Source: an uncultured Clostridia bacterium (lineage in GTDB: Bacteria; Bacillota; Clostridia; UBA1381). Taken from it: a stretch of 64,000 nucleotides of DNA. The DNA lies in contig CANQJC010000003.1 of NCBI GenBank assembly GCA_947624165.1, positions 1 to 64,000 on the forward strand. Direction: 5' to 3'. A program made the translations under genes and the position numbers. The notes under the pieces were generated by a model. The model ran no database searches, was not told where the DNA came from, and saw only the letters and a program-made list of their open reading frames with translations. Each line of letters begins with the position of its first letter. The first letter of the stretch is position 1. Below, piece after piece: positions 1-64,000 of the stretch.

Positions 1-818
1 TAAGTCATCGGACGAAGCGCGTATACCTCCTTGTCCTTTTCGGGGTCGCCCAAAACGAACATGCCGTCCTGATAGTGATCCCAGTGACCCGATATTTTAT
101 AAAGGTCGCTCTTTGCCATAAACGGTGTTTTCGTAAGCTGCCAGCCGCGCTTTTGTTCCTCATCCTCGACCCAACGCTGGAGCGTCTGGATTATTCTCGC
201 GCCCTTTGGAAGCATTATCGGAAGTCCCTGACCGATATAGTCAACAGTCGTAAACAATTCAAGATCGCGTCCGAGCTTATTGTGGTCGCGTTTCTTCGCT
301 TCCTCGAGCTGTTCCAAATGCGCTTCAAGGTCAGCCTTATTTGTAAACGCCGTGCCGTAAATACGCTGAAGCATTTTATTGTGTTCGTCGCCGCGCCAGT
401 ACGCGCCGGTCGCGGAAAGAAGCTTAAACGCCTTTACTTTAGACGTATAGTTTACGTGCGGACCGGCGCAAAGGTCGGTAAAATCTCCCTGCTTGTAGAA
501 AGAGATAACCGCGTCGTCGGGTAATTCGTTAATAAGCTCGATTTTATATGGTTCATCTTTCATGAGTTCAAGAGCTTCGTCTCTGGGAAGCTCGAAACGC
601 TCGATTTTAAGGTTCTCCTTCGCGATTTTCTTCATTTCCTTTTCGAGCGCTTCCAAGTCCTCGGGAGTAAACGCGTGCTCCGTGTCGAAGTCGTAATAGA
701 AGCCCGTGTCAATAGCCGGACCGATCGCAAGCTTTGTGTCGGGGAAAAGCCTTTTCACCGCCTGCGCAAGCACGTGCGACGCGCTGTGGCGAAGTGTTTG
801 AAGTTCGTTAAGTTCCAT
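1..818 (-). CDS. thrS: Threonine--tRNA ligase, N-terminal part (runs off window start)
   Basis: Charges tRNA-Thr with threonine in the cytoplasm. It is absent from the ORF track because the gene continues past base 1; I read 272 codons from the ATG at 816-818. The protein begins directly with the editing domain (HSASH near residues 11-15 is the HxxxH zinc/editing motif, and DLCAGPH is its partner), then enters the class II catalytic core (WRGDEHNKMLQRIYG, later ALRPM at the window edge). It lacks the N-terminal TGS domain of the E. coli type; such a short form is familiar in Clostridia from general knowledge. A T-box leader lies immediately upstream. Identity is secure; the missing C-terminal catalytic and anticodon-binding part cannot be judged. 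Confidence 0.95.
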   Translation of the reverse strand, partial: MELNELQTLRHSASHVLAQAVKRLFPDTKLAIGPAIDTGFYYDFDTEHAFTPEDLEALEKEMKKIAKENLKIERFELPRDEALELMKDEPYKIELINELPDDAVISFYKQGDFTDLCAGPHVNYTSKVKAFKLLSATGAYWRGDEHNKMLQRIYGTAFTNKADLEAHLEQLEEAKKRDHNKLGRDLELFTTVDYIGQGLPIMLPKGARIIQTLQRWVEDEEQKRGWQLTKTPFMAKSDLYKISGHWDHYQDGMFVLGDPEKDKEVYALRPMT

Positions 819-839
819 GTTTATACACCCTTTCTTAAA

Positions 840-1075
840 TAAAAAGACCCCTAAAGCTATTATAGCCTTAGGGGTGCAAAAAATTACACGGTTCCACCCT
901 AATTACAACCCTCTCGGATTGTCACTCGGTTAGGTCTTTATCGCAGACTTACGGTACAGTTCGCTGTACTGCTCCAAAGTGGTGTTCGCCCTTAGCCCGC
1001 CAAAGAACCCTTCCAGCCGCGAGGTTCTCTCTCTTGTGGTTTTTGCCACGGGTTACTGTCTTTTTCATCGCTATA
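840..1075 (-). promoter_or_regulatory. T-box leader of thrS (threonine-specific)
   Basis: Read on the reverse strand, the leader carries the T-box core AGGGTGGAACCGTG (about 887-900), a stem I with an AGTA element and a GGCTGGAAG distal loop, and a specifier loop GAAC-ACC-A whose ACC triplet (981-983) is a threonine codon. An intrinsic terminator follows, then the thrS start. Uncharged tRNA-Thr is expected to pair with the specifier and the T-box bulge, stabilise the antiterminator and switch thrS on. Confidence 0.93.
841..876 (-). terminator. T-box-controlled attenuator of thrS
   Basis: The stem GACCCCTAAAGCTA/TAGCCTTAGGGGT is followed on the reverse strand by a T run. Its 5' arm overlaps the region just after the T-box core, as expected for a terminator that competes with the antiterminator. 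Confidence 0.88.
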
Positions 1076-1079
1076 TTGT

Positions 1080-1109
1080 ATTATACACACGACGGCGCCG
1101 TTTTGTCAA
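1080..1109 (-). promoter_or_regulatory. Sigma-A promoter of thrS leader
   Basis: Reverse strand shows TTGACA (1104-1109), an 18-base spacer and TATAAT (1080-1085). The start point would fall near 1073, at the beginning of the T-box. Confidence 0.85.
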
Positions 1110-1129
1110 GGGATTTTTAAGGATTTTCT

Positions 1130-2323
1130 TCACATTACGTATTCCGCCGTATCGATTTCAACAGTATTGTTGTCCTTTTTTGAATTTTTATATTCCTCGT
1201 ATTCCTCCGGCGTCATAACCGCGCCGACGTTTTTGCATACGCTTTGCGCGGCTGCCGCCTGCTCCTTTGAACAAACGATATGTCCCGCGTTTGCGCATTC
1301 GAGCAGATTTTTTATATCCTCCGCACTTACGTCCTCGTCAATCGTCAAAACTCCGCAGTTCTGCACGGCAACGCCGTCCGACGCGTGGAGCATTTCGTTC
1401 GTAACGCGGACGCTTCGGGTATTTGCGAATGTCATTTCCTTTACGATTTCGAGCTTTTTGTACTTCGCGCCCAAATTTCTTATCGCGGCGGCGTTTTTGC
1501 GCGTCACGGTGATTTTCCCCGTCACAACGAGCTTTTCGAGCCGTGAAAGAGCATCCGCGATATTGCCCCGCGCGTCGAGGTTGCCGAAAACAAACAGTCG
1601 TGTTCCGTACTCGTCTATGAGATCCGTAGTTAACTTCGCGCTGCCGTTCACGATCGCGCATTCGGACGGCGCAGGGATAATTTCCGTATCATAATCGAAC
1701 ATCGAAAGACATTCATCAACTCTGTCCTCATGCGTGATAAATCTCTTTGTTTTGAATTTTACGTTCATTTCGGTAAGCCTTGAAACGTCAACCGCCCTGT
1801 CAGTGAGACTGACCGTGCCGCCGACGTAATATTTGCCGTCACGCGCCGCGCGGGCGATAAACATATCGTTGATCGTGAGCTTTGAATGGAGCTTTGTATA
1901 GTCGTCGGGGTACGTGCCTATGCAGCCGTTTATATTTACGTTCGCGAGCGAGCTAACAATGCTTTCGGGGCATTCCAGATTGCCGTTTACGTCAATGTAC
2001 GAGTACGCTTCAACCGCCCTGTTTGCGCCCTTTTCGATCTCCACGCCGCCGTTTACGGTGAGAACAGTACCCTTTTGTGGCATAGCCGCCGCCGTTATTT
2101 TATGCGGTCCGTTTATCTCGACGACCGGCACGTCGTCTTTTGTTGACAGAATTTTCGCTGTGTTGATTTCCGCGCCCAGACGACTTAGTACCTCGCGGCT
2201 GCGGTCGTCGATAAGCATTACCGCCGTGTTGATTTCGATTTTGTCATACTTCGCGTACGATTCCTCGTTAATGTTCCTCGCGTCGCATTTTGCGCAGTTT
2301 ATTTCCAGCTTTTTCTTTTCCAT
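1130..2323 (-). CDS. Unrecognised repeat-rich protein co-encoded with an ECF sigma factor
   Basis: 397 residues, not recognised. There is no signal peptide or membrane segment. A CAKCDARN stretch sits at residues 10-17 (one CxxC, too little for a zinc ribbon). The body shows many short strand-like units with asparagine-glycine turns (EINGPHKI, VNGGVEI, DVNGNL, NINGCI, VNGSAKL, FGNLDARGNI), which suggests a right-handed beta-helix or bactofilin-like solenoid. The last third repeats a strand/short-helix alternation (LVVTGKITV, LEIVKEMTF, GVLTIDEDV). The ATG lies two bases after the sigma-factor stop with a GGAGGAATAATC leader, so the two are one transcription unit. It may be an effector or regulator of the sigma factor; that is inference. 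Being soluble, it does not look like a classical membrane anti-sigma factor. Confidence 0.7.
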   Translation of the reverse strand: MEKKKLEINCAKCDARNINEESYAKYDKIEINTAVMLIDDRSREVLSRLGAEINTAKILSTKDDVPVVEINGPHKITAAAMPQKGTVLTVNGGVEIEKGANRAVEAYSYIDVNGNLECPESIVSSLANVNINGCIGTYPDDYTKLHSKLTINDMFIARAARDGKYYVGGTVSLTDRAVDVSRLTEMNVKFKTKRFITHEDRVDECLSMFDYDTEIIPAPSECAIVNGSAKLTTDLIDEYGTRLFVFGNLDARGNIADALSRLEKLVVTGKITVTRKNAAAIRNLGAKYKKLEIVKEMTFANTRSVRVTNEMLHASDGVAVQNCGVLTIDEDVSAEDIKNLLECANAGHIVCSKEQAAAAQSVCKNVGAVMTPEEYEEYKNSKKDNNTVEIDTAEYVM

Positions 2324-2325
2324 GA

Positions 2326-2790
2326 TTATTCCTCCTTCAGCATTTTACGCAGTTTTCTTCGCGTTCCACTCAACCTTGACCGAACCGTACCTGGCGGCAT
2401 ATTAAACATTTCGCCGATTTCCTTTGAGCTGTAACCCTCGAAGTATCTCATACGGAACATTATCCCGTCGGGGTACGGCAGCGTATTTATAAGCTCGTCC
2501 GTCTCCGTGTCGGCGTAATCGTCGTCATCGGCGGCGATATCGGGCAAGTCGTCCGAAACGCTCTCGAAAGCGGAATGACGCACACGGTCGAGGTATATGT
2601 TTTTGATTGTCGTATACAGCCACGCGCGTGACTGCATCGGGTGAAGCTTTTCGAGCGTTTCGGAGCGGCTCAGTGCGCGCGCAAAACTCTCCTGAACAAT
2701 GTCCTCCGCCGCCGTTTCGTCGCCGCACATACCCGTGCACCACGAAACAAGCTCATCGAAAAACTCACCGTACAACTCATCTATCGTCAT
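2326..2790 (-). CDS. ECF-type RNA polymerase sigma factor
   Basis: About 154 residues, ECF size. Region 2 spans roughly residues 10-75 (AAEDIVQESFARAL is the region 2.2 signature, SRAWLYTTIKNIYLDRVR is 2.3-2.4) and region 4 roughly residues 100-150 (LPYPDGIMFRMRYFEGYSSKEIGEMF as helix-turn-helix, then PGTVRSRLSGTRRKL). Region 3 is missing, as usual in ECF factors. The track start at 2799 is a GTG with a three-base spacing from AAGGG; I prefer the ATG at 2790, but the choice is not decisive. It is the first gene of a two-gene unit with the repeat-rich protein, and an ECF-like promoter upstream suggests autoregulation. Confidence 0.9.
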   Translation of the reverse strand: MTIDELYGEFFDELVSWCTGMCGDETAAEDIVQESFARALSRSETLEKLHPMQSRAWLYTTIKNIYLDRVRHSAFESVSDDLPDIAADDDDYADTETDELINTLPYPDGIMFRMRYFEGYSSKEIGEMFNMPPGTVRSRLSGTRRKLRKMLKEE

Positions 2791-2828
2791 ATACCTCACC
2801 GTCCCTTTTATCCGCGTTCACTTATATA

Positions 2829-2851
2829 ACGTATAAAAAGGCAAAAATGTT
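2829..2851 (-). promoter_or_regulatory. Candidate ECF-type (autoregulatory) promoter
   Basis: Reverse strand reads CAACATTTTT, with AAC at 2849-2851, 17 bases, then CGT at 2829-2831, about 38 bases before the sigma-factor start. This resembles the AAC/CGT pattern of ECF-dependent promoters. No sigma-A TTGACA/TATAAT pair is visible in the same gap. Confidence 0.4.
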
Positions 2852-2868
2852 GAAGTTTATCGGAAATT

Positions 2869-3330
2869 TTATATCTGTTTCGCGAGATTTATCATCTCTA
2901 TCGCACCGAGAGCGCAGTCGTAGCCCTTGTTTCCCGCCTTTGTTCCGGCGCGCTCTATTGCCTGTTCGATGTTGTCGGTCGTGAGTATGCCGAACATTAC
3001 GGGAACGCCCGTGGCGAGCGATACCTGCGCGATACCCTTTGAAACCTCGTTGCAGACGTAATCGTAATGTGAGGTCGCGCCGCGTATTACCGCGCCCAGG
3101 CAGATCACCGCGTCATACTTGCCGCTCTCAGCCATTTTCTTAGCCATAAGCGGTATCTCAAACGCGCCGGGTACCCACGCGAGAGTGATGTTGTCGCCGC
3201 TTACGTCGTGGCGAAGCAGCCCGTCCTCCGCGCCGCTTATGAGCTTTGATACTATAAACTCGTTGAAACGCGACGCTACAATGCCGATTTTGACGTCCTT
3301 TGCTACTAATTTTCCTTCTAAGATTTTCAT
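2869..3330 (-). CDS. ribH: 6,7-dimethyl-8-ribityllumazine synthase
   Basis: Condenses 5-amino-6-ribitylaminouracil with 3,4-dihydroxybutanone 4-phosphate to make lumazine, the penultimate step of riboflavin synthesis. 153 residues, full length. Family motifs seen: [10 protein letters not shown] near the start, [26 protein letters not shown] (ribityl/phosphate site with the catalytic histidine), and [11 protein letters not shown]. The start has a perfect AGGAGG seven bases upstream. Last gene of the rib operon; a 226-base palindromic repeat element separates it from ribBA. Confidence 0.98.
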
Positions 3331-3356
3331 GGTATTTCCTCCTTGTATTTATGTGT

Positions 3357-3582
3357 TAAATTATGATTTGTCTGAGAAATGCGGGCGACCGCAAGGGTCG
3401 CCCCTACGGAAGGCTCCCCTAATAGGGGAGCTGTCGCACGTAGAGTGACTGAGGGGTTTTGACGGACGAACATGGTTCGCCCCTACGAAATCCTGTTGAC
3501 ATCGGATTGTCGGGGACGGGCGGCCGATGACCGTCCCTACGCCTACGCCATAATCGCGCACGTGCAGCTAAATCATAATTTA
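3357..3582. repeat. Palindromic repeat cluster bounded by 13-bp inverted repeats
   Basis: A GC-rich block in the ribBA-ribH gap is enclosed by perfect 13-bp arms, TAAATTATGATTT (3357-3369) and AAATCATAATTTA (3570-3582); the right arm supplies the ribBA stop codon. Inside are four palindromic modules: GGGCGACC..GGTCGCCC (3383-3403), GCTCCCCT..AGGGGAGC (3413-3431) with a following variable hairpin, GGACGAAC..GTTCGCCC, and GGGCGG..CCGTCC. Three of the four end in CCCTACG. Related modules occur at 4833-4883 and 6639-6744. It holds no plausible gene; the 66- and 99-residue track ORFs here are frame shadows. Confidence 0.85.
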
Positions 3583-4785
3583 TTCCTTATCATAATTCAA
3601 ATAATGCCCCATTTTATGCTGTTTTGTGAGCAAATAAAACTCGTCGTCCGCGCCGGCTTCAATCTGTATCGAAACTCGCTCGACTATTTCAAGCCCGAAT
3701 TTTTCCAACCCGTCTATTTTAAGCGGATTATTCGTCATAAGCCGCATTTTGCCTACTCCAAGCTCAGCTAAAATCTGTGCCCCGACGCTGTAATCGCGCA
3801 TATCCTCGGGGAAACCGAGCGCGAGGTTCGCTTCTACGGTGTCCATGCCCTCGTCCTGCAACGCGTACGCGCGGATCTTATTTATAAGCCCGATTCCGCG
3901 CCCCTCCTGCCTTAAATAGAGCAGCACTCCCCTGCCCTCTTTTGCGATTCGTTTCATCGCCGCGTCGTACTGTTGACCGCAGTCACAACGCGCGCTGCCG
4001 AGCGCGTCGCCTGTCAGGCACTCCGAATGTACGCGGCATAAAATCGGCTCGTCGGGGTTCATTTCGCCCATTGTGAGTGCGACGTGGTGCTCGCCGTTAA
4101 GTTTGTTCACAAAGCCGTGAATCGTGAATTTGCCGTAACGCGTCGGGAATTTCGCTTTCGCCACGCACTCGACTATGACCTCGTGCTCGCGGCGGTACTT
4201 TTCCAAATCAGCCACCGATATAAGCGCAAATCCATGCTTTTGCGCAAACTCCGTAAGCTGCGGCAGACGCATCATGTGACCGTCGTCAGCCATAATTTCA
4301 CAGCACAGTCCGCACGGATTAAGTCCTGCGTATTTCAGTAAATCGACCGTCGCTTCGGTATGTCCTTTACGCTCGAATACACCGCCGTTTTTCGCAATTA
4401 GCGGGAACATATGCCCCGGTCTGCGAAAATCGGACGGACTCGCGTTTTCGTCGGCGATTTTCTTAGCCGTATCGGCGCGCTCGTACGCAGATATTCCCGT
4501 AGTCGTTCCGACCGCGTCAACCGACACGGTGAACGCCGTCTCGTGATTGTCGGTGTTGTCGGCAACCATGGGTAAAAGGTGCAGCCTCGCCGCCCATTCG
4601 TCCGACATCGGCATACAGATAAGTCCCTTTGCATAGCTCGCCATAAAGTTGAGCATTTCACCCGTGGCAAACTCGCACGCGGCAATTAAATCGCCTTCGT
4701 TTTCGCGGTTCTCGTCGTCAACCACCATTATCATTTTTCCCTGCTTCAAATCCTCTATAGCTTCGGGAATTGTGTTAAACTGCAT
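3580..4785 (-). CDS. ribBA: Bifunctional 3,4-dihydroxy-2-butanone-4-phosphate synthase / GTP cyclohydrolase II
   Basis: Provides both precursors of lumazine: the N-terminal half makes dihydroxybutanone phosphate from ribulose 5-phosphate, and the C-terminal half opens GTP. 401 residues. The DHBP-synthase part (about 1-200) shows [13 protein letters not shown] and RRPGHMFPL...GHTEA; the GTP cyclohydrolase II part (about 203-398) shows the zinc site [18 protein letters not shown] and the arginine motif RQEGRGIGL. Both catalytic halves look intact. Third gene of the rib operon, flanked on both sides by palindromic repeat clusters. Confidence 0.98.
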
Positions 4786-4832
4786 TTTATGTCAACCTCT
4801 CCTTTCATTACTCTACGTTAAAATATATTCCA

Positions 4833-4883
4833 TTTAAACTCCGTAGGGCGATCCTCGCGGTCACCCGCCATACATAGTTTAAA
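4833..4883. repeat. Short palindromic repeat between ribE and ribBA
   Basis: One GC-rich module (on the reverse strand GCGGGTGACCGCGAGGATCG, then CCCTACGG) is flanked by inverted arms TTTAAACT (4833-4840) and AGTTTAAA (4876-4883). The core matches the first module of the 3357-3582 cluster with few changes, and again the right arm supplies the upstream gene's stop codon, here ribE. Confidence 0.75.
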
Positions 4884-5514
4884 ATCCGTTTTTAGCTAAA
4901 AACTCATACGTTATACCGCTTTTGGGAATATTTTCCGACGGCTGCATCAGCTTTTCAACATACTTTGCGATTATATCACATTCAAGATTTACCGCGTCGC
5001 CCGCGCGTTTTTCGAGCAGCGTCGTTTCGCCGCCGGTGTGCGGAATTATCGAAACCTCAAAGCATTTATCGTCCACGTATGCGACAGTCAGGCTTATCCC
5101 GTCGATCGCGACCGAGCCTTTTTCGACGATATAACGCAGAATTTCACTCTCCGCCGCGACCGTCACCCAAACCGCGTTTCCGTCGTTTCGCATATTTGTC
5201 ACCGTCCCCGTGCCGTCAATGTGACCGGAAACTATATGCCCCCCGAAGTGCCCGTCGGCTTTCATCGCGCGCTCCAAATTAACGCGGCTGCCGACCGAAA
5301 GCGCGCCGAGCGCGGTGCGGCTGAACGTTTCGTTCATCACATCCGCGGTGAAAATGCCGTTTCCGATCTCAACCGCGGTCAGACAAACGCCGTTTACCGC
5401 AACGCTGTCTCCGATTTTAATACCGTCTGTAATGCCGCATTTTATCGTCACAGTTCCGCGCTGCGTATTTTTAGCCGTCACAGTTCCGACGGTTTCGATC
5501 AACCCCGTAAACAT
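4879..5514 (-). CDS. ribE: Riboflavin synthase, alpha chain
   Basis: Dismutates two lumazines into riboflavin and the pyrimidinedione precursor. 211 residues from the ATG at 5514 (MFTGLIETVG, the near-invariant N-terminus). The track start at 5523 is a GTG that touches the Shine-Dalgarno AAAGGAG, so the ATG nine bases later is preferred. The two repeated lumazine-binding barrels are visible (MFTGLIE...GVCLTAV and MKADGHFGGHIVSGHIDG...GISLTVA). The ribosome-binding site lies inside the end of ribD, so the two are translationally close. Confidence 0.97.
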   Translation of the reverse strand: MFTGLIETVGTVTAKNTQRGTVTIKCGITDGIKIGDSVAVNGVCLTAVEIGNGIFTADVMNETFSRTALGALSVGSRVNLERAMKADGHFGGHIVSGHIDGTGTVTNMRNDGNAVWVTVAAESEILRYIVEKGSVAIDGISLTVAYVDDKCFEVSIIPHTGGETTLLEKRAGDAVNLECDIIAKYVEKLMQPSENIPKSGITYEFLAKNGF

Positions 5515-5519
5515 GGGCT

Positions 5520-6608
5520 TCACTCCTTTACAACGTCATATTCCGCCATTATGTCGCCGTCGACCGGCGATACGGCTCTTAATTTCAGCTTAACGGCGTT
5601 TTTCATAAGCTCAATTCCCACGCCGCCGACAGGCGTTTTCGCGCCGGTTCCTCCGATTATTTTGGGGGCGATAAATACTTTTACTTGATTTACAATACCG
5701 CTTTGCAGAGCTGCGAAATTCAATTCTTCGCCGCCTTCGAGAATAACGCTGTCGATTTGCATTTCGCCGAGCCGTTTCATTAACTCCGTCAAATCCACAC
5801 GTCCGTTTTTGTCGGGGGCAAAAATTACCTCTATTCCCTTTTCGCTTAATGCTTTTTCCTTTTCCGCGTCCTTCACGGCTACCGCGACGATTGTGCGAAC
5901 GGTCTTTGCTGTTTTTGCTATTTCGCTGTCGAGCGGCATACGCATTTTACTGTCACAGATTATTCTGATCGGGTCGTTTCCGTTCTCGATACGGCAGTTA
6001 AGTCTCGGATCATCTGCCAGAACCGTGCCGATACCGACCATTATCGCCGCGTATCTGTTCCTGTCCTCGTGCGTGATACGGCGTGATTTTTCATTTGAAA
6101 CCCATCTGCTGTCGCCCGTGCATGAGGTGATTTTTCCGTCGGCGGTCATTGCGTATTTCATCATTACATACGGCGTTTTCGTGCAGATATAGTGGAAAAA
6201 TATCTCGTTCAGTGCGTCGCACTCGTCTTTTAAAACGCCCGTACAAACCTCGATCCCATGCTCGCGAAGTTTTTTTATACCGCCGCCCGCGACGAGCGGA
6301 TTAGGGTCGTCAGAGCCGATAAACACGCGCTTTATTTTATTTTCAATCACCGCGTCAACACAGGGCGGCTGCTTGCCGTGATGGCAGCACGGTTCGAGCG
6401 TGACGTACATATCCGCGCCCTCGGGAGACGCTTTGCAGTTTTTTAACGCGTTACGCTCCGCGTGAAGCTCTCCGTATTTTTCGTGATACCCCTCGCCGAT
6501 AATAACGCCGTTTTTCACAATAACCGCACCGACGAGCGGGTTTGGATCAACGCGCCCCGCGCCCTTTTCGGCAAGCGCGATTGCGCGCCGCATAAATTGT
6601 TCATCCAT
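5520..6608 (-). CDS. ribD: Bifunctional pyrimidine deaminase/reductase of riboflavin synthesis
   Basis: Deaminates the GTP-derived diaminopyrimidine and reduces its ribosyl side chain. 362 residues. The deaminase domain (1-about 145) has HAERNAL and PCCHHGKQPPCV, the zinc-binding and catalytic residues. The reductase domain (about 146-360) has MKYAMTADGKI, DSRWVSNEKSR and ILEGGEELN. First gene of the operon behind an FMN riboswitch. A palindromic repeat cluster lies between the riboswitch terminator and the start codon. Confidence 0.98.
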   Translation of the reverse strand: MDEQFMRRAIALAEKGAGRVDPNPLVGAVIVKNGVIIGEGYHEKYGELHAERNALKNCKASPEGADMYVTLEPCCHHGKQPPCVDAVIENKIKRVFIGSDDPNPLVAGGGIKKLREHGIEVCTGVLKDECDALNEIFFHYICTKTPYVMMKYAMTADGKITSCTGDSRWVSNEKSRRITHEDRNRYAAIMVGIGTVLADDPRLNCRIENGNDPIRIICDSKMRMPLDSEIAKTAKTVRTIVAVAVKDAEKEKALSEKGIEVIFAPDKNGRVDLTELMKRLGEMQIDSVILEGGEELNFAALQSGIVNQVKVFIAPKIIGGTGAKTPVGGVGIELMKNAVKLKLRAVSPVDGDIMAEYDVVKE

Positions 6609-6638
6609 TGTATGTTCTCCTGTTTGTATTCATTAAAT

Positions 6639-6744
6639 AAACCTCTCTGTCAGCTTCGCTGACAGCTCCCCTATTAGGGGAGCCTCATAGTCGGGCGGCC
6701 AATGACCGCCCCTACGTGTACCGCCATAGGCGGCGAATGGGTTT
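6639..6744. repeat. Palindromic repeat cluster between FMN riboswitch and ribD
   Basis: Four back-to-back palindromes: TGTCAGC-TTCG-GCTGACA, GCTCCCCT-ATT-AGGGGAGC, GGGCGG-CCAATGA-CCGCCC followed by CTACG, and CCGCC-ATA-GGCGG. The first two are the reverse complement of the second module at 3413-3457, and the third equals the fourth module there. Ends are weakly symmetrical (AAACC/GGTTT). It lies in the transcribed leader downstream of the riboswitch terminator. Confidence 0.75.
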
Positions 6745-6754
6745 TTGCCACTCA

Positions 6755-6793
6755 TAAAAAAATAACGGCTCCAAAATACATCAGAGCCGTTAT
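6755..6793 (-). terminator. Riboswitch expression-platform terminator
   Basis: Reverse strand: AACGGCTC...GAGCCGTT stem followed by a run of T (plus-strand A run at 6755-6762), directly after the FMN aptamer. Confidence 0.88.
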
Positions 6794-6796
6794 AAA

Positions 6797-6908
6797 CTAA
6801 CCTTCTCACATCCGGACTTTACCGTCGGCTTTGGAATTTCACCAAATCATGCCAAAATGGCTCGCGGGCTGTAACCGCCGGTAGGGAATTTCACCGCACC
6901 CCGAAGAA
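6797..6908 (-). promoter_or_regulatory. FMN riboswitch (RFN element)
   Basis: Reverse strand carries the hallmark RFN blocks in order: CGGGGTGCGGTGAAATTCC, CCGGCGGTTACAGCCCGCGA, GGTGAAATTCC, GACGGTAAAGTCCGGATG and the closing AGAAGG. FMN binding should favour the terminator that follows and lower expression of ribD-ribE-ribBA-ribH. Confidence 0.96.
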
Positions 6909-6927
6909 TATATTTTCTATAATAATT

Positions 6928-6955
6928 ATTATAGCACTGTTTTGCGCTTTGTCAA
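6928..6955 (-). promoter_or_regulatory. Sigma-A promoter of the rib operon
   Basis: TTGACA (6950-6955), 16-base spacer, extended -10 TGCTATAAT (TATAAT at 6928-6933) on the reverse strand; the start point falls just before the aptamer. Confidence 0.85.
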
Positions 6956-6988
6956 TATTATTGTTAAGGATTTTTTACTTGTGATACA

Positions 6989-7030
6989 AAAATAAAGCAG
7001 GAAACCATACTGCCGTTTCCTGCTTTATTT
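6989..7030 (-). terminator. Terminator of the 7035-7481 gene
   Basis: Long perfect stem AATAAAGCAGGAAAC/GTTTCCTGCTTTATT just past the stop codon; AT-rich ends allow function in both directions. Confidence 0.85.
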
Positions 7031-7034
7031 TAGT

Positions 7035-7481
7035 TTATTTACTCAGCATATTCTTTAACAACTTAATCAAATTAAAATCATATAGTGTTAAATATCTTTT
7101 AGGAACATATAATGCTCTTATTGATTTTCTTGACACAGGATATACTATATTCCAATGCTCCACATTCAAGTCAAAAATATCATTTTCTTTAGGCATAATC
7201 GTCCCATATAATACATATCTATTGCCGCTTGGCTCAATATAATCTGTAGAATATATTTTACTTAAATAATTAAATGGACTATTGCCCGTTAAGTTATCAA
7301 AATATAATTGTTTGTCTGTATTTTCAACTCTCCAGTTTCCGCCCGTTACTTGTTCATGATAACATAAATATCCACTCTCTATATTGTCGTCAGAAACATC
7401 TATTGCAAACTTGACAGGAATAAAATCAACTGCAAATAACAATATTATCAAAAAAATGGATATTTTGATTAGCTTTTTCAT
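7035..7481 (-). CDS. AT-rich orphan exported or membrane-anchored protein
   Basis: 148 residues, not recognised. A lysine-rich start (MKKLIK) leads into one hydrophobic segment (about residues 6-22, ISIFLIILLFAVDFIPV), an uncleaved anchor or signal peptide with no obvious lipobox. The remaining roughly 125 residues are aromatic-rich and predicted extracytoplasmic. The track start at 7496 places the Shine-Dalgarno GGAGGG inside the coding region, so the ATG at 7481 is chosen. Base composition is clearly more AT-rich than its neighbours, with AT-rich codons throughout, which suggests recent acquisition. It has its own terminator and stands alone between the rib and uvr operons. Confidence 0.65.
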   Translation of the reverse strand: MKKLIKISIFLIILLFAVDFIPVKFAIDVSDDNIESGYLCYHEQVTGGNWRVENTDKQLYFDNLTGNSPFNYLSKIYSTDYIEPSGNRYVLYGTIMPKENDIFDLNVEHWNIVYPVSRKSIRALYVPKRYLTLYDFNLIKLLKNMLSK

Positions 7482-7543
7482 GTGCTCGCCCTCCATATGT
7501 TACAAAATGATTGGATAATAGTTTTGGGACACATTATATAATA

Positions 7544-10375
7544 CTATCCCTTATCCGCATCGAGAATTTTTTTTATATAATTCCCCGTATACGACCCCTC
7601 GGTATTCGCCACCTTTTCGGGTGTGCCGGATGCGATAACGCGACCGCCGTTATCGCCGCCTTCGGGTCCCATATCAATAATATAATCGGCTGTTTTGATA
7701 ACGTCGAGGTTATGCTCTATAACAACAACGGAATTGCCGCTTTCGACAAGTTTATTCAAAACCTGTATAAGCTTATGGACGTCGGCAGTATGAAGTCCCG
7801 TCGTCGGTTCGTCGAGTATATATATCGTTTTACCCGTGCTTGTTTTTGAAAGCTCCGTCGCAAGCTTTACTCTCTGCGCTTCGCCGCCGGAAAGCGTCGT
7901 GGAGCTTTGTCCGAGCTTTATATATCCCAGTCCGACTTCGCGCAGCGTTTCCAGTTTACGGCGAATCTTCTGTATATTGGCAAAAAAATCAATCGCTTCG
8001 TCGATCGTCATATCAAGCACTTCGTATATGTTTTTGCCTTTATACTTCACCTCAAGGGTTTCGCGATTATATCGTTTTCCCTTGCAGACTTCACACGGTA
8101 CATAAACGTCAGCCAAAAAATGCATCTCTATTTTCTTTATACCGTCTCCCGCACATGCTTCGCACCGTCCTCCTCTGACGTTAAAGCTGAAGCGTCCCGC
8201 CTTATATCCGCGCATTTTAGCTTCGTTTGTCGTCGCGAACACGTTCCGTATATCGTTAAAAACGTTGGTGTAAGTGGCGGGGTTTGAACGCGGCGTCCTT
8301 CCTATCGGAGACTGATTGATATCAATTATTTTATCGAGCTGCTCTACTCCTCTGATTTCCTTATGTTCACCCGCATGAGTTCTTGCGCGGTTCAAAACAT
8401 GTACAAGACGCTTATAGAGTATTTCGTTTATCAAAGACGACTTACCCGAGCCGGAAACGCCCGTTACGCATGTAAACACGCCAAGCGGTATTTTTACGTT
8501 TATATTCTTCAGATTGTTTTCTTTCGCGCCGCGCACTTCAAGCCATCCTGTCGGCTTGCGTCTTTTTTGGGGTATGTCGATTTTTAACTCGCCGCTCAAA
8601 TACTTACCGGTGATAGAACGCGGAGACTTTATTATGTCGTCGATACCGCCCATACCGACAAGCTCGCCGCCGTTAACTCCCGCTCCGGGTCCGATATCGA
8701 CTATACAATCTGCGGCGTACATTGTATCCGTGTCGTGTTCAACAACTATTACGGTATTACCGAGATCGCGTAAATGCTTGAGCGTTTCGATAAGTCTGCC
8801 GTTATCTCTCTGATGCAGTCCGATACTCGGCTCGTCAAGTATATATAAAACTCCCATAAGCCCCGAACCGATCTGAGTGGCAAGTCTTATACGCTGCGCT
8901 TCGCCGCCGGAAAGCGTGCCTGACGAACGCGAAAGCGTGAGATAATCAAGTCCCACATCAAGCAGGAATTGAAGTCTTGAACGTATTTCCTTTATGATTT
9001 GAGACGCGATCGTTTTTTCCCTGCTGTTTAAAACAAGTCCGTCGATAAATTCCATTTCCCGCCTGATCGGCATACAGGTAAATTCATATATGTTCATTCC
9101 GTTTACCGTGACCGCGAGGACTTCGTCGCTGAGACGCGCTCCGTGGCATTGGGGGCATGTTACGTCGCTTATATAACGTTCTATGTCGTTTCTTACGTAA
9201 TCATACGTATTTGCGTTGTAGCGTCTTTCAAGATTGGTAATTACGCCCTCGAACGGCGCGGTATACGTTCCGCTGCCGTAACCGCGTTCATATCGCATCT
9301 TTATTTTTTCATCTGTTCCGTAAAGTACGATATTGCGTATATTCTCCGGCAAATCGGCAAACGGTGTGTTGATATCAAAACCGAAATGTTCCGCAAGGGC
9401 GCGGAAATACATATTTGCCATTGAGCCGTCTTTATTCGCGCTCAGCCACCCTGTCGCGGTTATGGCACCGTCAAGGAGACTCAGGCTATCGTCGTTTACA
9501 ACAAGGTCCGGGTCGATTTTGGGTAACGCTCCGAGCCCGTCACAGTGCGGACAGGCACCGTAAGGATTATTGAACGAAAAAAGCCGCGGCGTAAGCTCGT
9601 GAATACTGATCCCGCAGTCGGGACACGCAAAATTCTGCGAAAACGACATGATTTCTCCACCTATGATCTCTACGAGAACCAAATCGCCGGTAAGAGAAAT
9701 CGCAGTCTCGAGCGAATCGGTAAGACGCTGATGTATGCTGTCGCGGATAATCAGTCTGTCCACAACGATCTCTATATTATGTTTAAACGTTTTTTTCAGC
9801 TCTATATCCTCGCTTAAATCATACGTCACCCCGTCGGCTTTAACGCGCACGTAACCGCTTTTTCTTGCGTTTTCGAACACCTTTTTGTGTTCGCCCTTTT
9901 TACCGCGCACAACGGGAGCGAGTATCTGTATTCTCGTTCCTTCTTCAAGCGACATGACCGCGTCGACGATCTGGTCAACGCTCTGTCTCTTTACCTCCTT
10001 GCCGCAATTCGGACAGTGAGGTATTCCGATACGCGCGTAAAGAAGTCTCAGATAATCGTATACTTCGGTAACAGTACCGACGGTGGAACGCGGATTTTTT
10101 GAGGTGGTTTTCTGATCTATACTTATAGCCGGAGACAGCCCTTCTATATAATCCACGTCAGGCTTGTCCATTTGTCCCAAAAACATACGCGCGTAAGACG
10201 ACAGAGATTCAACATACCGTCTCTGTCCCTCGGCGTAAATTGTATCGAACGCAAGAGAAGATTTCCCCGAGCCGGAAAGTCCTGTGAAAACCACAAGCTT
10301 TTCTCTGGGGATTTTGAGGTCTATATTTTTCAGATTATGCTCCCGCGCACCTTTTATTATAATGTCTTTCTCCAT
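7544..10375 (-). CDS. uvrA: Excinuclease ABC subunit A
   Basis: Damage-sensing ATPase of nucleotide excision repair; loads UvrB on lesions. 943 residues, full length. Two ABC ATPase halves: Walker [10 protein letters not shown] near residue 32 and GVSGSGKSS near 640, and two LSGGEAQR signatures. Zinc-binding pairs CPNCG/CPDCG..CPHC in the first half and CEAC...CEVC in the second. Last gene of the rex-uvrB-uvrA unit, 11 bases after the small orphan. Confidence 0.98.
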
Positions 10376-10386
10376 ATTTCCCTCTC

Positions 10387-10773
10387 CTACTGCAAATAAA
10401 CGGTACCCATTTCACGGTGTCTTGTCAGTACGTCGTTTCTGAGCTGCATGGCTATTTTGAAATCCTCGATCATCGACTGAGTAAAAACGCCTTCTATCAT
10501 CGGATGTTCCGTATGTATAAGCACGGCTTGATTTACAACATCAAGTCTTTCCGATTCGCTGAATTCGCGTATATCGACGATTTCCGCGTTAATACCCGTT
10601 TCGTCACGCAGCATTTTTTCGGCATTATAGATTTCCCCCATGGTAATATGTCTGTCGCAGAAGCATATAAAACTCAGGAAATCATCGCTTTCCAGTAAAT
10701 ATATAATAGGCGTAAGAATATGTTCGGTTATTATTTTTACAGCCTTATCTATCATATCATGCGTCAAAATCAT
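10387..10773 (-). CDS. Small protein wedged between uvrB and uvrA (nucleotidyltransferase-like?)
   Basis: 128 residues, not recognised with certainty. No membrane segment. The stretch from [19 protein letters not shown] to [16 protein letters not shown] loosely resembles the MNT/HEPN-type nucleotidyltransferase fold, where a hydrophobic strand, a DxRE-like site and a residue run about being called by name follow each other, but the GSxxxG...DxD active-site pair is not present; if related it is probably inactive. Its ATG overlaps the uvrB stop by four bases (ATGA), so it is translated with uvrB. The position suggests a helper or regulator in DNA repair; that is inference from context only. Confidence 0.6.
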
Positions 10774-12731
10774 TCACCCATTTCCTTTTCAAGTTTCCGA
10801 ATTCTGTCTCTGAGCACGGCAGCTTCTTCAAATTCGAGGTTTTCGGCAGCCTTTATCATTTTAGCCTGAAGCTCGGCGATTTCTTTCTCGTAGTTTATTA
10901 CTATATCCTGCTGTACATCGTCGTTCTCCACCTTTTTCAGGGATTCTATGATATCCCGTATATCCTTTTTTATTGTCCTCGGAACTATTCCGTGCGTCTC
11001 GTTAAATTTCATCTGCATATCCCGACGGCGCATTGTTTCGTCAATGGCGCGGCGCATCGAGCCTGTTACAGTGTCGGCATACATAATAACCTGACCTTCG
11101 GAATTTCTCGCGGCTCTGCCTATTGTCTGTATAAGCGACATTTCACTTCTCAAAAAGCCCTCTTTGTCCGCGTCGAGTATCGCGACCAACGCGACCTCGG
11201 GTATATCAAGTCCTTCGCGCAAAAGATTTATACCGACAAGAACGTCAAACTCGCCTGTACGCAAGTCTTTTATTATCTCGGTTCGTTCTATCGTCGAGAT
11301 ATCCGAATGCATATATCTTACACGGATACCGACGCCCGAAAGATAATCCGTTAAATTCTCAGCCATTCGTTTCGTGAGCGTGGTTACCAGCGTTCTGAAG
11401 CCCTTCTCCGTTCGCTTGTTGATTTCGGTTATTAAATCGTCGATTTGATTTTCCGTAGGCTTGATAAATATCTCAGGATCCAACAGTCCCGTCGGACGAA
11501 TAAGCTGTTCCGCGATAACGGACGAATGTTCCCGTTCGTAATCCGCAGGCGTCGCGCTGGTAAAAATGACCTGATGAAGTCTCTTTTCAAATTCATCAAA
11601 TTTTAAAGGTCTGTTGTCAGCCGCGCTCGGCAAACGAAAGCCGTATCTGATAAGAGTTTCTTTCCTCGCTCTGTCTCCGTTGTACATTCCTCTCACTTGC
11701 GGTACAGTTACATGCGACTCGTCGATTATCATAAGATAATCCTCAGGAAAATAATCAAGCAGAGTATACGGCGCGCTGCCCTTAGCGCGTCCGCTTATAT
11801 GACGGGAATAGTTTTCTATCCCCTGGCAAAAGCCAATTTCGCGCATCATTTCAAGGTCGTACATGGTACGCTGTTCGATACGCTGCGCTTCGATGAGCAT
11901 ATCGCGCTCTTTAAAATACTTGACCTGCTCGCGCATTTCTTCTTCAATGGCGATAAGTGCCATTTTCATTTTATCGTCGGTCGTTACGTAATGCGACGCC
12001 GGCATAATGACTGCGTGGCGGCGCACGCCAACAATTTCGCCGGTAACTACGTTTACTTCGCATATTCGCTCTATTTCATCGCCGAAAAATTCGACGCGTA
12101 TTGCGTTTTCTCCGTTGTTTGAAGGAAAAATCTCCACAACGTCGCCGCGAACGCGAAATTTATTTCTGACAAAATTTATATCGTTGCGTTCATACTGCAT
12201 GGCGACAAGCTTCTTCAGCATTTCGTCTCTGTCCTTCTCCATACCGACACGCAGAGAAAGCATGAGATTCTTATAATCGTCGGGGTCACCCAAACCATAT
12301 ATACACGACACGCTCGCGACAATTATAACGTCTTTCCTTTCGAGAAGCGCGAACGTCGCGCTGTGGCGCAGCTTGTCTATTTCTTCATTTGTCATGGCGT
12401 TTTTCTCTATGAAAGTATCGGTTTGCGGTATATACGCTTCCGGCTGGTAATAGTCGTAATACGACACAAAAAATTCAACGCAGTTATTCGGGAAAAACTC
12501 CTTAAATTCGCTGCAAAGCTGAGCCGCAAGCGTCTTGTTATGTGCAAGGACTATCGTAGGTTTGTTTATCTGAGCGATAACGTTTGCCATTGTAAAGGTT
12601 TTACCCGAGCCGGTAACACCCAAAAGCGTCTGGAATTTTTCGCCGCGCCTGACTCCGTCCACAAGGGTACGGATAGCTTCCGGCTGGTCACCCTGAGGTT
12701 TAAATTCCGAAACAAGTTCAAATTTGTCCAT
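10770..12731 (-). CDS. uvrB: Excinuclease ABC subunit B
   Basis: Helicase-like damage-verification subunit of nucleotide excision repair. 653 residues. Walker [11 protein letters not shown] (residues about 38-47), the beta-hairpin region [22 protein letters not shown] as DEAD-like box, helicase motif [11 protein letters not shown], and a C-terminal UVR domain (about 615-650, [17 protein letters not shown]) that contacts UvrC. Downstream of the P-loop/Asp23 gene by 19 bases, overlapping the next gene by 4. Confidence 0.98.
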
Positions 12732-12750
12732 TTAATTTCCCTCTTGCAGC

Positions 12751-13566
12751 TTATTTCCTTAAATTCTTTACCAATATGTTCACGCGGCGCGCGTTTACCG
12801 AAGTATACTTTTCAACATTGTCGCGTACCGCGTCCTGGATTTTCCGGCATACGCTCGGTATATCGCAGCCGTAGCAAAGCGTCACGGTCATGTCGATATG
12901 AACGCCGTGTCCACTTTTTCTCAGATTTATATTTTGTACTTTGTCAAGATCGTCTATTTTATTCGCCTCATATATCGCGATTTCGTTTATCACGTTATCC
13001 GATATAATATAATCGCCCATATAGCTGAATGTGGGGCGAACAATTGATTTGTCGGCGGCGACCGTCGTATCTTCTTTATCGAGATTCTTTTGGAATCGGC
13101 GCAGAGGATGAAGGAAATAGCCGGAAAACTCCTTTTTGATTTCAAAAGTCGGCACGGGAATGACGTGCTTGCCCTCCACTCTCCTCATTCTTAACGCCAT
13201 ATCCATTTCCTCGCGCGACGCGACGTCCTCGATTCGAATGAATTGTTCAATTTTGCCTACGCCGAGATTTTTTGCGATTTTTTCAGCCATTTCTTCGGAC
13301 GTTCCGAGAATCATCAGACATTGTATATTATTTTTTTTGATAGCCCGCTGTATGCTTCCGACTTGATAAGAGCGCATAAATAACGCGTGTTTCACAGACG
13401 CGATTTTTGTGTCTTCTTTTTTCGCGGACGTGCCGGCGATCACTTTACCGTGCGAAATGAGCAAGCCGTCGTCAATAATTGCGTCCGCGCCGTATTCTCT
13501 GGATACAGTAACGCTTCTGTAACTCTTACCCGTTCCGCTCGGTCCGACAAATGCTATAACCTTCAT
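12751..13566 (-). CDS. P-loop ATPase fused to an Asp23/Gls24-like domain
   Basis: 271 residues. The N-terminus is a nucleotide-binding fold with Walker A GPSGTGKS (residues 8-15), a possible Walker B region (QCLMILGTS, about 105-113) and a following alpha/beta region. The last 80 residues (from VINEIAIYEANKI to VNILVKNL) match the Asp23/DUF322 pattern: alternating strands with HIDMTVTLCYGCDIPSVCRKIQDAV and a final VNARRVNI. Asp23 proteins are envelope-associated stress proteins in Firmicutes; here the domain is joined to an ATPase. Lies 13 bases behind rex and before uvrB. Exact function unknown; domain reading is from motifs alone. Confidence 0.75.
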   Translation of the reverse strand: MKVIAFVGPSGTGKSYRSVTVSREYGADAIIDDGLLISHGKVIAGTSAKKEDTKIASVKHALFMRSYQVGSIQRAIKKNNIQCLMILGTSEEMAEKIAKNLGVGKIEQFIRIEDVASREEMDMALRMRRVEGKHVIPVPTFEIKKEFSGYFLHPLRRFQKNLDKEDTTVAADKSIVRPTFSYMGDYIISDNVINEIAIYEANKIDDLDKVQNINLRKSGHGVHIDMTVTLCYGCDIPSVCRKIQDAVRDNVEKYTSVNARRVNILVKNLRK

Positions 13567-13579
13567 AAATAAACTCCGT

Positions 13580-14218
13580 TTAATTTTTATTGCTCTTGAT
13601 TTTATACGACAGCGTCATGAGCGAATCCGAAAGATGTACGTTTTCAACCGCCACGTCACGGTCAAAATCAAGCTCGGTGTAAGAAAAGTTCATCAGTCCC
13701 TTTACGCCGCAGCCCGTCAGCCGCTCCGCCGTCTCCATAACCGCTTCTCTCGGTACGGTCAATATGGCGATATCCACTCTGTTGTGCTTCAAAAAGTCCT
13801 CGATATTGTCCGCGTCGCTTATTTCTATACCGTTGATTTTTGTGCCGATAATGTTTTTGTCGTTGTCAAATATACCCACAAGGCGAAATCCGCGTTTTTC
13901 AAACGTATCATGATTCGCAAGTGCTCTGCCGAGATTGCCCGCGCCGACGATTATAAAGGTATCGTCGTCGTGCAGACCGAGAATATCGCCTATTTCGCCG
14001 TAAAGATGTTCCACATTATATCCGTAACCTTGCTGACCGAAGCCGCCGAAATAATTGAAATCCTGCCTGATTTGAGACGCCGTAACATTCATTTTTTCGC
14101 TCAGCGCATTTGACGATATACGTTTGATATCCTGTTTGAGAAGTTCGCCGAGATAGCGGTAATAGCGCGGAAGCCGTTTGATGACGACCTCAGGCACTTT
14201 TTTTGACTTATCGTTCAT
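13580..14218 (-). CDS. rex: Redox-sensing transcriptional repressor Rex
   Basis: Senses the NADH/NAD+ ratio and represses fermentation and respiration genes when NADH is low. 212 residues from the ATG at 14218; the track ATG at 14227 is only one base from GGGAG, so the later ATG is preferred. Winged-helix domain (about 1-80) with RLPRYYRYLGELL and VTASQIRQDFNYFGGFGQQGYGY, then a Rossmann domain with IVGAGNLGRALA and the C-terminal dimer helix. Heads the rex-ATPase-uvrB-orphan-uvrA unit. Confidence 0.96.
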   Translation of the reverse strand: MNDKSKKVPEVVIKRLPRYYRYLGELLKQDIKRISSNALSEKMNVTASQIRQDFNYFGGFGQQGYGYNVEHLYGEIGDILGLHDDDTFIIVGAGNLGRALANHDTFEKRGFRLVGIFDNDKNIIGTKINGIEISDADNIEDFLKHNRVDIAILTVPREAVMETAERLTGCGVKGLMNFSYTELDFDRDVAVENVHLSDSLMTLSYKIKSNKN

Positions 14219-14252
14219 GGCATACATACTCCCTGTTATTTATCTGTCAATT

Positions 14253-14281
14253 AGTATACCATATTATTTAAAATTTGTACA
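14253..14281 (-). promoter_or_regulatory. Promoter of the rex-uvr unit
   Basis: TGTACA (14276-14281), 17-base spacer and TATACT (14253-14258) on the reverse strand, about 35 bases before the rex start. The -35 box is a weak match. Confidence 0.6.
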
Positions 14282-14303
14282 GTCTTTTCGGTCAAGTATT
14301 TCG

Positions 14304-14344
14304 CGCAGAAAAAAATCGGATTTTAAAACCCGATTTTTTCTGCG
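14304..14344 (-). terminator. Terminator of the aconitase gene
   Basis: Stem GCAGAAAAAAATCGG/CCGATTTTTTCTGC directly past the aconitase stop, with A and T tracts on both sides. Confidence 0.88.
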
Positions 14345-16276
14345 TTATGAATTTTGCTTTGTGTAATTGAGCAAACCGCCCGCATAAAGCATCTTCTTTT
14401 GTCTTTCGGAAAAGTCCGCGTTAAGCTCGAAATCAAAGCCCTTTGTAACGTCCGTAGCCTTGATCACGTTCCCCGCCGCAATCTGCTCGCCTATATTTTC
14501 AATTTTGATTTCATCGGTTTGGTCTATCCTGTCGTAATCCGATTCGTTTATGAACGTCAGCGGCACGATGCCCGCGTTTATAAGGTTCGCCATATGAATT
14601 CTCGCGAACGATTTGACAATTACAGCCTTAACTCCCAGATACAACGGAGCAAGCGCGGCATGTTCTCTCGACGAACCTTGTCCGTAATTCGAGCCGCCTA
14701 TAATCACGCTCTTGCCCATCTCGAGAGCGCGGTCGTGGAATTTCTCGTCGCATACCGCGAAGCAGTATTCCGAAATCTTCGGAATATTCGAGCGGAGCGG
14801 TAAAATCTTCGCGCCCGCGGGCATGATGTGGTCGGTGGTGATGTTGTCGCCCACTTTAAGGCTAACCTTAGCGTCGATCGTTTCAGCCAAAGGCTCCGAT
14901 ACGGGGAACGGCTTGATGTTGGGGCCGCGCAGTACCTCAACGCTGTCCATTTCCTCAGCCGGTACGGGCGGTACTATCATGTTGTCGTTTACCGTGAACT
15001 TTTCGGGGAGCGTTATGTCGGCAGCCGCGCCGAGCGTGCGCGGGTCGGTGAATACGCCCGTAAGAGCCGAAACCGCAGCCGTTTCGGGAGATACGAGGTA
15101 AATCTGTCCGTCCTTCGTGCCGCTTCTGCCCTCAAAGTTTCTGTTAAAGGTCCTAAGCGATATACCCTTTGAATTCGGCGACTGTCCCATGCCTATGCAT
15201 GGTCCGCACGCGCTTTCGAGTATTCTCGCTCCGGCGTCTATCATTATCGCCAGCGCGCCGTTATTCGCGAGCATATTGAGCACCTGCTTTGAGCCCGGTG
15301 CGATCGCGAGCGACACGTCGGGGTGTACCGTCTTGTCCTTTAATATGTACGCCACCTTCATCATGTCGAGAAGCGACGAATTTGTGCATGAACCGATACA
15401 TACCTGGTCTATCTTCTGTCCCTCAAGCTCCTTGATGCTCTTTACGTTATCAGGCGAATGAGGGCAGGCCGCGAGCGGCGCAAGCTCGGAAAGATTTATG
15501 TCGACTGTTTCGTCGTAGACCGCGTCGTCGTCGGCTTTTAATTCTGTCCAGACTTCCTCTCTGCCCTGCGCCTTCAAAAATTCACGCGTTATCTCGTCGG
15601 ACGGGAATATCGACGTGGTAGCTCCAAGCTCCGCGCCCATATTTGTTATCGTAGCGCGTTCGGGTACGGAAAGCGTCTTTACGCCCTCGCCAGTGTATTC
15701 TATAACCTTACCCACGCCGCCCTTTACGGACAGACGCTTCAAAACTTCGAGTATAACGTCCTTCGCGGCAACCCAAGGCTGCAATTTGCCCGTGAGATTT
15801 ACCTTTACGACCTTCGGACAAGTAATATAATACGTGCCGCCGCCCATCGCCACGGCTACGTCCATACCGCCCGCGCCTATGGCTATCATGCCGATACCGC
15901 CGCCCGTCGGGGTGTGGCTGTCAGAGCCTATGAGCGTCTTTCCGGGTATGCCGAAGCGTTCAAGATGAACCTGATGACATATGCCGTTACCCGGGCGTGA
16001 AAAATATATTCCATGCTTCTTGCAGACGCTGCCTATAAAACGGTGGTCGTCCGCGTTCTCAAAGCCGTTTTGGAGCGTGTTGTGGTCTATGTACGCCACG
16101 CTTCTTTCCGTCTTTACTCTCGGCACGCCCATTGCTTCAAATTCGAGATACGCCATTGTGCCTGTTGCGTCCTGCGTAAGCGTCTGGTCGATGCGTATGC
16201 CTATTTCGCTTCCCTTTACCATTTCGCCCTCAACAAGATGCGCCGACAAAATCTTTTCGGTTAATGTCTGTCCCAT
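14345..16276 (-). CDS. acn: Aconitate hydratase (homoaconitase-like, short type)
   Basis: Interconverts citrate and isocitrate with a [4Fe-4S] cluster. 643 residues, shorter than the roughly 900-residue AcnA type. Cluster cysteines are visible in VCIGSCTNSS and ACGPCIGMG. Other signatures: GSDSHTPTGGGIGMI, the swivel-domain start DNITTDHIMPAG and GGSNYGQGSSREHAAL. No citrate synthase or isocitrate dehydrogenase gene is near, so it stands alone here, presumably for glutamate synthesis in an incomplete citric-acid pathway (inference). Single-gene unit with its own promoter and terminator. Confidence 0.95.
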   Translation of the reverse strand: MGQTLTEKILSAHLVEGEMVKGSEIGIRIDQTLTQDATGTMAYLEFEAMGVPRVKTERSVAYIDHNTLQNGFENADDHRFIGSVCKKHGIYFSRPGNGICHQVHLERFGIPGKTLIGSDSHTPTGGGIGMIAIGAGGMDVAVAMGGGTYYITCPKVVKVNLTGKLQPWVAAKDVILEVLKRLSVKGGVGKVIEYTGEGVKTLSVPERATITNMGAELGATTSIFPSDEITREFLKAQGREEVWTELKADDDAVYDETVDINLSELAPLAACPHSPDNVKSIKELEGQKIDQVCIGSCTNSSLLDMMKVAYILKDKTVHPDVSLAIAPGSKQVLNMLANNGALAIMIDAGARILESACGPCIGMGQSPNSKGISLRTFNRNFEGRSGTKDGQIYLVSPETAAVSALTGVFTDPRTLGAAADITLPEKFTVNDNMIVPPVPAEEMDSVEVLRGPNIKPFPVSEPLAETIDAKVSLKVGDNITTDHIMPAGAKILPLRSNIPKISEYCFAVCDEKFHDRALEMGKSVIIGGSNYGQGSSREHAALAPLYLGVKAVIVKSFARIHMANLINAGIVPLTFINESDYDRIDQTDEIKIENIGEQIAAGNVIKATDVTKGFDFELNADFSERQKKMLYAGGLLNYTKQNS

Positions 16277-16310
16277 TGTTATCCCTCCGTTTATTTATCT
16301 TTACTTTACT

Positions 16311-16340
16311 ATTTTAATACATCAGCGCACGGTTTGTCAA
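16311..16340 (-). promoter_or_regulatory. Promoter of the aconitase gene
   Basis: TTGACA (16335-16340), 18-base spacer, TAAAAT (16311-16316) on the reverse strand. Confidence 0.75.
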
Positions 16341-16391
16341 TAATAACACTGACGATATATATTGCATATAATAGAGTTGGAGGTGTGAAAA

Positions 16392-16679
16392 ATGCTCAAT
16401 ATATGTCTCTTGTCGATAATAACAGTGCTGTGCGTTGCGGGGATTTATTTTATTATAAAAGAAATAATGAACTTTTTGCTCAGGAGACATGTCGGATCGC
16501 GCGTTACGCTCGAAATATACAACGATGCGGATTCGGCGGAATATATTCTGAGAAACGCGCTTCGCGCAAATCCAACAAGTGAAATAGATATTGTGGATAA
16601 AAGCGGAAACAAAGAAATAGGCGAAATAATTAGGAAACTGGCAACGGATAACCGCAGAATACATATCGTGAACATTTAA
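16392..16679 (+). CDS. Small single-pass membrane protein, unknown
   Basis: 95 residues, not recognised. One N-terminal membrane segment (about residues 4-25, LLSIITVLCVAGIYFIIKEI), then a soluble part of about 60 residues (VTLEIYNDADSAEYILRNALRANP...DIVDKSGNKEIGEIIRKLA) that would face the cytoplasm. The start has GGAGGTG nine bases upstream. Divergent from the aconitase gene. A CATATAAT box at 16365-16372 could be a sigma-A -10 or a sporulation-type -10, so developmental expression is possible but unproven. Confidence 0.75.
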   Translation: MLNICLLSIITVLCVAGIYFIIKEIMNFLLRRHVGSRVTLEIYNDADSAEYILRNALRANPTSEIDIVDKSGNKEIGEIIRKLATDNRRIHIVNI

Positions 16680-16681
16680 AA

Positions 16682-16709
16682 GTCCGCGGATAAACACCGC
16701 GGACTTTTA
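16682..16709. terminator. Bidirectional terminator
   Basis: AAAGTCCGCGG-ATAAACA-CCGCGGACTTT between the convergent small membrane protein and SPFH genes; both flanks suit rho-independent stops. Confidence 0.9.
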
Positions 16710-16710
16710 A

Positions 16711-17598
16711 TCAGTCGTTTTTCATTATTTCTTTGATTGAAGTCGCAAGTCCTGCAAGTCCTTGCATATCGGACGGTATAATTATTTTAGTCGATTTGCC
16801 GTCCGCAGCCTTTTCGAAGCTTTCAAGTGCCTTCAGCGCGATATACGGGTCACCGGGATTGGATTCGTTTATTCTGCGTATACCTTCGGCAACGGCAGTC
16901 TGCACCGTAATAATTGCTTCGGCTTCGCCCTCCGCTTCTTTGATCGCCGCCTGTTTTTTAGCTTCGGCGCGGAGTATTGCGGATTCCTTTTCACCCTCGG
17001 CAAGAAGTATTGCCGACTTCTTTTCGCCTTCGGCTCGGAGAATACTTTCGCGTCTTTCTCTTTCCGCTTTCATCTGACGTTCCATCGCGTCCTGAATTTC
17101 CTTAGGCGGCATAATGTTTTTAAGCTCTACTCTGTTGATTTTAATGCCCCACGGGTCGGTCGCTTCGTCAAGGATAGAACGCATTTTTGTATTTACGGTA
17201 TCGCGCGAAGTAAGCGTCTCGTCAAGCTCCAAATCACCTATTATGTTACGCAGGGTCGTGGCGGTAAGGTTTTCCATCGCCATCATCGGACGTTCCACTC
17301 CGTATGCGAAAAGCTTCGGGTCGGTTATTTGATAGTAAACGACCGTGTCTATCTGCATGGTTACGTTATCCTTCGTTATAACCGCCTGCGGCGGGAAATC
17401 CGCGACATGCTCCTTAAGATTTACCTTTTTCGCCACTCTGTCCACAAAAGGAACCTTGAAATGCAGTCCTACGCCCCACGTTGCATGATAACCTCCGAAA
17501 CGCTCGATTATATACGAGTGCGCCTGAGGTACGATTTTGATATTGGCAATCAATATAACCAATATAAGCAATATAAGTATAAAAATAATAATTGTCAT
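16711..17598 (-). CDS. SPFH/stomatin-family membrane protein
   Basis: 295 residues. N-terminal membrane anchor (about 2-20, IIIFILILLILVILIANI), then an SPFH/band-7 domain (about 22-180; VPQAHSYIIERFGGY, NVTMQIDTVVYYQITDP, LTSRDTVNTKMRSILDEAT, PWGIKINRVELKNI) and an alanine/glutamate-rich coiled coil with repeats RAEGEKKSAILLAEGEKESA (about 195-235). Such proteins form membrane microdomain scaffolds. Its partner, an NfeD protein, is the preceding gene with a one-base gap, the classical NfeD-stomatin pairing. Confidence 0.95.
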   Translation of the reverse strand: MTIIIFILILLILVILIANIKIVPQAHSYIIERFGGYHATWGVGLHFKVPFVDRVAKKVNLKEHVADFPPQAVITKDNVTMQIDTVVYYQITDPKLFAYGVERPMMAMENLTATTLRNIIGDLELDETLTSRDTVNTKMRSILDEATDPWGIKINRVELKNIMPPKEIQDAMERQMKAERERRESILRAEGEKKSAILLAEGEKESAILRAEAKKQAAIKEAEGEAEAIITVQTAVAEGIRRINESNPGDPYIALKALESFEKAADGKSTKIIIPSDMQGLAGLATSIKEIMKND

Positions 17599-17599
17599 T

Positions 17600-18037
17600 T
17601 TATTCTTCCTTTCTTTTTACTATTAACTTTACGCCTTCGATTTTTTCAACGACTGCCGTCTCGCCTTCGGGGATCGGCGAGGATCCCGACGTTCTTACAG
17701 TCCACTTCATTCCGTTGATTTTCCCTTCGCCGTTTCCGAGTAAATTATTTACTTCTTTCGTTATCAATACGTCTTTGCCTATAAGGCTGTCGGCGTTTGT
17801 CCGCTCGATTTTGGATTTGAGCAGCTTCTTTGAAATCGGTCTCAGACACAGCAGCAATATGACAGATAAGGCGAGAAAAACGCACATCTGAACATTGAAT
17901 TTTGCTCCGAGAGCGGCTGCCGCAAGACCCCCGACCGCACCCACGGCAAACCATATGCTTACAAGCTGATATGTCGCCGCTTCAAGAATGACAAAGACAA
18001 TTATTCCCAAGAGCCATATGATCAAAATAGGTTCCAT
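17600..18037 (-). CDS. NfeD family membrane protein
   Basis: 145 residues from the ATG at 18037; the track start at 18055 lies within the Shine-Dalgarno AAGGAGG. Membrane helices at about 3-22 (ILIIWLLGIIVFVILEAATY), 28-45 and 50-70, then a C-terminal OB-fold domain (about 85-142; LIGKDVLITKEV, GKINGMKWTVRTSG, AVVEKIEGVKLIVKR). This is the short NfeD form without the protease domain. It works with the stomatin-like protein encoded next in the same unit. Confidence 0.93.
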   Translation of the reverse strand: MEPILIIWLLGIIVFVILEAATYQLVSIWFAVGAVGGLAAAALGAKFNVQMCVFLALSVILLLCLRPISKKLLKSKIERTNADSLIGKDVLITKEVNNLLGNGEGKINGMKWTVRTSGSSPIPEGETAVVEKIEGVKLIVKRKEE

Positions 18038-18096
18038 ATGAATAACCTCCTTCATTCTATAAATTATATCACAAAATTATCAAAAAAGCAATAGAC

Positions 18097-21000
18097 TCAT
18101 TGTTGTGAAATATCATATAATTCTTTGACTTCGTTTTCGGTCAAAGCCTTTGAGTAAAGCCTAAAATCATCTATCGATCCTTCGAGGCCCTCGCCTTCTC
18201 CCCAATTTGCATGACCGATCCACGCCGCCGCGCCGTCGGTGCAAATATCCGTCAGGCGTACCTTTGAAGCTGTCTTATTCATAAGCTCGCCGTTAATATA
18301 TATACTCGTCGAATCGGGAGCATATACGATAGTCACATACTGCCAGTCTGTAAAATCCGCGTCGCCATACGCCTGAACGGGACGTTCTTCGTTTTCGCTG
18401 AAATACCGTTCCGCGGTGATTCTGTTTCTGTTCTTTGACATGAGCAGTCCGAGATATTTTTCGGATTTATACACCTGCACGTCGTCGGAAGGAGCGATCA
18501 TAAACGTCCAGCCGTCCTTGCCGCAGTCTCCTTGCTTAAAGAAGAAGCTTACCGACGCGCCGGACGCGCCGCTGAGAATGCCTCTCGGAAGCGCAAGATA
18601 ATTTTCCGTGCCGTACTTGATATTTACCGCGTTTCCTTTTATTCCCTTCTCGTATGATATGCTGCCGTTTTCATGTATCCTGCCGCCAATCTCCGCGTCA
18701 AAGGAACCGTGGGACGTATTTTCCTCATCGAAGGATATGTACAAAGCAAGCGAATCGTCTATATCCTCCTTCACGTCGCCGTAAAGCTTTATCTCCGAAA
18801 TATTGCATGAATATGCCTGTTCCTCGTCCTTGCTCGGATTATATTTGTGCGTACCCTCCGGCACCGAGTATTTTACATAACGATATTCGCCAGGCTTTAT
18901 ATCCTTTACGGTAAGTGTTTTTTGTTCGGGTATATCGTCTATCGTATAAATTTTTGTCCAATTCACGCCGTCGGAAGAAGCTTCAAAGTACGCGTCTTTC
19001 ATACGATAACCGAAGCCGTTTCTCGGAGCATAACCTACGGCTTCAAGATTATACATTCTTCCCAAATCTATTGTCACGTACCCTTTTTCAACTCCGTCAA
19101 AGAATGTGTCGAAATTGCCGTCGGCAACCTTATCGTATGTATTAACAGTATCGTCGTCCCACGCCGCGCTGCCGGACGTCATCTGCGGCGAAACGGGGAT
19201 TTCATTATATTTTGATATCTCAACGTCCTTTGTAACCGTCAGGTTATACTCGCTCACATATGCGCTGAGCGTTACTGTGCCTATTGATTTTCCCTCAAGA
19301 ACGCCCGAAGCGTCAACAGACGCAATATTTTCATCGGAAACGCTCCATTTCGGCGAAGAGATCTCGCCGTTTACCGTAAGCGTATATTCCGCTTTCGAGC
19401 CTATCTTGACCTTGTCCGCACCGTCCAGCTGAGTTGTCGCGTATTCGCTCACAAGCGCGTCGTATTCTTCCGAGGTGATCGGTATTACCGTACCGTGACG
19501 GTATTTCATATCAAAATCAAAATCCTGCGCCGAGGTAAATATTCCCTTTGATATGTCGTCGGTCATAAACGGCTTGTAACCGCCGGACTGCGAATAGAAG
19601 TCAAGCAGCAGACACCACTTATCCTGTCCGTTAAGCTTGTATACGGTAGGTCCTTCATAGCCCGTCACCATATTACCCTGCTCGCCGTTTATCGTGTACG
19701 AGGGTACGTCGGAAAAGCCGCCGCTGAGAGAATCGCCGCGCATCATTGTAACCGATGAATTTGTTTCGTTTTTCGTAAATCGGTAATAAGTACCGTTATG
19801 CTTAATAAACGACGTGTCTATATTGCTTACATTACCGTCGTCAATGTAAAGCTCCGCATCGGTAAAATGCTTGAAATCCTTCGTGTAACACCTGTATATA
19901 CGCTGGGTAGTGTAATTGTCATCGCTTGTTTTTGACGCCCAGAATACCATATACGCATCCTTTTCACTGTCGTATACGCTTTCGGGAGCCCACGCGCATC
20001 CCGCGTTTGGCGGCGCGATCTGCGCCATACGCTGATTGGACCAATGCACAAGGTCGTTTGATTCCCAAATCATGATCGACCTCGAGCCGTTTCGCTGACA
20101 AGTCCCCCAGCGATTCGGATCGTATCCGCGGTTGAATATGCTCAAATCGGTCGCGATCAGGAAAAATTTATCACCTTCGGGCGAGCGGATTATATGCGGG
20201 TCACGAACACCTTTTTCACCCATTGTACTCGTCAATATCGGCTGCTTATTATTAAGCGTACGCCATGATTGTCCGTCCTTCGAGACCGAGAAATATATCT
20301 GTTCCTCGTCCGCATTCTTTTCGCTTCCAGAAAAATGCACGAACAGGTACGCGCCCATATTTTCCTCATTTTTATTTTTAGGCATAGCCATCACCCTGCA
20401 ATCGTATTCGGACGAATAAGTTTCGCCGTCTTTTGAAAATTCGGCTGTGATTTTTACATCGTTATCGTATGCGCCGCGGCTGACTTTTCCGTCGGGCGAT
20501 ACGGAGTTGTTGCTTGTATTCCATGTTATTTTCGCGCCGTCGTACTCGCTCGGCATGTATTGATCGGAACGGATCTCGCTGTCCGGTGCCAGCTTGTATG
20601 ACATTATTTCGAGCTCCGAAGCCGATTCGATGATAAACGTCGTTACGGAGTTTCCTTTAAGGCGCGCGTTAAGCAGTTCGCCTTCCGTTTGTATGGGATC
20701 AAGCTCCGTCCAGTTTTCGCCGTTTTCAATGTCTCCGCTCGTCCTTATCACTCTCGCCTCATTTCCGCATACCGGCATATTCGCAAAATTAAACGTGTAA
20801 TTTTTATCCTGCGCGTTTTCATTTAAAGCGACAATTACGATTTTACCGCTGTCCCTGTCATACGCGGCAAGCGTCGTATCGCTTGAGCCTATTATTGTCA
20901 TACCAGGCTCTATATAACGCGTAAACTGACCGTAAGCGTAATACTTTTTCGTTAAAACAATGTCCTTTGCGTCATGATCCGCCATGGCTACTCCCCATAT

Positions 21001-22143
21001 GCCGCCCGTCTGTGAAATTTCCGTTTCGGCTTCGGCTTCTGTACGATACGGCGAAGTATTGTCCTTATGCGAGTCGATTATGTCCCACATGACCCACGCC
21101 GAGGGCATGAGACCGTTCATATCCTTGATTATTTGTTTTGCAAGACCGAGACCCGCGGACATATATCCCGCGTCCTCACCGGCGGTATACGAGCCGTCCA
21201 CTTCGCTCATCCATAGATCCTTGCCTTTATTTTCTGCAAGCGCGCGAAGCTCGGCGCGTTTTGAACCGCCGTATGTATGAGTATCTATTCTGCCGAGATT
21301 ATGCATTGCCTGATACGAAAGCAGATTCACGCTTGTGATAGACGTATCTATGCTCGTTTCGTCCGCACCCGCGACGAGAACGTCGTTTAAGCCGTGACTG
21401 TCAAGCGCGAATCGAAGCGAGTTGATCATATTCGATTCACTGTTGCCGCTGTGAAAATGACAGCCCTCTTGTTTGTAGCTGTATTGTCCCCAATAATTTG
21501 TATACGGTTCGTTCATCGGAGAGTAGCTCTTAAATTCGATTCCCCATTCGTCCTTAAAATGCTTCGTCACCTCCGCTATGTATTCCGCGAAATTATCATA
21601 CTCCGTGGAACGGAGATTGTCATAGCTCGCATTGACCGCGCCGGAGGTACATCCCGAATTTGTCATAAAATACGGCGCGGAATTGGAGAATCCTTCAAAA
21701 TAAATGTTCGGATTTTCCCTTTGTGCCGCTTCCGCAACGTTACGCTGATTTTTATCCGCGTTCCAATCGTATATGATTTCACCGTCCTTGTCGTAACCTA
21801 CGGCGTAGCCGGGTATTTTTGAATCGGAACGCGTAATATGCGTATGCGTCGGGTCGTCACCGCCGCCCACGTTATATCTCGCAATATCAAGGCTCAGACC
21901 GTCGCTGCCGAAGAAAAGCTTCGCCGCCTTGTCGGTAAGCGTTTTATCATATCCGACCCTGTTTGCCCACCAGCAAAGGCTTGTACCCCAGCCTTCAAAT
22001 TTACCGCCGTTAAACGTAAGCGCGTCAGACGGGTCAAGATTCACGACCGTTGTATCGTCGGCAAGTGCAACGATGCCGCACAACGAAAACAACATTGCAA
22101 AAGCCGTGCCGAAGGCAATAAAACTTCTGAGTATTCTGTTCAT
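18097..22143 (-). CDS. Secreted multidomain glycoside hydrolase (GH30 + GH43 + Big + F5/8C + LamG)
   Basis: 1348 residues. Signal peptide at 1-28 (ending near CGIVALADD). A GH30-type barrel (about 33-500) has the acid/base in SPMNEPYTNYWGQ and the probable nucleophile in DLWMSEVDGSY; the N-terminus resembles endo-beta-1,6-galactanases. An Ig-like segment (about 510-590) follows. A GH43-type five-blade propeller (about 595-905) has its catalytic aspartate in GVRDPHIIRSP and the likely acid in GYEGPTVYKL. Then a Big_2-like domain (about 920-985, KWSVSDENIASVDASGVLEG), an F5/8C/CBM32-like domain (about 1000-1115) and a LamG-like domain (about 1125-1345, ending GSIDDFRLYSKALTENEVKEL). A likely target is type II arabinogalactan; substrate is inference. 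No SLH domain or LPXTG, so it is probably released. Confidence 0.9.
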   Translation of the reverse strand: MNRILRSFIAFGTAFAMLFSLCGIVALADDTTVVNLDPSDALTFNGGKFEGWGTSLCWWANRVGYDKTLTDKAAKLFFGSDGLSLDIARYNVGGGDDPTHTHITRSDSKIPGYAVGYDKDGEIIYDWNADKNQRNVAEAAQRENPNIYFEGFSNSAPYFMTNSGCTSGAVNASYDNLRSTEYDNFAEYIAEVTKHFKDEWGIEFKSYSPMNEPYTNYWGQYSYKQEGCHFHSGNSESNMINSLRFALDSHGLNDVLVAGADETSIDTSITSVNLLSYQAMHNLGRIDTHTYGGSKRAELRALAENKGKDLWMSEVDGSYTAGEDAGYMSAGLGLAKQIIKDMNGLMPSAWVMWDIIDSHKDNTSPYRTEAEAETEISQTGGIWGVAMADHDAKDIVLTKKYYAYGQFTRYIEPGMTIIGSSDTTLAAYDRDSGKIVIVALNENAQDKNYTFNFANMPVCGNEARVIRTSGDIENGENWTELDPIQTEGELLNARLKGNSVTTFIIESASELEIMSYKLAPDSEIRSDQYMPSEYDGAKITWNTSNNSVSPDGKVSRGAYDNDVKITAEFSKDGETYSSEYDCRVMAMPKNKNEENMGAYLFVHFSGSEKNADEEQIYFSVSKDGQSWRTLNNKQPILTSTMGEKGVRDPHIIRSPEGDKFFLIATDLSIFNRGYDPNRWGTCQRNGSRSIMIWESNDLVHWSNQRMAQIAPPNAGCAWAPESVYDSEKDAYMVFWASKTSDDNYTTQRIYRCYTKDFKHFTDAELYIDDGNVSNIDTSFIKHNGTYYRFTKNETNSSVTMMRGDSLSGGFSDVPSYTINGEQGNMVTGYEGPTVYKLNGQDKWCLLLDFYSQSGGYKPFMTDDISKGIFTSAQDFDFDMKYRHGTVIPITSEEYDALVSEYATTQLDGADKVKIGSKAEYTLTVNGEISSPKWSVSDENIASVDASGVLEGKSIGTVTLSAYVSEYNLTVTKDVEISKYNEIPVSPQMTSGSAAWDDDTVNTYDKVADGNFDTFFDGVEKGYVTIDLGRMYNLEAVGYAPRNGFGYRMKDAYFEASSDGVNWTKIYTIDDIPEQKTLTVKDIKPGEYRYVKYSVPEGTHKYNPSKDEEQAYSCNISEIKLYGDVKEDIDDSLALYISFDEENTSHGSFDAEIGGRIHENGSISYEKGIKGNAVNIKYGTENYLALPRGILSGASGASVSFFFKQGDCGKDGWTFMIAPSDDVQVYKSEKYLGLLMSKNRNRITAERYFSENEERPVQAYGDADFTDWQYVTIVYAPDSTSIYINGELMNKTASKVRLTDICTDGAAAWIGHANWGEGEGLEGSIDDFRLYSKALTENEVKELYDISQQ

Positions 22144-22229
22144 TTGGAAGCTCCTCCCGTATAGGAAATAAATATATCACCATTCATTATACAACAAAAT
22201 AATCGAACACGCAACTGATTTTTTATAAA

Positions 22230-22260
22230 TCATCACACAAACGGCGGCGCGGCATATTAT
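22230..22260 (+). promoter_or_regulatory. Candidate sigma-E-type promoter of the spoVM pair
   Basis: TCATCAC (22230-22236), 16 bases, then CATATTAT (22253-22260), about 30 bases before the first small ORF. The -10 resembles the CATA-type sporulation box; the -35 keeps only the TCAT core. No good sigma-A pair is visible. Weak call, strengthened by the sporulation gene downstream. Confidence 0.35.
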
Positions 22261-22289
22261 ATACTAAAACAGTTACAGAGGTGGGATAT

Positions 22290-22454
22290 ATGCTTAATTT
22301 CCGCACGAAAGGGTGTTCAAAAGCGGCGGGGCTGTCAATTCTTTCCTTCTGCGTCGGAGTTATCGCCGGAGCGTTTCTGCCGATTGCGATAGTTGCCGTG
22401 ATAGAAATGATTTTTCTGCTGTGTTTCGGATATCTGTGCTTGTTTGCGTGGTAG
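22290..22454 (+). CDS. 54-residue hydrophobic microprotein upstream of spoVM
   Basis: Not in the ORF track because of its length. ATG at 22290 with GAGGTGG in front. Reads MLNFRTKGCSKAAGLSI then two hydrophobic stretches (LSFCVGVIAGAFLPIAIVAV and EMIFLLCFGYLCLFAW) joined at a proline/glutamate turn, so it is probably a short two-helix hairpin membrane protein. The stop codon sits just before the Shine-Dalgarno of spoVM, so both come from one message. Not recognised; a role in the forespore membranes is inference from the neighbour. Confidence 0.7.
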   Translation: MLNFRTKGCSKAAGLSILSFCVGVIAGAFLPIAIVAVIEMIFLLCFGYLCLFAW

Positions 22455-22468
22455 AAAGGAGTGGTTTT

Positions 22469-22537
22469 ATGAAAATCGTCGTTATGAAGGTTCCGAAGTG
22501 TCTGAGAGGTATTGTCAAGGCTATGTTCAAGATGTAA
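22469..22537 (+). CDS. spoVM: SpoVM-type sporulation peptide (22 residues)
   Basis: ATG at 22469, stop TAA at 22535-22537, with AGAAAGGAG six to eight bases upstream. The peptide begins MKIVVMKVPKCL and ends GIVKAMFKM. It matches the B. subtilis SpoVM layout as I know it (MKFYTIKLPKFLGGIVRAM...): MK at the start, K-x-PK at 7-10, then L-x-GIV-[KR]-AM, an amphipathic cationic helix with the helix-bending proline at position 9. SpoVM marks the convex forespore membrane and anchors SpoIVA for coat assembly. It is four residues shorter than the Bacillus peptide. Standard gene callers skip it because of size. Confidence 0.88.
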   Translation: MKIVVMKVPKCLRGIVKAMFKM

Positions 22538-22540
22538 AGA

Positions 22541-22572
22541 AAAAGTCGGGGATCACGCCCCGACCTTTTTCT
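22541..22572. terminator. Bidirectional terminator after spoVM and the esterase gene
   Basis: AAAAAGTCGGGG-ATCACG-CCCCGACCTTTTT between the convergent spoVM and esterase genes, with A and T runs on both sides. Confidence 0.9.
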
Positions 22573-23370
22573 TTATACGAATTTTATAAGTTTAAGCCAG
22601 CTTTCGAGCGACGCAGCCCATTGAGCCGTATGCGGTACTTCCGACGCAAGTCCGAGACCGTGGTGACCGAACGGATATATGTGAAGCTCAAAAGGTATAT
22701 GCGCCGCGCTGAGCGCGCCTGCATAAAGCAGCGAATTTTCAACAGGAACCGTCGAGTCCTCAGCCGTATGCCATATAAATGTTTGAGGGGTTTCACGCGT
22801 TACATGCTTATAAAGCGACATATATTCCTTATCCTCGCCGAAAGCTCTCTCCCCGATTATATTCTGACGCGAGCCGTCGTGTCTGTACTCAAACATATCT
22901 ATAACAGGATAACATAAAATAGCTGCGTTCGGTCTGCAATCCGCGCTGTCGATATCGTCCGTCGATTCATAAAATTTGTCCATATAATGCACGGACAGAC
23001 AAGCGGCAAGATGACCTCCCGCGCTTGAACCCATAACGGCAATTTTATTATTGTCAAATCCGTATTTATCAGACATGCTCCTCACAAGTCTTACGGCGCG
23101 CTGAGCGTCGCACATCGGAGCGGGATGCTTATACGGCGCGACTCTGTAATCCACAACAAACGATGTGATACCTATTGACTGAAACCACTCGGCATAGCCC
23201 GCGCCTTCGTGTTCCGCTCTCATGGCGTACCCGCCGCCCGGAAATATTATAACCGCGCCATTAGATGAAGCCGGATATGCCGTGATCGTCGGTTTACGCG
23301 GAGCCGTTTCGTCCGCTTCGATAAATTCGTCGTTCCAATACGGAATCACTTCGTTCCATAAATTTTCCAT
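22573..23370 (-). CDS. Alpha/beta hydrolase, acetyl-xylan/feruloyl esterase-like
   Basis: 265 residues, no signal peptide, so probably cytoplasmic. Oxyanion motif FPGGGYAMRA (about 51-60), nucleophile serine in MGSSAGGHLAA (about 117-127), aspartate in WHTAEDSTVPVENS (about 200) and histidine in YPFGHHGLGLA (about 232). The layout matches the BD-FAE/acetyl-xylan esterase group, which removes acetyl or feruloyl groups from plant oligosaccharides; substrate is inference. Single gene, convergent with spoVM and near the GH30/GH43 enzyme. Confidence 0.88.
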   Translation of the reverse strand: MENLWNEVIPYWNDEFIEADETAPRKPTITAYPASSNGAVIIFPGGGYAMRAEHEGAGYAEWFQSIGITSFVVDYRVAPYKHPAPMCDAQRAVRLVRSMSDKYGFDNNKIAVMGSSAGGHLAACLSVHYMDKFYESTDDIDSADCRPNAAILCYPVIDMFEYRHDGSRQNIIGERAFGEDKEYMSLYKHVTRETPQTFIWHTAEDSTVPVENSLLYAGALSAAHIPFELHIYPFGHHGLGLASEVPHTAQWAASLESWLKLIKFV

Positions 23371-23382
23371 TTCAAATTCTCC

Positions 23383-24756
23383 TTATTCCGACATGGGATC
23401 GTTTACATATTCCTTAAACAAATTTATAAACTCCTCGACTTTTCGCTTTTTGAGAGTAAAGTTAACCTCTCCGTTTCGTATCAAGGCACAGTTTATATCG
23501 TCGATCGGCTTAATTTCAACAACCGTGTCGTATTCGTTTTTTACGCCTTCAAAACTAATGGTCAAAAGCGGCGTCTCTTTTATTTCCCCGCCGTCGTATA
23601 CCGAATCGACTGCAAGAGCCATAATACTCTGATAAATATTCTGCGAAATGTCGCTGTCGGCTTCTTTGCCGTCAAGCTTAAACATATATTTATTGTCTCT
23701 GTGCGAGACTTCTATCTTATGCGTTTCGCCGCCGTAGCTTACGTCAACGCGTTTCACATCGGATATGTCAACGAGAGCCTGAAGCTTGCTGACTATATTA
23801 AAGGCGGAATCGTTTACGAATCCTACGCTTTCCGCGGCGGTTTTGTATATTTGGTTCTTGTATTCGACATATGTCTCGTCACCGAATGTTTTGCCTATTA
23901 CAAGCTTTTCCGTATATTCGTCGCCGTATTTACCCGTATTGTTGTCATAGGGGCGAACGGTAAGCGTCAGAACGGGAGACGAGGAAGTAATGCCGCTGTC
24001 CTCGCCGCTTACCGGCATGGTCAAAGAAACAGAATCCAACGGTTCAAGAATTTTGTCGTCTATATAATCGTCATTCGCGCCGCTTTTGTAAGGCGCGGTC
24101 ATCTCCCACACATTATTTGTATTAACATCTATGTCGTCTATAATATTTATTTGTATCGTTTCGTCGCTTCTCGCAATGGAAACAGCCGTTATATCGTCTA
24201 TATCTATTTTAAAGCGGTCGAATTCCCGATAATATTCGAGCGGGCGGCAAAGTGTTTCGACCTTAAACGGAAAAATTGTATATACCGCCGGAGACGAATC
24301 CGTCATAATAAAATATTCTCCGAGCGTCGGGCTTAAATCTCCTATATACAGTTTGTCCGCGCCGCCGTTCTTCTTCGTCACGGTAACGGTCACGGAAGGA
24401 GCGTCGAGCCCGTATTCGGAAAGATCGGCCGGATCTTCGGAAATTATGTTTTTTGAAGTCAGTGATGCGACCGTTCCCGCGAGAGCATAGGCCTTAGACG
24501 TATCAATATCGTCGGTGCTCATGTCGTTTATCGTCCATACGGCGTCACCGAGGTTTACCGCCTTTATTTCTCCGCTGTCGGTCTTGACGGTCACGTCGGC
24601 TATCTCCTCGGCACTTTCCGCCAATATCGTGTATGCGTCGCCGCCATTAACAGGATCGTTGTTTTCCGATACGTCAATGTTGTTCACGATAATAATACCC
24701 ACGGCAAAAACGGCTATGATTGAAAAAAGTATAATTACATTTCTCCGCGTCTTCAT
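23383..24756 (-). CDS. DUF4340 domain protein of a Gld-type ABC operon
   Basis: 457 residues from the ATG at 24756, which overlaps the GldG stop (ATGA) and has AAGGAG in front; the track start at 24792 lies inside gldG. One N-terminal membrane anchor (MKTRRNVIILFSIIAVFAVGIIIV), then a long extracytoplasmic part with repeated strand patterns (LYIGDLSPTLGEYFIMTDSS, KLVIGKTFGDETYVEYKNQI) typical of DUF4340. Proteins of this family commonly sit behind GldF/GldG-type ABC genes. Function unknown; presumably acts outside the membrane with the exporter. Last gene of the operon. Confidence 0.88.
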   Translation of the reverse strand: MKTRRNVIILFSIIAVFAVGIIIVNNIDVSENNDPVNGGDAYTILAESAEEIADVTVKTDSGEIKAVNLGDAVWTINDMSTDDIDTSKAYALAGTVASLTSKNIISEDPADLSEYGLDAPSVTVTVTKKNGGADKLYIGDLSPTLGEYFIMTDSSPAVYTIFPFKVETLCRPLEYYREFDRFKIDIDDITAVSIARSDETIQINIIDDIDVNTNNVWEMTAPYKSGANDDYIDDKILEPLDSVSLTMPVSGEDSGITSSSPVLTLTVRPYDNNTGKYGDEYTEKLVIGKTFGDETYVEYKNQIYKTAAESVGFVNDSAFNIVSKLQALVDISDVKRVDVSYGGETHKIEVSHRDNKYMFKLDGKEADSDISQNIYQSIMALAVDSVYDGGEIKETPLLTISFEGVKNEYDTVVEIKPIDDINCALIRNGEVNFTLKKRKVEEFINLFKEYVNDPMSE

Positions 24757-26156
24757 ATGTTTCTCCTTCTTATCCATATAACGAAACCGCACACAAGCGT
24801 TATAAGCGGTATAAGTATCACAATAACCGCAAATATAACGAGCGATTGTGTTTTTGATACTGAGATCGAATTATTGATAAGCGTTTTTTCATCTACCGTG
24901 AACGAATCGCCGCTGCCCAAGGTATAGTTTGTCAAATTCATGAAGTAATCATAATTGGCAAGTCCGTAATTATCGGTAAGCATCGACGCGTCAAGCGTAA
25001 GCAGCATTGTATTGCCCGATACGAACACAGATGAACCGTTTTTGGAATCCGTGCTCAGCGCGCCGACAGTAAATTTGCCCTCTTCCTCGCCGCCGACCTT
25101 TTCAACAAGCTCGTTGGTAGTCGTATACGCTTTGTCGGAGCTTGTCAAAATCGGAGCGGTGCTGACGGAGCCGTTAGTTTCAAATTCCAGGTTCAATTGC
25201 TTGGAATACGGGTAATATGCGACCGTTCTCTTGTTTTTGACAATGCTGTCGGTAAATTCCGTCTCCTCGACTTCCGGCACGACAAGGGCTACGCCCGTAC
25301 CGCCGAGAGATACCGAATGAGACATATCCGTTTCAACGACAACGTTGTCCATTACGCCTATTCCCCATATTGACTTTAGGTATTCGTACAGGTTTGCGAG
25401 CGATCGGCTGTCAGCGTCAAAATAGCATTGGAGATTCCCTCCGTCAGAAAGATACGTATCGAGTTTTGTGATTTCATCTTTCGACAAATCGGCGGTCGGA
25501 CGAATGAGCATTACGAGCGACGCGTCGGTCGGAACATCGGAGGAAAGAAGGTTCAGATCCGCAACCTCAAAATTTTCTTCCGTCAGCTTTGCCCGTACCC
25601 CATCGGCGACAAGCTCGTTGTGACCCGTCACGATGTAGGCTTTAAGATGCGTGTCGGAAGAAACATATCTTAAAGCCGCGTTGATTTTGTTCTCCGCGTT
25701 TAAAGACGTGTATTGTCCCGTTTGGGCGTTGACGCCATAAAGCTCGGTAAGCGAATGTATCTTAAAACGTTCGCCCGAGTCTATGATGACGGAATTCGCC
25801 ATAAGACTTTTTCCGTCCGTAACATATTTTTTCCCGAATGTCGGATTTTCCGCCATATTTATGTTGGTTACCTTTATGGAGGGAGCCGCCGCTCGGTATT
25901 GTTCGATTACCGAGCTTATCCTCTCGTCCTGTCCCGACGCGCTCGCGAGAATATAAATATCCACGTCGGTATCGTAATTTTTCAGAAAATCAAGCGTTTT
26001 GTCCGAAAGCTTGTACATCGAATTGCTTGTAAGATCGATTTTCAGCGGAAGCTTTTTATTAAGCTGTGTCACGAATATATTCACAAGGACTGCAATTGCG
26101 ATCACCGCGATTATAACAACGGAGGAACTAATTTTGTATTTTTTCAGTTTATTCAA
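24753..26156 (-). CDS. GldG family ABC-type substrate-binding membrane protein
   Basis: 467 residues. Membrane segments at both ends (about 11-31, VVIIAVIAIAVLVNIFVTQL, and about 435-460, LVIFAVIVILIPLITLVCGFV). The middle is a DUF3583/ABC_transp_aux-type domain (KIDLTSNSMYKLSDKTLDFLKNY at its beginning, VYILASASG-like strands, HLKAYIVTGHNELVADGVRAKL later), as in GldG. It lies between the permease (12-base gap) and the DUF4340 protein (4-base overlap). Substrate of the system is unknown in Firmicutes. Confidence 0.9.
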   Translation of the reverse strand: MNKLKKYKISSSVVIIAVIAIAVLVNIFVTQLNKKLPLKIDLTSNSMYKLSDKTLDFLKNYDTDVDIYILASASGQDERISSVIEQYRAAAPSIKVTNINMAENPTFGKKYVTDGKSLMANSVIIDSGERFKIHSLTELYGVNAQTGQYTSLNAENKINAALRYVSSDTHLKAYIVTGHNELVADGVRAKLTEENFEVADLNLLSSDVPTDASLVMLIRPTADLSKDEITKLDTYLSDGGNLQCYFDADSRSLANLYEYLKSIWGIGVMDNVVVETDMSHSVSLGGTGVALVVPEVEETEFTDSIVKNKRTVAYYPYSKQLNLEFETNGSVSTAPILTSSDKAYTTTNELVEKVGGEEEGKFTVGALSTDSKNGSSVFVSGNTMLLTLDASMLTDNYGLANYDYFMNLTNYTLGSGDSFTVDEKTLINNSISVSKTQSLVIFAVIVILIPLITLVCGFVIWIRRRNI

Positions 26157-26168
26157 TTTGATCCCCTC

Positions 26169-26873
26169 CTATCTCAGTCTGCGGTTTTCGAAAACCATAG
26201 TTGTAAAAAACAAGAACAGTCCCGTAAGACTCAAATAATAAATTATCGGTTCGAAATTCATGATTCCGAGCGTAAAATCCGAAAATCTCTGTATGGGCGA
26301 AAGCCAAAGAAGAATATTGACAAGCGTTTCATTGGATACATACGAGGATACGGAACCTAAAAGGACCGTAAATATCAACGCTCCGTAAGTCGCGGCGGCG
26401 GCAATGATCTGACTTTCCGTCAGCGACGACATAAACGCGCCTATCGCAAGGATAACCGAGCAAAGAAGAATAAATCCGATATAGCAATTTATGGTCTCTG
26501 CAAGCGGAAGCGAGCCGTGAGCGGCTATCACGCACGGATAAATCAGCGTAATAACGACCCCTGTCATAAGCACGCCGAACGCCGCAAAAAATTTACCGAG
26601 TACGATTTCCCATGTGGATACGGGCGACGTGATCAAAAGCTGGTCGGTCTTCAGCTTTCTGTCCTCCGAAAACAATCTCATTGTAAGCAGAGGGAGAAAA
26701 AAAAGCGCGAAGCGATTGACCGAAGCAAAAAAGCCCGTCATGCTCGCCGTCATATATCCTATATTTACAAGGTAGAACATAACGCCCGTCAAAAGGAGAA
26801 AAATAGTTAAAAACACATATCCGAGCATAGATGTAAAATACGAGTTGAATTCTCTGTTAAATATTGCTTTCAT
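26169..26873 (-). CDS. ABC transporter permease, GldF-like
   Basis: 234 residues from the ATG at 26873, preceded by GGAGGAAGG; the track start at 26912 lies inside the ATPase gene. About six membrane segments; begins MKAIFNREFNSYFTSMLGYVF, typical of the ABC-2/GldF permease group, with RLFSEDRKLKTDQLLITSPVS after the second segment. The start overlaps the ATPase gene by 17 bases. Forms the membrane channel for the ATPase and GldG partner. Confidence 0.92.
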   Translation of the reverse strand: MKAIFNREFNSYFTSMLGYVFLTIFLLLTGVMFYLVNIGYMTASMTGFFASVNRFALFFLPLLTMRLFSEDRKLKTDQLLITSPVSTWEIVLGKFFAAFGVLMTGVVITLIYPCVIAAHGSLPLAETINCYIGFILLCSVILAIGAFMSSLTESQIIAAAATYGALIFTVLLGSVSSYVSNETLVNILLWLSPIQRFSDFTLGIMNFEPIIYYLSLTGLFLFFTTMVFENRRLR

Positions 26874-27822
26874 CGTTTCCTTCCTCCTTCTCGCGCGTTT
26901 TTGTAAGCTCAAGGAATATATCCTCGAGCGACGTTTCGATTTCCTTCTGTGCCATTATCGGCATCATAGCTTCCGCAAACGCGAAAAACAGACGCTTTTT
27001 ATCATCCTCGTCAAGACGCGCGTCAAATTCGAAATTGTACGTTCCCGCCGAGGAAGATACGCATACGACGTTTGAAATCCCGTCGAAGGAATTAAGTATT
27101 TCCTCCGCTTTTTCTCTGTCTCCCGAAACGGAAACAGACATCTTGTGCGACGTTCCAATCATAGCCGACAGGTTTGAAGGAGTATCCTCAGCGACAAATT
27201 TTCCTTTGTTGATGATAATTACTCTGTTGCACACCGCGCTTATTTCGCTTAGGATATGAGAGCTTAAGATTATTGTTTTTTCCTTTCCAAGCTCTTTTAT
27301 TACGGAGCGCATTTCAATGATTTGTTTCGGGTCAAGCCCTACCGTCGGTTCGTCCAAAATCAGCACGGGCGGGTTGCCTATAAGCGCGCCGGCAAGTCCG
27401 ACCCTCTGGCGGTAGCCCTTGGAAAGATTACCTATTTTTCTCTTTTTAACATCGTCGATTTTTACCGTGTCTATCACGTTCTGTATATGCTCTTTCCTGT
27501 TATCCGTTTTTATTTTTTTAAGGTCATAAACAAAATCGAGATAATCCCATACAAGCATATCGAGATACAGCGGCGGTATTTCCGGCAGATAGCCTATGCG
27601 TTTTTTTACCTCGACGGGATTTTCCACAATGTCGTAGCCGTCTACGTTTACCGTTCCGTCGGTATAAGCGGTATATCCCGTTATTATATTCATCGTAGTG
27701 GATTTGCCCGCGCCGTTCGGCCCGAGAAACCCAAGTATCTCTCCTTTTTTCACATCGAAGCTGATATGGTCGAGAGCGTACTTATCCCCGTATTTCTTAG
27801 TGAGATTGGAAATGGTAATCAC
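26857..27822 (-). CDS. ABC transporter ATP-binding protein, GldA-like
   Basis: About 321 residues from GTG at 27822. The track start (TTG at 27843) coincides with the likely transcription start, so the GTG with GGAGAG upstream is preferred. Walker A GPNGAGKST, signature LSKGYRQRVGLA, Walker B VLILDEPTVGLDP and the switch histidine in ILSSHILSEI. A C-terminal accessory part (about 215-320) is typical of ABC-2 exporter ATPases. First gene of ATPase-permease-GldG-DUF4340. Confidence 0.94.
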   Translation of the reverse strand: MITISNLTKKYGDKYALDHISFDVKKGEILGFLGPNGAGKSTTMNIITGYTAYTDGTVNVDGYDIVENPVEVKKRIGYLPEIPPLYLDMLVWDYLDFVYDLKKIKTDNRKEHIQNVIDTVKIDDVKKRKIGNLSKGYRQRVGLAGALIGNPPVLILDEPTVGLDPKQIIEMRSVIKELGKEKTIILSSHILSEISAVCNRVIIINKGKFVAEDTPSNLSAMIGTSHKMSVSVSGDREKAEEILNSFDGISNVVCVSSSAGTYNFEFDARLDEDDKKRLFFAFAEAMMPIMAQKEIETSLEDIFLELTKTREKEEGNDESNI

Positions 27823-27848
27823 TTGTAATACTCTCCGTTTCAATTTGG

Positions 27849-27884
27849 ATTATAGCATGAACAGCCGTAGGCTGTTCATATCGT
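27849..27884 (-). promoter_or_regulatory. Promoter with embedded palindromic operator of the ABC operon
   Basis: Reverse strand shows an extended -10 TGCTATAAT (TATAAT at 27849-27854). Upstream of it lies a perfect 10-bp inverted repeat ATGAACAGCC-TAC-GGCTGTTCAT (27857-27879) that fills the -35/-10 spacer and replaces a good -35 box. That is the usual place for a repressor site. It could also form an RNA hairpin ending aspS, but no T run follows. Confidence 0.6.
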
Positions 27885-27930
27885 AACATTCATTATACCG
27901 AATCATTATTAACGATTTATGAATAAAAAG

Positions 27931-29703
27931 TTAATTTTCATCGGGGATTATTTTAATGGCAAGTTCCTCCAGCTGTTCCTCGTCAACAAGGTTCGGCGCA
28001 CCCGACATAAGCTCGGACGCGTTCTGTACCTTGGGGAACGCCGTAACGTCTCTGAGACTGTCCGCGCCGCTCATAAGCATTGCAAGACGGTCGAGACCAA
28101 GCCCCATACCTCCGTGCGGCGGCGCGCCGTACTTATACGCTTCGACAAGGAATCCGAATTTCGCTTCGATTTCCTCGTCGCTCAGTCCGAGCGATTCAAA
28201 CATTTTCTGCTGAAGCTCGTAATCGGTTATGCGAATGGAGCCGGACAGAAGCTCGGTACCGTTTAAGACAAGATCGTAAGCCTTCGCGATGACCTTGCCG
28301 GGATCCGTATCAAGATATTGTATGCAGTCGTCCTCCGGCATTGTGAAAGGATGATGCATCGCTATCCATTTACCGCTTTCCTCGTCGTACTCAAAGAACG
28401 GGAATTCCGTTATCCATACAAAATTCCATCCGTTCGGGATAATATCAAGCTGCTTAGCGACCTTAAGTCTCAACGCGCCGAGCGTCGAAAGCGTAACGTT
28501 CGTTTTGTCCGCGACAAAAAGCGCGACGTCTCCCTTCTCCATGCCCGTTCTCTCGATTATTTTCTCCGTTTCGCCGTTTTCCATAAACTTCGCAAACGCG
28601 CACGTCGGCTCGTCATCCACCCAACGTATAAAAGCAAGTCCTTTTGCTCCTATACCGCGCACGTATTCCGTAAGTTTGTCAATTTCTTTTCTCGTAAGCG
28701 TCGAAGCCGCTCCCTTTGCAACGATTGCACGGACAGAGCCGCCGTCGGCGACTGCGTTTTTAAACACTCCGAAGCCGCAGTCTTTTACAATATCGGAAAT
28801 ATCGATTATCTCCATTCCGAAACGCGTATCCGGCTTGTCGGAGCCATAACGTTCCATAGCTTCCTTATAAGTCAGGCGCGGAAGCGGCGCGGATATATTT
28901 TCGTCAAGCACATCCTTGAACACGCGCGATATAAATCCTTCCACTACCTCTATTATATCTTCTACGTCCGCAAACGACATTTCCATGTCTATCTGAGTAA
29001 ATTCCGGCTGTCTGTCCGCTCTCAGATCCTCGTCTCTGAAGCAGCGTGCAAGCTGAATATATCTGTCGTAACCGGCGATCATGAGAAGCTGTTTATACAT
29101 CTGCGGCGACTGCGGCAGCGCGTAGAATTTACCGTGATGCACTCTCGACGGTACAAGATAATCACGCGCGCCCTCGGGCGTGGACTTTATCATCATCGGC
29201 GTTTCCAATTCTATAAAACCGTTTTCATGAAAATAATCGCGCGCGGATTTTGCGATTTTGCTTCGCAGCATAAGATTATTCTGCAAGACCGAACGTCGCA
29301 AATCAAGATAACGATAGCGAAGTCTTAATTCCTCGTTCGTATTTGTGTCGTCCGTTATTTCAAACGGCGGCGTCTGCGCCTTTGCAAGTATGCGCAGATC
29401 CTTGACGTCTATCTCTACGTCACCGGTTTTGATTGCCGGATTTTTGCTTTCTCTTTCTCTCACAACGCCCTTTGCCATAAGAACATATTCGCTGCGGCAT
29501 GAGGACGCTTTTTCGAAAATATCTCTGTCGGTCGAATCGTCAAAGGCAAGCTGAACGATACCCGTTCTGTCGCGCAAATCTATAAAAATCAGATTGCCCA
29601 TATCACGGATTTTCTGAACAAACCCTCCGACGACAACCTCTTTTCCTATCCCTTCTGTTTCGGCGCAGTAATTCGTGCGCTTTAATCCGCTCATTGTATC
29701 CAT
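27931..29703 (-). CDS. aspS: Aspartate--tRNA ligase, bacterial type
   Basis: Charges tRNA-Asp. 590 residues, the length of the bacterial type with a GAD insertion. OB-fold anticodon domain (1-about 110), class II motif 2 FRDEDLRADRQPEFTQIDME, flipping-loop ALPQSPQMYKQLLM, GAD domain (about 300-410), motif 3 GAPPHGGMGLGLDRLAML. Standard start with AAGGAG. Single-gene unit with its own promoter. Confidence 0.98.
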   Translation of the reverse strand: MDTMSGLKRTNYCAETEGIGKEVVVGGFVQKIRDMGNLIFIDLRDRTGIVQLAFDDSTDRDIFEKASSCRSEYVLMAKGVVRERESKNPAIKTGDVEIDVKDLRILAKAQTPPFEITDDTNTNEELRLRYRYLDLRRSVLQNNLMLRSKIAKSARDYFHENGFIELETPMMIKSTPEGARDYLVPSRVHHGKFYALPQSPQMYKQLLMIAGYDRYIQLARCFRDEDLRADRQPEFTQIDMEMSFADVEDIIEVVEGFISRVFKDVLDENISAPLPRLTYKEAMERYGSDKPDTRFGMEIIDISDIVKDCGFGVFKNAVADGGSVRAIVAKGAASTLTRKEIDKLTEYVRGIGAKGLAFIRWVDDEPTCAFAKFMENGETEKIIERTGMEKGDVALFVADKTNVTLSTLGALRLKVAKQLDIIPNGWNFVWITEFPFFEYDEESGKWIAMHHPFTMPEDDCIQYLDTDPGKVIAKAYDLVLNGTELLSGSIRITDYELQQKMFESLGLSDEEIEAKFGFLVEAYKYGAPPHGGMGLGLDRLAMLMSGADSLRDVTAFPKVQNASELMSGAPNLVDEEQLEELAIKIIPDEN

Positions 29704-29737
29704 TTTTTCGTTCTCCTTTATCTGTGCATATACATAT

Positions 29738-29767
29738 ATTTTACCTCTTACACCGTATAAGTGTCAA
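29738..29767 (-). promoter_or_regulatory. Sigma-A promoter of aspS
   Basis: TTGACA (29762-29767), 18-base spacer, TAAAAT (29738-29743) on the reverse strand. Confidence 0.75.
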
Positions 29768-29854
29768 GTAAAATATAATAATTTGTCAAAAAGATAAAAA
29801 ACGCCGCACGCGTATTGGCGCGCGTTTGAAAAACAAATTTTTTTACAAAAAGAC

Positions 29855-29883
29855 TTGATTATACGCAAAAATAGTCTTATAAT
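29855..29883 (+). promoter_or_regulatory. Sigma-A promoter of the SpoVB-like flippase gene
   Basis: TTGATT (29855-29860), 17-base spacer, TATAAT (29878-29883). This rules out the track start at 29855 and points to vegetative rather than sporulation-only expression. Confidence 0.8.
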
Positions 29884-29914
29884 GTTAATGTTTAAGACAG
29901 AAAGGGATTTTGAA

Positions 29915-31711
29915 ATGCAAGAAACAAACAATAAAAAAGCGAAAAAAGCGCAGTCGTTTATGATAAACGTCTCGATAGTGCTGTTTGCACAGTTTGCGGT
30001 AAAAATTCTCGGACTTGTGTACCGTGTTGTTCTTACAAATATAGACGGCTTCGGCGACGCCGGCAACGGTTTTTATACGGCAGGATTCCAGGTTTACACC
30101 GTACTGTTGGCGATATCCTCGGTCGGTATACCGAACGCTATCGCGAAAATGGTTTCCGAACGCGCCGCGCTTAACGATTACAAGGGCGCGCACAATATAT
30201 TTAAGTCGGCGTTTCTGCTGTTTGCTTGTATAGGCGCGTTTTGCGCTTTGCTTCTGTACATAGGCGCGGATTTTGTTTCAACATATATAATCGGAAATTC
30301 CGAGATAAGATACGTAATGCGCGCTCTCGCGCCTTCGATATTTTTCGTATGCGTCTCGTCGGTAATACGCGGATATTTCCAGGGACTGAACGATATGAAC
30401 GCGACAAGCCGTTCACAAATTTTGGAGCAGATTTTTAAATGCGGTCTCACGATACTGTTCGTTGTATTGACAGTAGGCGTTATGCCGCTGATCATGGAGC
30501 TTTTCTCACACGGATTCCTGCTCGCCGACAAGCTTTATTACACGGAAGCGGTCAACGGACAGGAAGTCACGAAAACGCTCCCAGAAATCATGGCGGCGTG
30601 GGCAAACCTGGCAAGTTCCGCGGCAACGCTGATCTCCTTTGCATATTTGATACTTTTTTATGCGCGCAGGAAGAAGGGGCTGAGAGAAAAAATACGTCAG
30701 TCCGCCGTCGATTCGCTTAAGGAATCCACGGGACACATAATGAAATCGGTTCTTATGCTGTCCGTTCCCATTTCGCTTGCGTCTATCGTGACTGCGGTAA
30801 ACCGCGTTATAGACACCGCGACGATCACACGCGGCATTGAAATAGCGTTCGCGAACGGTATACCGGCATATGAAGGTAACGCCGCGATACCGCACCCTAC
30901 ACTGAAGGAATTGAGCGATTATGCCATAATCCTCGCAGGAAGGCTGTCAAAGAGCGACACTATCATCAATATGCCGCTCGCTCTGAACGTGGCGTTTTCG
31001 ACCGTGCTTGTACCTTCTATCGCCGGCGCGCTTGCAAAAGGCGACAAGAAAGAAGCGAGCGATAAAATTTCTTATTCGTTTCTTATATCGATCCTGCTTA
31101 TATTGCCGTGCGTCATAGGTCTGATCGTTCTTGCGAACCCGATATATAAGCTGCTTTATCCGGCGGCTTCTCTCGGTTCGGATCTGCTCGCGCTTATGGC
31201 TGTTTCACTTATTTTCAGCGCGCTGTTTCAGACAATGTCGGGCGCGCTGCAGGGCATGGGCAAGGTATTTTCGCCTGCGGTCGGACTGCTTGTCGGCTGC
31301 GCGATAAAAATCATATTAAACGTCGTACTGATACGCCAGAGAGCAATCAACATTTACGGAGCCGCAATAAGCTCGATAATATGCCAATTTGCCGCTTTTG
31401 TTATCTGTTACGCGATACTGTCCAAACACCTTACTGTCGGCATAACATTCAAAAAATACATTTTAAAGCCGCTGTCAGCAGGATTGATAATGGGCGCGGG
31501 AGCGTATCTTGCGTATCACGCTTTATACGCGCTCATAGGCAGTAATTTAATTTCCGTCCTCTCCGCGCTTATTGCGGCGGTAATAATATACGCCGTCATG
31601 ACGTTCTCACTCAGAGTTTTGGACGAGGAGGAAATAAAAATGCTTCCCGGCGGCGGCAGACTTTATTCGTTACTTGTAAAATTAAAGCTTTATCCATCGG
31701 ATAACAAATAA
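29915..31711 (+). CDS. Lipid-linked oligosaccharide flippase, SpoVB/YtgP-like (MOP superfamily)
   Basis: 598 residues from the ATG at 29915 (AAAGGG nine bases upstream, and downstream of the promoter). About 14 membrane helices; FAVKILGLVYRVVLTNIDG...GFQVYTVLLAISSVGIPNAIAKMVSER is the family N-terminus, RGYFQGLNDMNATSRSQILEQ the conserved loop, and MSGALQGMGKVFSPAVGLLVG lies in the C-terminal half. It carries a longer loop around residues 210-250 than I expect. Flips lipid-linked sugars such as lipid II across the membrane. A terminator follows. Divergent from aspS. Confidence 0.92.
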   Translation: MQETNNKKAKKAQSFMINVSIVLFAQFAVKILGLVYRVVLTNIDGFGDAGNGFYTAGFQVYTVLLAISSVGIPNAIAKMVSERAALNDYKGAHNIFKSAFLLFACIGAFCALLLYIGADFVSTYIIGNSEIRYVMRALAPSIFFVCVSSVIRGYFQGLNDMNATSRSQILEQIFKCGLTILFVVLTVGVMPLIMELFSHGFLLADKLYYTEAVNGQEVTKTLPEIMAAWANLASSAATLISFAYLILFYARRKKGLREKIRQSAVDSLKESTGHIMKSVLMLSVPISLASIVTAVNRVIDTATITRGIEIAFANGIPAYEGNAAIPHPTLKELSDYAIILAGRLSKSDTIINMPLALNVAFSTVLVPSIAGALAKGDKKEASDKISYSFLISILLILPCVIGLIVLANPIYKLLYPAASLGSDLLALMAVSLIFSALFQTMSGALQGMGKVFSPAVGLLVGCAIKIILNVVLIRQRAINIYGAAISSIICQFAAFVICYAILSKHLTVGITFKKYILKPLSAGLIMGAGAYLAYHALYALIGSNLISVLSALIAAVIIYAVMTFSLRVLDEEEIKMLPGGGRLYSLLVKLKLYPSDNK

Positions 31712-31713
31712 AA

Positions 31714-31745
31714 AAAATCAGGTCAAATGACCTGATTTTTTTTAT
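31714..31745. terminator. Bidirectional terminator
   Basis: AAAAAAATCAGGTCA-AATGACCTGATTTTTTT between the convergent flippase and DUF4330 genes. Confidence 0.92.
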
Positions 31746-32227
31746 TTAAGTACCTTTACGCTTTCAATATCTCCCGATGTTTTAACGTATTTCGAATATA
31801 AATCAATATTTCTTCCGACCGACAGTTCCGTTGTATCGTTCAGAATGTAATTATCGTCCGATTCCTTACCCTCGCCCACGATCGTGACAAAACAGGTGTA
31901 TCTGTCCGGCAGCTCGCTTATCTTCAGTTCACCCGATGCGGTCGTCGATTGCTGCGTCGCGTTTTCAACACGAACGTCCGTGATCTCACCCAAATTCTTT
32001 TCGGACTTCTTATCGGTGATCCTTCCCTTTTTCTCGAGAGCGTTCACGGTGTATTCTCGTACATTTTCAACACGCAGAACATATTCAAACTGCTTGTCAC
32101 CCATTACCGAATCCGTTATTTTACTTCCGTAGCGCGCCGCAATACCGATTATTACAACGATAAGAAGAACAACGACAAGAATGTCGATAATGCTTATTTT
32201 ACCTTTTATTTTTCCGTTTTTATCCAT
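31742..32227 (-). CDS. DUF4330-like membrane protein (second copy)
   Basis: 161 residues. Cytoplasmic start MDKNGKIKGKISIIDI, one membrane segment (about 13-30), then an extracytoplasmic beta-rich domain (FEYVLRVENVREYTVNAL, YTCFVTIVGEG, SVGRNIDLYSKYVKTSGDIESV). The RFTxIDA/ISIIDI start and the domain pattern match DUF4330, found with Clostridial cell-wall polysaccharide operons. Last gene of the operon; 14 bases after its paralogue. Function unknown. Confidence 0.8.
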   Translation of the reverse strand: MDKNGKIKGKISIIDILVVVLLIVVIIGIAARYGSKITDSVMGDKQFEYVLRVENVREYTVNALEKKGRITDKKSEKNLGEITDVRVENATQQSTTASGELKISELPDRYTCFVTIVGEGKESDDNYILNDTTELSVGRNIDLYSKYVKTSGDIESVKVLK

Positions 32228-32241
32228 TTTTCTTATCCTCC

Positions 32242-32709
32242 TTAATCGTTAATTTCTATAACATATCCCATCGATGCGTAGCCCTTGCCGCGCACAGGGA
32301 TCTCCGCTCCTACCTTTACCGGCGTACCGCCCGCGCGAAGTGCCAGATCCGATATATCCATATCAGCCTCTATCGTTACGTACACATCGCATTTACTCTC
32401 AATCGTTTCGTTTGCGTAAGTACCGTCGATACTGTTATAAGCAAGCGTCTGCGCCGGTTTTGTCTCGACCGCCTTGACAGTTCCGCCATCCTTTTCCGTA
32501 AGGCTTATTGTCACTCGGTCGCCGATCGTTATCGCGTCCGCGAAGCTTTCGTCTTCATTTTGCACCAGTACCGTAAAATCCACCGTCCTGTGTTCTCCCG
32601 ACGTCATGACCGACGGTAAAAGCTTTAAGCAGGCAAATACCGCCGCCGCGAGCAGAACAATAATTATTACGGCGTCGATCACCGTAAATCTAACTTTTTT
32701 CTCTGACAT
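32242..32709 (-). CDS. DUF4330-like membrane protein (first copy)
   Basis: 155 residues. Starts MSEKKVRFTVIDAVIIIVLLAAAVFA, one membrane anchor, then a strand-rich extracytoplasmic domain (VDFTVLVQNEDESFADAI, CDVYVTIEADMDISD, VKVGAEIPVRGKGYASMGYVIEI). Shares layout, size and ending with the next gene but is clearly diverged. It directly follows the glycosyltransferase (no gap), so it is part of the polysaccharide operon, perhaps as an assembly accessory (inference). Confidence 0.82.
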   Translation of the reverse strand: MSEKKVRFTVIDAVIIIVLLAAAVFACLKLLPSVMTSGEHRTVDFTVLVQNEDESFADAITIGDRVTISLTEKDGGTVKAVETKPAQTLAYNSIDGTYANETIESKCDVYVTIEADMDISDLALRAGGTPVKVGAEIPVRGKGYASMGYVIEIND

Positions 32710-33837
32710 TTAAATATCCTCCTTATAAACTGATTTTCGATATACATCTTCGGTTTTCTTCGTCATTACCCTCGCGGTAAACTTTTCTTCGAATATCCTT
32801 TTCGATTGGACCGACATTACTCTGTAAAGCGCGTCGTTATTCAAAAGCTCCTCAACCTTATCCGCTATCAAGCCGGCGTTCTTGGTCGGTACGACAAATC
32901 CGTTCACTCCGTCGCATATAACGCCCGGATTACCGCCGAAATCGGATACTACCGCAGGTATCCCCAAGCTCATACCTTCAAGCAGGGCAAGACTTGTCGC
33001 TTCCGTACCGTACGATGCGTTGACCTGAACGTCCGTTATTTGCATAAGCTTGTCAACATCACGTATAAAGCCGGTAAAGATGATCTGTTCCTCGCGTCGG
33101 ATAGCTTTTACCTTTTCGCGCAGTACCTTTTCATACGAGCCGGTACCGGCAATATAAAAGCGTAGCTTGTGGCCGCGCCGAAGCAGAATATTCGCAGCGT
33201 CAATAAAATACTCATGTCCCTTTATATCCTCAAGTCTCGCGACTATTGAGACGGCTCTGCATGGATCCGGCAAATCAAATCGTTCCCTAATCACGCGTTT
33301 TTCGTCTACGGACACGGGAGTTAATCCCTCAACGCCGTTTAGGATAACGTCTATCTTATCATCCTTTATCCCCGTCTCGATAAGATTCTCCTTTGCCGCC
33401 TGAGCGACGGCTATTATCCTGTCGGCAAAATAATTATTCACCATGCCGTTAAGCAGCTTTCCGATACCGCGTGAGATCCTTCGCGAAGGCGGGAATACGC
33501 TGTGCCTTGTATACACTACCTTCGCCCCCGAAAATTTGGCGGCGATCCGCGCGGACATGCTGGCGTGTGTGTGGACCACGTCGGGTTTCTCACGTCGGAA
33601 TATCTCATATAAGGCTCGCACGGCAGATAAATCAAGCGATTTGTCGGCTATGCCGTCCACTTCCGAAACCTTGACGCCGAGACCTTCTATACTGCTTTTC
33701 AGCAGACTGCCGCACGGCAGAATAACGGAAACGTCAAAATTGCCGTAATCAAAGTTTTCAAGAAGCGTTATAAGACATTTGCCCGCGCCGCCTATATTTG
33801 TATCGGAAGAAACCTCAATAACTTTTATTTTTTTCAT
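32710..33837 (-). CDS. Glycosyltransferase family 4
   Basis: 375 residues. GT-B fold: N-terminal sugar-acceptor half begins KKIKVIEVSSDTNIGGAGKCLITLL; C-terminal nucleotide-sugar half has VSIVARLEDIKGHEYFIDA, FTGFIRDVDKLMQITDVQVNAS and the EX7E-like TSLALLEGMSLGIPAVVSD. Adds a sugar to a cytoplasmic lipid carrier or repeat unit; specificity unknown. The start overlaps the O-antigen-ligase stop by four bases, so translation is coupled. Confidence 0.94.
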   Translation of the reverse strand: MKKIKVIEVSSDTNIGGAGKCLITLLENFDYGNFDVSVILPCGSLLKSSIEGLGVKVSEVDGIADKSLDLSAVRALYEIFRREKPDVVHTHASMSARIAAKFSGAKVVYTRHSVFPPSRRISRGIGKLLNGMVNNYFADRIIAVAQAAKENLIETGIKDDKIDVILNGVEGLTPVSVDEKRVIRERFDLPDPCRAVSIVARLEDIKGHEYFIDAANILLRRGHKLRFYIAGTGSYEKVLREKVKAIRREEQIIFTGFIRDVDKLMQITDVQVNASYGTEATSLALLEGMSLGIPAVVSDFGGNPGVICDGVNGFVVPTKNAGLIADKVEELLNNDALYRVMSVQSKRIFEEKFTARVMTKKTEDVYRKSVYKEDI

Positions 33838-35711
33838 TCGCCGTTCCTCCCGTCCGTCACAGAGGTATATTTGATCGCCATACCAAGTCCGATTATCATA
33901 AAGAACAGAGCCATAACTCTGTAATTGTAGAATGTGTAGTCGAACATGCTTTGGACGAGAAATCCGACAACGCCGCTTGCAACGGCTAAAGCAAGCATAG
34001 GCTCGGTATCCTTTTTATAACCGCTTCGATAAACAGAGGACATCTTTTTCAGAAATACGCCCTGCGTCACAACGAATATGCCAAGTCCCCCTATTCCCGC
34101 TTCAACCAGCAGCTGAAGGAAGAGATTGTGAGAATGAGGGGCTATAATGGCGTTATAGGAGAAAAACGGATAAACCTGGGCAAACGCCGCTTCTCCCATG
34201 CCGATCCCGCCCGGCCAATAATGCTTCATCATTCCGAGCGTACCCATCCAAATGTAAACTCTGTACGACGTTGACGAGTCCTCCATATTTCCGACGCTCA
34301 TAATTCGGTCGACTATCGTCTGCGGAACGACAAACGGCAATATGCATATGACGAGAGGGATCACCCCCCACAGCTTTCCTTCATAAAAAGATACGAATAT
34401 TATAACGCTGACCATAAATCCTATCCAGCATCCACGCGACTGCGTAAGCACAAGGCACAGCGCGAGAGCGAGGAACGCCGCTCCGTAAGCCCATTTAGAA
34501 AGACTTTTTACACTGTCTTTAAGCATGAATACGGCTGCGACCGGCAGCACAAGCAGCAGATATTCACCCAGCACGTTCGGATTGCCGAGAGTGGAATAAA
34601 CTCTCATCGCAGAGTCTTCAAACATTTCCTCGTCGATCCATGAGTTAGACGTCGTCCAACCGAAAATATACTGGAGAATACCGTACAGCGCGACCAGCGC
34701 GCCGGATATTACCAAAAATCTGAATAAACCGCGCATCTGTTCCTTCGTGCGTATCGAGTTTATTACCGTAAAATAGAAAATCACAAATACAAAGTACATA
34801 GCCCATACCTTAAGGCTGTCGACTCGCGCGAACGAAGTTATACACGACAGAAGAAGTACGAGCAAAAAGAGTGCGAGACACATACCCACACCGTCAAAAC
34901 GCCATTTGAAGCCGCGATCCGTGACTGATTTTATGATAAGGGATAAAGTCGTCCAGATACATATCCCCGCAAGTGCCATCGTCGGTGCGAACGGCGCGGC
35001 AAATACAGCGGCATACACTCCCGTAACGGGAGCATACATCACAAGTATAAGCGCGAATACCGCGAACGGCAGCGCGGCTCCGTAGAGAAGATTCACACTC
35101 ATGGCGGCTCCTGCCGCCGCTCCGGCGATAAGCGCGAGGACGAGCCTTTTCACTCCGTGCGTTTCTTCCTCGTCAAAGAAATCGAAATCAATATTTTTAA
35201 ATCCCGCCAAGCTTTTAAAAAAACATACAAATTTACTCGGGTTTAAAAACGACATAAGATTGTAGTTCGCAATACACAATACCGCGCCAAATCCTCCCGC
35301 AATAAGCGCGATTTTCGATATATGCGCCCGCGCGGCGCAGTATGTCAGCGCGGTGCAGACGAGCATTATTCCGAAGAATCTTGTGTTTACAGCCATAAAA
35401 TTCTGCATATATGTTTTTGCCCATGTACAGATAAAGCTTTCCGATATGTTTTTTTCAATAAAATCCCCGGCTTTTCCGCGCAGAAACGACAAAAAAGCAA
35501 AAGGCGAAGATACAATTTTGCCCGATACGTTTTCCGCGCACGCGGAGTCTTTTCCTTCGCCGCGCAGTTTATTCATAATGACGCTTCCGCGCCATGAAGC
35601 CGACACTGCGTTATAGATTTTCATCAGAAAAGCACAGACCGCGCTTTCCTTAAAACATTGTGCGAGCGTTTTAAAAAACGCGGCAAGCGACGATAATATT
35701 GCGCTGTTCAT
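33834..35711 (-). CDS. O-antigen ligase/polymerase family membrane protein
   Basis: 625 residues, about 12 membrane helices. The Wzy_C-type core lies in the second half: QSRGCWIGFMVSVIIF and the large outer loop with YRVYIWMGTLGMMKHYWPGG...HSHNLFLQLLVEAGIGGLGIF. The first 100 residues form a longer cytoplasmic or membrane-proximal part. Probably polymerises or transfers a lipid-linked polysaccharide onto its acceptor at the outer face of the membrane. Four bases after murJ. Confidence 0.92.
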   Translation of the reverse strand: MNSAILSSLAAFFKTLAQCFKESAVCAFLMKIYNAVSASWRGSVIMNKLRGEGKDSACAENVSGKIVSSPFAFLSFLRGKAGDFIEKNISESFICTWAKTYMQNFMAVNTRFFGIMLVCTALTYCAARAHISKIALIAGGFGAVLCIANYNLMSFLNPSKFVCFFKSLAGFKNIDFDFFDEEETHGVKRLVLALIAGAAAGAAMSVNLLYGAALPFAVFALILVMYAPVTGVYAAVFAAPFAPTMALAGICIWTTLSLIIKSVTDRGFKWRFDGVGMCLALFLLVLLLSCITSFARVDSLKVWAMYFVFVIFYFTVINSIRTKEQMRGLFRFLVISGALVALYGILQYIFGWTTSNSWIDEEMFEDSAMRVYSTLGNPNVLGEYLLLVLPVAAVFMLKDSVKSLSKWAYGAAFLALALCLVLTQSRGCWIGFMVSVIIFVSFYEGKLWGVIPLVICILPFVVPQTIVDRIMSVGNMEDSSTSYRVYIWMGTLGMMKHYWPGGIGMGEAAFAQVYPFFSYNAIIAPHSHNLFLQLLVEAGIGGLGIFVVTQGVFLKKMSSVYRSGYKKDTEPMLALAVASGVVGFLVQSMFDYTFYNYRVMALFFMIIGLGMAIKYTSVTDGRNGE

Positions 35712-35715
35712 TTCA

Positions 35716-37254
35716 TCAACCTCTCTTTCTTATAATGCTCTTGATATCCTCCTGACCCGTAATAACGAGTGCGATAAGATAAACGGCAAGTCCGCACGCG
35801 CCGCAAATGGCGCACACTATGAAATTTCCGATCCAGCCGGAAAATCTGTTTACGATAAACGAGTATACAACCGCCATTACCACGCCCATAATTACTGCCG
35901 AAAAAAGCGTCTTCAGCATATTTATTATATCGCTTCGGCATATCAGTCCTTTATGTGCGCGCGTAATACAGTACCAATTGAGTGCCGCGTTTATAATCGA
36001 GCCGAACGCGGCGGCGAGCGCAAGTCCGTTTGTAGACATCAGCCGGTACAGCAGATACGCAAGCGCGATATTTATTACCATGCTGACGACAGAGTTACGC
36101 ATAGGCGTTTTACTGTCGTTCATTGAGAAAAACGCCTTGGAGAGTATTTCATTGAGACCCAATCCGAGCATACCGACAGAGTAAAATTTAAGCAGCCCGC
36201 CGATCGCGTTTATGCTTGCGTCGTCCATTCTCCCGAATCCGAAAATAAGTCTCGATATATTGTTATGCAGAACCATAAACACAGCCATAAGCGGCGCGAT
36301 CACAAGAACGATAGCTCTCATCGATGAAACGATAAGACCCTTTGCTTCTTGATCCTTTCCTTCCGAAACCGCTTTTGCAAGCTTCGGAAAAATCAAGTTC
36401 GTTACAACGAAACTAAACACGCCCACAACTATTATATACAGTCTGTTTGACTGCTGGATATATGTGACCGCCGACTCAATATTGGACGCAAACCTCTGAT
36501 TTACTACCGTATAAAGCGGTTGTACCCACGTCGATATCAGCATCGGACCGGCAAGGAGCAACGCCTGCTTAATGTACGGGTCCTTAAAACGGAAATCGGG
36601 TCGGAAGCGTACTCCGAATTTGCGTATCCACGGTACAAGTATCAAAAATTGCAGGCTCCAGGCGATAACCATAGTCACCGACAAGCCGTATACGCCGAAT
36701 CGATTTGCGAAAAGCGGATAATACAATATGATGACCGCGTTCGATACAAGGCTGATAACGGCGGGTATCCTGTATTCGCCGAACGATTGCAAAAGTCCGA
36801 CAAACGAAAAAGCCAAGCCCGTGAATATTATCATCGGGAACATTATCGCCGTCAGCCGCGCCGTCAGTTCCGCTTTTTCACCCGTATAATTTGTTTGGAG
36901 CGACACAAGCGCGCCGCGGAACACAATGCCGGCAAAGACAATGATCAGCGTTACGGACACGATCATTGTTACAAATTTATTGACGAATTTCATGGCTTCG
37001 TCCTTACCGTGCTTCGACATCACGTCATTGAAGACAGGAATGAACGTAGCGGATATCACTCCGCCGATAATCACGTCAAAAAACGTCGTCGGTATGGTGG
37101 AAGCCGTAAGAAATGCATCGGATATCACGCCGGAACCGAAGTACGCCGTAAGGATCGAATCGCGCGCCTGTCCGAGTATTTTTGACAAAAGCGTTGCCGC
37201 AGCCATGAATCCTGCGGTCAGGAGCATCGTTTGACCTGCCTTTTTCTTGCTCAA
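35716..37254 (-). CDS. murJ: Lipid II flippase MurJ-type (MviN family)
   Basis: 512 residues, about 14 membrane helices. Starts MSKKKAGQTMLLTAGFMAAATLLSKILGQARD; GSGVISDAFLTASTIPTTFFDVIIGGVISATFIPVF and the TARLTAIMFPMIIFTGLAFSFVGLLQS region are characteristic. Flips lipid-linked precursors outward. Because it lies inside a polysaccharide operon between csaB and an O-antigen-ligase gene, it may serve the secondary polymer rather than, or besides, peptidoglycan. The ATG overlaps the csaB stop by four bases. Confidence 0.94.
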   Translation of the reverse strand: MSKKKAGQTMLLTAGFMAAATLLSKILGQARDSILTAYFGSGVISDAFLTASTIPTTFFDVIIGGVISATFIPVFNDVMSKHGKDEAMKFVNKFVTMIVSVTLIIVFAGIVFRGALVSLQTNYTGEKAELTARLTAIMFPMIIFTGLAFSFVGLLQSFGEYRIPAVISLVSNAVIILYYPLFANRFGVYGLSVTMVIAWSLQFLILVPWIRKFGVRFRPDFRFKDPYIKQALLLAGPMLISTWVQPLYTVVNQRFASNIESAVTYIQQSNRLYIIVVGVFSFVVTNLIFPKLAKAVSEGKDQEAKGLIVSSMRAIVLVIAPLMAVFMVLHNNISRLIFGFGRMDDASINAIGGLLKFYSVGMLGLGLNEILSKAFFSMNDSKTPMRNSVVSMVINIALAYLLYRLMSTNGLALAAAFGSIINAALNWYCITRAHKGLICRSDIINMLKTLFSAVIMGVVMAVVYSFIVNRFSGWIGNFIVCAICGACGLAVYLIALVITGQEDIKSIIRKRG

Positions 37255-39485
37255 GCGTCAACACTCCCCTTTTCGTAAAGCTCGATTGCGTATTTTCCGT
37301 TAAGACGCGCCTGATCTCTGAGCGCGATATAATTTTCCTTAAGGTCGTCCTTTATTTCATCATAGCTTGCTTCGCACTCGTCAAGGAGCGTCTTGAGACG
37401 CTCAAATGTAACGTTGGCAACGTCGATATAATGCGTCTGGTGAGTATATTCCATAAAACTGCTTATTTTGGGGTCGTAAGCTATACCGATAAGCGGTACG
37501 GAATTGATAACCGCGTATATGAGCGTATGCAGGCGCATACCGATGCACAGTCCGAAGCATTTTGTCAGCGACATTACGTCCTCCACGCTGTAACGCTTGG
37601 AAATTATAGACGAATCATATTTCATTTTTTTTCGTATGCTTTGCATGATAGCTGTGTCGCGGCTCGACTGCATCGGAGTAAATACCGCATAATATCCGTA
37701 TTTTTCATATGCGTAATCGCACGCGCGCGCCACCGATTCCTCAAATTCCGTTCCGAGCGACTGCCATCGTCTTATCGACACACCGAGAAGCTTTTCTCCC
37801 GTGTTTACTCCTTCGGCTTCAAGGATCTCTCTTCCCCTGTTTTCGTCGGCAACGTCAAGCTCAAGCGCGGGATCAGCCGTAATTATAACATTCTCGTTAT
37901 CCACTCCGATTTCCTTCAGCGTATTGTACGAGCGTTCGTCGCGCAGCGTTATTAAATCTACTTTGTCAAGTATTTTTTTTGTCTTTAATATATTTTTTTT
38001 CTTCTCCAGCGGTCCAATACCGTTCGAATACAGCATAACGCGCATATTCAAACGAAGCGCGAGCGAGATTATTGTGAGGTAATACCACAGCGACTTTGTG
38101 CTTGTCCTGTCCTGAATAAGCGTACCGCCGCCGGAAATGAGAAGCTCCGCTTTTCCCATATGCTTCATTATTTTAAATATATTGAGCCTGTTTACGGATC
38201 TGACTTTGTAGCAGCTCATCGTTTCCTTCGGGTTCGCGCTGAGAACAACAATATTCGGGCTTTCCTTGTATGTCTTTAAATCTTGTATTATAGCCTTCAG
38301 CAGAGCGTCGTCTCCGCTGTTTTTAAAACCGTAATACCCCGAAATCAATATTTCACTGTTCTTTCCCAACGCCCAGTCGTACACCTTTATGCTGTCGTCA
38401 GCCATACGGCTTACGGAGTATTCTCGTTTTACAAGATCTCTGCCGTATTCTCCGAGCTTTCTTTTTTCATCCTCGCCGAGCGAAAAGAATTTAAGAATAT
38501 CTCTTTTTAACAGCTCGCCGGACGAGGGTTCGCAGCCACGGCAGCAAAAATTCGTATCAATACCGATTTGAAGCTTGTTTTCATCAAAAAGACCGATATA
38601 TCCTTCGTTACCGGCTATAACAGTACTTTTTCCCGCCGCCATCGCTTCAAGTGCGGCTCGGCTTACGCCGACAAACAGCTTGCATGGCGCAATAAGCTTG
38701 TTAATGTCGGTACGCGCGCCGGTAAGTATGATAGCGTCGCGGTTCAGCAGCGCATTTACCCTTTCCGCGGCTGCCTTTACGTTTGAATAGTCGTCACCCG
38801 ATCCTACCAGAATGATTTTTAGATTATCTATTTGTTTGCATAGCTCGGGGACGACCTCGATAAGCTGCTTCGCGACGAGACTGCGAGACTCGTCGAGTCG
38901 GCTTACGTAGGTAATGACCGTGTCCGTTTCATCGATGCCGAATTCGGACATGATATCCGAGCAATCCGTTTCTGAGGAGAATTTATCCGTATCTATTCCG
39001 TTGATCGTGACGTTTATATCCCCTTCGGGAACATGATAATTATCCATGAGATATTGCTTTATATCCTCGGAAACCGCGACGGTCTTTTCGCCCCAATCGG
39101 TTATATATTTAAGTCCGTAGCCGGTATTAAATACCCAATGAGCCGTTGTAACGAACGGAAATTTCATACGTTTTTGAAGCTTGCCGAGTATAAACGAGGG
39201 GATCCTCGCGTGAGAATGTACTATGTCTATATTCTCGTCCTTTATGATTTTTTTCAAAAGACAAGCCGCTTTAAACATATTAAACGGATTTTTGTTTTGG
39301 AGCGGAACGCGGTAATGCTTTATGCCGTATTCCTCCAGTTCCTTTACGTAAATACCCCCGTTTGACGTCACAACAACATTAAAACCTCTGCGTTTTAATT
39401 CCTTCGCAAGTTCCACGACATGTGTTTCCGCACCGCCTATATTAAGCTGCATAAGCGACAAAAGAATATTTGCCCCTTTTTTCAA
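37251..39485 (-). CDS. csaB: Glycosyltransferase GT4 fused to CsaB-type polysaccharide pyruvyl transferase
   Basis: 744 residues from a TTG at 39485, preceded by AGGTG; the track ATG at 39506 is only about seven bases past the predicted start point, so the TTG is preferred, not certain. The N-terminal half (about 1-370) is a GT4 enzyme (LMQLNIGGAETHVVELAKEL, HSHARIPSFILG, TYVSRLDESRSLVAKQLIEV, SRAALEAMAAGKSTV). The C-terminal half (about 378-744) is a pyruvyl transferase (ISGYYGFKNSGDDALLKAI, LISGGGTLIQDRTSTKSLWYY, GMRLHTLIYAV). CsaB adds ketal pyruvate to the secondary cell-wall polymer that SLH proteins bind. Heads the operon. Confidence 0.92.
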   Translation of the reverse strand: MKKGANILLSLMQLNIGGAETHVVELAKELKRRGFNVVVTSNGGIYVKELEEYGIKHYRVPLQNKNPFNMFKAACLLKKIIKDENIDIVHSHARIPSFILGKLQKRMKFPFVTTAHWVFNTGYGLKYITDWGEKTVAVSEDIKQYLMDNYHVPEGDINVTINGIDTDKFSSETDCSDIMSEFGIDETDTVITYVSRLDESRSLVAKQLIEVVPELCKQIDNLKIILVGSGDDYSNVKAAAERVNALLNRDAIILTGARTDINKLIAPCKLFVGVSRAALEAMAAGKSTVIAGNEGYIGLFDENKLQIGIDTNFCCRGCEPSSGELLKRDILKFFSLGEDEKRKLGEYGRDLVKREYSVSRMADDSIKVYDWALGKNSEILISGYYGFKNSGDDALLKAIIQDLKTYKESPNIVVLSANPKETMSCYKVRSVNRLNIFKIMKHMGKAELLISGGGTLIQDRTSTKSLWYYLTIISLALRLNMRVMLYSNGIGPLEKKKNILKTKKILDKVDLITLRDERSYNTLKEIGVDNENVIITADPALELDVADENRGREILEAEGVNTGEKLLGVSIRRWQSLGTEFEESVARACDYAYEKYGYYAVFTPMQSSRDTAIMQSIRKKMKYDSSIISKRYSVEDVMSLTKCFGLCIGMRLHTLIYAVINSVPLIGIAYDPKISSFMEYTHQTHYIDVANVTFERLKTLLDECEASYDEIKDDLKENYIALRDQARLNGKYAIELYEKGSVDA

Positions 39486-39519
39486 GCATATCACCTGCTC
39501 TTTCATACATACTTATATT

Positions 39520-39548
39520 ATTTTATCACAAAATCCGATAAATGTAAA
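39520..39548 (-). promoter_or_regulatory. Sigma-A promoter of the wall-polysaccharide operon
   Basis: TTTACA (39543-39548), 17-base spacer, TAAAAT (39520-39525) on the reverse strand. Confidence 0.75.
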
Positions 39549-39576
39549 CAAAATAAGAAAATAATTGAATAAAAGA

Positions 39577-39610
39577 AAACGGCAGTCCGCTTAAACGGCG
39601 GGCTGCCGCA
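39577..39610 (-). terminator. Terminator of the YARHG gene
   Basis: Reverse strand: CGGCAGCCCGCC-GTTTAA-GCGGACTGCCG followed by TTTTCTTTTATT, right after the stop codon. Confidence 0.88.
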
Positions 39611-39616
39611 ACACGT

Positions 39617-40903
39617 TTATTTTCTTTCCGCATCAAGAATAAACTGTACGTTCTTATTTTCCGTATCGTTCAAATTGCTGTTATCGTCGCTGTAATTGTA
39701 ATTCGGATTTATTTTATACCATGACTTTCCGCTGAAATACGCGTTATACTCCGGCGTCTGGAATTTACGTCCGTGACGGGCGTATATTTCGTTACGCGCA
39801 AGAGCGAGATCGTATTTGGACAAGCCGCTGATATCGCTGCTCGTCAGAAGCTTTGTACCCGAATTGGCGAGGATGTAGTCGCCCTCATAATTCGTGAGGT
39901 TTGTTATCTCATATATCGTATTTCCGTCATACACGTCCGACGTCGGAACAGCGGTAACGGTATAGGGTTTACCCTTTATTTGTTCCGTTGTGCTTCCCTC
40001 GGATACATTCGCATAATATTTCTTATCTCCGACAATAAAAGTCATAAGATGCTTTCCGTTCGCGGCGTTTAAAATAACTTCACCGCCGGTAGCAAGCTGA
40101 GATGTGACCTTTGCCGATGAAATGCCTGTATTCGAAACGGACGATGAACCGCCCGAGGATGAATTTGACGACGATGAAGCGGCCGATGAATTTCCGCTTG
40201 ATGAAGACGAGCCGCCCGATGAAGAAGATGACCTGCTTGAAGACGAATTTCCACTCGACGAGGAAGACGACGAAGAAGATGAAGTTCTTCCCGACGATGA
40301 CGAGGAACCGCCCGACGACGTTTCACTTCCTGTCGCGGTCCACGACTGTGAATCGGAACCTGAAGATGAAGAAGCGTTATTGGGCGCGGGTGATGTAAAT
40401 ATTCCCGGCGTCGGCGAAATCGCGGGCGTGGGAGACGGCAAAGCTGTCGGGGCAGGTGCAGCCGTCGCAAAAGAAGTGGGTGCGGGCGATTCGTCGACGA
40501 CCGCCTTGTCCCCAACATTCTGAGCGATATGATACGCTCCAATTCCCGCCGCACCGACCGCAAGCGCGCAAACGGCACCCACCAACATGATACGATTGCG
40601 TCTTTGCTTAAGCTTTTTCTCGTTTCGTCTGCGCTCTATTTCGGAAAGCTGCTGCTTTTTGTCCTCCATCATTTTTTTCATCTGTGCGTTTCGTCTTTTT
40701 TCGTTGTCGTCAAAAATAGCGTCGTTGCTTTCTTCGGAATTGTTTTTTGCCGAGCTGTTAAAGTCATCATTTTTTGTGTTTTCGTTTGTGTTATTATTTT
40801 CCAAAGCGTCGGTTTCTACCGACCCTTCCGATGTTTTCGCGCCGCAAAAGCTACACGCCGAAGCGTCGTCGGGGATCTGCGCGCCGCATACTTTACATAT
40901 CAT
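39617..40903 (-). CDS. Zinc-ribbon, serine-rich, YARHG-domain membrane protein
   Basis: 428 residues. A zinc ribbon at 1-25 (CKVCGAQIPDDASACSFCG), an acidic asparagine-rich stretch and a charged coiled coil (about 70-105, KKMMEDKKQQLSEIERRRNEKK), then one membrane segment (about 106-127, MLVGAVCALAVGAAGIGAYHI). Outside it are a proline/threonine linker and an extreme serine/glycine run (about 180-260). The C-terminus has a YARHG domain (DLALARNEIYARHGRKFQTPEY...YFSGKSWYKINPNYNYSD). The zinc-ribbon/TM/linker/YARHG plan is common in Clostridial surface proteins; function is unknown. The serine run is encoded by TCN and AGY mixtures and may vary in length between strains. Confidence 0.88.
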   Translation of the reverse strand: MICKVCGAQIPDDASACSFCGAKTSEGSVETDALENNNTNENTKNDDFNSSAKNNSEESNDAIFDDNEKRRNAQMKKMMEDKKQQLSEIERRRNEKKLKQRRNRIMLVGAVCALAVGAAGIGAYHIAQNVGDKAVVDESPAPTSFATAAPAPTALPSPTPAISPTPGIFTSPAPNNASSSSGSDSQSWTATGSETSSGGSSSSSGRTSSSSSSSSSSGNSSSSRSSSSSGGSSSSSGNSSAASSSSNSSSGGSSSVSNTGISSAKVTSQLATGGEVILNAANGKHLMTFIVGDKKYYANVSEGSTTEQIKGKPYTVTAVPTSDVYDGNTIYEITNLTNYEGDYILANSGTKLLTSSDISGLSKYDLALARNEIYARHGRKFQTPEYNAYFSGKSWYKINPNYNYSDDNSNLNDTENKNVQFILDAERK

Positions 40904-41085
40904 TTATTCTGCCCTCCGATTTATTATTTCTTTCCTATACACCTATAATTATATATTGTTCTGCATTTCAAATCAATATCATCATGATTATATATCTGTT
41001 ACAATAAAAAGACAATTCATGTACGTATTTTATATTTTACCCGTTTTCACGTTTCGATATAACAAAATAAGGACGCTCGGTCATG

Positions 41086-41114
41086 CAAATTGACGCTATG
41101 GAGCGGCATAATAT
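41086..41114 (+). promoter_or_regulatory. Candidate sigma-E-type promoter of sigK
   Basis: GCAAATT (about 41085-41091) is one mismatch from the KMATATT -35 pattern of sigma-E, and CATAATAT (41107-41114) gives the CATA -10 after about 15 bases. It ends about 18 bases before the sigK ATG. In Bacillus sigK is sigma-E-dependent; here that is inference. Confidence 0.45.
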
Positions 41115-41132
41115 TTATAGGGAGGTTTTATT

Positions 41133-41816
41133 ATGTTCTCATTTTTGTTTGAATGGATACAAACCGTATTGATCCTTGCGGGTTATGTAAGCGGAAGCGC
41201 GGCGTTCCCGAAGCCGCTTACGCCGGAGGAAGAACAAAAATATATTGAGGAATACGCTGCCGGAAGCGAGGAAGCGAAAAACATTCTCATCGAACGCAAT
41301 CTCCGTCTTGTGGCGCACATTGCAAAAAAATACGCGGACGAAAAAAATCTCGAGGACTTAATATCGATAGGCACAATAGGACTAATCAAAGGAATAAATA
41401 CCTTTAATCCGAAAAAGAACAACAAGCTGTCCACCTACATATCGCGCTGCATAGAAAACGAAGTGCTTATGTTCATGAGAAGCTCTCGCAAGCTCCAGAA
41501 CGAGGTCTCGATAGACGAAAGCATAGGAACCGACCGAGAGGGAAACAATATGACGTTTTCGGACGTTCTTACCGCCGACAGCGTCGATATCTCCGACATT
41601 ATATCCGGCAAGCTGGAAGCGCAGAAGCTTTATAAAACAATGAAAAACGTCCTCTCTCCAAGCGAAATAAATATCATATGCTGGCGGTACGGTCTCGCGA
41701 ATCAGAAAAAGAAAACGCAGAAAGAGATCGCCGAAATACTGGGTATCAGCCGCAGCTATGTCAGCCGAATAGAAAAAAAGTGCCTTGAACGGCTTGCGAA
41801 GGAGCTTAAAGAATAA
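41133..41816 (+). CDS. sigK: RNA polymerase sporulation sigma factor SigK
   Basis: Late mother-cell sigma factor. 227 residues. The hydrophobic N-terminal pro-sequence (about 1-20, MFSFLFEWIQTVLILAGYVS) is what SpoIVFB removes in Bacillus. FPKPLTPEEEQKYI follows, region 2 NLRLVAHIAKKYADEKNLEDLISIGTIGLIKGI, then CIENEVLMFMRS, and region 4 with ISRSYVSRIEKKCLERL. The gene is uninterrupted: no skin-type element. Start has GGGAGG nine bases upstream. Single-gene unit convergent with trmD. Confidence 0.96.
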   Translation: MFSFLFEWIQTVLILAGYVSGSAAFPKPLTPEEEQKYIEEYAAGSEEAKNILIERNLRLVAHIAKKYADEKNLEDLISIGTIGLIKGINTFNPKKNNKLSTYISRCIENEVLMFMRSSRKLQNEVSIDESIGTDREGNNMTFSDVLTADSVDISDIISGKLEAQKLYKTMKNVLSPSEINIICWRYGLANQKKKTQKEIAEILGISRSYVSRIEKKCLERLAKELKE

Positions 41817-41817
41817 A

Positions 41818-41850
41818 TCCCCGCTCTATAAAAGCAGGGATTTATTTGTT
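41818..41850. terminator. Terminator between sigK and trmD
   Basis: AAATCCCCGCT-CTATAAA-AGCAGGGATTT followed by ATTTGTTTTTA; also an A-rich flank for the opposite strand. Confidence 0.8.
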
Positions 41851-42576
41851 TTTATACTCATCAATGAATTTTTTATCCTCGTCCGACAATTCCGCTTTTT
41901 TCAGCATATCGGGACGTCTGTCCGCAGTCGCGGCAAGCGACTGCTCCCTCTTCCATTTTTCAACGTTGGCATGGTGTCCCGATATAAGCACCTCCGGCAC
42001 CGACATTCCGTGCCATACGGCGGGACGCGTATACTGAGGATATTCAAGTAAGCCCGAATAATGCGATTCGTTTTCATACGACGATTCCGATGCGAGCACG
42101 CCCGGAATAAGTCTTGAAACAGCGTCTATAACAGCCATGGCGGGGATTTCCCCGCCGGTAAGAACGTAATCGCCGACAGACAATTCCATATCCGCGATCT
42201 CGTCTATAACGCGCTGATCTACGCCCTCGTAGTGACCGCACAAAAGGACAATGTGATCGATTTCGGACAGTCTGACCGCTTCCGACTGGTCGAATATCTT
42301 TCCCTTCGGGGACATATAAATTGTAAACGGTTTATAGTCGAGACCTTCCGCAATCGACATATACGCGTCGTATATCGGCTGCGGCGTCATAAGCATACCG
42401 CCGCCGCCGCTGTACGGATAATCGTCCGTTTTTCTGTGCTTGTCCGATGAAAAGTCGCGTATATCTATAAAGTTCATTTCAATAAGCCCCGCGCGGTATG
42501 CGCGTCCAATTATGCTGTCGCCCAAAACCGCTTCGAACATTTTCGGGAAAAGCGTAAGTACGTCAAATCTCATCAC
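41842..42576 (-). CDS. trmD: tRNA (guanine-N1)-methyltransferase
   Basis: Methylates G37 of tRNAs to prevent frameshifting. 244 residues. SPOUT-knot motifs: YPYSGGGGMLMTPQPIYDA, LCGHYEGVDQRVIDEI, LSVGDYVLTGGEIPAMAVIDAVSRLIPGVL. Overlaps rimM by four bases. Last gene of the ylxM-ffh-rpsP-khpA-rimM-trmD block; rplS, the usual next gene in Firmicutes, is absent here. Confidence 0.98.
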   Translation of the reverse strand: MMRFDVLTLFPKMFEAVLGDSIIGRAYRAGLIEMNFIDIRDFSSDKHRKTDDYPYSGGGGMLMTPQPIYDAYMSIAEGLDYKPFTIYMSPKGKIFDQSEAVRLSEIDHIVLLCGHYEGVDQRVIDEIADMELSVGDYVLTGGEIPAMAVIDAVSRLIPGVLASESSYENESHYSGLLEYPQYTRPAVWHGMSVPEVLISGHHANVEKWKREQSLAATADRRPDMLKKAELSDEDKKFIDEYKNK

Positions 42577-43079
42577 AAATCCTCCAACCCGTCGATCATA
42601 CGCACGGTTACTTTCTTTTCGTCGAGATCGATTTTCAGCACAACATCGTCAATGACGGGCAGCAGCAGATTTTTCATTCCTTCACGCTTTACCTCGTATA
42701 TATCGCTGCTTCCGGCGTTAAACACATCGGAAATCACACCTATTTCACGTCCGTCATCCGTGACGACGTTTAAGCCGATCAAATCGGCTATATAATACGT
42801 TCCTTCGGGCAGTTCGCCGAGCATCTCGCGCTGTGCGCATATTATCTTGTTTTTATATTTCTGCGCCGCGTCTATATCGTTTATTTGAGCGAATTTCACG
42901 ATCAAATTATTTTTTTGATACTTTATCCCATTTATATCGAGACGCTCGCCGCTTTCGTTCCCGACGTACACGTACTCTATTTTTTCAAATATATCCGGGG
43001 AATCCGTCCACGGTACAATCTTCACTTCGCCGCGAAGTCCGTGTGTATTGACAATCTTACCCACTTCAAGTAAATCCAT
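42573..43079 (-). CDS. rimM: Ribosome maturation factor RimM
   Basis: Assists 30S head assembly around S19. 168 residues from the ATG at 43079 (MDLLEVGKIVNTHGLRGEVK), with AAAGGG in front; the track start at 43109 is out of the Shine-Dalgarno context. PRC-barrel half begins at GTYYIADLIGLNVVTDDGREIG; ends KVTVRMIDGLEDL. Sits between khpA and trmD as in many Firmicutes. Confidence 0.97.
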   Translation of the reverse strand: MDLLEVGKIVNTHGLRGEVKIVPWTDSPDIFEKIEYVYVGNESGERLDINGIKYQKNNLIVKFAQINDIDAAQKYKNKIICAQREMLGELPEGTYYIADLIGLNVVTDDGREIGVISDVFNAGSSDIYEVKREGMKNLLLPVIDDVVLKIDLDEKKVTVRMIDGLEDL

Positions 43080-43142
43080 ATTGTTCCCTTTCATAATATC
43101 CGTAAGCAAAAAGGGCTTACAAGCGCAAGCCCTCCTATCCTA

Positions 43143-43373
43143 TTATAAGATATCCACCGAAGCCTTCTTGTTATCGCGGCTTGCGGCTGCCTTGACAACG
43201 GTTCTTATTGCCTTTGCAATTCTTCCCTGCTTGCCGATCACCTTGCCCATATCGCTTTCGGCAACTCTTAATTCGAGGGTTACCGTTTGGTCATCGTTAA
43301 CAATTTCTTTAACGTCGACCTCGTCGGGATAGTCGACAAGCGATTTGGCGATTATTTCCAATACTTCTTTCAT
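43143..43373 (-). CDS. khpA: KH-domain RNA-binding protein KhpA
   Basis: 76 residues, a single KH domain with the GxxG motif in VIGKQGRIAKAIRTVVKAAA. KhpA with KhpB binds RNA and affects cell elongation and sporulation-related division in Firmicutes. Between rpsP and rimM, its standard place. Confidence 0.96.
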   Translation of the reverse strand: MKEVLEIIAKSLVDYPDEVDVKEIVNDDQTVTLELRVAESDMGKVIGKQGRIAKAIRTVVKAAASRDNKKASVDIL

Positions 43374-43389
43374 TATCCTATCCTCCCGA

Positions 43390-43632
43390 TTAGATAATAT
43401 TAGACTTCTTTAAAAGAGCCTTAACGGTATCCGTCGGCTGAGCACCGTTCGATATCCATTTCTTTACGGCCTCCGCGTCAATATTGACCGTTGCGGGGTC
43501 GGTAAGAGGATCGTATGTGCCGACTTCCTCAATAAATCTACCGTTTCTGGGGTATCTTGAATCAGCAACGACAACTCTGTAAAACGGAGTCTTTTTCGCG
43601 CCCATTCTTCTGAGCCTTATTTTTACAGCCAT
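43390..43632 (-). CDS. rpsP: 30S ribosomal protein S16
   Basis: 80 residues from the ATG at 43632 ([14 protein letters not shown]), with GGGAGGTG upstream; the track adds 34 untranslated codons. [25 protein letters not shown] is the family signature. The 117 bases between ffh and this start hold GC-rich imperfect dyads but no clear regulator. Confidence 0.98.
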
Positions 43633-43749
43633 TATTTTCACCTCCCGTTTGTAATTATGGTTTATATCGCACAGCGCGGTGAGACCGTCTTGCGGCGCGT
43701 CATTACGCACTCGTCGGCTTGTCCGCACCACACCGCGTTTATAACAAAA

Positions 43750-45093
43750 TCAATGTGCTTTTCTCAGGCGTTTTAAAATTCTGTTTTGTTTTCCGCCGGT
43801 AAGCTGCTTCATCATTTTCTGCATATCGGCGAATTGCTTCAAAAGCTGGTTTACGTCCTGAACCTTCGTTCCGCTTCCTTTTGCTATACGAACTTTTCTG
43901 CTCGCGCCGATTATCGACGGTTTTGAACGTTCCTCCTCCGTCATGGATTGTATGATAGCTTCGATATGCACAAGTCTTTTCGCGTTTTCCTCCGTGTCGA
44001 CGGCGTCGAGCATCTTTTTGTCTATACCGGGCAGCATACCCAATATCTGCGAAAAAGAGCCCATTTTTTTAATTTGGCGGAATTGCTCAAGAAAATCGTT
44101 CAAATCAAACTGCTGCCTGCGTATTTTCGCTTCCAGCTCCTGCGCCTTTTTTTCGTCTATCGCATCCTGCGCTTTATCTATAAGAGTAAGCACGTCGCCC
44201 ATGCCCAAAATACGCGACGCCATTCTGTCGGGGTGAAACTGTTCAAGGTCGCTTAGTTTTTCTCCTACCGACGCGTATTTGATCGGCTTGCCCGTCACCT
44301 GTTTTACCGACAGCGCGGCACCGCCCCTTGTATCTCCGTCAAGCTTGGAAAGAATAACGCCGGTTATATCGAGCCGCTCGTTAAACGCTTTCGCGGCGTT
44401 TACCGCGTCTTGTCCCGTCATGGCGTCCACGACCAAAAGTATCTCTGTCGGGTTTACGCTTTCCTTTATATTTTTCAGCTCGTCCATAAGCTCTTCGTCT
44501 ATATGAAGTCTGCCGGCTGTATCGAGAATGACAGGGTCGTTGCCGTGCTTTACGGCGTGCGCGACGGCTTCCTTCGCTATAATTACGGGATCCGTCCCGT
44601 CACCCATTGAAAACACGGGGATCTGTACCTGCTTTCCGAGGACCTCAAGCTGTTTTATAGCCGCCGGACGGTAAACGTCGCAAGCGACCATAAGCGGTCT
44701 TTTGCCCATCTGCTTGGACATGTTAAGCGCGAGTTTGCCGGTGGCGGTCGTTTTGCCCGCGCCCTGCAAGCCGCACATCATAATCACCGTCGGAGGTTTG
44801 GGCGAAAATTCAAGACGCGCCGTTTCACCGCCGATCATTTGCGTAAGCTCGTCATTTACAATTTTTACAAGCTGCTGAGCGGGAGTAAGCGACTCCATTA
44901 TCTCTTGTCCGACCGCTTTTTCCGATACGGTATTGACAAAATCCTTTACAACCTTGAAATTTACATCGGCTTCAAGAAGAGCCAGTTTGATTTCACGCAT
45001 CGCGTCTTTTATGTCTTTTTCGTTAAGCTTACCCTTACCGCGCAGCTTTTTAAAAACGCCTTGGAGCTTATCGCCCAGACTTTCAAATGCCAT
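43750..45093 (-). CDS. ffh: Signal recognition particle protein Ffh
   Basis: GTPase that binds SRP RNA and signal peptides and delivers ribosomes to the membrane. 447 residues. N domain (1-about 85), G domain with GLQGAGKTTATGKLA, DTAGRLHIDEELM and SKLDGDTRGGAALS, and a methionine-rich M domain (about 300-435; GMLPGIDKKMLDAVD, KGSGTKVQDVNQLLKQF). Follows ylxM with a 28-base gap. Its RNA partner is at 46665-46830. Confidence 0.98.
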   Translation of the reverse strand: MAFESLGDKLQGVFKKLRGKGKLNEKDIKDAMREIKLALLEADVNFKVVKDFVNTVSEKAVGQEIMESLTPAQQLVKIVNDELTQMIGGETARLEFSPKPPTVIMMCGLQGAGKTTATGKLALNMSKQMGKRPLMVACDVYRPAAIKQLEVLGKQVQIPVFSMGDGTDPVIIAKEAVAHAVKHGNDPVILDTAGRLHIDEELMDELKNIKESVNPTEILLVVDAMTGQDAVNAAKAFNERLDITGVILSKLDGDTRGGAALSVKQVTGKPIKYASVGEKLSDLEQFHPDRMASRILGMGDVLTLIDKAQDAIDEKKAQELEAKIRRQQFDLNDFLEQFRQIKKMGSFSQILGMLPGIDKKMLDAVDTEENAKRLVHIEAIIQSMTEEERSKPSIIGASRKVRIAKGSGTKVQDVNQLLKQFADMQKMMKQLTGGKQNRILKRLRKAH

Positions 45094-45121
45094 ACGTTCC
45101 GACTCCCTTCCGCAAAATTAT

Positions 45122-45454
45122 CTATATTTCTCTCGATATTTCCTCGATTATTTCCTTTATCTCGTCCGCAAATTCGGCTTCGCAGCCGTCGGCTATCCGT
45201 GAAAGCCGACGAAGCTGTGAATTTATTTTATGAAAACGCTTTACAATACCCAGATGCTTCTCATATTCCTCAAGATGTTTTTCGCCCTGCTTTATTGATT
45301 CTCTCACTCCCTGACGGCTGATATCGATTTGCTCGGCGATCTCGGAAAGAGATAGATCCTCGTTATAATACATATCTATGGCAAAACGCTGTTTTTCCGT
45401 AAGAAGCTGTCCGTACACGTCGAGCAGAACGGTTATGTTTAAATCCTTCTCCAT
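45122..45454 (-). CDS. ylxM: YlxM family helix-turn-helix protein
   Basis: 110 residues from the ATG at 45454. Sigma-70 region-4-like helix-turn-helix: LLTEKQRFAIDMYYNEDLSLSEIAEQIDISRQGVRESIKQGEKHLEEYE. YlxM is thought to help SRP assembly by binding ffs/ffh products; it nearly always precedes ffh in Firmicutes, as it does here. Confidence 0.95.
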   Translation of the reverse strand: MEKDLNITVLLDVYGQLLTEKQRFAIDMYYNEDLSLSEIAEQIDISRQGVRESIKQGEKHLEEYEKHLGIVKRFHKINSQLRRLSRIADGCEAEFADEIKEIIEEISREI

Positions 45455-45532
45455 TCGCACCACCTGTAAAGCATTTTTAATTTACAGATAACAGTTTACA
45501 GCATAAATCAAAATTTGTCAATATTATTTTTT

Positions 45533-46144
45533 TCAAAATTGCACTGTTTGGGTGTTCATATTTTGTATAATTTCACAAAACTCATCATAATCCAACAGTC
45601 GATTCAAAATGTCAAGAAGCATATTCGCGGATATTTTCATGGGAATGCCGAGAGACGCCGCAAGCGACGCTCGTTTTTCGCGGCTCCTCTCGCCACCCGA
45701 TAACCCCGCCATAAACAAATCGGTTTTTGTAATTTTACGGCTCTCGCGCGGCGTGAAAGCGTTACCGTCTATCACGCAGCCCGCTTTTTTCAGCGCGTCG
45801 AGAATAATATCGTCTCTGATCCCCTCCACGCCTATCAGTCCTTCTTTGCCGGCTTCGCTCTTACGTTTTTCCTTCCCCTTTACTTCGGGGATATATGCAT
45901 GTTTCACGTTCTCTTTTGGGATATATTGCTTAATATAATTTCGAATACGAAAACCGGCTGTGTCGGAATCGGTAAGTATTACTATTCCCGTTTCCTCCGC
46001 CATACGTTTGATGCTTTCAATAATTGCGGGATCCCTAAAAGCCCCGAAGCCGTTCGTTACTATTATCACGGCGTCGAGAAATCTCGAAAGCTTTATTTTG
46101 TCGTATATTCCTTCTACAATAATCGTTTCTTTGATTTTATACAT
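45533..46144 (-). CDS. rnmV: Ribonuclease M5
   Basis: Matures 5S rRNA. 203 residues. Toprim domain with IVEGIYDKIKL (catalytic glutamate) and ILTDSDTAGFRIRNYIKQYIP (DxD), GVEGIRDDIILDAL, then the C-terminal RNase M5 part with LMAGLSGGERSREKRASLAASLGIP. In many Firmicutes it neighbours ksgA; here it neighbours the ylxM block and the DUF6514-like gene. Confidence 0.95.
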   Translation of the reverse strand: MYKIKETIIVEGIYDKIKLSRFLDAVIIVTNGFGAFRDPAIIESIKRMAEETGIVILTDSDTAGFRIRNYIKQYIPKENVKHAYIPEVKGKEKRKSEAGKEGLIGVEGIRDDIILDALKKAGCVIDGNAFTPRESRKITKTDLFMAGLSGGERSREKRASLAASLGIPMKISANMLLDILNRLLDYDEFCEIIQNMNTQTVQF

Positions 46145-46180
46145 CGAATTTATCCTTTTTGTCTTTTTTCGGATATTATT

Positions 46181-46510
46181 TTATGCGCTTTCTTTCGCTC
46201 TGTCAATACTTTCCGCAATATAATTTTCAACCGCGTCGCGAAGCTTTGACGGTTCTGTCGAGCGCGATATGATTTTTTTGATAAATTCAATGACGTCGTT
46301 GTATCGGTAAAAGATATTATTGATTTGCTTGCTCTCGACAATTTTACCGCCGCCTTCGTAAATCGCCGTTTTTTGTATCTTTATACCGTAGCATTTCAAA
46401 TCGCAGTAATCAGCAGATATGTTTTCGGTTATTATGTAGTAATCAAGAAATATAAGGGGGCGTTCCTCCGTCTGTATTCTCTCGTAAAAAGTCTCATTGT
46501 CCATGCCCAT
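46181..46510 (-). CDS. Small DUF6514-like protein
   Basis: 109 residues, no membrane segment. Strand-rich N-terminal half (PLIFLDYYIITENISADYCDLKCYGIKI) and a helical C-terminus with SRSTEPSKLRDAVENYI, the pattern of the small DUF6514 proteins of Clostridia (soft match, from memory of the family). Two ATGs two codons apart both suit AAGGAGG; the first is used. 36 bases upstream of rnmV on the same strand. Confidence 0.65.
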   Translation of the reverse strand: MGMDNETFYERIQTEERPLIFLDYYIITENISADYCDLKCYGIKIQKTAIYEGGGKIVESKQINNIFYRYNDVIEFIKKIISRSTEPSKLRDAVENYIAESIDRAKESA

Positions 46511-46629
46511 AAACCTCCTTCAGTCTAAATCCCGATTTCAAGCCACCCAACATTATATGATGAAAAATCACAATATATTCCGCATTTGGGACGCGCGTAA
46601 AATAATTTATACATTTTTTGATTTAGGTA

Positions 46630-46658
46630 TTGAAGTTTCAAAAAAAATGTATTATAAT
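46630..46658 (+). promoter_or_regulatory. Strong sigma-A promoter of the SRP RNA
   Basis: TTGAAG (46630-46635), 17-base spacer, perfect TATAAT (46653-46658); the start would be near 46665. Confidence 0.88.
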
Positions 46659-46664
46659 ATCAAA

Positions 46665-46830
46665 GGTAAGTCATAAACACGACGGCTTACGGACAAATTG
46701 ACTACTCGGCGATGACGACCGAGCCCGCGCGACTTAAACCCGTGAACCTTGTCAGATGGGGAACCAAGCAGCAATAAGCGGTGCTTTCAGTGTGTTGCGG
46801 TAAACTCGGTCTGAGCCACTATGTATCAGA
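46665..46830 (+). ncRNA. ffs: Signal recognition particle RNA (4.5S/6S-like)
   Basis: Contains the SRP helix-8 core: GAACCTTGTCAGATGGGGAA then CCAAGCAGCAATAAGCGG, where TGG/CCA closes a GGAA tetraloop and the TCAG/AGCAGC internal loop binds Ffh. A long-range GACCGAG/CTCGGTC pairing forms helix 5. The 5' end is set by the promoter; the 3' end is set by the terminator and is approximate. Directly upstream of dnaX, a common Firmicute arrangement. Confidence 0.9.
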
Positions 46831-46831
46831 G

Positions 46832-46853
46832 CGACGCCTTTGGGGCGTTTTTG
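46832..46853 (+). terminator. Terminator of the SRP RNA
   Basis: ACGCC-TTTGG-GGCGT followed by TTTTT; read-through would supply dnaX. Confidence 0.85.
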
Positions 46854-46893
46854 TGTATACGTTAAAATTTACTGAAAGGAGCGGGGATCTTAT

Positions 46894-48729
46894 ATGGCTC
46901 ATCAGGCTATATACAGAAAATGGCGTCCGACGATTTTTGACGATATTGTCGGTCAAGGGCATATAACACAAACGCTTAAAAATCAAATCCTGAACGGCAA
47001 AATCGGTCATGCGTATCTTTTTTGCGGTACGCGCGGAACCGGCAAAACGTCATGCGCAAAAGTATTTTCACGCGCCGTGAATTGTTTAAACCCAAAGGAC
47101 GGAAACCCCTGCAACGAATGCGACGTATGCCGAGGTATCATGGACGGAAGCATACTCGACGTTAAGGAAATAGACGCCGCTTCGAACAACGGCGTAGACA
47201 ATATACGCGAAATACGCGACGATGTTCGTTATGTGTCCGCAAACACGAAATATACCGTATATATAATAGATGAGGTGCATATGCTCTCTTCCGGCGCGTT
47301 CAACGCTCTTCTCAAAACCCTTGAGGAGCCGCCCGAATACGTCATCTTCATATTGGCGACGACCGAAGCGCACAAGGTGCCGCAAACTATTTTGTCGCGC
47401 TGCCAGCGTTTTGACTTTAAGCGTATAAAGCCGTCTGATATCATTCTGCGCATGAAGGAGATAGCGCACGGAGACGGGCTTAATATATCGGACGACGCAT
47501 ACGAGCTTCTCGCGCGACTTGCCGACGGCTCGATGCGCGACGGTCTGAGCATACTTGAAAGAGTAGTTTCGTCATGCGGAAACAAAATAACGGCTGAAAA
47601 CATCACGGACGCGCTCGGAATATCCGCCGCCGAATCGGTGTTCAAAATTACAGACTGTATCATAGACAACGACATAAACGGGATCATATCCGTAATCGAT
47701 TCGGTTCTTTCGGACGGTAAGGATTTAAAAGTATTTATGGACGCGCTCGTGCGTAATTTCCGCGATATGCTTATATGCAAGGTCACGGACAATCCCGAAA
47801 ATATGCTTGACGCGACCGCGGAAGATATGGTAAAATTGAAGTCGCTTGCTTCAAAAATGACATTCGAAAAAATTTCACATGCGGCAGCCGTTCTTTCCGA
47901 CGCTATCGCCGAGGCGAAATGGATAAAGTCGCCCAGGCTGATATATGAGCTTGCGCTGATAAAAATATCACGTCCCGAATACGACGCGTCTCCCGAAGCC
48001 CTGCTGGACAGAATCTCAACTCTTGAAAGCAAGGTCGCAAACGGTGCGGTGACCGATACGTCCTCGCTTACGGAAAGGATAAACAAGCTCGAAGATAAAA
48101 TCAAAAACGGCGTATCTGCCCCATTAGAGCCAAAAAAAGAGGACAGCACGAAGCAAACGGAAAAACCGAAGACGCCGCCGAGACTTTACAGACCTATCCC
48201 AGGATACGAGCTTAATGCGGAAAATCCGATCGTTAAGACCGCCAAAAACTGGGATAATATATCACGCACCATGTCGTCCGGCGCGGCATATCTTATGCCT
48301 TGTCTGATGAACAGACCGATTACGATAGACGCGGACGGAATTATATTATTGTTTAAACGCGAAGAAAAAGGCGCGTACGGCATAGCGTCAAGCTTTAAAG
48401 AAAGGCTGCAAAAAGCCTTCGCGCGCGCGTCGGGTACGGATTATCTCATAAAAATCGCTTATAAAGACGAGATCGACGACGAGCTTGTTGATTTTTGGTC
48501 TTTGCCGAGCGTTAATAATGAGAACTCGGATAATAATTCCTCCGAGCCGTCCGATCCCCTTGACAGTCTGATGAAAAATTTTTCTCAGATAGTCGAGGAC
48601 GCGGACGAAAGCGAATTTATCGAATATGATTCCTCGCAGGATACATTTTCACAGTCCTCCTTCGAAGAAGACGATGACAGAGAGGAATTTTTAGAGCAAA
48701 ACGAACTTCCCTCAGAGGAAGAAAATTAA
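46894..48729 (+). CDS. dnaX: DNA polymerase III subunits gamma/tau
   Basis: Clamp-loader ATPase. 611 residues. Walker A GTRGTGKTSCAKVFS (about 45-55), zinc site CLNPKDGNPCNECDVC, Walker B/DEVHMLS, sensor-1 LATTEAHKVPQTILSRCQRF, and the lid. The C-terminus (about 390-611) is a low-conservation tau-like region with lysine/proline and then very acidic tail. No slippery AAAAAAG frameshift site is evident near the gamma-length point, so probably one product. First of dnaX-ybaB-recR. Confidence 0.97.
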   Translation: MAHQAIYRKWRPTIFDDIVGQGHITQTLKNQILNGKIGHAYLFCGTRGTGKTSCAKVFSRAVNCLNPKDGNPCNECDVCRGIMDGSILDVKEIDAASNNGVDNIREIRDDVRYVSANTKYTVYIIDEVHMLSSGAFNALLKTLEEPPEYVIFILATTEAHKVPQTILSRCQRFDFKRIKPSDIILRMKEIAHGDGLNISDDAYELLARLADGSMRDGLSILERVVSSCGNKITAENITDALGISAAESVFKITDCIIDNDINGIISVIDSVLSDGKDLKVFMDALVRNFRDMLICKVTDNPENMLDATAEDMVKLKSLASKMTFEKISHAAAVLSDAIAEAKWIKSPRLIYELALIKISRPEYDASPEALLDRISTLESKVANGAVTDTSSLTERINKLEDKIKNGVSAPLEPKKEDSTKQTEKPKTPPRLYRPIPGYELNAENPIVKTAKNWDNISRTMSSGAAYLMPCLMNRPITIDADGIILLFKREEKGAYGIASSFKERLQKAFARASGTDYLIKIAYKDEIDDELVDFWSLPSVNNENSDNNSSEPSDPLDSLMKNFSQIVEDADESEFIEYDSSQDTFSQSSFEEDDDREEFLEQNELPSEEEN

Positions 48730-48748
48730 AAAAGAGAGGTAAAACAAA

Positions 48749-49102
48749 ATGGGAAAATACAAAGGATTCGCAGGAGCGGGTATGAACACAAACAAAAATG
48801 TGAGCAACGTCATAAAGCAGGCGCAGAAAATGCAGGAGGAAATGGAAAAGGTACAGTCTGAGCTTGAGGACAAGACGGTTGAAGCAAGCTCCGGCGGCGG
48901 CGTTGTCAATGTCGTCGTTAATGGCAAAAAGGAAATCGTTTCGTTAAAAATATCTCCCGAAGCGGTAGATCCCGACGATGTGGAAACGCTCGAAGATCTT
49001 GTTACCGTCGCCGTAAACGACGCTATAAACAAAGCCGACGAAATGATGGCTGAAGGTATGAATTCCGTTACCGGCGGAATAAACATTCCCGGACTTTTCT
49101 GA
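48749..49102 (+). CDS. ybaB: YbaB/EbfC nucleoid-associated protein
   Basis: 117 residues. Helical N-terminus NVIKQAQKMQEEMEKVQSEL, then VEASSGGGVVNVVVNGKKEIVSLKISPEAVDPDDVETLEDLV, the family signature, and a helical end with a short glycine-rich tail. DNA-binding dimer. Standard place between dnaX and recR. Confidence 0.97.
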   Translation: MGKYKGFAGAGMNTNKNVSNVIKQAQKMQEEMEKVQSELEDKTVEASSGGGVVNVVVNGKKEIVSLKISPEAVDPDDVETLEDLVTVAVNDAINKADEMMAEGMNSVTGGINIPGLF

Positions 49103-49106
49103 TATC

Positions 49107-49703
49107 ATGCACGCGGCAATAATAGAATCATTGATAGAAAAATTCGAGCAGCTCCCCGGAATAGGAAGAAAGAGCGCGGAGCGTATTGCGTTCCACCTGC
49201 TGGAACACATGTCCAAGGACGAGGTCTCGTCAATGGCTCAATGCCTTAACGAAGCGAAGGATAAGATCCTGCTCTGCCCCGTCTGCCAAAATCTCACGGA
49301 TTCCTCGCCCTGTAAAATCTGCTCGTCTCAAAAACGCGACCGTTCCGTCGTATGCGTGGTAGAAAGCCCCGAAGACGTATCGGCAATAGAAGCCACAAAC
49401 GAATACAACGGTCTGTACCACGTTCTGCACGGCGCGCTGTCGCCTATGGACGGCATAACGCCCGACGACATAAAAATAAACGAACTCCTCCTTCGTCTTT
49501 CCGACGGTAAGATCAAAGAAGTAATAATGGCGACAAATCCCACCGTAAACGGCACGGCGACCGCCGTGTATATTTCCAAGCTTCTTTCTCCGTTCGATGT
49601 GAAAGTCACTCGAATCGCGCACGGAATACCGATAGGAAGCGATCTTGAATATGCGGATAAAATTACGCTTATTAAGGCTTTGGAGGGCAGACAGCTTATG
49701 TAA
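49107..49703 (+). CDS. recR: Recombination protein RecR
   Basis: Works with RecF and RecO to load RecA at gaps. 198 residues. Helix-hairpin-helix (FEQLPGIGRKSAERIAFHLL), zinc site CPVCQNLTDSSPCKIC, Toprim domain (VVCVVESPEDVSAIEATNEY) and LHGALSPMDGITPDDI. Four bases after ybaB. A terminator hairpin with T tract follows (49704-49738). Confidence 0.98.
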   Translation: MHAAIIESLIEKFEQLPGIGRKSAERIAFHLLEHMSKDEVSSMAQCLNEAKDKILLCPVCQNLTDSSPCKICSSQKRDRSVVCVVESPEDVSAIEATNEYNGLYHVLHGALSPMDGITPDDIKINELLLRLSDGKIKEVIMATNPTVNGTATAVYISKLLSPFDVKVTRIAHGIPIGSDLEYADKITLIKALEGRQLM

Positions 49704-49738
49704 AAAAATACAGCTTTTTAAAGCTGTATTTTTATTTT
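49704..49738. terminator. Bidirectional terminator
   Basis: AAAAATACAGCTTT-TTA-AAGCTGTATTTTTATTTTTT between convergent recR and the methyltransferase gene. Confidence 0.92.
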
Positions 49739-50874
49739 TTGGTATTCTTTGGCGGCCGCGGGGCAAAGAACTGATAAAGATCGCACTTTATCATACCGTT
49801 GTAAAGTTTTCTTTTTTTATCGGCTCGCCGGCCAAACATCGTTTCAAAACCTTCGTCAGCGACAATTATGTAGTATGACCATTTGTCAAGACGACCGAAT
49901 GTTTTGCCGATATCGGCGTAAAGCTGCCTGCATTCGTCCTTATCTCCTATACGTTCTCCGTAAGGCGGATTACATATTATCGTCCCGTACGGCATATCAA
50001 ATTTTATCCCGCGCGCGTCTTGACACGAAAAACTTATCGCGTCGCCGACTCCCGCTTTCAAGGCGTTGCTTTGCGCAAGCTCGACCGTCTCGGGATCGAT
50101 ATCCGAAGCGTATATTTCAAGAGGTACGTCCCGCGTAAGCGATTTTGCTTCTTCACGCGTCTCCTTTTTTATTTTGTCGCTTATTTGTTTGAAACTGTCG
50201 CAGGCAAATTCTCTCATTATCCCGGGAGCGATATTTCTTTTCATCATAGCGGCTTCGATAGGTATAGTCCCGCTGCCGCAAAACGGGTCGCACAAAGGCT
50301 GCTCGTACCTCCATCGGCTTATATCCGCCATCGCGGCGGCAAGCGTTTCCTTGATAGGCGCGATATTGGATATCCTGCGGTATCCGCGTTTGTGAAGTCC
50401 GTCACCCGACGTGTCTATCATGATAGTCGCCTTATCCTTAAAAATCGAAAACTGAATTTTATACTGTGTCTCCTCCTCGGGAAGCCACGATATGCCGTAC
50501 ACGGACATAAGCTTATCCGCGACGGCTTTTTTTATGATCGCCTGACAGTCTCGCACGCTTGCGAGCTTGGATTTCAATGAATACCCCTTTACGGGGAACG
50601 CGTCGTTCCTGCCAATTAAACGCTGCCACTCGACCGCCTTTGTTCCTTCGAAGAGGTCGTCAAAGGACGCGGCGGTAAACTCAGCCATTTTCACCAGTAC
50701 GCGTTCTCCCGTTCTGATCCATAAATTCGCGCGGTATACCGCTTCCCAGTCGCCCGTAAACGTAACGCGCCCGTCCTCAACGGAGGTCGTTTCATAGCCT
50801 AATCTTCTCACTTCACGCGCCGTCGGCGATTCAAGCCCGAAAAGCGTTGTGATTACAATCTCTAATTTTTCCAT
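49732..50874 (-). CDS. THUMP-domain class I RNA methyltransferase (RlmL/YpsC-like)
   Basis: 380 residues. THUMP domain (about 45-160; VYRANLWIRTGERVLVKMAEF), then a Rossmann methyltransferase with PLCDPFCGSGTIPIEAAMM, EIYASDIDPETVELAQSNA and the catalytic NPPYGERI. Probably methylates an N2-guanosine in 23S rRNA; target is by family analogy. The start (MEKLEIVITTLFGLE) overlaps the end of rnr by 44 bases. Confidence 0.93.
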   Translation of the reverse strand: MEKLEIVITTLFGLESPTAREVRRLGYETTSVEDGRVTFTGDWEAVYRANLWIRTGERVLVKMAEFTAASFDDLFEGTKAVEWQRLIGRNDAFPVKGYSLKSKLASVRDCQAIIKKAVADKLMSVYGISWLPEEETQYKIQFSIFKDKATIMIDTSGDGLHKRGYRRISNIAPIKETLAAAMADISRWRYEQPLCDPFCGSGTIPIEAAMMKRNIAPGIMREFACDSFKQISDKIKKETREEAKSLTRDVPLEIYASDIDPETVELAQSNALKAGVGDAISFSCQDARGIKFDMPYGTIICNPPYGERIGDKDECRQLYADIGKTFGRLDKWSYYIIVADEGFETMFGRRADKKRKLYNGMIKCDLYQFFAPRPPKNTKK

Positions 50875-53113
50875 AATTATTTTTCTTTCTTGAATATCTC
50901 TTATATTTTTTACGTTTTGAACCGCGAACGGTCTTTGCTTTTACGGTTTTCCCATTGTCTCTGACATCATTATAATCTTTTTTTAATATAAATTCAAGCT
51001 GTCCGAGCGGTATATCGCATTTTACAAGTACCGCTTGCACTCGGTCGCCCATTGAAAACGTATTTCCTTTTCTTCTTCCGATAATTGCAAGTAAATTTTC
51101 GTCGTACTCGTAAGAGTCATGCGCCATATTTTCTATTTTAATAAGCCCTTCGACCGAATTATCAAGCTCAACGAACATACCGAAGCTTGTTACGTTTGTT
51201 ACAACAGCGTCAAATTCCGTACCGATGAACGCGCTCATATACGCAGCTTTCATCACGTCATCCGCAGCGCGTTCCGTATTCTCGGCGTTGATTTCGCGCT
51301 CAGACGACATTTTCCCCGCAGCCGCCGTGAATCCCTGTAACGTGCGGCGTCTTTTGGCCGTGAGCTTACCGTCCGCGAATTCCTTAAGAATACGATGAAC
51401 AGCCAAATCGGGATAACGCCGTATCGGAGAAGTGAAGTGACAGTAATACTGCGCACCAAGACCGTAGTGACCGAGATTTCGCTCGCTGTATCCCGCTTTC
51501 ATCATGGAACGTAAAACAGCGTCGGAGACTACCCGTTCCTGCGGCGTACCCTCGGCGTTCGATACAACGCGGCGCAACTCCTCGGAAGGCACGGACGCGT
51601 CGTTTTTTTCATTTATTATGACCTCGTCTCCGAAACGACGCAGCAGCTTATTCAAATGACGGATTTTTTCCGTATCGGGCGGCTCATGATTTCTGTATAT
51701 AAAAGGGATCTCCGACGCAAAAGCATATTCGGCTATCGTTTCGTTTGCGGTCAGCATAAATTCCTCTATCATCTTGTTTGAAACGCCGCGTTCCTCCTTT
51801 ATTATATCTATCGGATCGCCGTCGGGCGACACAATTATTTTACTTTCGGGGAAATCGAACTGTACACATCCCCTTTTTAATCGTTTCTCACGCAGTATTT
51901 CCGCAAGCTTTTCCATAAGACGAAGCGTCGGCACAAGCTCTGCATATTCCGCGCAAAGCTTAACGTCGTTGTCGGACAATATTTTATTTACATTATTATA
52001 TGTCATTCGATACGACGAGCAAATCACAGATTTTACAAGCCTGTGATTTACAACGTTTCCGTCCGTCGATATTTCCGTAAACAAGGACATCGCAAGCCTG
52101 TCTTCGTTCGGATTGAGACTGCAAATCCCGTTGGAAAGCCTCTCGGGAAGCATGGGAATAACGCGGTCGGCAAGATATACGCTCGTTCCGCGTTCAAACG
52201 CCTCCGAATCAAGCGCGGAGCCTTCGCGCACGTACTCGCTTACGTCCGCTATATGCACGCCGAGCAGGTAGGAGCCGTTATTAAGACGCTTAAGAGATAC
52301 GGCATCGTCAAAATCGCGCGCGTCGTCTCCGTCGATCGTAAATATAAGCTCGTCCCTCAGATCCTCCCTGTCGGCAAGCTGTTTCAAATCAATTTTATAT
52401 TCGATTTCGTTGGCTTCCCGAAGCGTTTGTTCGTCAAAATCACGTTTTATTCCGTTTGATATCAGAAGTGCTTCAACAATACTTTTAAGCGATGATTCAT
52501 TACCGAGCACGCTTACGATCCTGCCGTAAAATTTACCGTCGCCGTCATGAGAAACGATATTCATCGCCGCCCTGTCTCCTATCGAGACGTTCATCGCGTC
52601 GCTGCGTTTGATAAGAAACTTTGCGTATATGCGTCTGTTGTCGGGGCGAAGATAAAAATATCCGTTTCTTTCCGAATAAATTACTCCTGTGATCGTTTTA
52701 TATCCCCGTTTGATAACCTCCGTTACGCGCGCCTCCTTATGCCGCGTATCGACGCACCCCCTGCGGCGAATATATAAACGCGCCCTTACGGTGTCGCCGT
52801 CAAGAGCGTCGAGCATATCGTCGCCGTTTACAAAAACGTCCTCTCCGCCGTTTTCTCGTATTATAAAACCGAAATAACCCTTCGCGCTGCATTCAAGTCT
52901 GCCGGTCACATACTCTCCGTCCGAACGCACGGGAGCAAATCTGTTTCTTTTTCTTTTGACGATCTTGCCTTGTGCGCAAAGCGTGTTTAATATACTTTCA
53001 AGCTCGCTTCGCTCGTTTTTCGGCACGTCGAGCACCGTCATAAGCTCTTCTGTTTTTAAAGGGACATAACCGTCTGAATTTATAAATGCGAGTATTCGTT
53101 CTTTTCTGTCCAT
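50831..53113 (-). CDS. rnr: Ribonuclease R (exoribonuclease II family)
   Basis: 3'-5' exoribonuclease for structured RNA. 760 residues. N-terminal winged-helix (1-about 60), two cold-shock domains, RNB catalytic domain with IDGDDARDFDDAVSL (metal-binding aspartates), and an S1 domain (about 640-715; DAVVTNVTSFGMFVELDNSVEGLIKIENM). The last 35 residues are lysine/arginine-rich (KKYKRYSRKKNNYGK) and overlap the downstream methyltransferase gene. smpB does not follow, unlike in many Firmicutes. Confidence 0.97.
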   Translation of the reverse strand: MDRKERILAFINSDGYVPLKTEELMTVLDVPKNERSELESILNTLCAQGKIVKRKRNRFAPVRSDGEYVTGRLECSAKGYFGFIIRENGGEDVFVNGDDMLDALDGDTVRARLYIRRRGCVDTRHKEARVTEVIKRGYKTITGVIYSERNGYFYLRPDNRRIYAKFLIKRSDAMNVSIGDRAAMNIVSHDGDGKFYGRIVSVLGNESSLKSIVEALLISNGIKRDFDEQTLREANEIEYKIDLKQLADREDLRDELIFTIDGDDARDFDDAVSLKRLNNGSYLLGVHIADVSEYVREGSALDSEAFERGTSVYLADRVIPMLPERLSNGICSLNPNEDRLAMSLFTEISTDGNVVNHRLVKSVICSSYRMTYNNVNKILSDNDVKLCAEYAELVPTLRLMEKLAEILREKRLKRGCVQFDFPESKIIVSPDGDPIDIIKEERGVSNKMIEEFMLTANETIAEYAFASEIPFIYRNHEPPDTEKIRHLNKLLRRFGDEVIINEKNDASVPSEELRRVVSNAEGTPQERVVSDAVLRSMMKAGYSERNLGHYGLGAQYYCHFTSPIRRYPDLAVHRILKEFADGKLTAKRRRTLQGFTAAAGKMSSEREINAENTERAADDVMKAAYMSAFIGTEFDAVVTNVTSFGMFVELDNSVEGLIKIENMAHDSYEYDENLLAIIGRRKGNTFSMGDRVQAVLVKCDIPLGQLEFILKKDYNDVRDNGKTVKAKTVRGSKRKKYKRYSRKKNNYGKIRDCNHNAFRA

Positions 53114-53146
53114 ATAATTCTCCCGTTTATTTATATCTCAAACTAT

Positions 53147-53174
53147 ATTTTATAGAAAATATACGATATGTCAA
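53147..53174 (-). promoter_or_regulatory. Sigma-A promoter of rnr
   Basis: TTGACA (53169-53174), 16-base spacer, TAAAAT (53147-53152) on the reverse strand. Confidence 0.7.
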
Positions 53175-53300
53175 GACTAAATTTAAACCTATGTCCGAAG
53201 ACGACATTATCCAATAATTTTATGTATGTATGATATGTAGAAAATCGTCAAATAATCAGAAATGTAATATTTTTGTTACATTATAGTAATATAAAGACTA

Positions 53301-53329
53301 TTGACGAACGGCAAATATAGAGTTATAAT
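53301..53329 (+). promoter_or_regulatory. Sigma-A promoter of secDF
   Basis: TTGACG (53301-53306), 17-base spacer, TATAAT (53324-53329). Confidence 0.85.
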
Positions 53330-53396
53330 AGCTTTATGTTATTTTAAACTGGGTTTTTTATGAAATAAACCAGTAAAGAAAGGAATGGATACGCTA

Positions 53397-54692
53397 ATGA
53401 GAAAAAAGAGTATCGTTACTCTTTGTTTCGTAGTCGCGCTTGCCATTATCCTAAACTATGTTGCCTTTATAGGCTTCAATATAGCAGGATTCTCGTATGA
53501 CGGCGCGCTCGGAGAAAAGGGTATCAAAAAGGGTATCGACCTTGCCGGAGGTTCGGTTATTACGTTCCAGGCACAGACCGATTCACCCACGGACGACCAG
53601 ATGAAGGTCGTTGAATCAATCTTCCAGACACGTATGACCAACGCGGGATACACCGAAGCACGTATATCGCAGGGCGAGTCTGGAAAAATCACTGTTGAAA
53701 TACCTTCAGTGACGAACACGGACGAGGCGGCTAATCTGCTCGGTAATGTGGCAAAGCTGACCTTTAACGACGCTGACGGAAATCCTGTTCTTGACGGAGC
53801 AACGGATATTAAGGACGCGTCGTATCAGTACGGCCCCGTTGAACAGAACGGTCCGTCGATTCCTTACGTTAAGGTAGAGTTTAACACGGAAGCGAGAGAG
53901 AAATTCGCGCAGGCAACAAAAGCCGCTGCCGCACGCGCGTCGGAAGGCAAAAACTACATCTCTATCCAGATGGACGGAGAAGAGGTTTCAAGTCCGTCGG
54001 TTTCCGAGGAGATCAATTCCGATTCATGTGTTATTTCGGGAAGCTTTACTCCCCAGACAGCCGAAACGCTTGCTAACCAAATAAAATCGGGTCAGCTCCC
54101 GTTTGACCTGTCGGTTGCGTCCAAGGACACCGTAGGCGCGGAGCTTGGTCCGAACGCATTGAAGTCAAGCCTTATAGCGGCTGCTATCGGTATTATCCTG
54201 ATAATGATCTTCATGGTAATTATGTACAGAATACCCGGACTTATTGCCGACATATCGCTTCTTATTTATGTCGGACTTATAGGACTTGCTATGGGCGCGT
54301 TCCATGTAAATCTCAGTCTTTCGGGTATCGCCGGTATCGTCCTATCCATAGGTATGGCGGTCGATGCTGACTGTATTATATTTGAAAGAATGAAGGAGGA
54401 GCTGCGTCTCGGCAAGACGATCAGAGCGTCTGTAATGTCGGGCTTTGACAAGGCGTTCTCCGCGATTCTCGACTCGAACGTAACCACCATCATCACCTGT
54501 ATTGTTCTTTACATCTCAGGTATCGGTACGGTTACGGGCTTTGCAACAACGCTTGGCATAGGCGTTATTCTGAGTATGTTCACGGCTATCGTTATCACTA
54601 AGTTCCTCTTGAAGCAGCTTATCGGTATCGGTATCGAGAAAAGAAGCCTGTTCTATAATACAAAGGCAAACAAAGGAGGTGCGGAAGCATAA
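53397..54692 (+). CDS. secD: Protein-export membrane protein SecD
   Basis: Proton-driven partner of SecYEG. 431 residues from the ATG at 53397 (MRKKSIVTLCF); an ATG four codons earlier (53385) touches the Shine-Dalgarno AAAGGA and is less likely. Six membrane helices; first helix at about 5-25, large outer loop with GIDLAGGSVITFQAQTD, then helices 2-6 with GIAGIVLSIGMAVDADCIIFERMKEEL (the D-D motif) and FATTLGIGVILSMFTAI. Overlaps secF by one base. Confidence 0.96.
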   Translation: MRKKSIVTLCFVVALAIILNYVAFIGFNIAGFSYDGALGEKGIKKGIDLAGGSVITFQAQTDSPTDDQMKVVESIFQTRMTNAGYTEARISQGESGKITVEIPSVTNTDEAANLLGNVAKLTFNDADGNPVLDGATDIKDASYQYGPVEQNGPSIPYVKVEFNTEAREKFAQATKAAAARASEGKNYISIQMDGEEVSSPSVSEEINSDSCVISGSFTPQTAETLANQIKSGQLPFDLSVASKDTVGAELGPNALKSSLIAAAIGIILIMIFMVIMYRIPGLIADISLLIYVGLIGLAMGAFHVNLSLSGIAGIVLSIGMAVDADCIIFERMKEELRLGKTIRASVMSGFDKAFSAILDSNVTTIITCIVLYISGIGTVTGFATTLGIGVILSMFTAIVITKFLLKQLIGIGIEKRSLFYNTKANKGGAEA

Positions 54693-55615
54693 TGATGAAA
54701 GAATTGACTAAAAACAGATGGAAATTCGTTCTTATCCCCGCACTGATAGTTCTTGCCGGTATAGTATTCTATATTGTTCACGGCGGATTTAACTTCGACG
54801 TTGAATTTATGGGCGGCGTAAGAATGCAGGTAAATCTTCATACCGATTTTGACAACAGCGAAATCGTCGATCTTGTACAGAAAAGCACAACGGACACAGT
54901 TTCCGCTACGGTCCAGAAGGGTTCGAACGATCAGATTGCCGTTATAAAAACTCCTCCGATAGAGGATAATGTTAAAAATGACATTTTCAACGCGATCAAG
55001 GAAAAGTATTCCCTTGCCGACGAGGATCTGATCGGCGTATCGTCAGCGTCCGCAAGCTTCGGTCTTGAGGTACAGAGAAAAGCTCTCCTATACACGTTGC
55101 TTGCGATTATATGTATTTTAATATATATCGCAATCAGGTTTGAATGGAGAAGCGCGATAATGGCGGTACTTGCGCTTGCCATAAACGTACTTGTTATGGC
55201 TGCCGTATACGCCGTTACCAATATTCCTATCAACACGACGTTCATCGCCGCAATGCTGACGGTTGTCGGTTATTCGATCAATAACACGATAGTTATATTC
55301 GACAGAATACGCGAAAACCAAAAGTCCCGCAAGAAAAATGAGACGATAGCCGAAATGACGGACAGAAGCATCAAGGAAACGCTCGGTCGTACAATCAATT
55401 CTACGATCACGACGCTTATAACAATAGTTCTCATCTATTTCCTCGGCGTTTCAACCATCAAGGATTTTGCCCTTCCGCTTATCGTAGGTATTATTGCAGG
55501 TGCATATACGTCGATATTCATCGCAAGCACATTCTGGGCGGCATGGAAAGAGTCAAACATGAAGGCAAAAGCCGCTGCGGCTCAGGAAAGAAAATCGAAC
55601 AAAAAGAATAAGTAA
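54692..55615 (+). CDS. secF: Protein-export membrane protein SecF
   Basis: Works with SecD in protein export. 307 residues, six membrane helices. GGFNFDVEFMGGVRMQVNL in the first loop, AMLTVVGYSINNTIVIFDRIREN (the NDTVVV-like motif), GRTINSTITTLITIVLIYFLG, and a lysine-rich tail (AAAQERKSNKKNK). AGGAGG lies ten bases upstream, inside the end of secD. Confidence 0.96.
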   Translation: MMKELTKNRWKFVLIPALIVLAGIVFYIVHGGFNFDVEFMGGVRMQVNLHTDFDNSEIVDLVQKSTTDTVSATVQKGSNDQIAVIKTPPIEDNVKNDIFNAIKEKYSLADEDLIGVSSASASFGLEVQRKALLYTLLAIICILIYIAIRFEWRSAIMAVLALAINVLVMAAVYAVTNIPINTTFIAAMLTVVGYSINNTIVIFDRIRENQKSRKKNETIAEMTDRSIKETLGRTINSTITTLITIVLIYFLGVSTIKDFALPLIVGIIAGAYTSIFIASTFWAAWKESNMKAKAAAAQERKSNKKNK

Positions 55616-55625
55616 TTTACTTTAT

Positions 55626-55664
55626 AACAAAACAGGCGCATAAAAATATGCGCCTGTTTTTGTA
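55626..55664 (+). terminator. Terminator of secDF
   Basis: AAACAGGCGCATA-AAAA-TATGCGCCTGTTT plus T run. Confidence 0.92.
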
Positions 55665-55673
55665 TTAAAATTC

Positions 55674-55702
55674 TTGACATACACCGCGTTTTATGTTATA
55701 AT
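55674..55702 (+). promoter_or_regulatory. Sigma-A promoter of tRNA-Ser
   Basis: TTGACA (55674-55679), 17-base spacer, TATAAT (55697-55702), 12 bases before the tRNA. Confidence 0.9.
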
Positions 55703-55714
55703 GTTATGCGTTGC

Positions 55715-55802
55715 GGAGAGGTGGCCGAGTGGTCGAAGACGCAGCATTGGAAATGCTGTAACGTGAAAGCGTTCGTGGGTTCGAATCCCATCCTCTCCTC
55801 CA
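55715..55802 (+). tRNA. tRNA-Ser (anticodon GGA)
   Basis: Cloverleaf: acceptor GGAGAGG/CCTCTCC, D arm with GCCGAGTGGTCGAAGAC, anticodon stem CAGCA/TGCTG with loop TTGGAAA (GGA at 55749-55751), long variable arm AACG/CGTT as in class II tRNAs, T loop GTTCGAATC, encoded CCA. The base before CCA is T where serine tRNAs normally have G. Confidence 0.96.
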
Positions 55803-55805
55803 TTT

Positions 55806-55843
55806 GAAAAGCTTGGTTATGATCACGCATAACCAAGCTTTTT
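55806..55843 (+). terminator. Terminator of tRNA-Ser
   Basis: AAAGCTTGGTTATG-ATCA-CGCATAACCAAGCTTTTTT. Confidence 0.92.
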
Positions 55844-55865
55844 TGATACATGTTTCAACGTATTT

Positions 55866-57242
55866 TTAAGCCCCCATATTTACTGCCGGCGACGCGTGGC
55901 TTCTCTTGACGGTACGCCGCATAATTACAATGTACGCTGCAAGCATAGCCAAAGACGTGATCGCCCATGTTATGGGATAGACAACTATAAGCATTTCAAA
56001 CGACGGTGCTTTTGGAAATACAGTGTATATCCACAAAATTCTTAATCCGCACGAGCCGGCAAGAGATAAAAGCGCGGGCATAAGCGAATATCCCAGACCA
56101 CGCATACTGCCGGAAAGTACGTCCATGAGCGCGCTTGTAAACTGAAAAATAAGGCAGTATTTCATTCTTACCAACCCTATCGCAACAACCGCCGGTTCTG
56201 TCGTATAGAAATGCAAAGCAGTCTCGCCGAGCGCGAGAAAAACAAGGCTTAAAAGCGTTGGGAATATTATTCCCATAATGCTGCACTGAAAAGCTATTTT
56301 CTTACACCTCGCAATATTGCCCGCTCCGTAATTCTGACTTGTGAACGTTACGCACGCCTGCGTAAATGAGTTTAGAAGAAAATACACAAAACATTCAAAA
56401 TTCAATGCCGCCGCCGAACCCGCTACAACATCGGAACCAAGCGTGTTAAGAGCAGACTGGGCGCATATGTTTGAAAATGAAAATACAACTCCCTGCAATC
56501 CCGCCGGTAATCCGATTTTTGTTATTTCCTTCAATATGCGCTTATCGATGCAAAGCTTCTTAAACGAAAGCTTAATCAGGCTTTCTTCGTGTGTCAGGAA
56601 ATAAACTATCATACCCGAGCTTATAACGTTAGAAGTGACCGTCGCGATCGCAACTCCGGCTACGCTGAGCTTACACACAATGACGAAAAACAGATTCAGT
56701 ATAACGTTAACAATGCCCGAAACGAGCAGACATATGAACGGACGCTTAGTATCTCCCCTGCTCCTAAGGATCGCCGCGCCAAAGTTATAGAGCATCATAA
56801 ACGGCATACCGAGAAAATATATTCTCAAATATACGACCGCAAGGTCGATAATATCGTCGGGCGTTGACATAAGGGTAAGTATCGGCTTTGTCACAGCAAC
56901 GCCCAAAATCATAATTATAATACCGCTGATAACAGAGACAAGTATGGCGGTATGTACGGCGCGGCTTACTTTTTCCGAATTTCTCTCCCCGAGATAACGC
57001 GCGATGATAACATTTGCGCCGACAGAAAGTCCGACGAAAATATTTACAAGCAAATTTATGACCGGACCGTTGCTGCCGACTGCGGCAAGAGCGCGGCTTC
57101 CGGCAAAATGTCCGACAACCGCTACGTCCGCCGAATTAAACAGCTGCTGCAATATACTGCTTGCGGCAAGCGGAAGCGCGAAGAACAGTATTTTATTCCA
57201 TAATGACCCGCTTGTTAGATCCATACTTTTTTTACTATCCAT
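55866..57242 (-). CDS. MATE family efflux transporter
   Basis: 458 residues from the ATG at 57242; the track start is a TTG five codons upstream, overlapping the GAGGGG Shine-Dalgarno. 12 membrane helices; LPLAASSILQQLFNSADVAVVGHFAGSRALAAVG and the second repeat start GLPAGLQGVVFSFSNICAQSALNTLGSDVVAGSAAAL are typical. Expels cationic or organic compounds with Na+ or H+; substrate unknown. Single gene. Confidence 0.94.
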   Translation of the reverse strand: MDSKKSMDLTSGSLWNKILFFALPLAASSILQQLFNSADVAVVGHFAGSRALAAVGSNGPVINLLVNIFVGLSVGANVIIARYLGERNSEKVSRAVHTAILVSVISGIIIMILGVAVTKPILTLMSTPDDIIDLAVVYLRIYFLGMPFMMLYNFGAAILRSRGDTKRPFICLLVSGIVNVILNLFFVIVCKLSVAGVAIATVTSNVISSGMIVYFLTHEESLIKLSFKKLCIDKRILKEITKIGLPAGLQGVVFSFSNICAQSALNTLGSDVVAGSAAALNFECFVYFLLNSFTQACVTFTSQNYGAGNIARCKKIAFQCSIMGIIFPTLLSLVFLALGETALHFYTTEPAVVAIGLVRMKYCLIFQFTSALMDVLSGSMRGLGYSLMPALLSLAGSCGLRILWIYTVFPKAPSFEMLIVVYPITWAITSLAMLAAYIVIMRRTVKRSHASPAVNMGA

Positions 57243-57316
57243 AATATAACCCCTCAAATATATACTTTATATGCCGACAGCGGCAGCCCCTGCTGCCGCT
57301 TCGATTGTATCTTTTA

Positions 57317-59164
57317 TTATATGCGTACAAGCAATCCGTTTATCAAATCGTCCTTCGCGAGCTGCTTCATTTTGTAATGGAGCTTTTTACCCGTTGCGTT
57401 CACAGGCACGTCAGCCACAAATCTGTAATATCTCGGACGCTTGTAATTTGAAATCATAGGATTCTTTTTGCAGAATTCGTCGAGTTCATCAACTGTCAGA
57501 CTTTCATCCGATTTTACAATATAAGCGGTAACGATTTCACCTCTCACCTTATCCGGCGCGGCGGTAACGATGCTGTCCGCGACCTTTGGATGCGTATTCA
57601 GCACCTCCTCGACTTGAGCGGGATATATATTTTCTCCTCCCGATATGATCATATCGTCTTTTCGTCCCACAACGCTTATAAAATGATTTTTATCCCACGT
57701 ACCCAAGTCGCCGGTGTACATAAATCCGTCACGGAATTTACGTTCCGTCTCATTGTCGTTATTGTAATAGAAATACGACGATTTCGCGTGCGATTTGATA
57801 ATGATTTCGCCGACTTCGTTTCCGTCCATATTCGCAAGCTCGTCGGGAGCGGCGTTACGTTCGTCGAATACCTTTACGACACGGACATCGTCGTCGGTAC
57901 ATGAGCGTCCCGCCGTACCTGCCATGGCCGGCAGATCCGTCGGGCGCAGAAAGGTGTTCCAAAAAGTCTCGGTCGTACCGTATCCGTTGAAGATTTTAGG
58001 CGTAAGCACGCTCTGATAACGTATGCAGGCGGCTCTCTCGAGCGGACTACCCATTGTGACGATACCGCGAAGCGCGCTCAGGTCAAAGCCGTACTTCTCC
58101 TGCGTTTCCGTCAGACGCGCAAGCACGTTCGGAACGCCTATTATAAATGAAAGCTTATATTCCTCTATATACTTCAGCGTCGCTACCGGGTCAAACTTGC
58201 GCATAACCGTAACCGAGCCGCCCGCATAAAGCGTCGGAGTGATACCGCCGGAATGAAGTCCGCCACGGTGAAACCACGGGGTCGTATTCATGGTCTTATC
58301 CTCCGACGAAAGCGGGAAATGCATCATTACGTCATGCGCGCTCAATACCTCGTTTATGCTCATCAGACAAACGCCCTTCGGAAGTCCTGTCGTGCCTGAC
58401 GTATACAGACGCGTCGTTTCATCAAATGCCGAAAGCTTCCACTTTAAATTCGGATCGTCATCCGAACGACCGCGGATATATTCCGAATAACGCACGCTGC
58501 CGTGTATTGGCACGCAATTCTCCTCGTCTATCATGATTACGACGTCAATCTTATGTTTCGCATGGATCAACGCCTGTTCGACGGCGTCCTTGTTCATCGC
58601 TTCGTAAATAAACACCTTCGGTTTACTGTCGTCTATTGTTTGAGCGATTTCTCCCGCCGAAAGTCTGAAGTTTATCGGACAGCTTACCGCGCCCGTTTTG
58701 TGACAGCCGATATATGCAAAAACAAACTCAGGGCAGTTTAAAAGCTGGAACATCACAACATCGCCCTTTCGAATACCGCAGTCAAGTATTGCTTCGGCAA
58801 ATCTGTTCGCCTGTGCGTTCAACTCATTATATGTGTATCTTTTGTCAACTGCGGGGTCATAAAGAGCCTCGTTATCGCCGAACCTGCGAACATTGCGCAT
58901 GAAACCGTTTAACCATGTGTATTCCTCCGAAAAAGCGTCAATAAACATATCCACCCTGTGCTGCTTTGCATCAGGCAAAAATCTTTCCTTGGCGGAACCC
59001 AGGGCGTTTTCAATCGACGAGAAAATATCGCGTACCTCCTCGCCGTCATACTCATAATTTGATTTGTTCGAACAGTTTTCGAGCAGACGCAGCGCGTCAA
59101 TTATCTTATCTCTGCGTGAATACGCGACACGCTCGAACCTTTCCTTTTTTGTTTCCTTGCTCAT
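57317..59164 (-). CDS. AMP-binding acyl-CoA synthetase
   Basis: Activates a carboxylic acid via acyl-AMP to a CoA thioester. 615 residues. Motif A3 LYTSGTTGLPKGVCLM, A5 FNGYGTTETFWNTF, A7 MYTGDLGTWDKNHFISVVGRKDDMIISGGENIYPAQVEEVL, catalytic lysine in PVNATGKKLHYKM. An extra helical N-terminus of about 90 residues (SKETKKERFERVAYSRRDKIIDALR) precedes the core. Substrate not recognisable; medium-chain or aryl acid is possible. Single gene with its own promoter. Confidence 0.92.
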   Translation of the reverse strand: MSKETKKERFERVAYSRRDKIIDALRLLENCSNKSNYEYDGEEVRDIFSSIENALGSAKERFLPDAKQHRVDMFIDAFSEEYTWLNGFMRNVRRFGDNEALYDPAVDKRYTYNELNAQANRFAEAILDCGIRKGDVVMFQLLNCPEFVFAYIGCHKTGAVSCPINFRLSAGEIAQTIDDSKPKVFIYEAMNKDAVEQALIHAKHKIDVVIMIDEENCVPIHGSVRYSEYIRGRSDDDPNLKWKLSAFDETTRLYTSGTTGLPKGVCLMSINEVLSAHDVMMHFPLSSEDKTMNTTPWFHRGGLHSGGITPTLYAGGSVTVMRKFDPVATLKYIEEYKLSFIIGVPNVLARLTETQEKYGFDLSALRGIVTMGSPLERAACIRYQSVLTPKIFNGYGTTETFWNTFLRPTDLPAMAGTAGRSCTDDDVRVVKVFDERNAAPDELANMDGNEVGEIIIKSHAKSSYFYYNNDNETERKFRDGFMYTGDLGTWDKNHFISVVGRKDDMIISGGENIYPAQVEEVLNTHPKVADSIVTAAPDKVRGEIVTAYIVKSDESLTVDELDEFCKKNPMISNYKRPRYYRFVADVPVNATGKKLHYKMKQLAKDDLINGLLVRI

Positions 59165-59199
59165 AGCCTTCTCCTTGTAATAGAATATTTTGCAAATAT

Positions 59200-59228
59200 A
59201 TTATATAATAAGCCAGTAGTCGTGTCAA
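59200..59228 (-). promoter_or_regulatory. Sigma-A promoter of the acyl-CoA synthetase
   Basis: Perfect TTGACA (59223-59228), 17-base spacer, TATAAT (59200-59205) on the reverse strand. Confidence 0.88.
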
Positions 59229-59272
59229 GAAAAATATGCACAATATTTTGAGAATATTGTGCATATTTTGAT
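59229..59272 (-). terminator. Terminator after the P-type ATPase operon
   Basis: Perfect long stem AATATGCACAATATT/AATATTGTGCATATT plus a T run, just past the ATPase stop and touching the next promoter. Confidence 0.85.
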
Positions 59273-59310
59273 TCTATATTTTATTAAATTCTATATTTGA
59301 AAAATGTACT

Positions 59311-61179
59311 TTATGCGTGCAGCGCACGTATCGAATTGAGGACGGCTATTATCATTACGCCCACGTCAGCGAAAATCGCAGCCCACATATCGGCAATACC
59401 GAGCGCGCCCATTGCAAGACATACGAGCTTTACACCGATCGCAAAAATAATATTTTCGTACACGATACGCATACACTTGCGCGAAATCTTGATAGATTGC
59501 GAAATTTTGAGAGGATCGTCGTCCATAAGCACAACATCGGCGGCTTCGATCGCCGCATCGGAACCAAGCGCGCCCATCGCTATACCAACGTCCGCAAGCG
59601 ATATGACCGGCGCGTCGTTCAACCCGTCTCCGACAAATACAAGGGCTTCGCCCCGTTTTTTTTCTTTCAGGAATTTTTCCGTGATTTTTACCTTATCGTC
59701 GGGTAAAAGCGAACAGAACACCTCGTCCGCTCCTATCTGTTCCGCTACCGCTTTCGCAGTCTTTTCACCGTCGCCCGTAAGCATTACGGTTTTTCTTACG
59801 CCCGCTTTTTTGAGTTCCCTTAAAGCGGTGAACGCTTCGTTCTTGACCGTATCCGAAACAAGAATATGTCCCGCGTATTCGCCGCCGACTGCGACATGGA
59901 CGGTCGTTCCCGCGCCGCTGCAAGGCTTATAATCGGCTCCAACGTTTTCCATGAGTTTTTCGTTACCGACCGCCGCTTCACACCCGTCGACCAGAGCCGT
60001 AACGCCCTGTCCCGCAGTCTCTTTCACGCCGCTCACGCGCGTTTCGTCGATACTCATTCCGTACGCGCCGCGTATACTTTTTGCGATCGGGTGATTCGAT
60101 CCGCTCTCCGCAAGCGCGGCGTACTCTATCAATCGTTCTTTGTCTATCGTATTATGATGTACTCCGCTGACCTCGAACACACCCTTTGTCATTGTGCCGG
60201 TTTTGTCAAATAATACATATTTTGTCTTTGAGAGCGTCTCTATATAATTTGAGCCTTTTATAAGTATGCCGTTCGCTCCCGCGCCGCCTATACCCGCAAA
60301 AAATGTCAAGGGAATACTTATCACAAGCGCGCACGGACAGCTTATAACGAGAAAGGTGAGCGCGCGCATCACCCACTTGCCCCATTCGGGCGATCGTCCC
60401 GTTATCGTCATAAAAATCGGAACGAGGAGAGCAAGCGCGAGCGCGGTAAAGCACACAGCCGGAGTATAGTATTTTGCAAATTTGCTGATAAAATTTTCGG
60501 ACTTTGATTTCTTTTCGCCTGAATTTTCCACAAGCTCGAGAATTTTAGACGCGGTCGATTCTCCGAATTCTTTTGTCGTCCTTATTTTTATCAGTCCGGT
60601 CATATTTATACAGCCGCTGTGGACCTCGTCGCCTTCCTCAACGTCCTTCGGTATACTCTCGCCGGTCAAAGCGGCGGTATCAAGCGTCGAGGTACCGTTC
60701 GATATTACACCGTCGATCGGTATTTTTTCTCCGGCTCTTACTATGATCTCGCTTCCGATTTCTACCTCATCGGGATCGACGCTTATTATTTCACCGTCTC
60801 TTTCTATATTCGCGCTGTCGGGACGAATATCCATAAGCGCGCTTATATTGCGTCTGCTTTTGCCGACGGCACAGCTCTGAAAAAGCTCTCCGATTTGATA
60901 AAAGAGCATGACAGCCGATGCTTCCGTATATTCTCCCAAAATTATCGCGCCTATCGTTGCGACAGCCATAAGGAAATTTTCGTCAAAAACCTGTCCGTTT
61001 ACAATCCCTCTGAATGCCTTTAAAAGTATATCGTATCCGATGATTAGATACGGAACAAGACAAAACGCAAAATTAACGGCTCTGGGAAGCTTAAAAATAT
61101 GTTCGCTAATTAAACACGCCGCAAGAAGACCCGCGGCGGCTATGATCCGCACAAGCGTCCTTTTTTGTTTTCTTGTCAT
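59311..61179 (-). CDS. Zinc/cadmium-type heavy-metal P1B ATPase
   Basis: Exports divalent soft metals using ATP. 622 residues from the ATG at 61179, with AAGGGG in front; the GTG three codons earlier is too close. Eight membrane helices. TGESIPKDVE (actuator), CPC motif in SCPCALVISIPLTF, phosphorylation site DKTGTMTKG, SGSNHPIAKSI (HP motif), GDGLNDAPVISLADVGIAMG. The last helix has FADVGVMIIAVLNSIRALHA, whose aspartate is typical of Zn/Cd/Pb pumps rather than copper pumps. No N-terminal metal-binding domain; that is a separate gene upstream. Confidence 0.95.
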   Translation of the reverse strand: MTRKQKRTLVRIIAAAGLLAACLISEHIFKLPRAVNFAFCLVPYLIIGYDILLKAFRGIVNGQVFDENFLMAVATIGAIILGEYTEASAVMLFYQIGELFQSCAVGKSRRNISALMDIRPDSANIERDGEIISVDPDEVEIGSEIIVRAGEKIPIDGVISNGTSTLDTAALTGESIPKDVEEGDEVHSGCINMTGLIKIRTTKEFGESTASKILELVENSGEKKSKSENFISKFAKYYTPAVCFTALALALLVPIFMTITGRSPEWGKWVMRALTFLVISCPCALVISIPLTFFAGIGGAGANGILIKGSNYIETLSKTKYVLFDKTGTMTKGVFEVSGVHHNTIDKERLIEYAALAESGSNHPIAKSIRGAYGMSIDETRVSGVKETAGQGVTALVDGCEAAVGNEKLMENVGADYKPCSGAGTTVHVAVGGEYAGHILVSDTVKNEAFTALRELKKAGVRKTVMLTGDGEKTAKAVAEQIGADEVFCSLLPDDKVKITEKFLKEKKRGEALVFVGDGLNDAPVISLADVGIAMGALGSDAAIEAADVVLMDDDPLKISQSIKISRKCMRIVYENIIFAIGVKLVCLAMGALGIADMWAAIFADVGVMIIAVLNSIRALHA

Positions 61180-61191
61180 GATACGCACCCC

Positions 61192-61410
61192 TTAAATATA
61201 TATTTCGCAATCCGGCTCTACCTTTCGGCACTTTTTCAAAACTTCCTTCATAACGGCTTTGACGTCAGCGTTTTCCTCAAACTCCACATTCATCTTAAGT
61301 GCCATGAAGTTCACCGACGCGTTTTTTATACCGTCGATCGAATTTGCCGCCGATTCCATCTTGTTTGCACAGTTTGCGCAGTCAACCTCGATTTTATAAC
61401 TTTTTTTCAT
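61192..61410 (-). CDS. HMA-domain metal-binding protein (detached domain of the P-type ATPase)
   Basis: 72 residues, one ferredoxin-like HMA domain with VDCANCANKMESAANSIDGI (CxxC metal site) and a second cysteine pair spacing near the end (KKCRKVEPDCEIYI). The DCANCA motif is typical of Zn/Cd pumps. Reads 12 bases ahead of the ATPase gene, so the pump's metal domain is split off as a free protein. First gene of the operon. Confidence 0.93.
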   Translation of the reverse strand: MKKSYKIEVDCANCANKMESAANSIDGIKNASVNFMALKMNVEFEENADVKAVMKEVLKKCRKVEPDCEIYI

Positions 61411-61439
61411 TACTATCCCTCCGATTTATTATATTTGAA

Positions 61440-61461
61440 CAAATGAGCAGTTGTTCATTTG
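61440..61461 (-). promoter_or_regulatory. Palindromic operator of the metal-pump operon (ArsR/SmtB-type)
   Basis: CAAATGAGCA-GT-TGTTCATTTG, a 22-base inverted repeat with one mismatch, just downstream of the -10 box. The TGA(A)CA..TGTTCA half-sites match operators of ArsR/SmtB metal sensors. No sensor gene is next to it. Confidence 0.8.
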
Positions 61462-61469
61462 TTTATTTA

Positions 61470-61498
61470 ATTTTATCACCATACCGTTTCTTTGTCAA
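61470..61498 (-). promoter_or_regulatory. Sigma-A promoter of the metal-pump operon
   Basis: TTGACA (61493-61498), 17-base spacer, TAAAAT (61470-61475), with the operator immediately downstream. Confidence 0.88.
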
Positions 61499-61517
61499 TA
61501 ATTATTTTATAAAAAAT

Positions 61518-61552
61518 TAAAAAAAGAGACGAATTAAATCGTCTCTTTTTTC
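61518..61552 (-). terminator. Terminator of the DUF4367-like gene
   Basis: AAAAAGAGACGA-TTTAATT-TCGTCTCTTTTTT on the reverse strand, 30 bases after the stop. Confidence 0.9.
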
Positions 61553-61581
61553 GCATGATTGAAAAATTCATAAAACAAGAC

Positions 61582-62451
61582 TTATTTTATGCTTTCGGCA
61601 ACCTTTAAAAGCTCGTCGCCCGTTACATTGCTCGAACCGCTGATAACGGTGATGCTTACGCCGTTTTGCTCCCACATAATTTCATGGTCGCTTACCGCGG
61701 CGGTGCAGCCGTTTATAAGCATTTCCGTAACGTTCTCGTTTGTAGACGTTTCATATGCCGTTTCATCATTTATGACACGCTCGTGAATTGAAAACGTCTC
61801 CTTACCGTTTGAATAAGTCAGCGTCGCATAATTGCCGGACATCGCGCCGTCGTCATCGCGGAAGCCGTTGCCGTACAGGAACGAATAACCGTCGGGAACG
61901 TACTCGGGAACTTTAAGGTCAAAGCTTAAATCCGCTCCGAACTCGTCCAATGACGTATACACCTTTATACGCTCGTCGTCATAAGGAATTTTCGTCCCGT
62001 TGTCCTTCGAGACGTCCACACGTATATCCATACTGTCCGCGTAACCGCTGTCGATAAACATCTGCGCAAGACTCGCTTCGTCGTACTGCTTTCCGTCCTT
62101 GTCGTATAAATCGCCGTACGTCATACCGTATGTGATGGAATTAAGCTCGTTGCCGTCCTTGTCATAGAATTTACCGCTCAGTTTTTCGGGAATTTCCCAT
62201 TCCATGCCGGTATCGTCCGTTTGTATCATCATGTTGTGACCCGTGTTGATGCTCTTTACGATTTTGGTAACGTATCCCGACGCGAACGCTGTGCCGGTTA
62301 TTGCCACAGCCGCCGCACAAGCCGCGATCACGGCTATTTTTCTTACACTCATTTTACCCTTTTTCATTTCCGTGTTCTCCTTTTTCATTTCATTTTCATA
62401 GACTTCAAAATCCATTTTTACATCGTTGAGGTAATCATACTCATTTTTCAC
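61582..62451 (-). CDS. Membrane protein with DUF4367-like domain, probable anti-sigma factor
   Basis: 289 residues. Cytoplasmic part of about 37 residues (NEYDYLNDVKMDFEVYENEMKKE), one membrane segment (about 38-60, IAVIAACAAAVAITGTAFASG), then an extracytoplasmic domain with the DUF4367 pattern (LKVPEYVPDGYSFLYGNGFRDD, MLINGCTAAVSDHEIMWEQNGVSITVISGSSNVTGDELLKVAESI). It overlaps the sigma gene by 11 bases. In this arrangement the cytoplasmic part usually binds the sigma factor; inference. Confidence 0.85.
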   Translation of the reverse strand: MKNEYDYLNDVKMDFEVYENEMKKENTEMKKGKMSVRKIAVIAACAAAVAITGTAFASGYVTKIVKSINTGHNMMIQTDDTGMEWEIPEKLSGKFYDKDGNELNSITYGMTYGDLYDKDGKQYDEASLAQMFIDSGYADSMDIRVDVSKDNGTKIPYDDERIKVYTSLDEFGADLSFDLKVPEYVPDGYSFLYGNGFRDDDGAMSGNYATLTYSNGKETFSIHERVINDETAYETSTNENVTEMLINGCTAAVSDHEIMWEQNGVSITVISGSSNVTGDELLKVAESIK

Positions 62452-63001
62452 GATAATTACTCCTTTCTTCGCTCAATATCGTTCTGAGTTTCAGTCTCCC
62501 GCGCGAAAGTCTGCCGTACACCCACGAGGTCTTTTTATTTGTGTCGCGCGCGATCGCTTCGATCGGTTCTTCCAAAATATAGCGTTTTATAAAGATATCC
62601 CTGTCGCGCTCACTGAGCCCCGACAAAAGAGACAGCGTCTCCTCCTCTATTTCCTTGAGTATCAAGTCTGCGTCTATTTCTCTTTTATCCGCGATATCCT
62701 CGTTCAACTTCCCCGACGTAAGCTCTCTGTAAAATTTTCTCTTATAATTTATCGCGCGGTATTTACTCACCGCGCCTATCCAATTTTTCAAAGTATTCTT
62801 ACTTGGGTCAAATCGGCTCATATTTTGCCAGAGCGCGAAAAATATATCGTTTACGCAGTCTTCGTACCACATGGAAATATCCTTTAAATGATATCGGACA
62901 ATTGAATTTACAAGCCGTCCGTAACGCCGTATAATTTCTTCAAACGCCTTTTCGTCACCGTGCGCCGCAAGCGAAGCAAGACGATTGTCATCACCGAGCA
63001 T
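62441..63001 (-). CDS. ECF-type RNA polymerase sigma factor
   Basis: 186 residues. Region 2: LASLAAHGDEKAFEEIIRRYGRLVNSIVRYHL, YEDCVNDIFFALWQNMSRFDPSKNTLKNWIGAVSKYRAINYKRKF; region 4: LSGLSERDRDIFIKRYILEEPIEAIARDTNKKTSWVYGRLSRGRLKLR. Resembles the ECF sigma factors paired with DUF4367 partners, several of which react to envelope stress. First gene of the pair. Confidence 0.93.
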   Translation of the reverse strand: MLGDDNRLASLAAHGDEKAFEEIIRRYGRLVNSIVRYHLKDISMWYEDCVNDIFFALWQNMSRFDPSKNTLKNWIGAVSKYRAINYKRKFYRELTSGKLNEDIADKREIDADLILKEIEEETLSLLSGLSERDRDIFIKRYILEEPIEAIARDTNKKTSWVYGRLSRGRLKLRTILSEERSNYREK

Positions 63002-63118
63002 AGAATAATCACCTGCCTTAGAAACGTTTCTATAATATAATACACGTCCATTGTCGATTTTCTATCATTTTATTTTATCAGTAAATTTAATTTTTTTCAA
63101 CGATGCGCTATTTTGTGT

Positions 63119-63147
63119 TTTACATAAAATAAATTTTGTGGTACAAT
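63119..63147 (+). promoter_or_regulatory. Sigma-A promoter of the phosphodiester glycosidase gene
   Basis: TTTACA (63119-63124), 17-base spacer, TACAAT (63142-63147). Confidence 0.8.
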
Positions 63148-63205
63148 ATATTAAGTGGATAAAAGAATATTATATTTATATAGAGTATGAATAGGAGGAA
63201 AATTT

Positions 63206-64000
63206 TTGAAAAAGAAAATTTTACTGTTTGCCGCCGCAGCAATGGTTTCAGGCGGGATATGCGCGCACGCCGACGTGCTGGGAGACGTTAACGGCGGTTG
63301 GAGCACATACATGGGGGCGCATACATACTTCCATAACATTCAATATGCATCGCCGAGCGTCGGCAGTCAGTCTGAATATTACGTCGAATACACGCCGAAC
63401 AGCGAGGCTGTCCCCGTTGTTGTGAACGGCAAAAGCATATGGGGTACGCGTGACATTGAAGATGCGGAAAAATACATGCGCGACAACGGTCTGAGACCTC
63501 TTGCCGGAATCAACGCCGATTATTTTTCCTTCAGAACGGGTATACCGATGGGTTATACGATTATCGACGGTGAAATCGTATCAAAGGAATACGGCGGTCA
63601 GGACGCGCTTGGGTTCCGCGCGGACGGTACGGGATTTATAAAATGGCTCGATATACAAACCACTTTGTCGAACGGAAACCAAAGCATAAATATAATGTAT
63701 ATAAACAAATGGCTTCAGCCCGGCTTTGACCCCGTTTATATGCTTAACGACAAGTTTTCCGGCGATACAAAGACGGAATCGGAATGTATATTTGTAATGT
63801 GTACGCCGATAAGCGGTAAGCTGAGCGTCGGCGGCGAAATGAAACTTATCGTCGACGACGTGTTTATCTATAACGGCGCGATAGAGATCCCCGACGGGAA
63901 ACAGATTTTCGTTATGGACGTGAGCGGCGACGCTCAATGCTATGATTTCCTTTCGCATCTTGCCGCAGGGAACGAGCTTACCCTCACAAATGAAGCCGTC
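63206..64000 (+). CDS. Secreted phosphodiester glycosidase-like protein (NAGPA family), N-terminal part
   Basis: Runs off the window end and so is absent from the ORF track; 265 codons read. TTG start with AGGAGG seven bases upstream; no ATG fits. Signal peptide at 1-22 (KKKILLFAAAAMVSGGICAHA). The NAGPA/DUF2233 pattern follows: LRPLAGINADYFSFRTGIPMGYTIIDGEIV (about 100-130), then GGQDALGFRADGTGFI. The family removes terminal sugars from phosphodiester links; in Clostridia it is often joined to SLH or Ig-like domains, which the missing C-terminus may hold. Confidence 0.85.
   Translation, partial: MKKKILLFAAAAMVSGGICAHADVLGDVNGGWSTYMGAHTYFHNIQYASPSVGSQSEYYVEYTPNSEAVPVVVNGKSIWGTRDIEDAEKYMRDNGLRPLAGINADYFSFRTGIPMGYTIIDGEIVSKEYGGQDALGFRADGTGFIKWLDIQTTLSNGNQSINIMYINKWLQPGFDPVYMLNDKFSGDTKTESECIFVMCTPISGKLSVGGEMKLIVDDVFIYNGAIEIPDGKQIFVMDVSGDAQCYDFLSHLAAGNELTLTNEAV

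Follow-up and report, generated by a model that had tools for sequence, protein, structure and literature searches.

A widespread Bacillota protein joining a P-loop domain to a loop-less Asp23 domain, encoded in a rex-uvrBA unit of an uncultured Clostridia bacterium

Canonical members of the Asp23/Gls24/DUF322 family (PF03780), among them Asp23 of S. aureus and YloU and YqhY of B. subtilis, are small, single-domain proteins. Asp23 of S. aureus is a filament-forming oligomer that is anchored to the membrane through AmaP (PMC6954212), and YqhY influences lipid synthesis in B. subtilis (PMC5437119). The premise of the initial annotation of this locus, that Asp23 domains normally stand alone, is accurate for the canonical proteins but not for the AmaP type (NF033218, Asp23 membrane anchor), in which an Asp23-like domain lacking the Gly-rich loop is already fused to transmembrane helices. 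Here we describe a protein, X, with a comparable layout of an N-terminal module followed by a loop-less Asp23-like domain, in which the N-terminal module is a soluble P-loop domain instead of transmembrane helices. Relative to the canonical family, with which its C-terminal domain is homologous over the full length, X has an additional 159-residue P-loop domain and a conserved linker, and is without the Gly-rich loop.

The gene for X lies downstream of rex, and the nearest described gene arrangements are the Rex autoregulatory operons of Clostridia. Rex autoregulation is reported in Caldicellulosiruptor bescii (PMC6391272) and the order acn-icd-rex in Caproicibacterium lactatifermentans (PMC9600882); in the passages of these two sources that were consulted, rex is found near acn together with a Rex-type site, and X downstream of rex is not named. 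Here too rex is near acn, with a degenerate candidate for a Rex-type site ahead of it. The Rex consensus of the Clostridiaceae is TTGTTAANNNNTTAACAA (PMC8457756).

In the window, by which we mean the whole 64,000-nucleotide stretch of DNA analyzed, the genes follow one another tightly in the order rex-X-uvrB-orf128-uvrA, with gaps of 13 nt (rex/X), 19 nt (X/uvrB), -4 nt (uvrB/128-aa ORF) and 11 nt (128-aa ORF/uvrA), and X is thus inside a rex-uvrBA unit as had been annotated. For the 128-aa ORF, Pfam gives nothing up to E=1, and neither NCBIfam nor the PDB yields a significant match. Upstream of rex, at a distance of 117 nt, is acn, and the gap between the two holds a terminator-like hairpin followed by promoter-like elements. 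Coordinates of the features are collected in Table 1.

Table 1. Features of the rex-X-uvrB-orf128-uvrA region of the window, with the evidence for each.
Feature	Coordinates	Strand	Evidence
X (P-loop/Asp23 fusion protein, 271 aa)	12751..13566	-	ORF with ATG start; Asp23 match; orthologues across Bacillota
X N-terminal P-loop domain, residues 1-159, confidently modelled to about residue 133	13090..13566	-	AlphaFold; orthologue lengths; weak Foldseek matches to P-loop kinases
X Walker A GPSGTGKS, residues 8-15	13522..13545	-	Direct reading; G8, G11, G13, K14 and S15 invariant (70 sequences)
X invariant D32-D33-G34 after the second strand	13465..13473	-	70/70 sequences; possibly a Walker B or metal site
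X interdomain motif, residues 172-184, consensus E-K-S-V/I-V-R-P-T-F-S-Y-x-G	13015..13053	-	Conservation in 92 sequences
X Asp23 domain, about residues 179-270, without Gly-rich loop	12757..13032	-	PF03780; hhalign
rex, redox-sensing repressor	13580..14227	-	PF06971 E=4.6e-22; PF02629 E=6.7e-18
uvrB	10770..12731	-	Pfam UvrB domains
128-aa ORF between uvrB and uvrA	10387..10773	-	Overlaps uvrB by 4 nt; kept in place in L086, L087 and L088
uvrA	7544..10375	-	Pfam UvrA domains
Putative degenerate Rex operator TTGACAGATAAATAACAG	14233..14250	-	5 mismatches to TTGTTAANNNNTTAACAA; aligned with 1-mismatch sites in L004 and L005; weak alone
Putative -10 element TATACT, with TG before it	14253..14258	-	Consensus scan; number of matches in the region not above chance
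Intrinsic terminator-like hairpin with T tract, between acn and rex	14305..14343	-	Folding energy -18.3 kcal/mol

The C-terminal half of X matches DUF322, as had been proposed. The Pfam Asp23 model PF03780 is matched by residues 211-269 with E=4.2e-12 and 46.9 bits, against a gathering cutoff of 28, with the match spanning the second half of the model only. When the region from residue 172 onwards is compared with canonical clostridial Asp23 proteins using hhalign, the whole domain is aligned (104 columns, E=5.2e-18), including the N-terminal IS-x-x-V-I segment. The Gly-rich loop falls in a gap of the profile alignment, and the same loop is missing from the AmaP-type domains, to which the X domain aligns with E=2e-13. 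Because the profile alignment covers the full domain and the AmaP-type proteins lack the same loop, the alignments indicate that this half is a true Asp23 domain in a loop-less form. NF033218 is matched at E 0.01 or better by 17 of 30 X orthologues, and X of the window scores 15.6 bits with this model, under the curated cutoff of 55. There is no transmembrane-like stretch in X, whose maximum 19-residue hydropathy is 1.0, compared with 2.5 or more in AmaP-type proteins. Since the Asp23 half is poorly conserved and without the Gly-rich loop, it may not assemble like Asp23 itself. The genome of the window encodes two other proteins with an Asp23 domain (G000:C6:68488 and G000:C28:14691). The MamM C-terminal domains found for this half by Foldseek with the full-length model were set aside as a resemblance of fold, at 11-13% identity.

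Conservation is greater in the N-terminal half, with a mean pairwise identity among 92 X sequences of 49% over residues 1-157 versus 27% over the Asp23 domain. The P-loop domain has a constant length in nearly all orthologues measured, and 15 of its residues are invariant in 70 sequences (G8, G11, G13, K14, S15, D32, D33, G34, K49, A61, M93, A124, R128, H134 and P137). By direct reading, the N-terminus MKVIAFVGPSGTGKS contains the Walker A motif, and in the AlphaFold model of the N domain alone (mean pLDDT 83.9, pTM 0.77) this motif sits between strand 1 and helix 1 of an alternating alpha/beta arrangement. Confidence is low for residues 134-159 of the N domain, of which 137-159 are poorly modelled when the domain is taken alone, and for the linker. 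Conservation in the interdomain motif is also strong: of 92 sequences, 87 have R177, and P178 and G184 are each present in 91.

Assignment of the N domain to a family was sought by several routes. Pfam provides no accepted family for this half, the NCBIfam matches of X are all below threshold, and searches of solved structures by sequence returned only Walker A stretches and designed proteins. Foldseek against the PDB gave nothing at 0.001 or better; the top matches were the small-molecule P-loop kinases (cytidylate, adenylate and gluconate kinases), with a best E of 1.2e-3 for cytidylate kinase (TM scores 0.27-0.46) and TM scores of 0.2-0.46 for the group. Sequence likeness to these kinases does not reach beyond some 30 columns at Walker A, and profile comparisons with HPr kinase, cytidylate kinase, ABC-F and UvrA gave short matches at Walker A only, that to cytidylate kinase extending over 31 columns. 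The N domain is therefore best described as a predicted P-loop domain outside the family models found, kinase-like at best. Of the designation "P-loop ATPase", the first part is borne out by the Walker A motif and the predicted alpha/beta fold, while "ATPase" is a prediction made from the Walker A motif. Structure prediction and profile comparison of both halves, which the initial annotation had proposed, thus matched the Asp23 half and predicted a P-loop fold for the other, with no enzyme family assigned.

A closer relationship, in which X is an HPr kinase-like protein kinase, was suggested by the distance between Walker A and the Asp-Asp pair, which together with the hairpin that follows is similar by eye in HPr kinase/phosphorylase, and by the order of helix, strand and hairpin in the AlphaFold model. 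TIGR00679 is matched by one of 30 members (E=0.0012) and PF07475 by one of 70 (E=9.5e-4). However, the profile match to clostridial HPr kinases ends after 33 columns around Walker A and Asp-Asp and is no better than those to cytidylate kinase or ABC-F, the top 50 Foldseek matches include no HPr kinase, and the genome of the window encodes a separate, true HPr kinase. Homology to HPr kinase was not supported by the profile comparison, and we regard this identity for X as highly improbable.

The initial annotation considered the fusion an unusual combination, but it is common in this group. Of 245 class genomes sampled, 135 have full-length orthologues, as do more than 100 of 300 phylum genomes, at identities down to 28%; since both halves are kept throughout these, a chance origin of the fusion is excluded. 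A scan of contigs from named genomes gave 80 X loci, including Halanaerobium, Tepidanaerobacter, Selenomonas, Caloramator and Thermobrachium. One locus (L160) is on a contig labelled as a Treponema MAG, where an error of binning or naming is likely, the other named loci being from Bacillota. A term search of the literature found no description of a P-loop/Asp23 fusion. In RefSeq the orthologue of Monoglobus pectinilyticus is named "Asp23/Gls24 family envelope stress response protein", and the gene order at that locus is acn-isocitrate dehydrogenase-rex-X-DNA glycosylase. This set from acn to the glycosylase lies on a 285,641-bp record (L216, NZ_OY725741.1) that is called a plasmid of the species and may be a chromosomal piece. 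Where X follows yebC (L123, L128, L139, L148, L150, L153 and L174) the ORF is longer, 345-364 aa in six cases and 443 aa in L174, the extra residues being mostly N-terminal, ahead of the P-loop.

We surveyed the neighbors of X across genomes to determine how far the arrangement in the window recurs. The linkage to rex does so: among the places listed, rex is directly upstream of X in at least 29 of the 89 class genomes with both, representing ten families. By contrast, uvrB is beside X only in the family of the window. Of 170 loci whose upstream sequence was long enough, 55 have rex ahead of X, and the gene downstream is uvrB in 24, an ogg-type glycosylase in 30 and cmk in 20. All 24 loci with uvrB downstream have rex upstream, and all are either from the window's family or are named-contig loci that group with it. 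Nineteen of the 30 loci with ogg also have rex upstream, and in rex-X loci outside the window's family the repair gene most often found downstream is the ogg-type DNA glycosylase. The other neighbors of X include cmk-plsC-typA, PHP, yebC, DUF6062 and GH18, and this wide variation outside the rex lineages gives no steady pointer to a pathway. In many lineages a DUF6062 gene adjoins X, often on the opposite strand, at L098, L121-L123, L128, L135, L148, L150, L153, L036, L041, L044, L047, L053 and L057-L060.

In the class, X and rex are found together no more often than chance would give (both in 109 genomes, X only in 26, rex only in 83, neither in 27; Fisher p=0.35 without correction for the tree), and X is therefore not a Rex accessory. 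The linkage to rex could be an inherited accident of gene order without functional meaning for X. The 26 genomes having X without rex are in keeping with such an accident, as is the clustering of the rex label on the X tree, which requires 8 changes compared with 21 in shuffles, the pattern that a single old arrangement with later losses would leave; the tree is unrooted, such that gain and loss of the linkage are not separable. However, ten families share the rex-X order, the median gap being 13 nt, and two of those lineages have retained Rex-type operators in front of rex, from which it follows that co-expression at least has been maintained. An accident without meaning for X thus seems unlikely. 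The distribution agrees with rex-X being an old arrangement, frequently in the form rex-X-ogg, that was subsequently lost in places, and with uvrB having its position beside X in one family.

The presence of a repair gene after X in two separate arrangements, with ogg and with uvrB, could also be taken to mean that X works in DNA repair with its downstream neighbor. Many orthologues adjoin other genes, however, and neither Pfam nor NCBIfam reveals a DNA-binding or repair domain in X. Replacement of a lost ogg by uvrB was considered and rejected: the genome of the window keeps an ogg homologue elsewhere, and uvrB therefore did not take the place of a lost gene. We consider a role of X in repair very unlikely. 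A role in phage biology or anti-phage defence was likewise discarded, PADLOC having returned no match and PHROG none that was significant.

Regulation by Rex was examined by searching for operators. Sites with two or fewer mismatches to the consensus are present ahead of rex in 11 of 45 rex-X loci, compared with 0.3 expected from dinucleotide shuffles (maximum 4), these 11 loci being related and not 11 independent cases. They belong to the window's family and to a second group of genomes with ogg downstream. In the window itself, a scan allowing up to three mismatches found 4 sites versus 4.8 expected, with none near rex, and the degenerate site TTGACAGATAAATAACAG, which directly follows the putative TATACT -10 element, is seen only by alignment with relatives. 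These sequence comparisons make Rex control of the X unit likely in the genus, and, because the degenerate operator is at the same aligned place as the near-consensus sites of the relatives, Rex control of rex-X-uvrBA is plausible in the strain of the window. Ahead of X genes without an adjacent rex, sites with two or fewer mismatches number 4 in 118 loci versus 0.7 expected, a weak excess in that two are from the same genome region and a third from that of a close relative. Rex-like sites with two to three mismatches, several of them near copies, are ahead of X without adjacent rex at L061-L063, L185, L072 and L074.

The reading we prefer, while giving it somewhat less than an even chance, is that X is a soluble, cytosolic NTPase, probably on the kinase side, which is assembled or docked by its Asp23 domain and is encoded in a Rex-repressed operon, with co-expression as its link to repair. 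The N domain, with its P-loop NTPase fold, would bind ATP or a similar nucleotide and act on some target, and the Asp23 domain would dimerize or dock on other Asp23-type proteins so as to gather or place the enzyme, possibly with some effect on the envelope. In the lineage of the window, rex-X-uvrB-orf128-uvrA would be transcribed from its own promoter, and Rex, acting at the operator just after the -10 element, would repress the unit such that expression rises at high NADH; X would be connected to excision repair by co-expression only.

A different use of the same parts is that X is a regulatory NTPase switch and not a metabolic enzyme, with the nucleotide state of the P-loop controlling Asp23 assembly and so informing an envelope scaffold of the state of energy or redox. 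The recurrent position beside the redox sensor gene is consistent with this, as is the filament-forming, membrane-associated behavior of S. aureus Asp23 (PMC6954212), and the two halves could be coupled by the interdomain motif, which is highly conserved around R177-P178 and G184. Against it, the co-occurrence of X and rex is no greater than chance, and the charged invariants beyond the P-loop (K49, R128 and H134) fit an active site at least as well. We view a switch as possible but rather unlikely.

The initial annotation had also suggested that X could couple redox state, envelope and repair. The redox arm survives as co-regulation, given the near-consensus Rex operators ahead of rex in relatives, but the repair arm is reduced to operon neighborhood and the envelope arm to Asp23 homology. 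With these arms so reduced, X and rex not phyletically coupled, and the uvrB link local, a mechanistic coupler is not supported. A more ambitious reading is that X founds a P-loop enzyme family of the Bacillota that has a substrate or protein target of its own, in which the Asp23-type domain places or switches the activity and Rex ties expression to the NADH/NAD ratio, to give a nucleotide-dependent link between redox state and envelope; we regard this as distinctly doubtful.

Whichever reading applies, more than half of the class genomes sampled carry X, and the RefSeq label refers to its less conserved half and thereby hides the strongly conserved P-loop domain. X is worth keeping as a conserved P-loop family under an Asp23 label, and, if the P-loop domain is an enzyme, many gut and industrial anaerobes would have an activity that has yet to be assigned. 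The position of X beside rex, with Rex-type operators in relatives, makes a simple expression test possible, and the Asp23 half would allow a direct test of whether a nucleotide can control envelope scaffolds.
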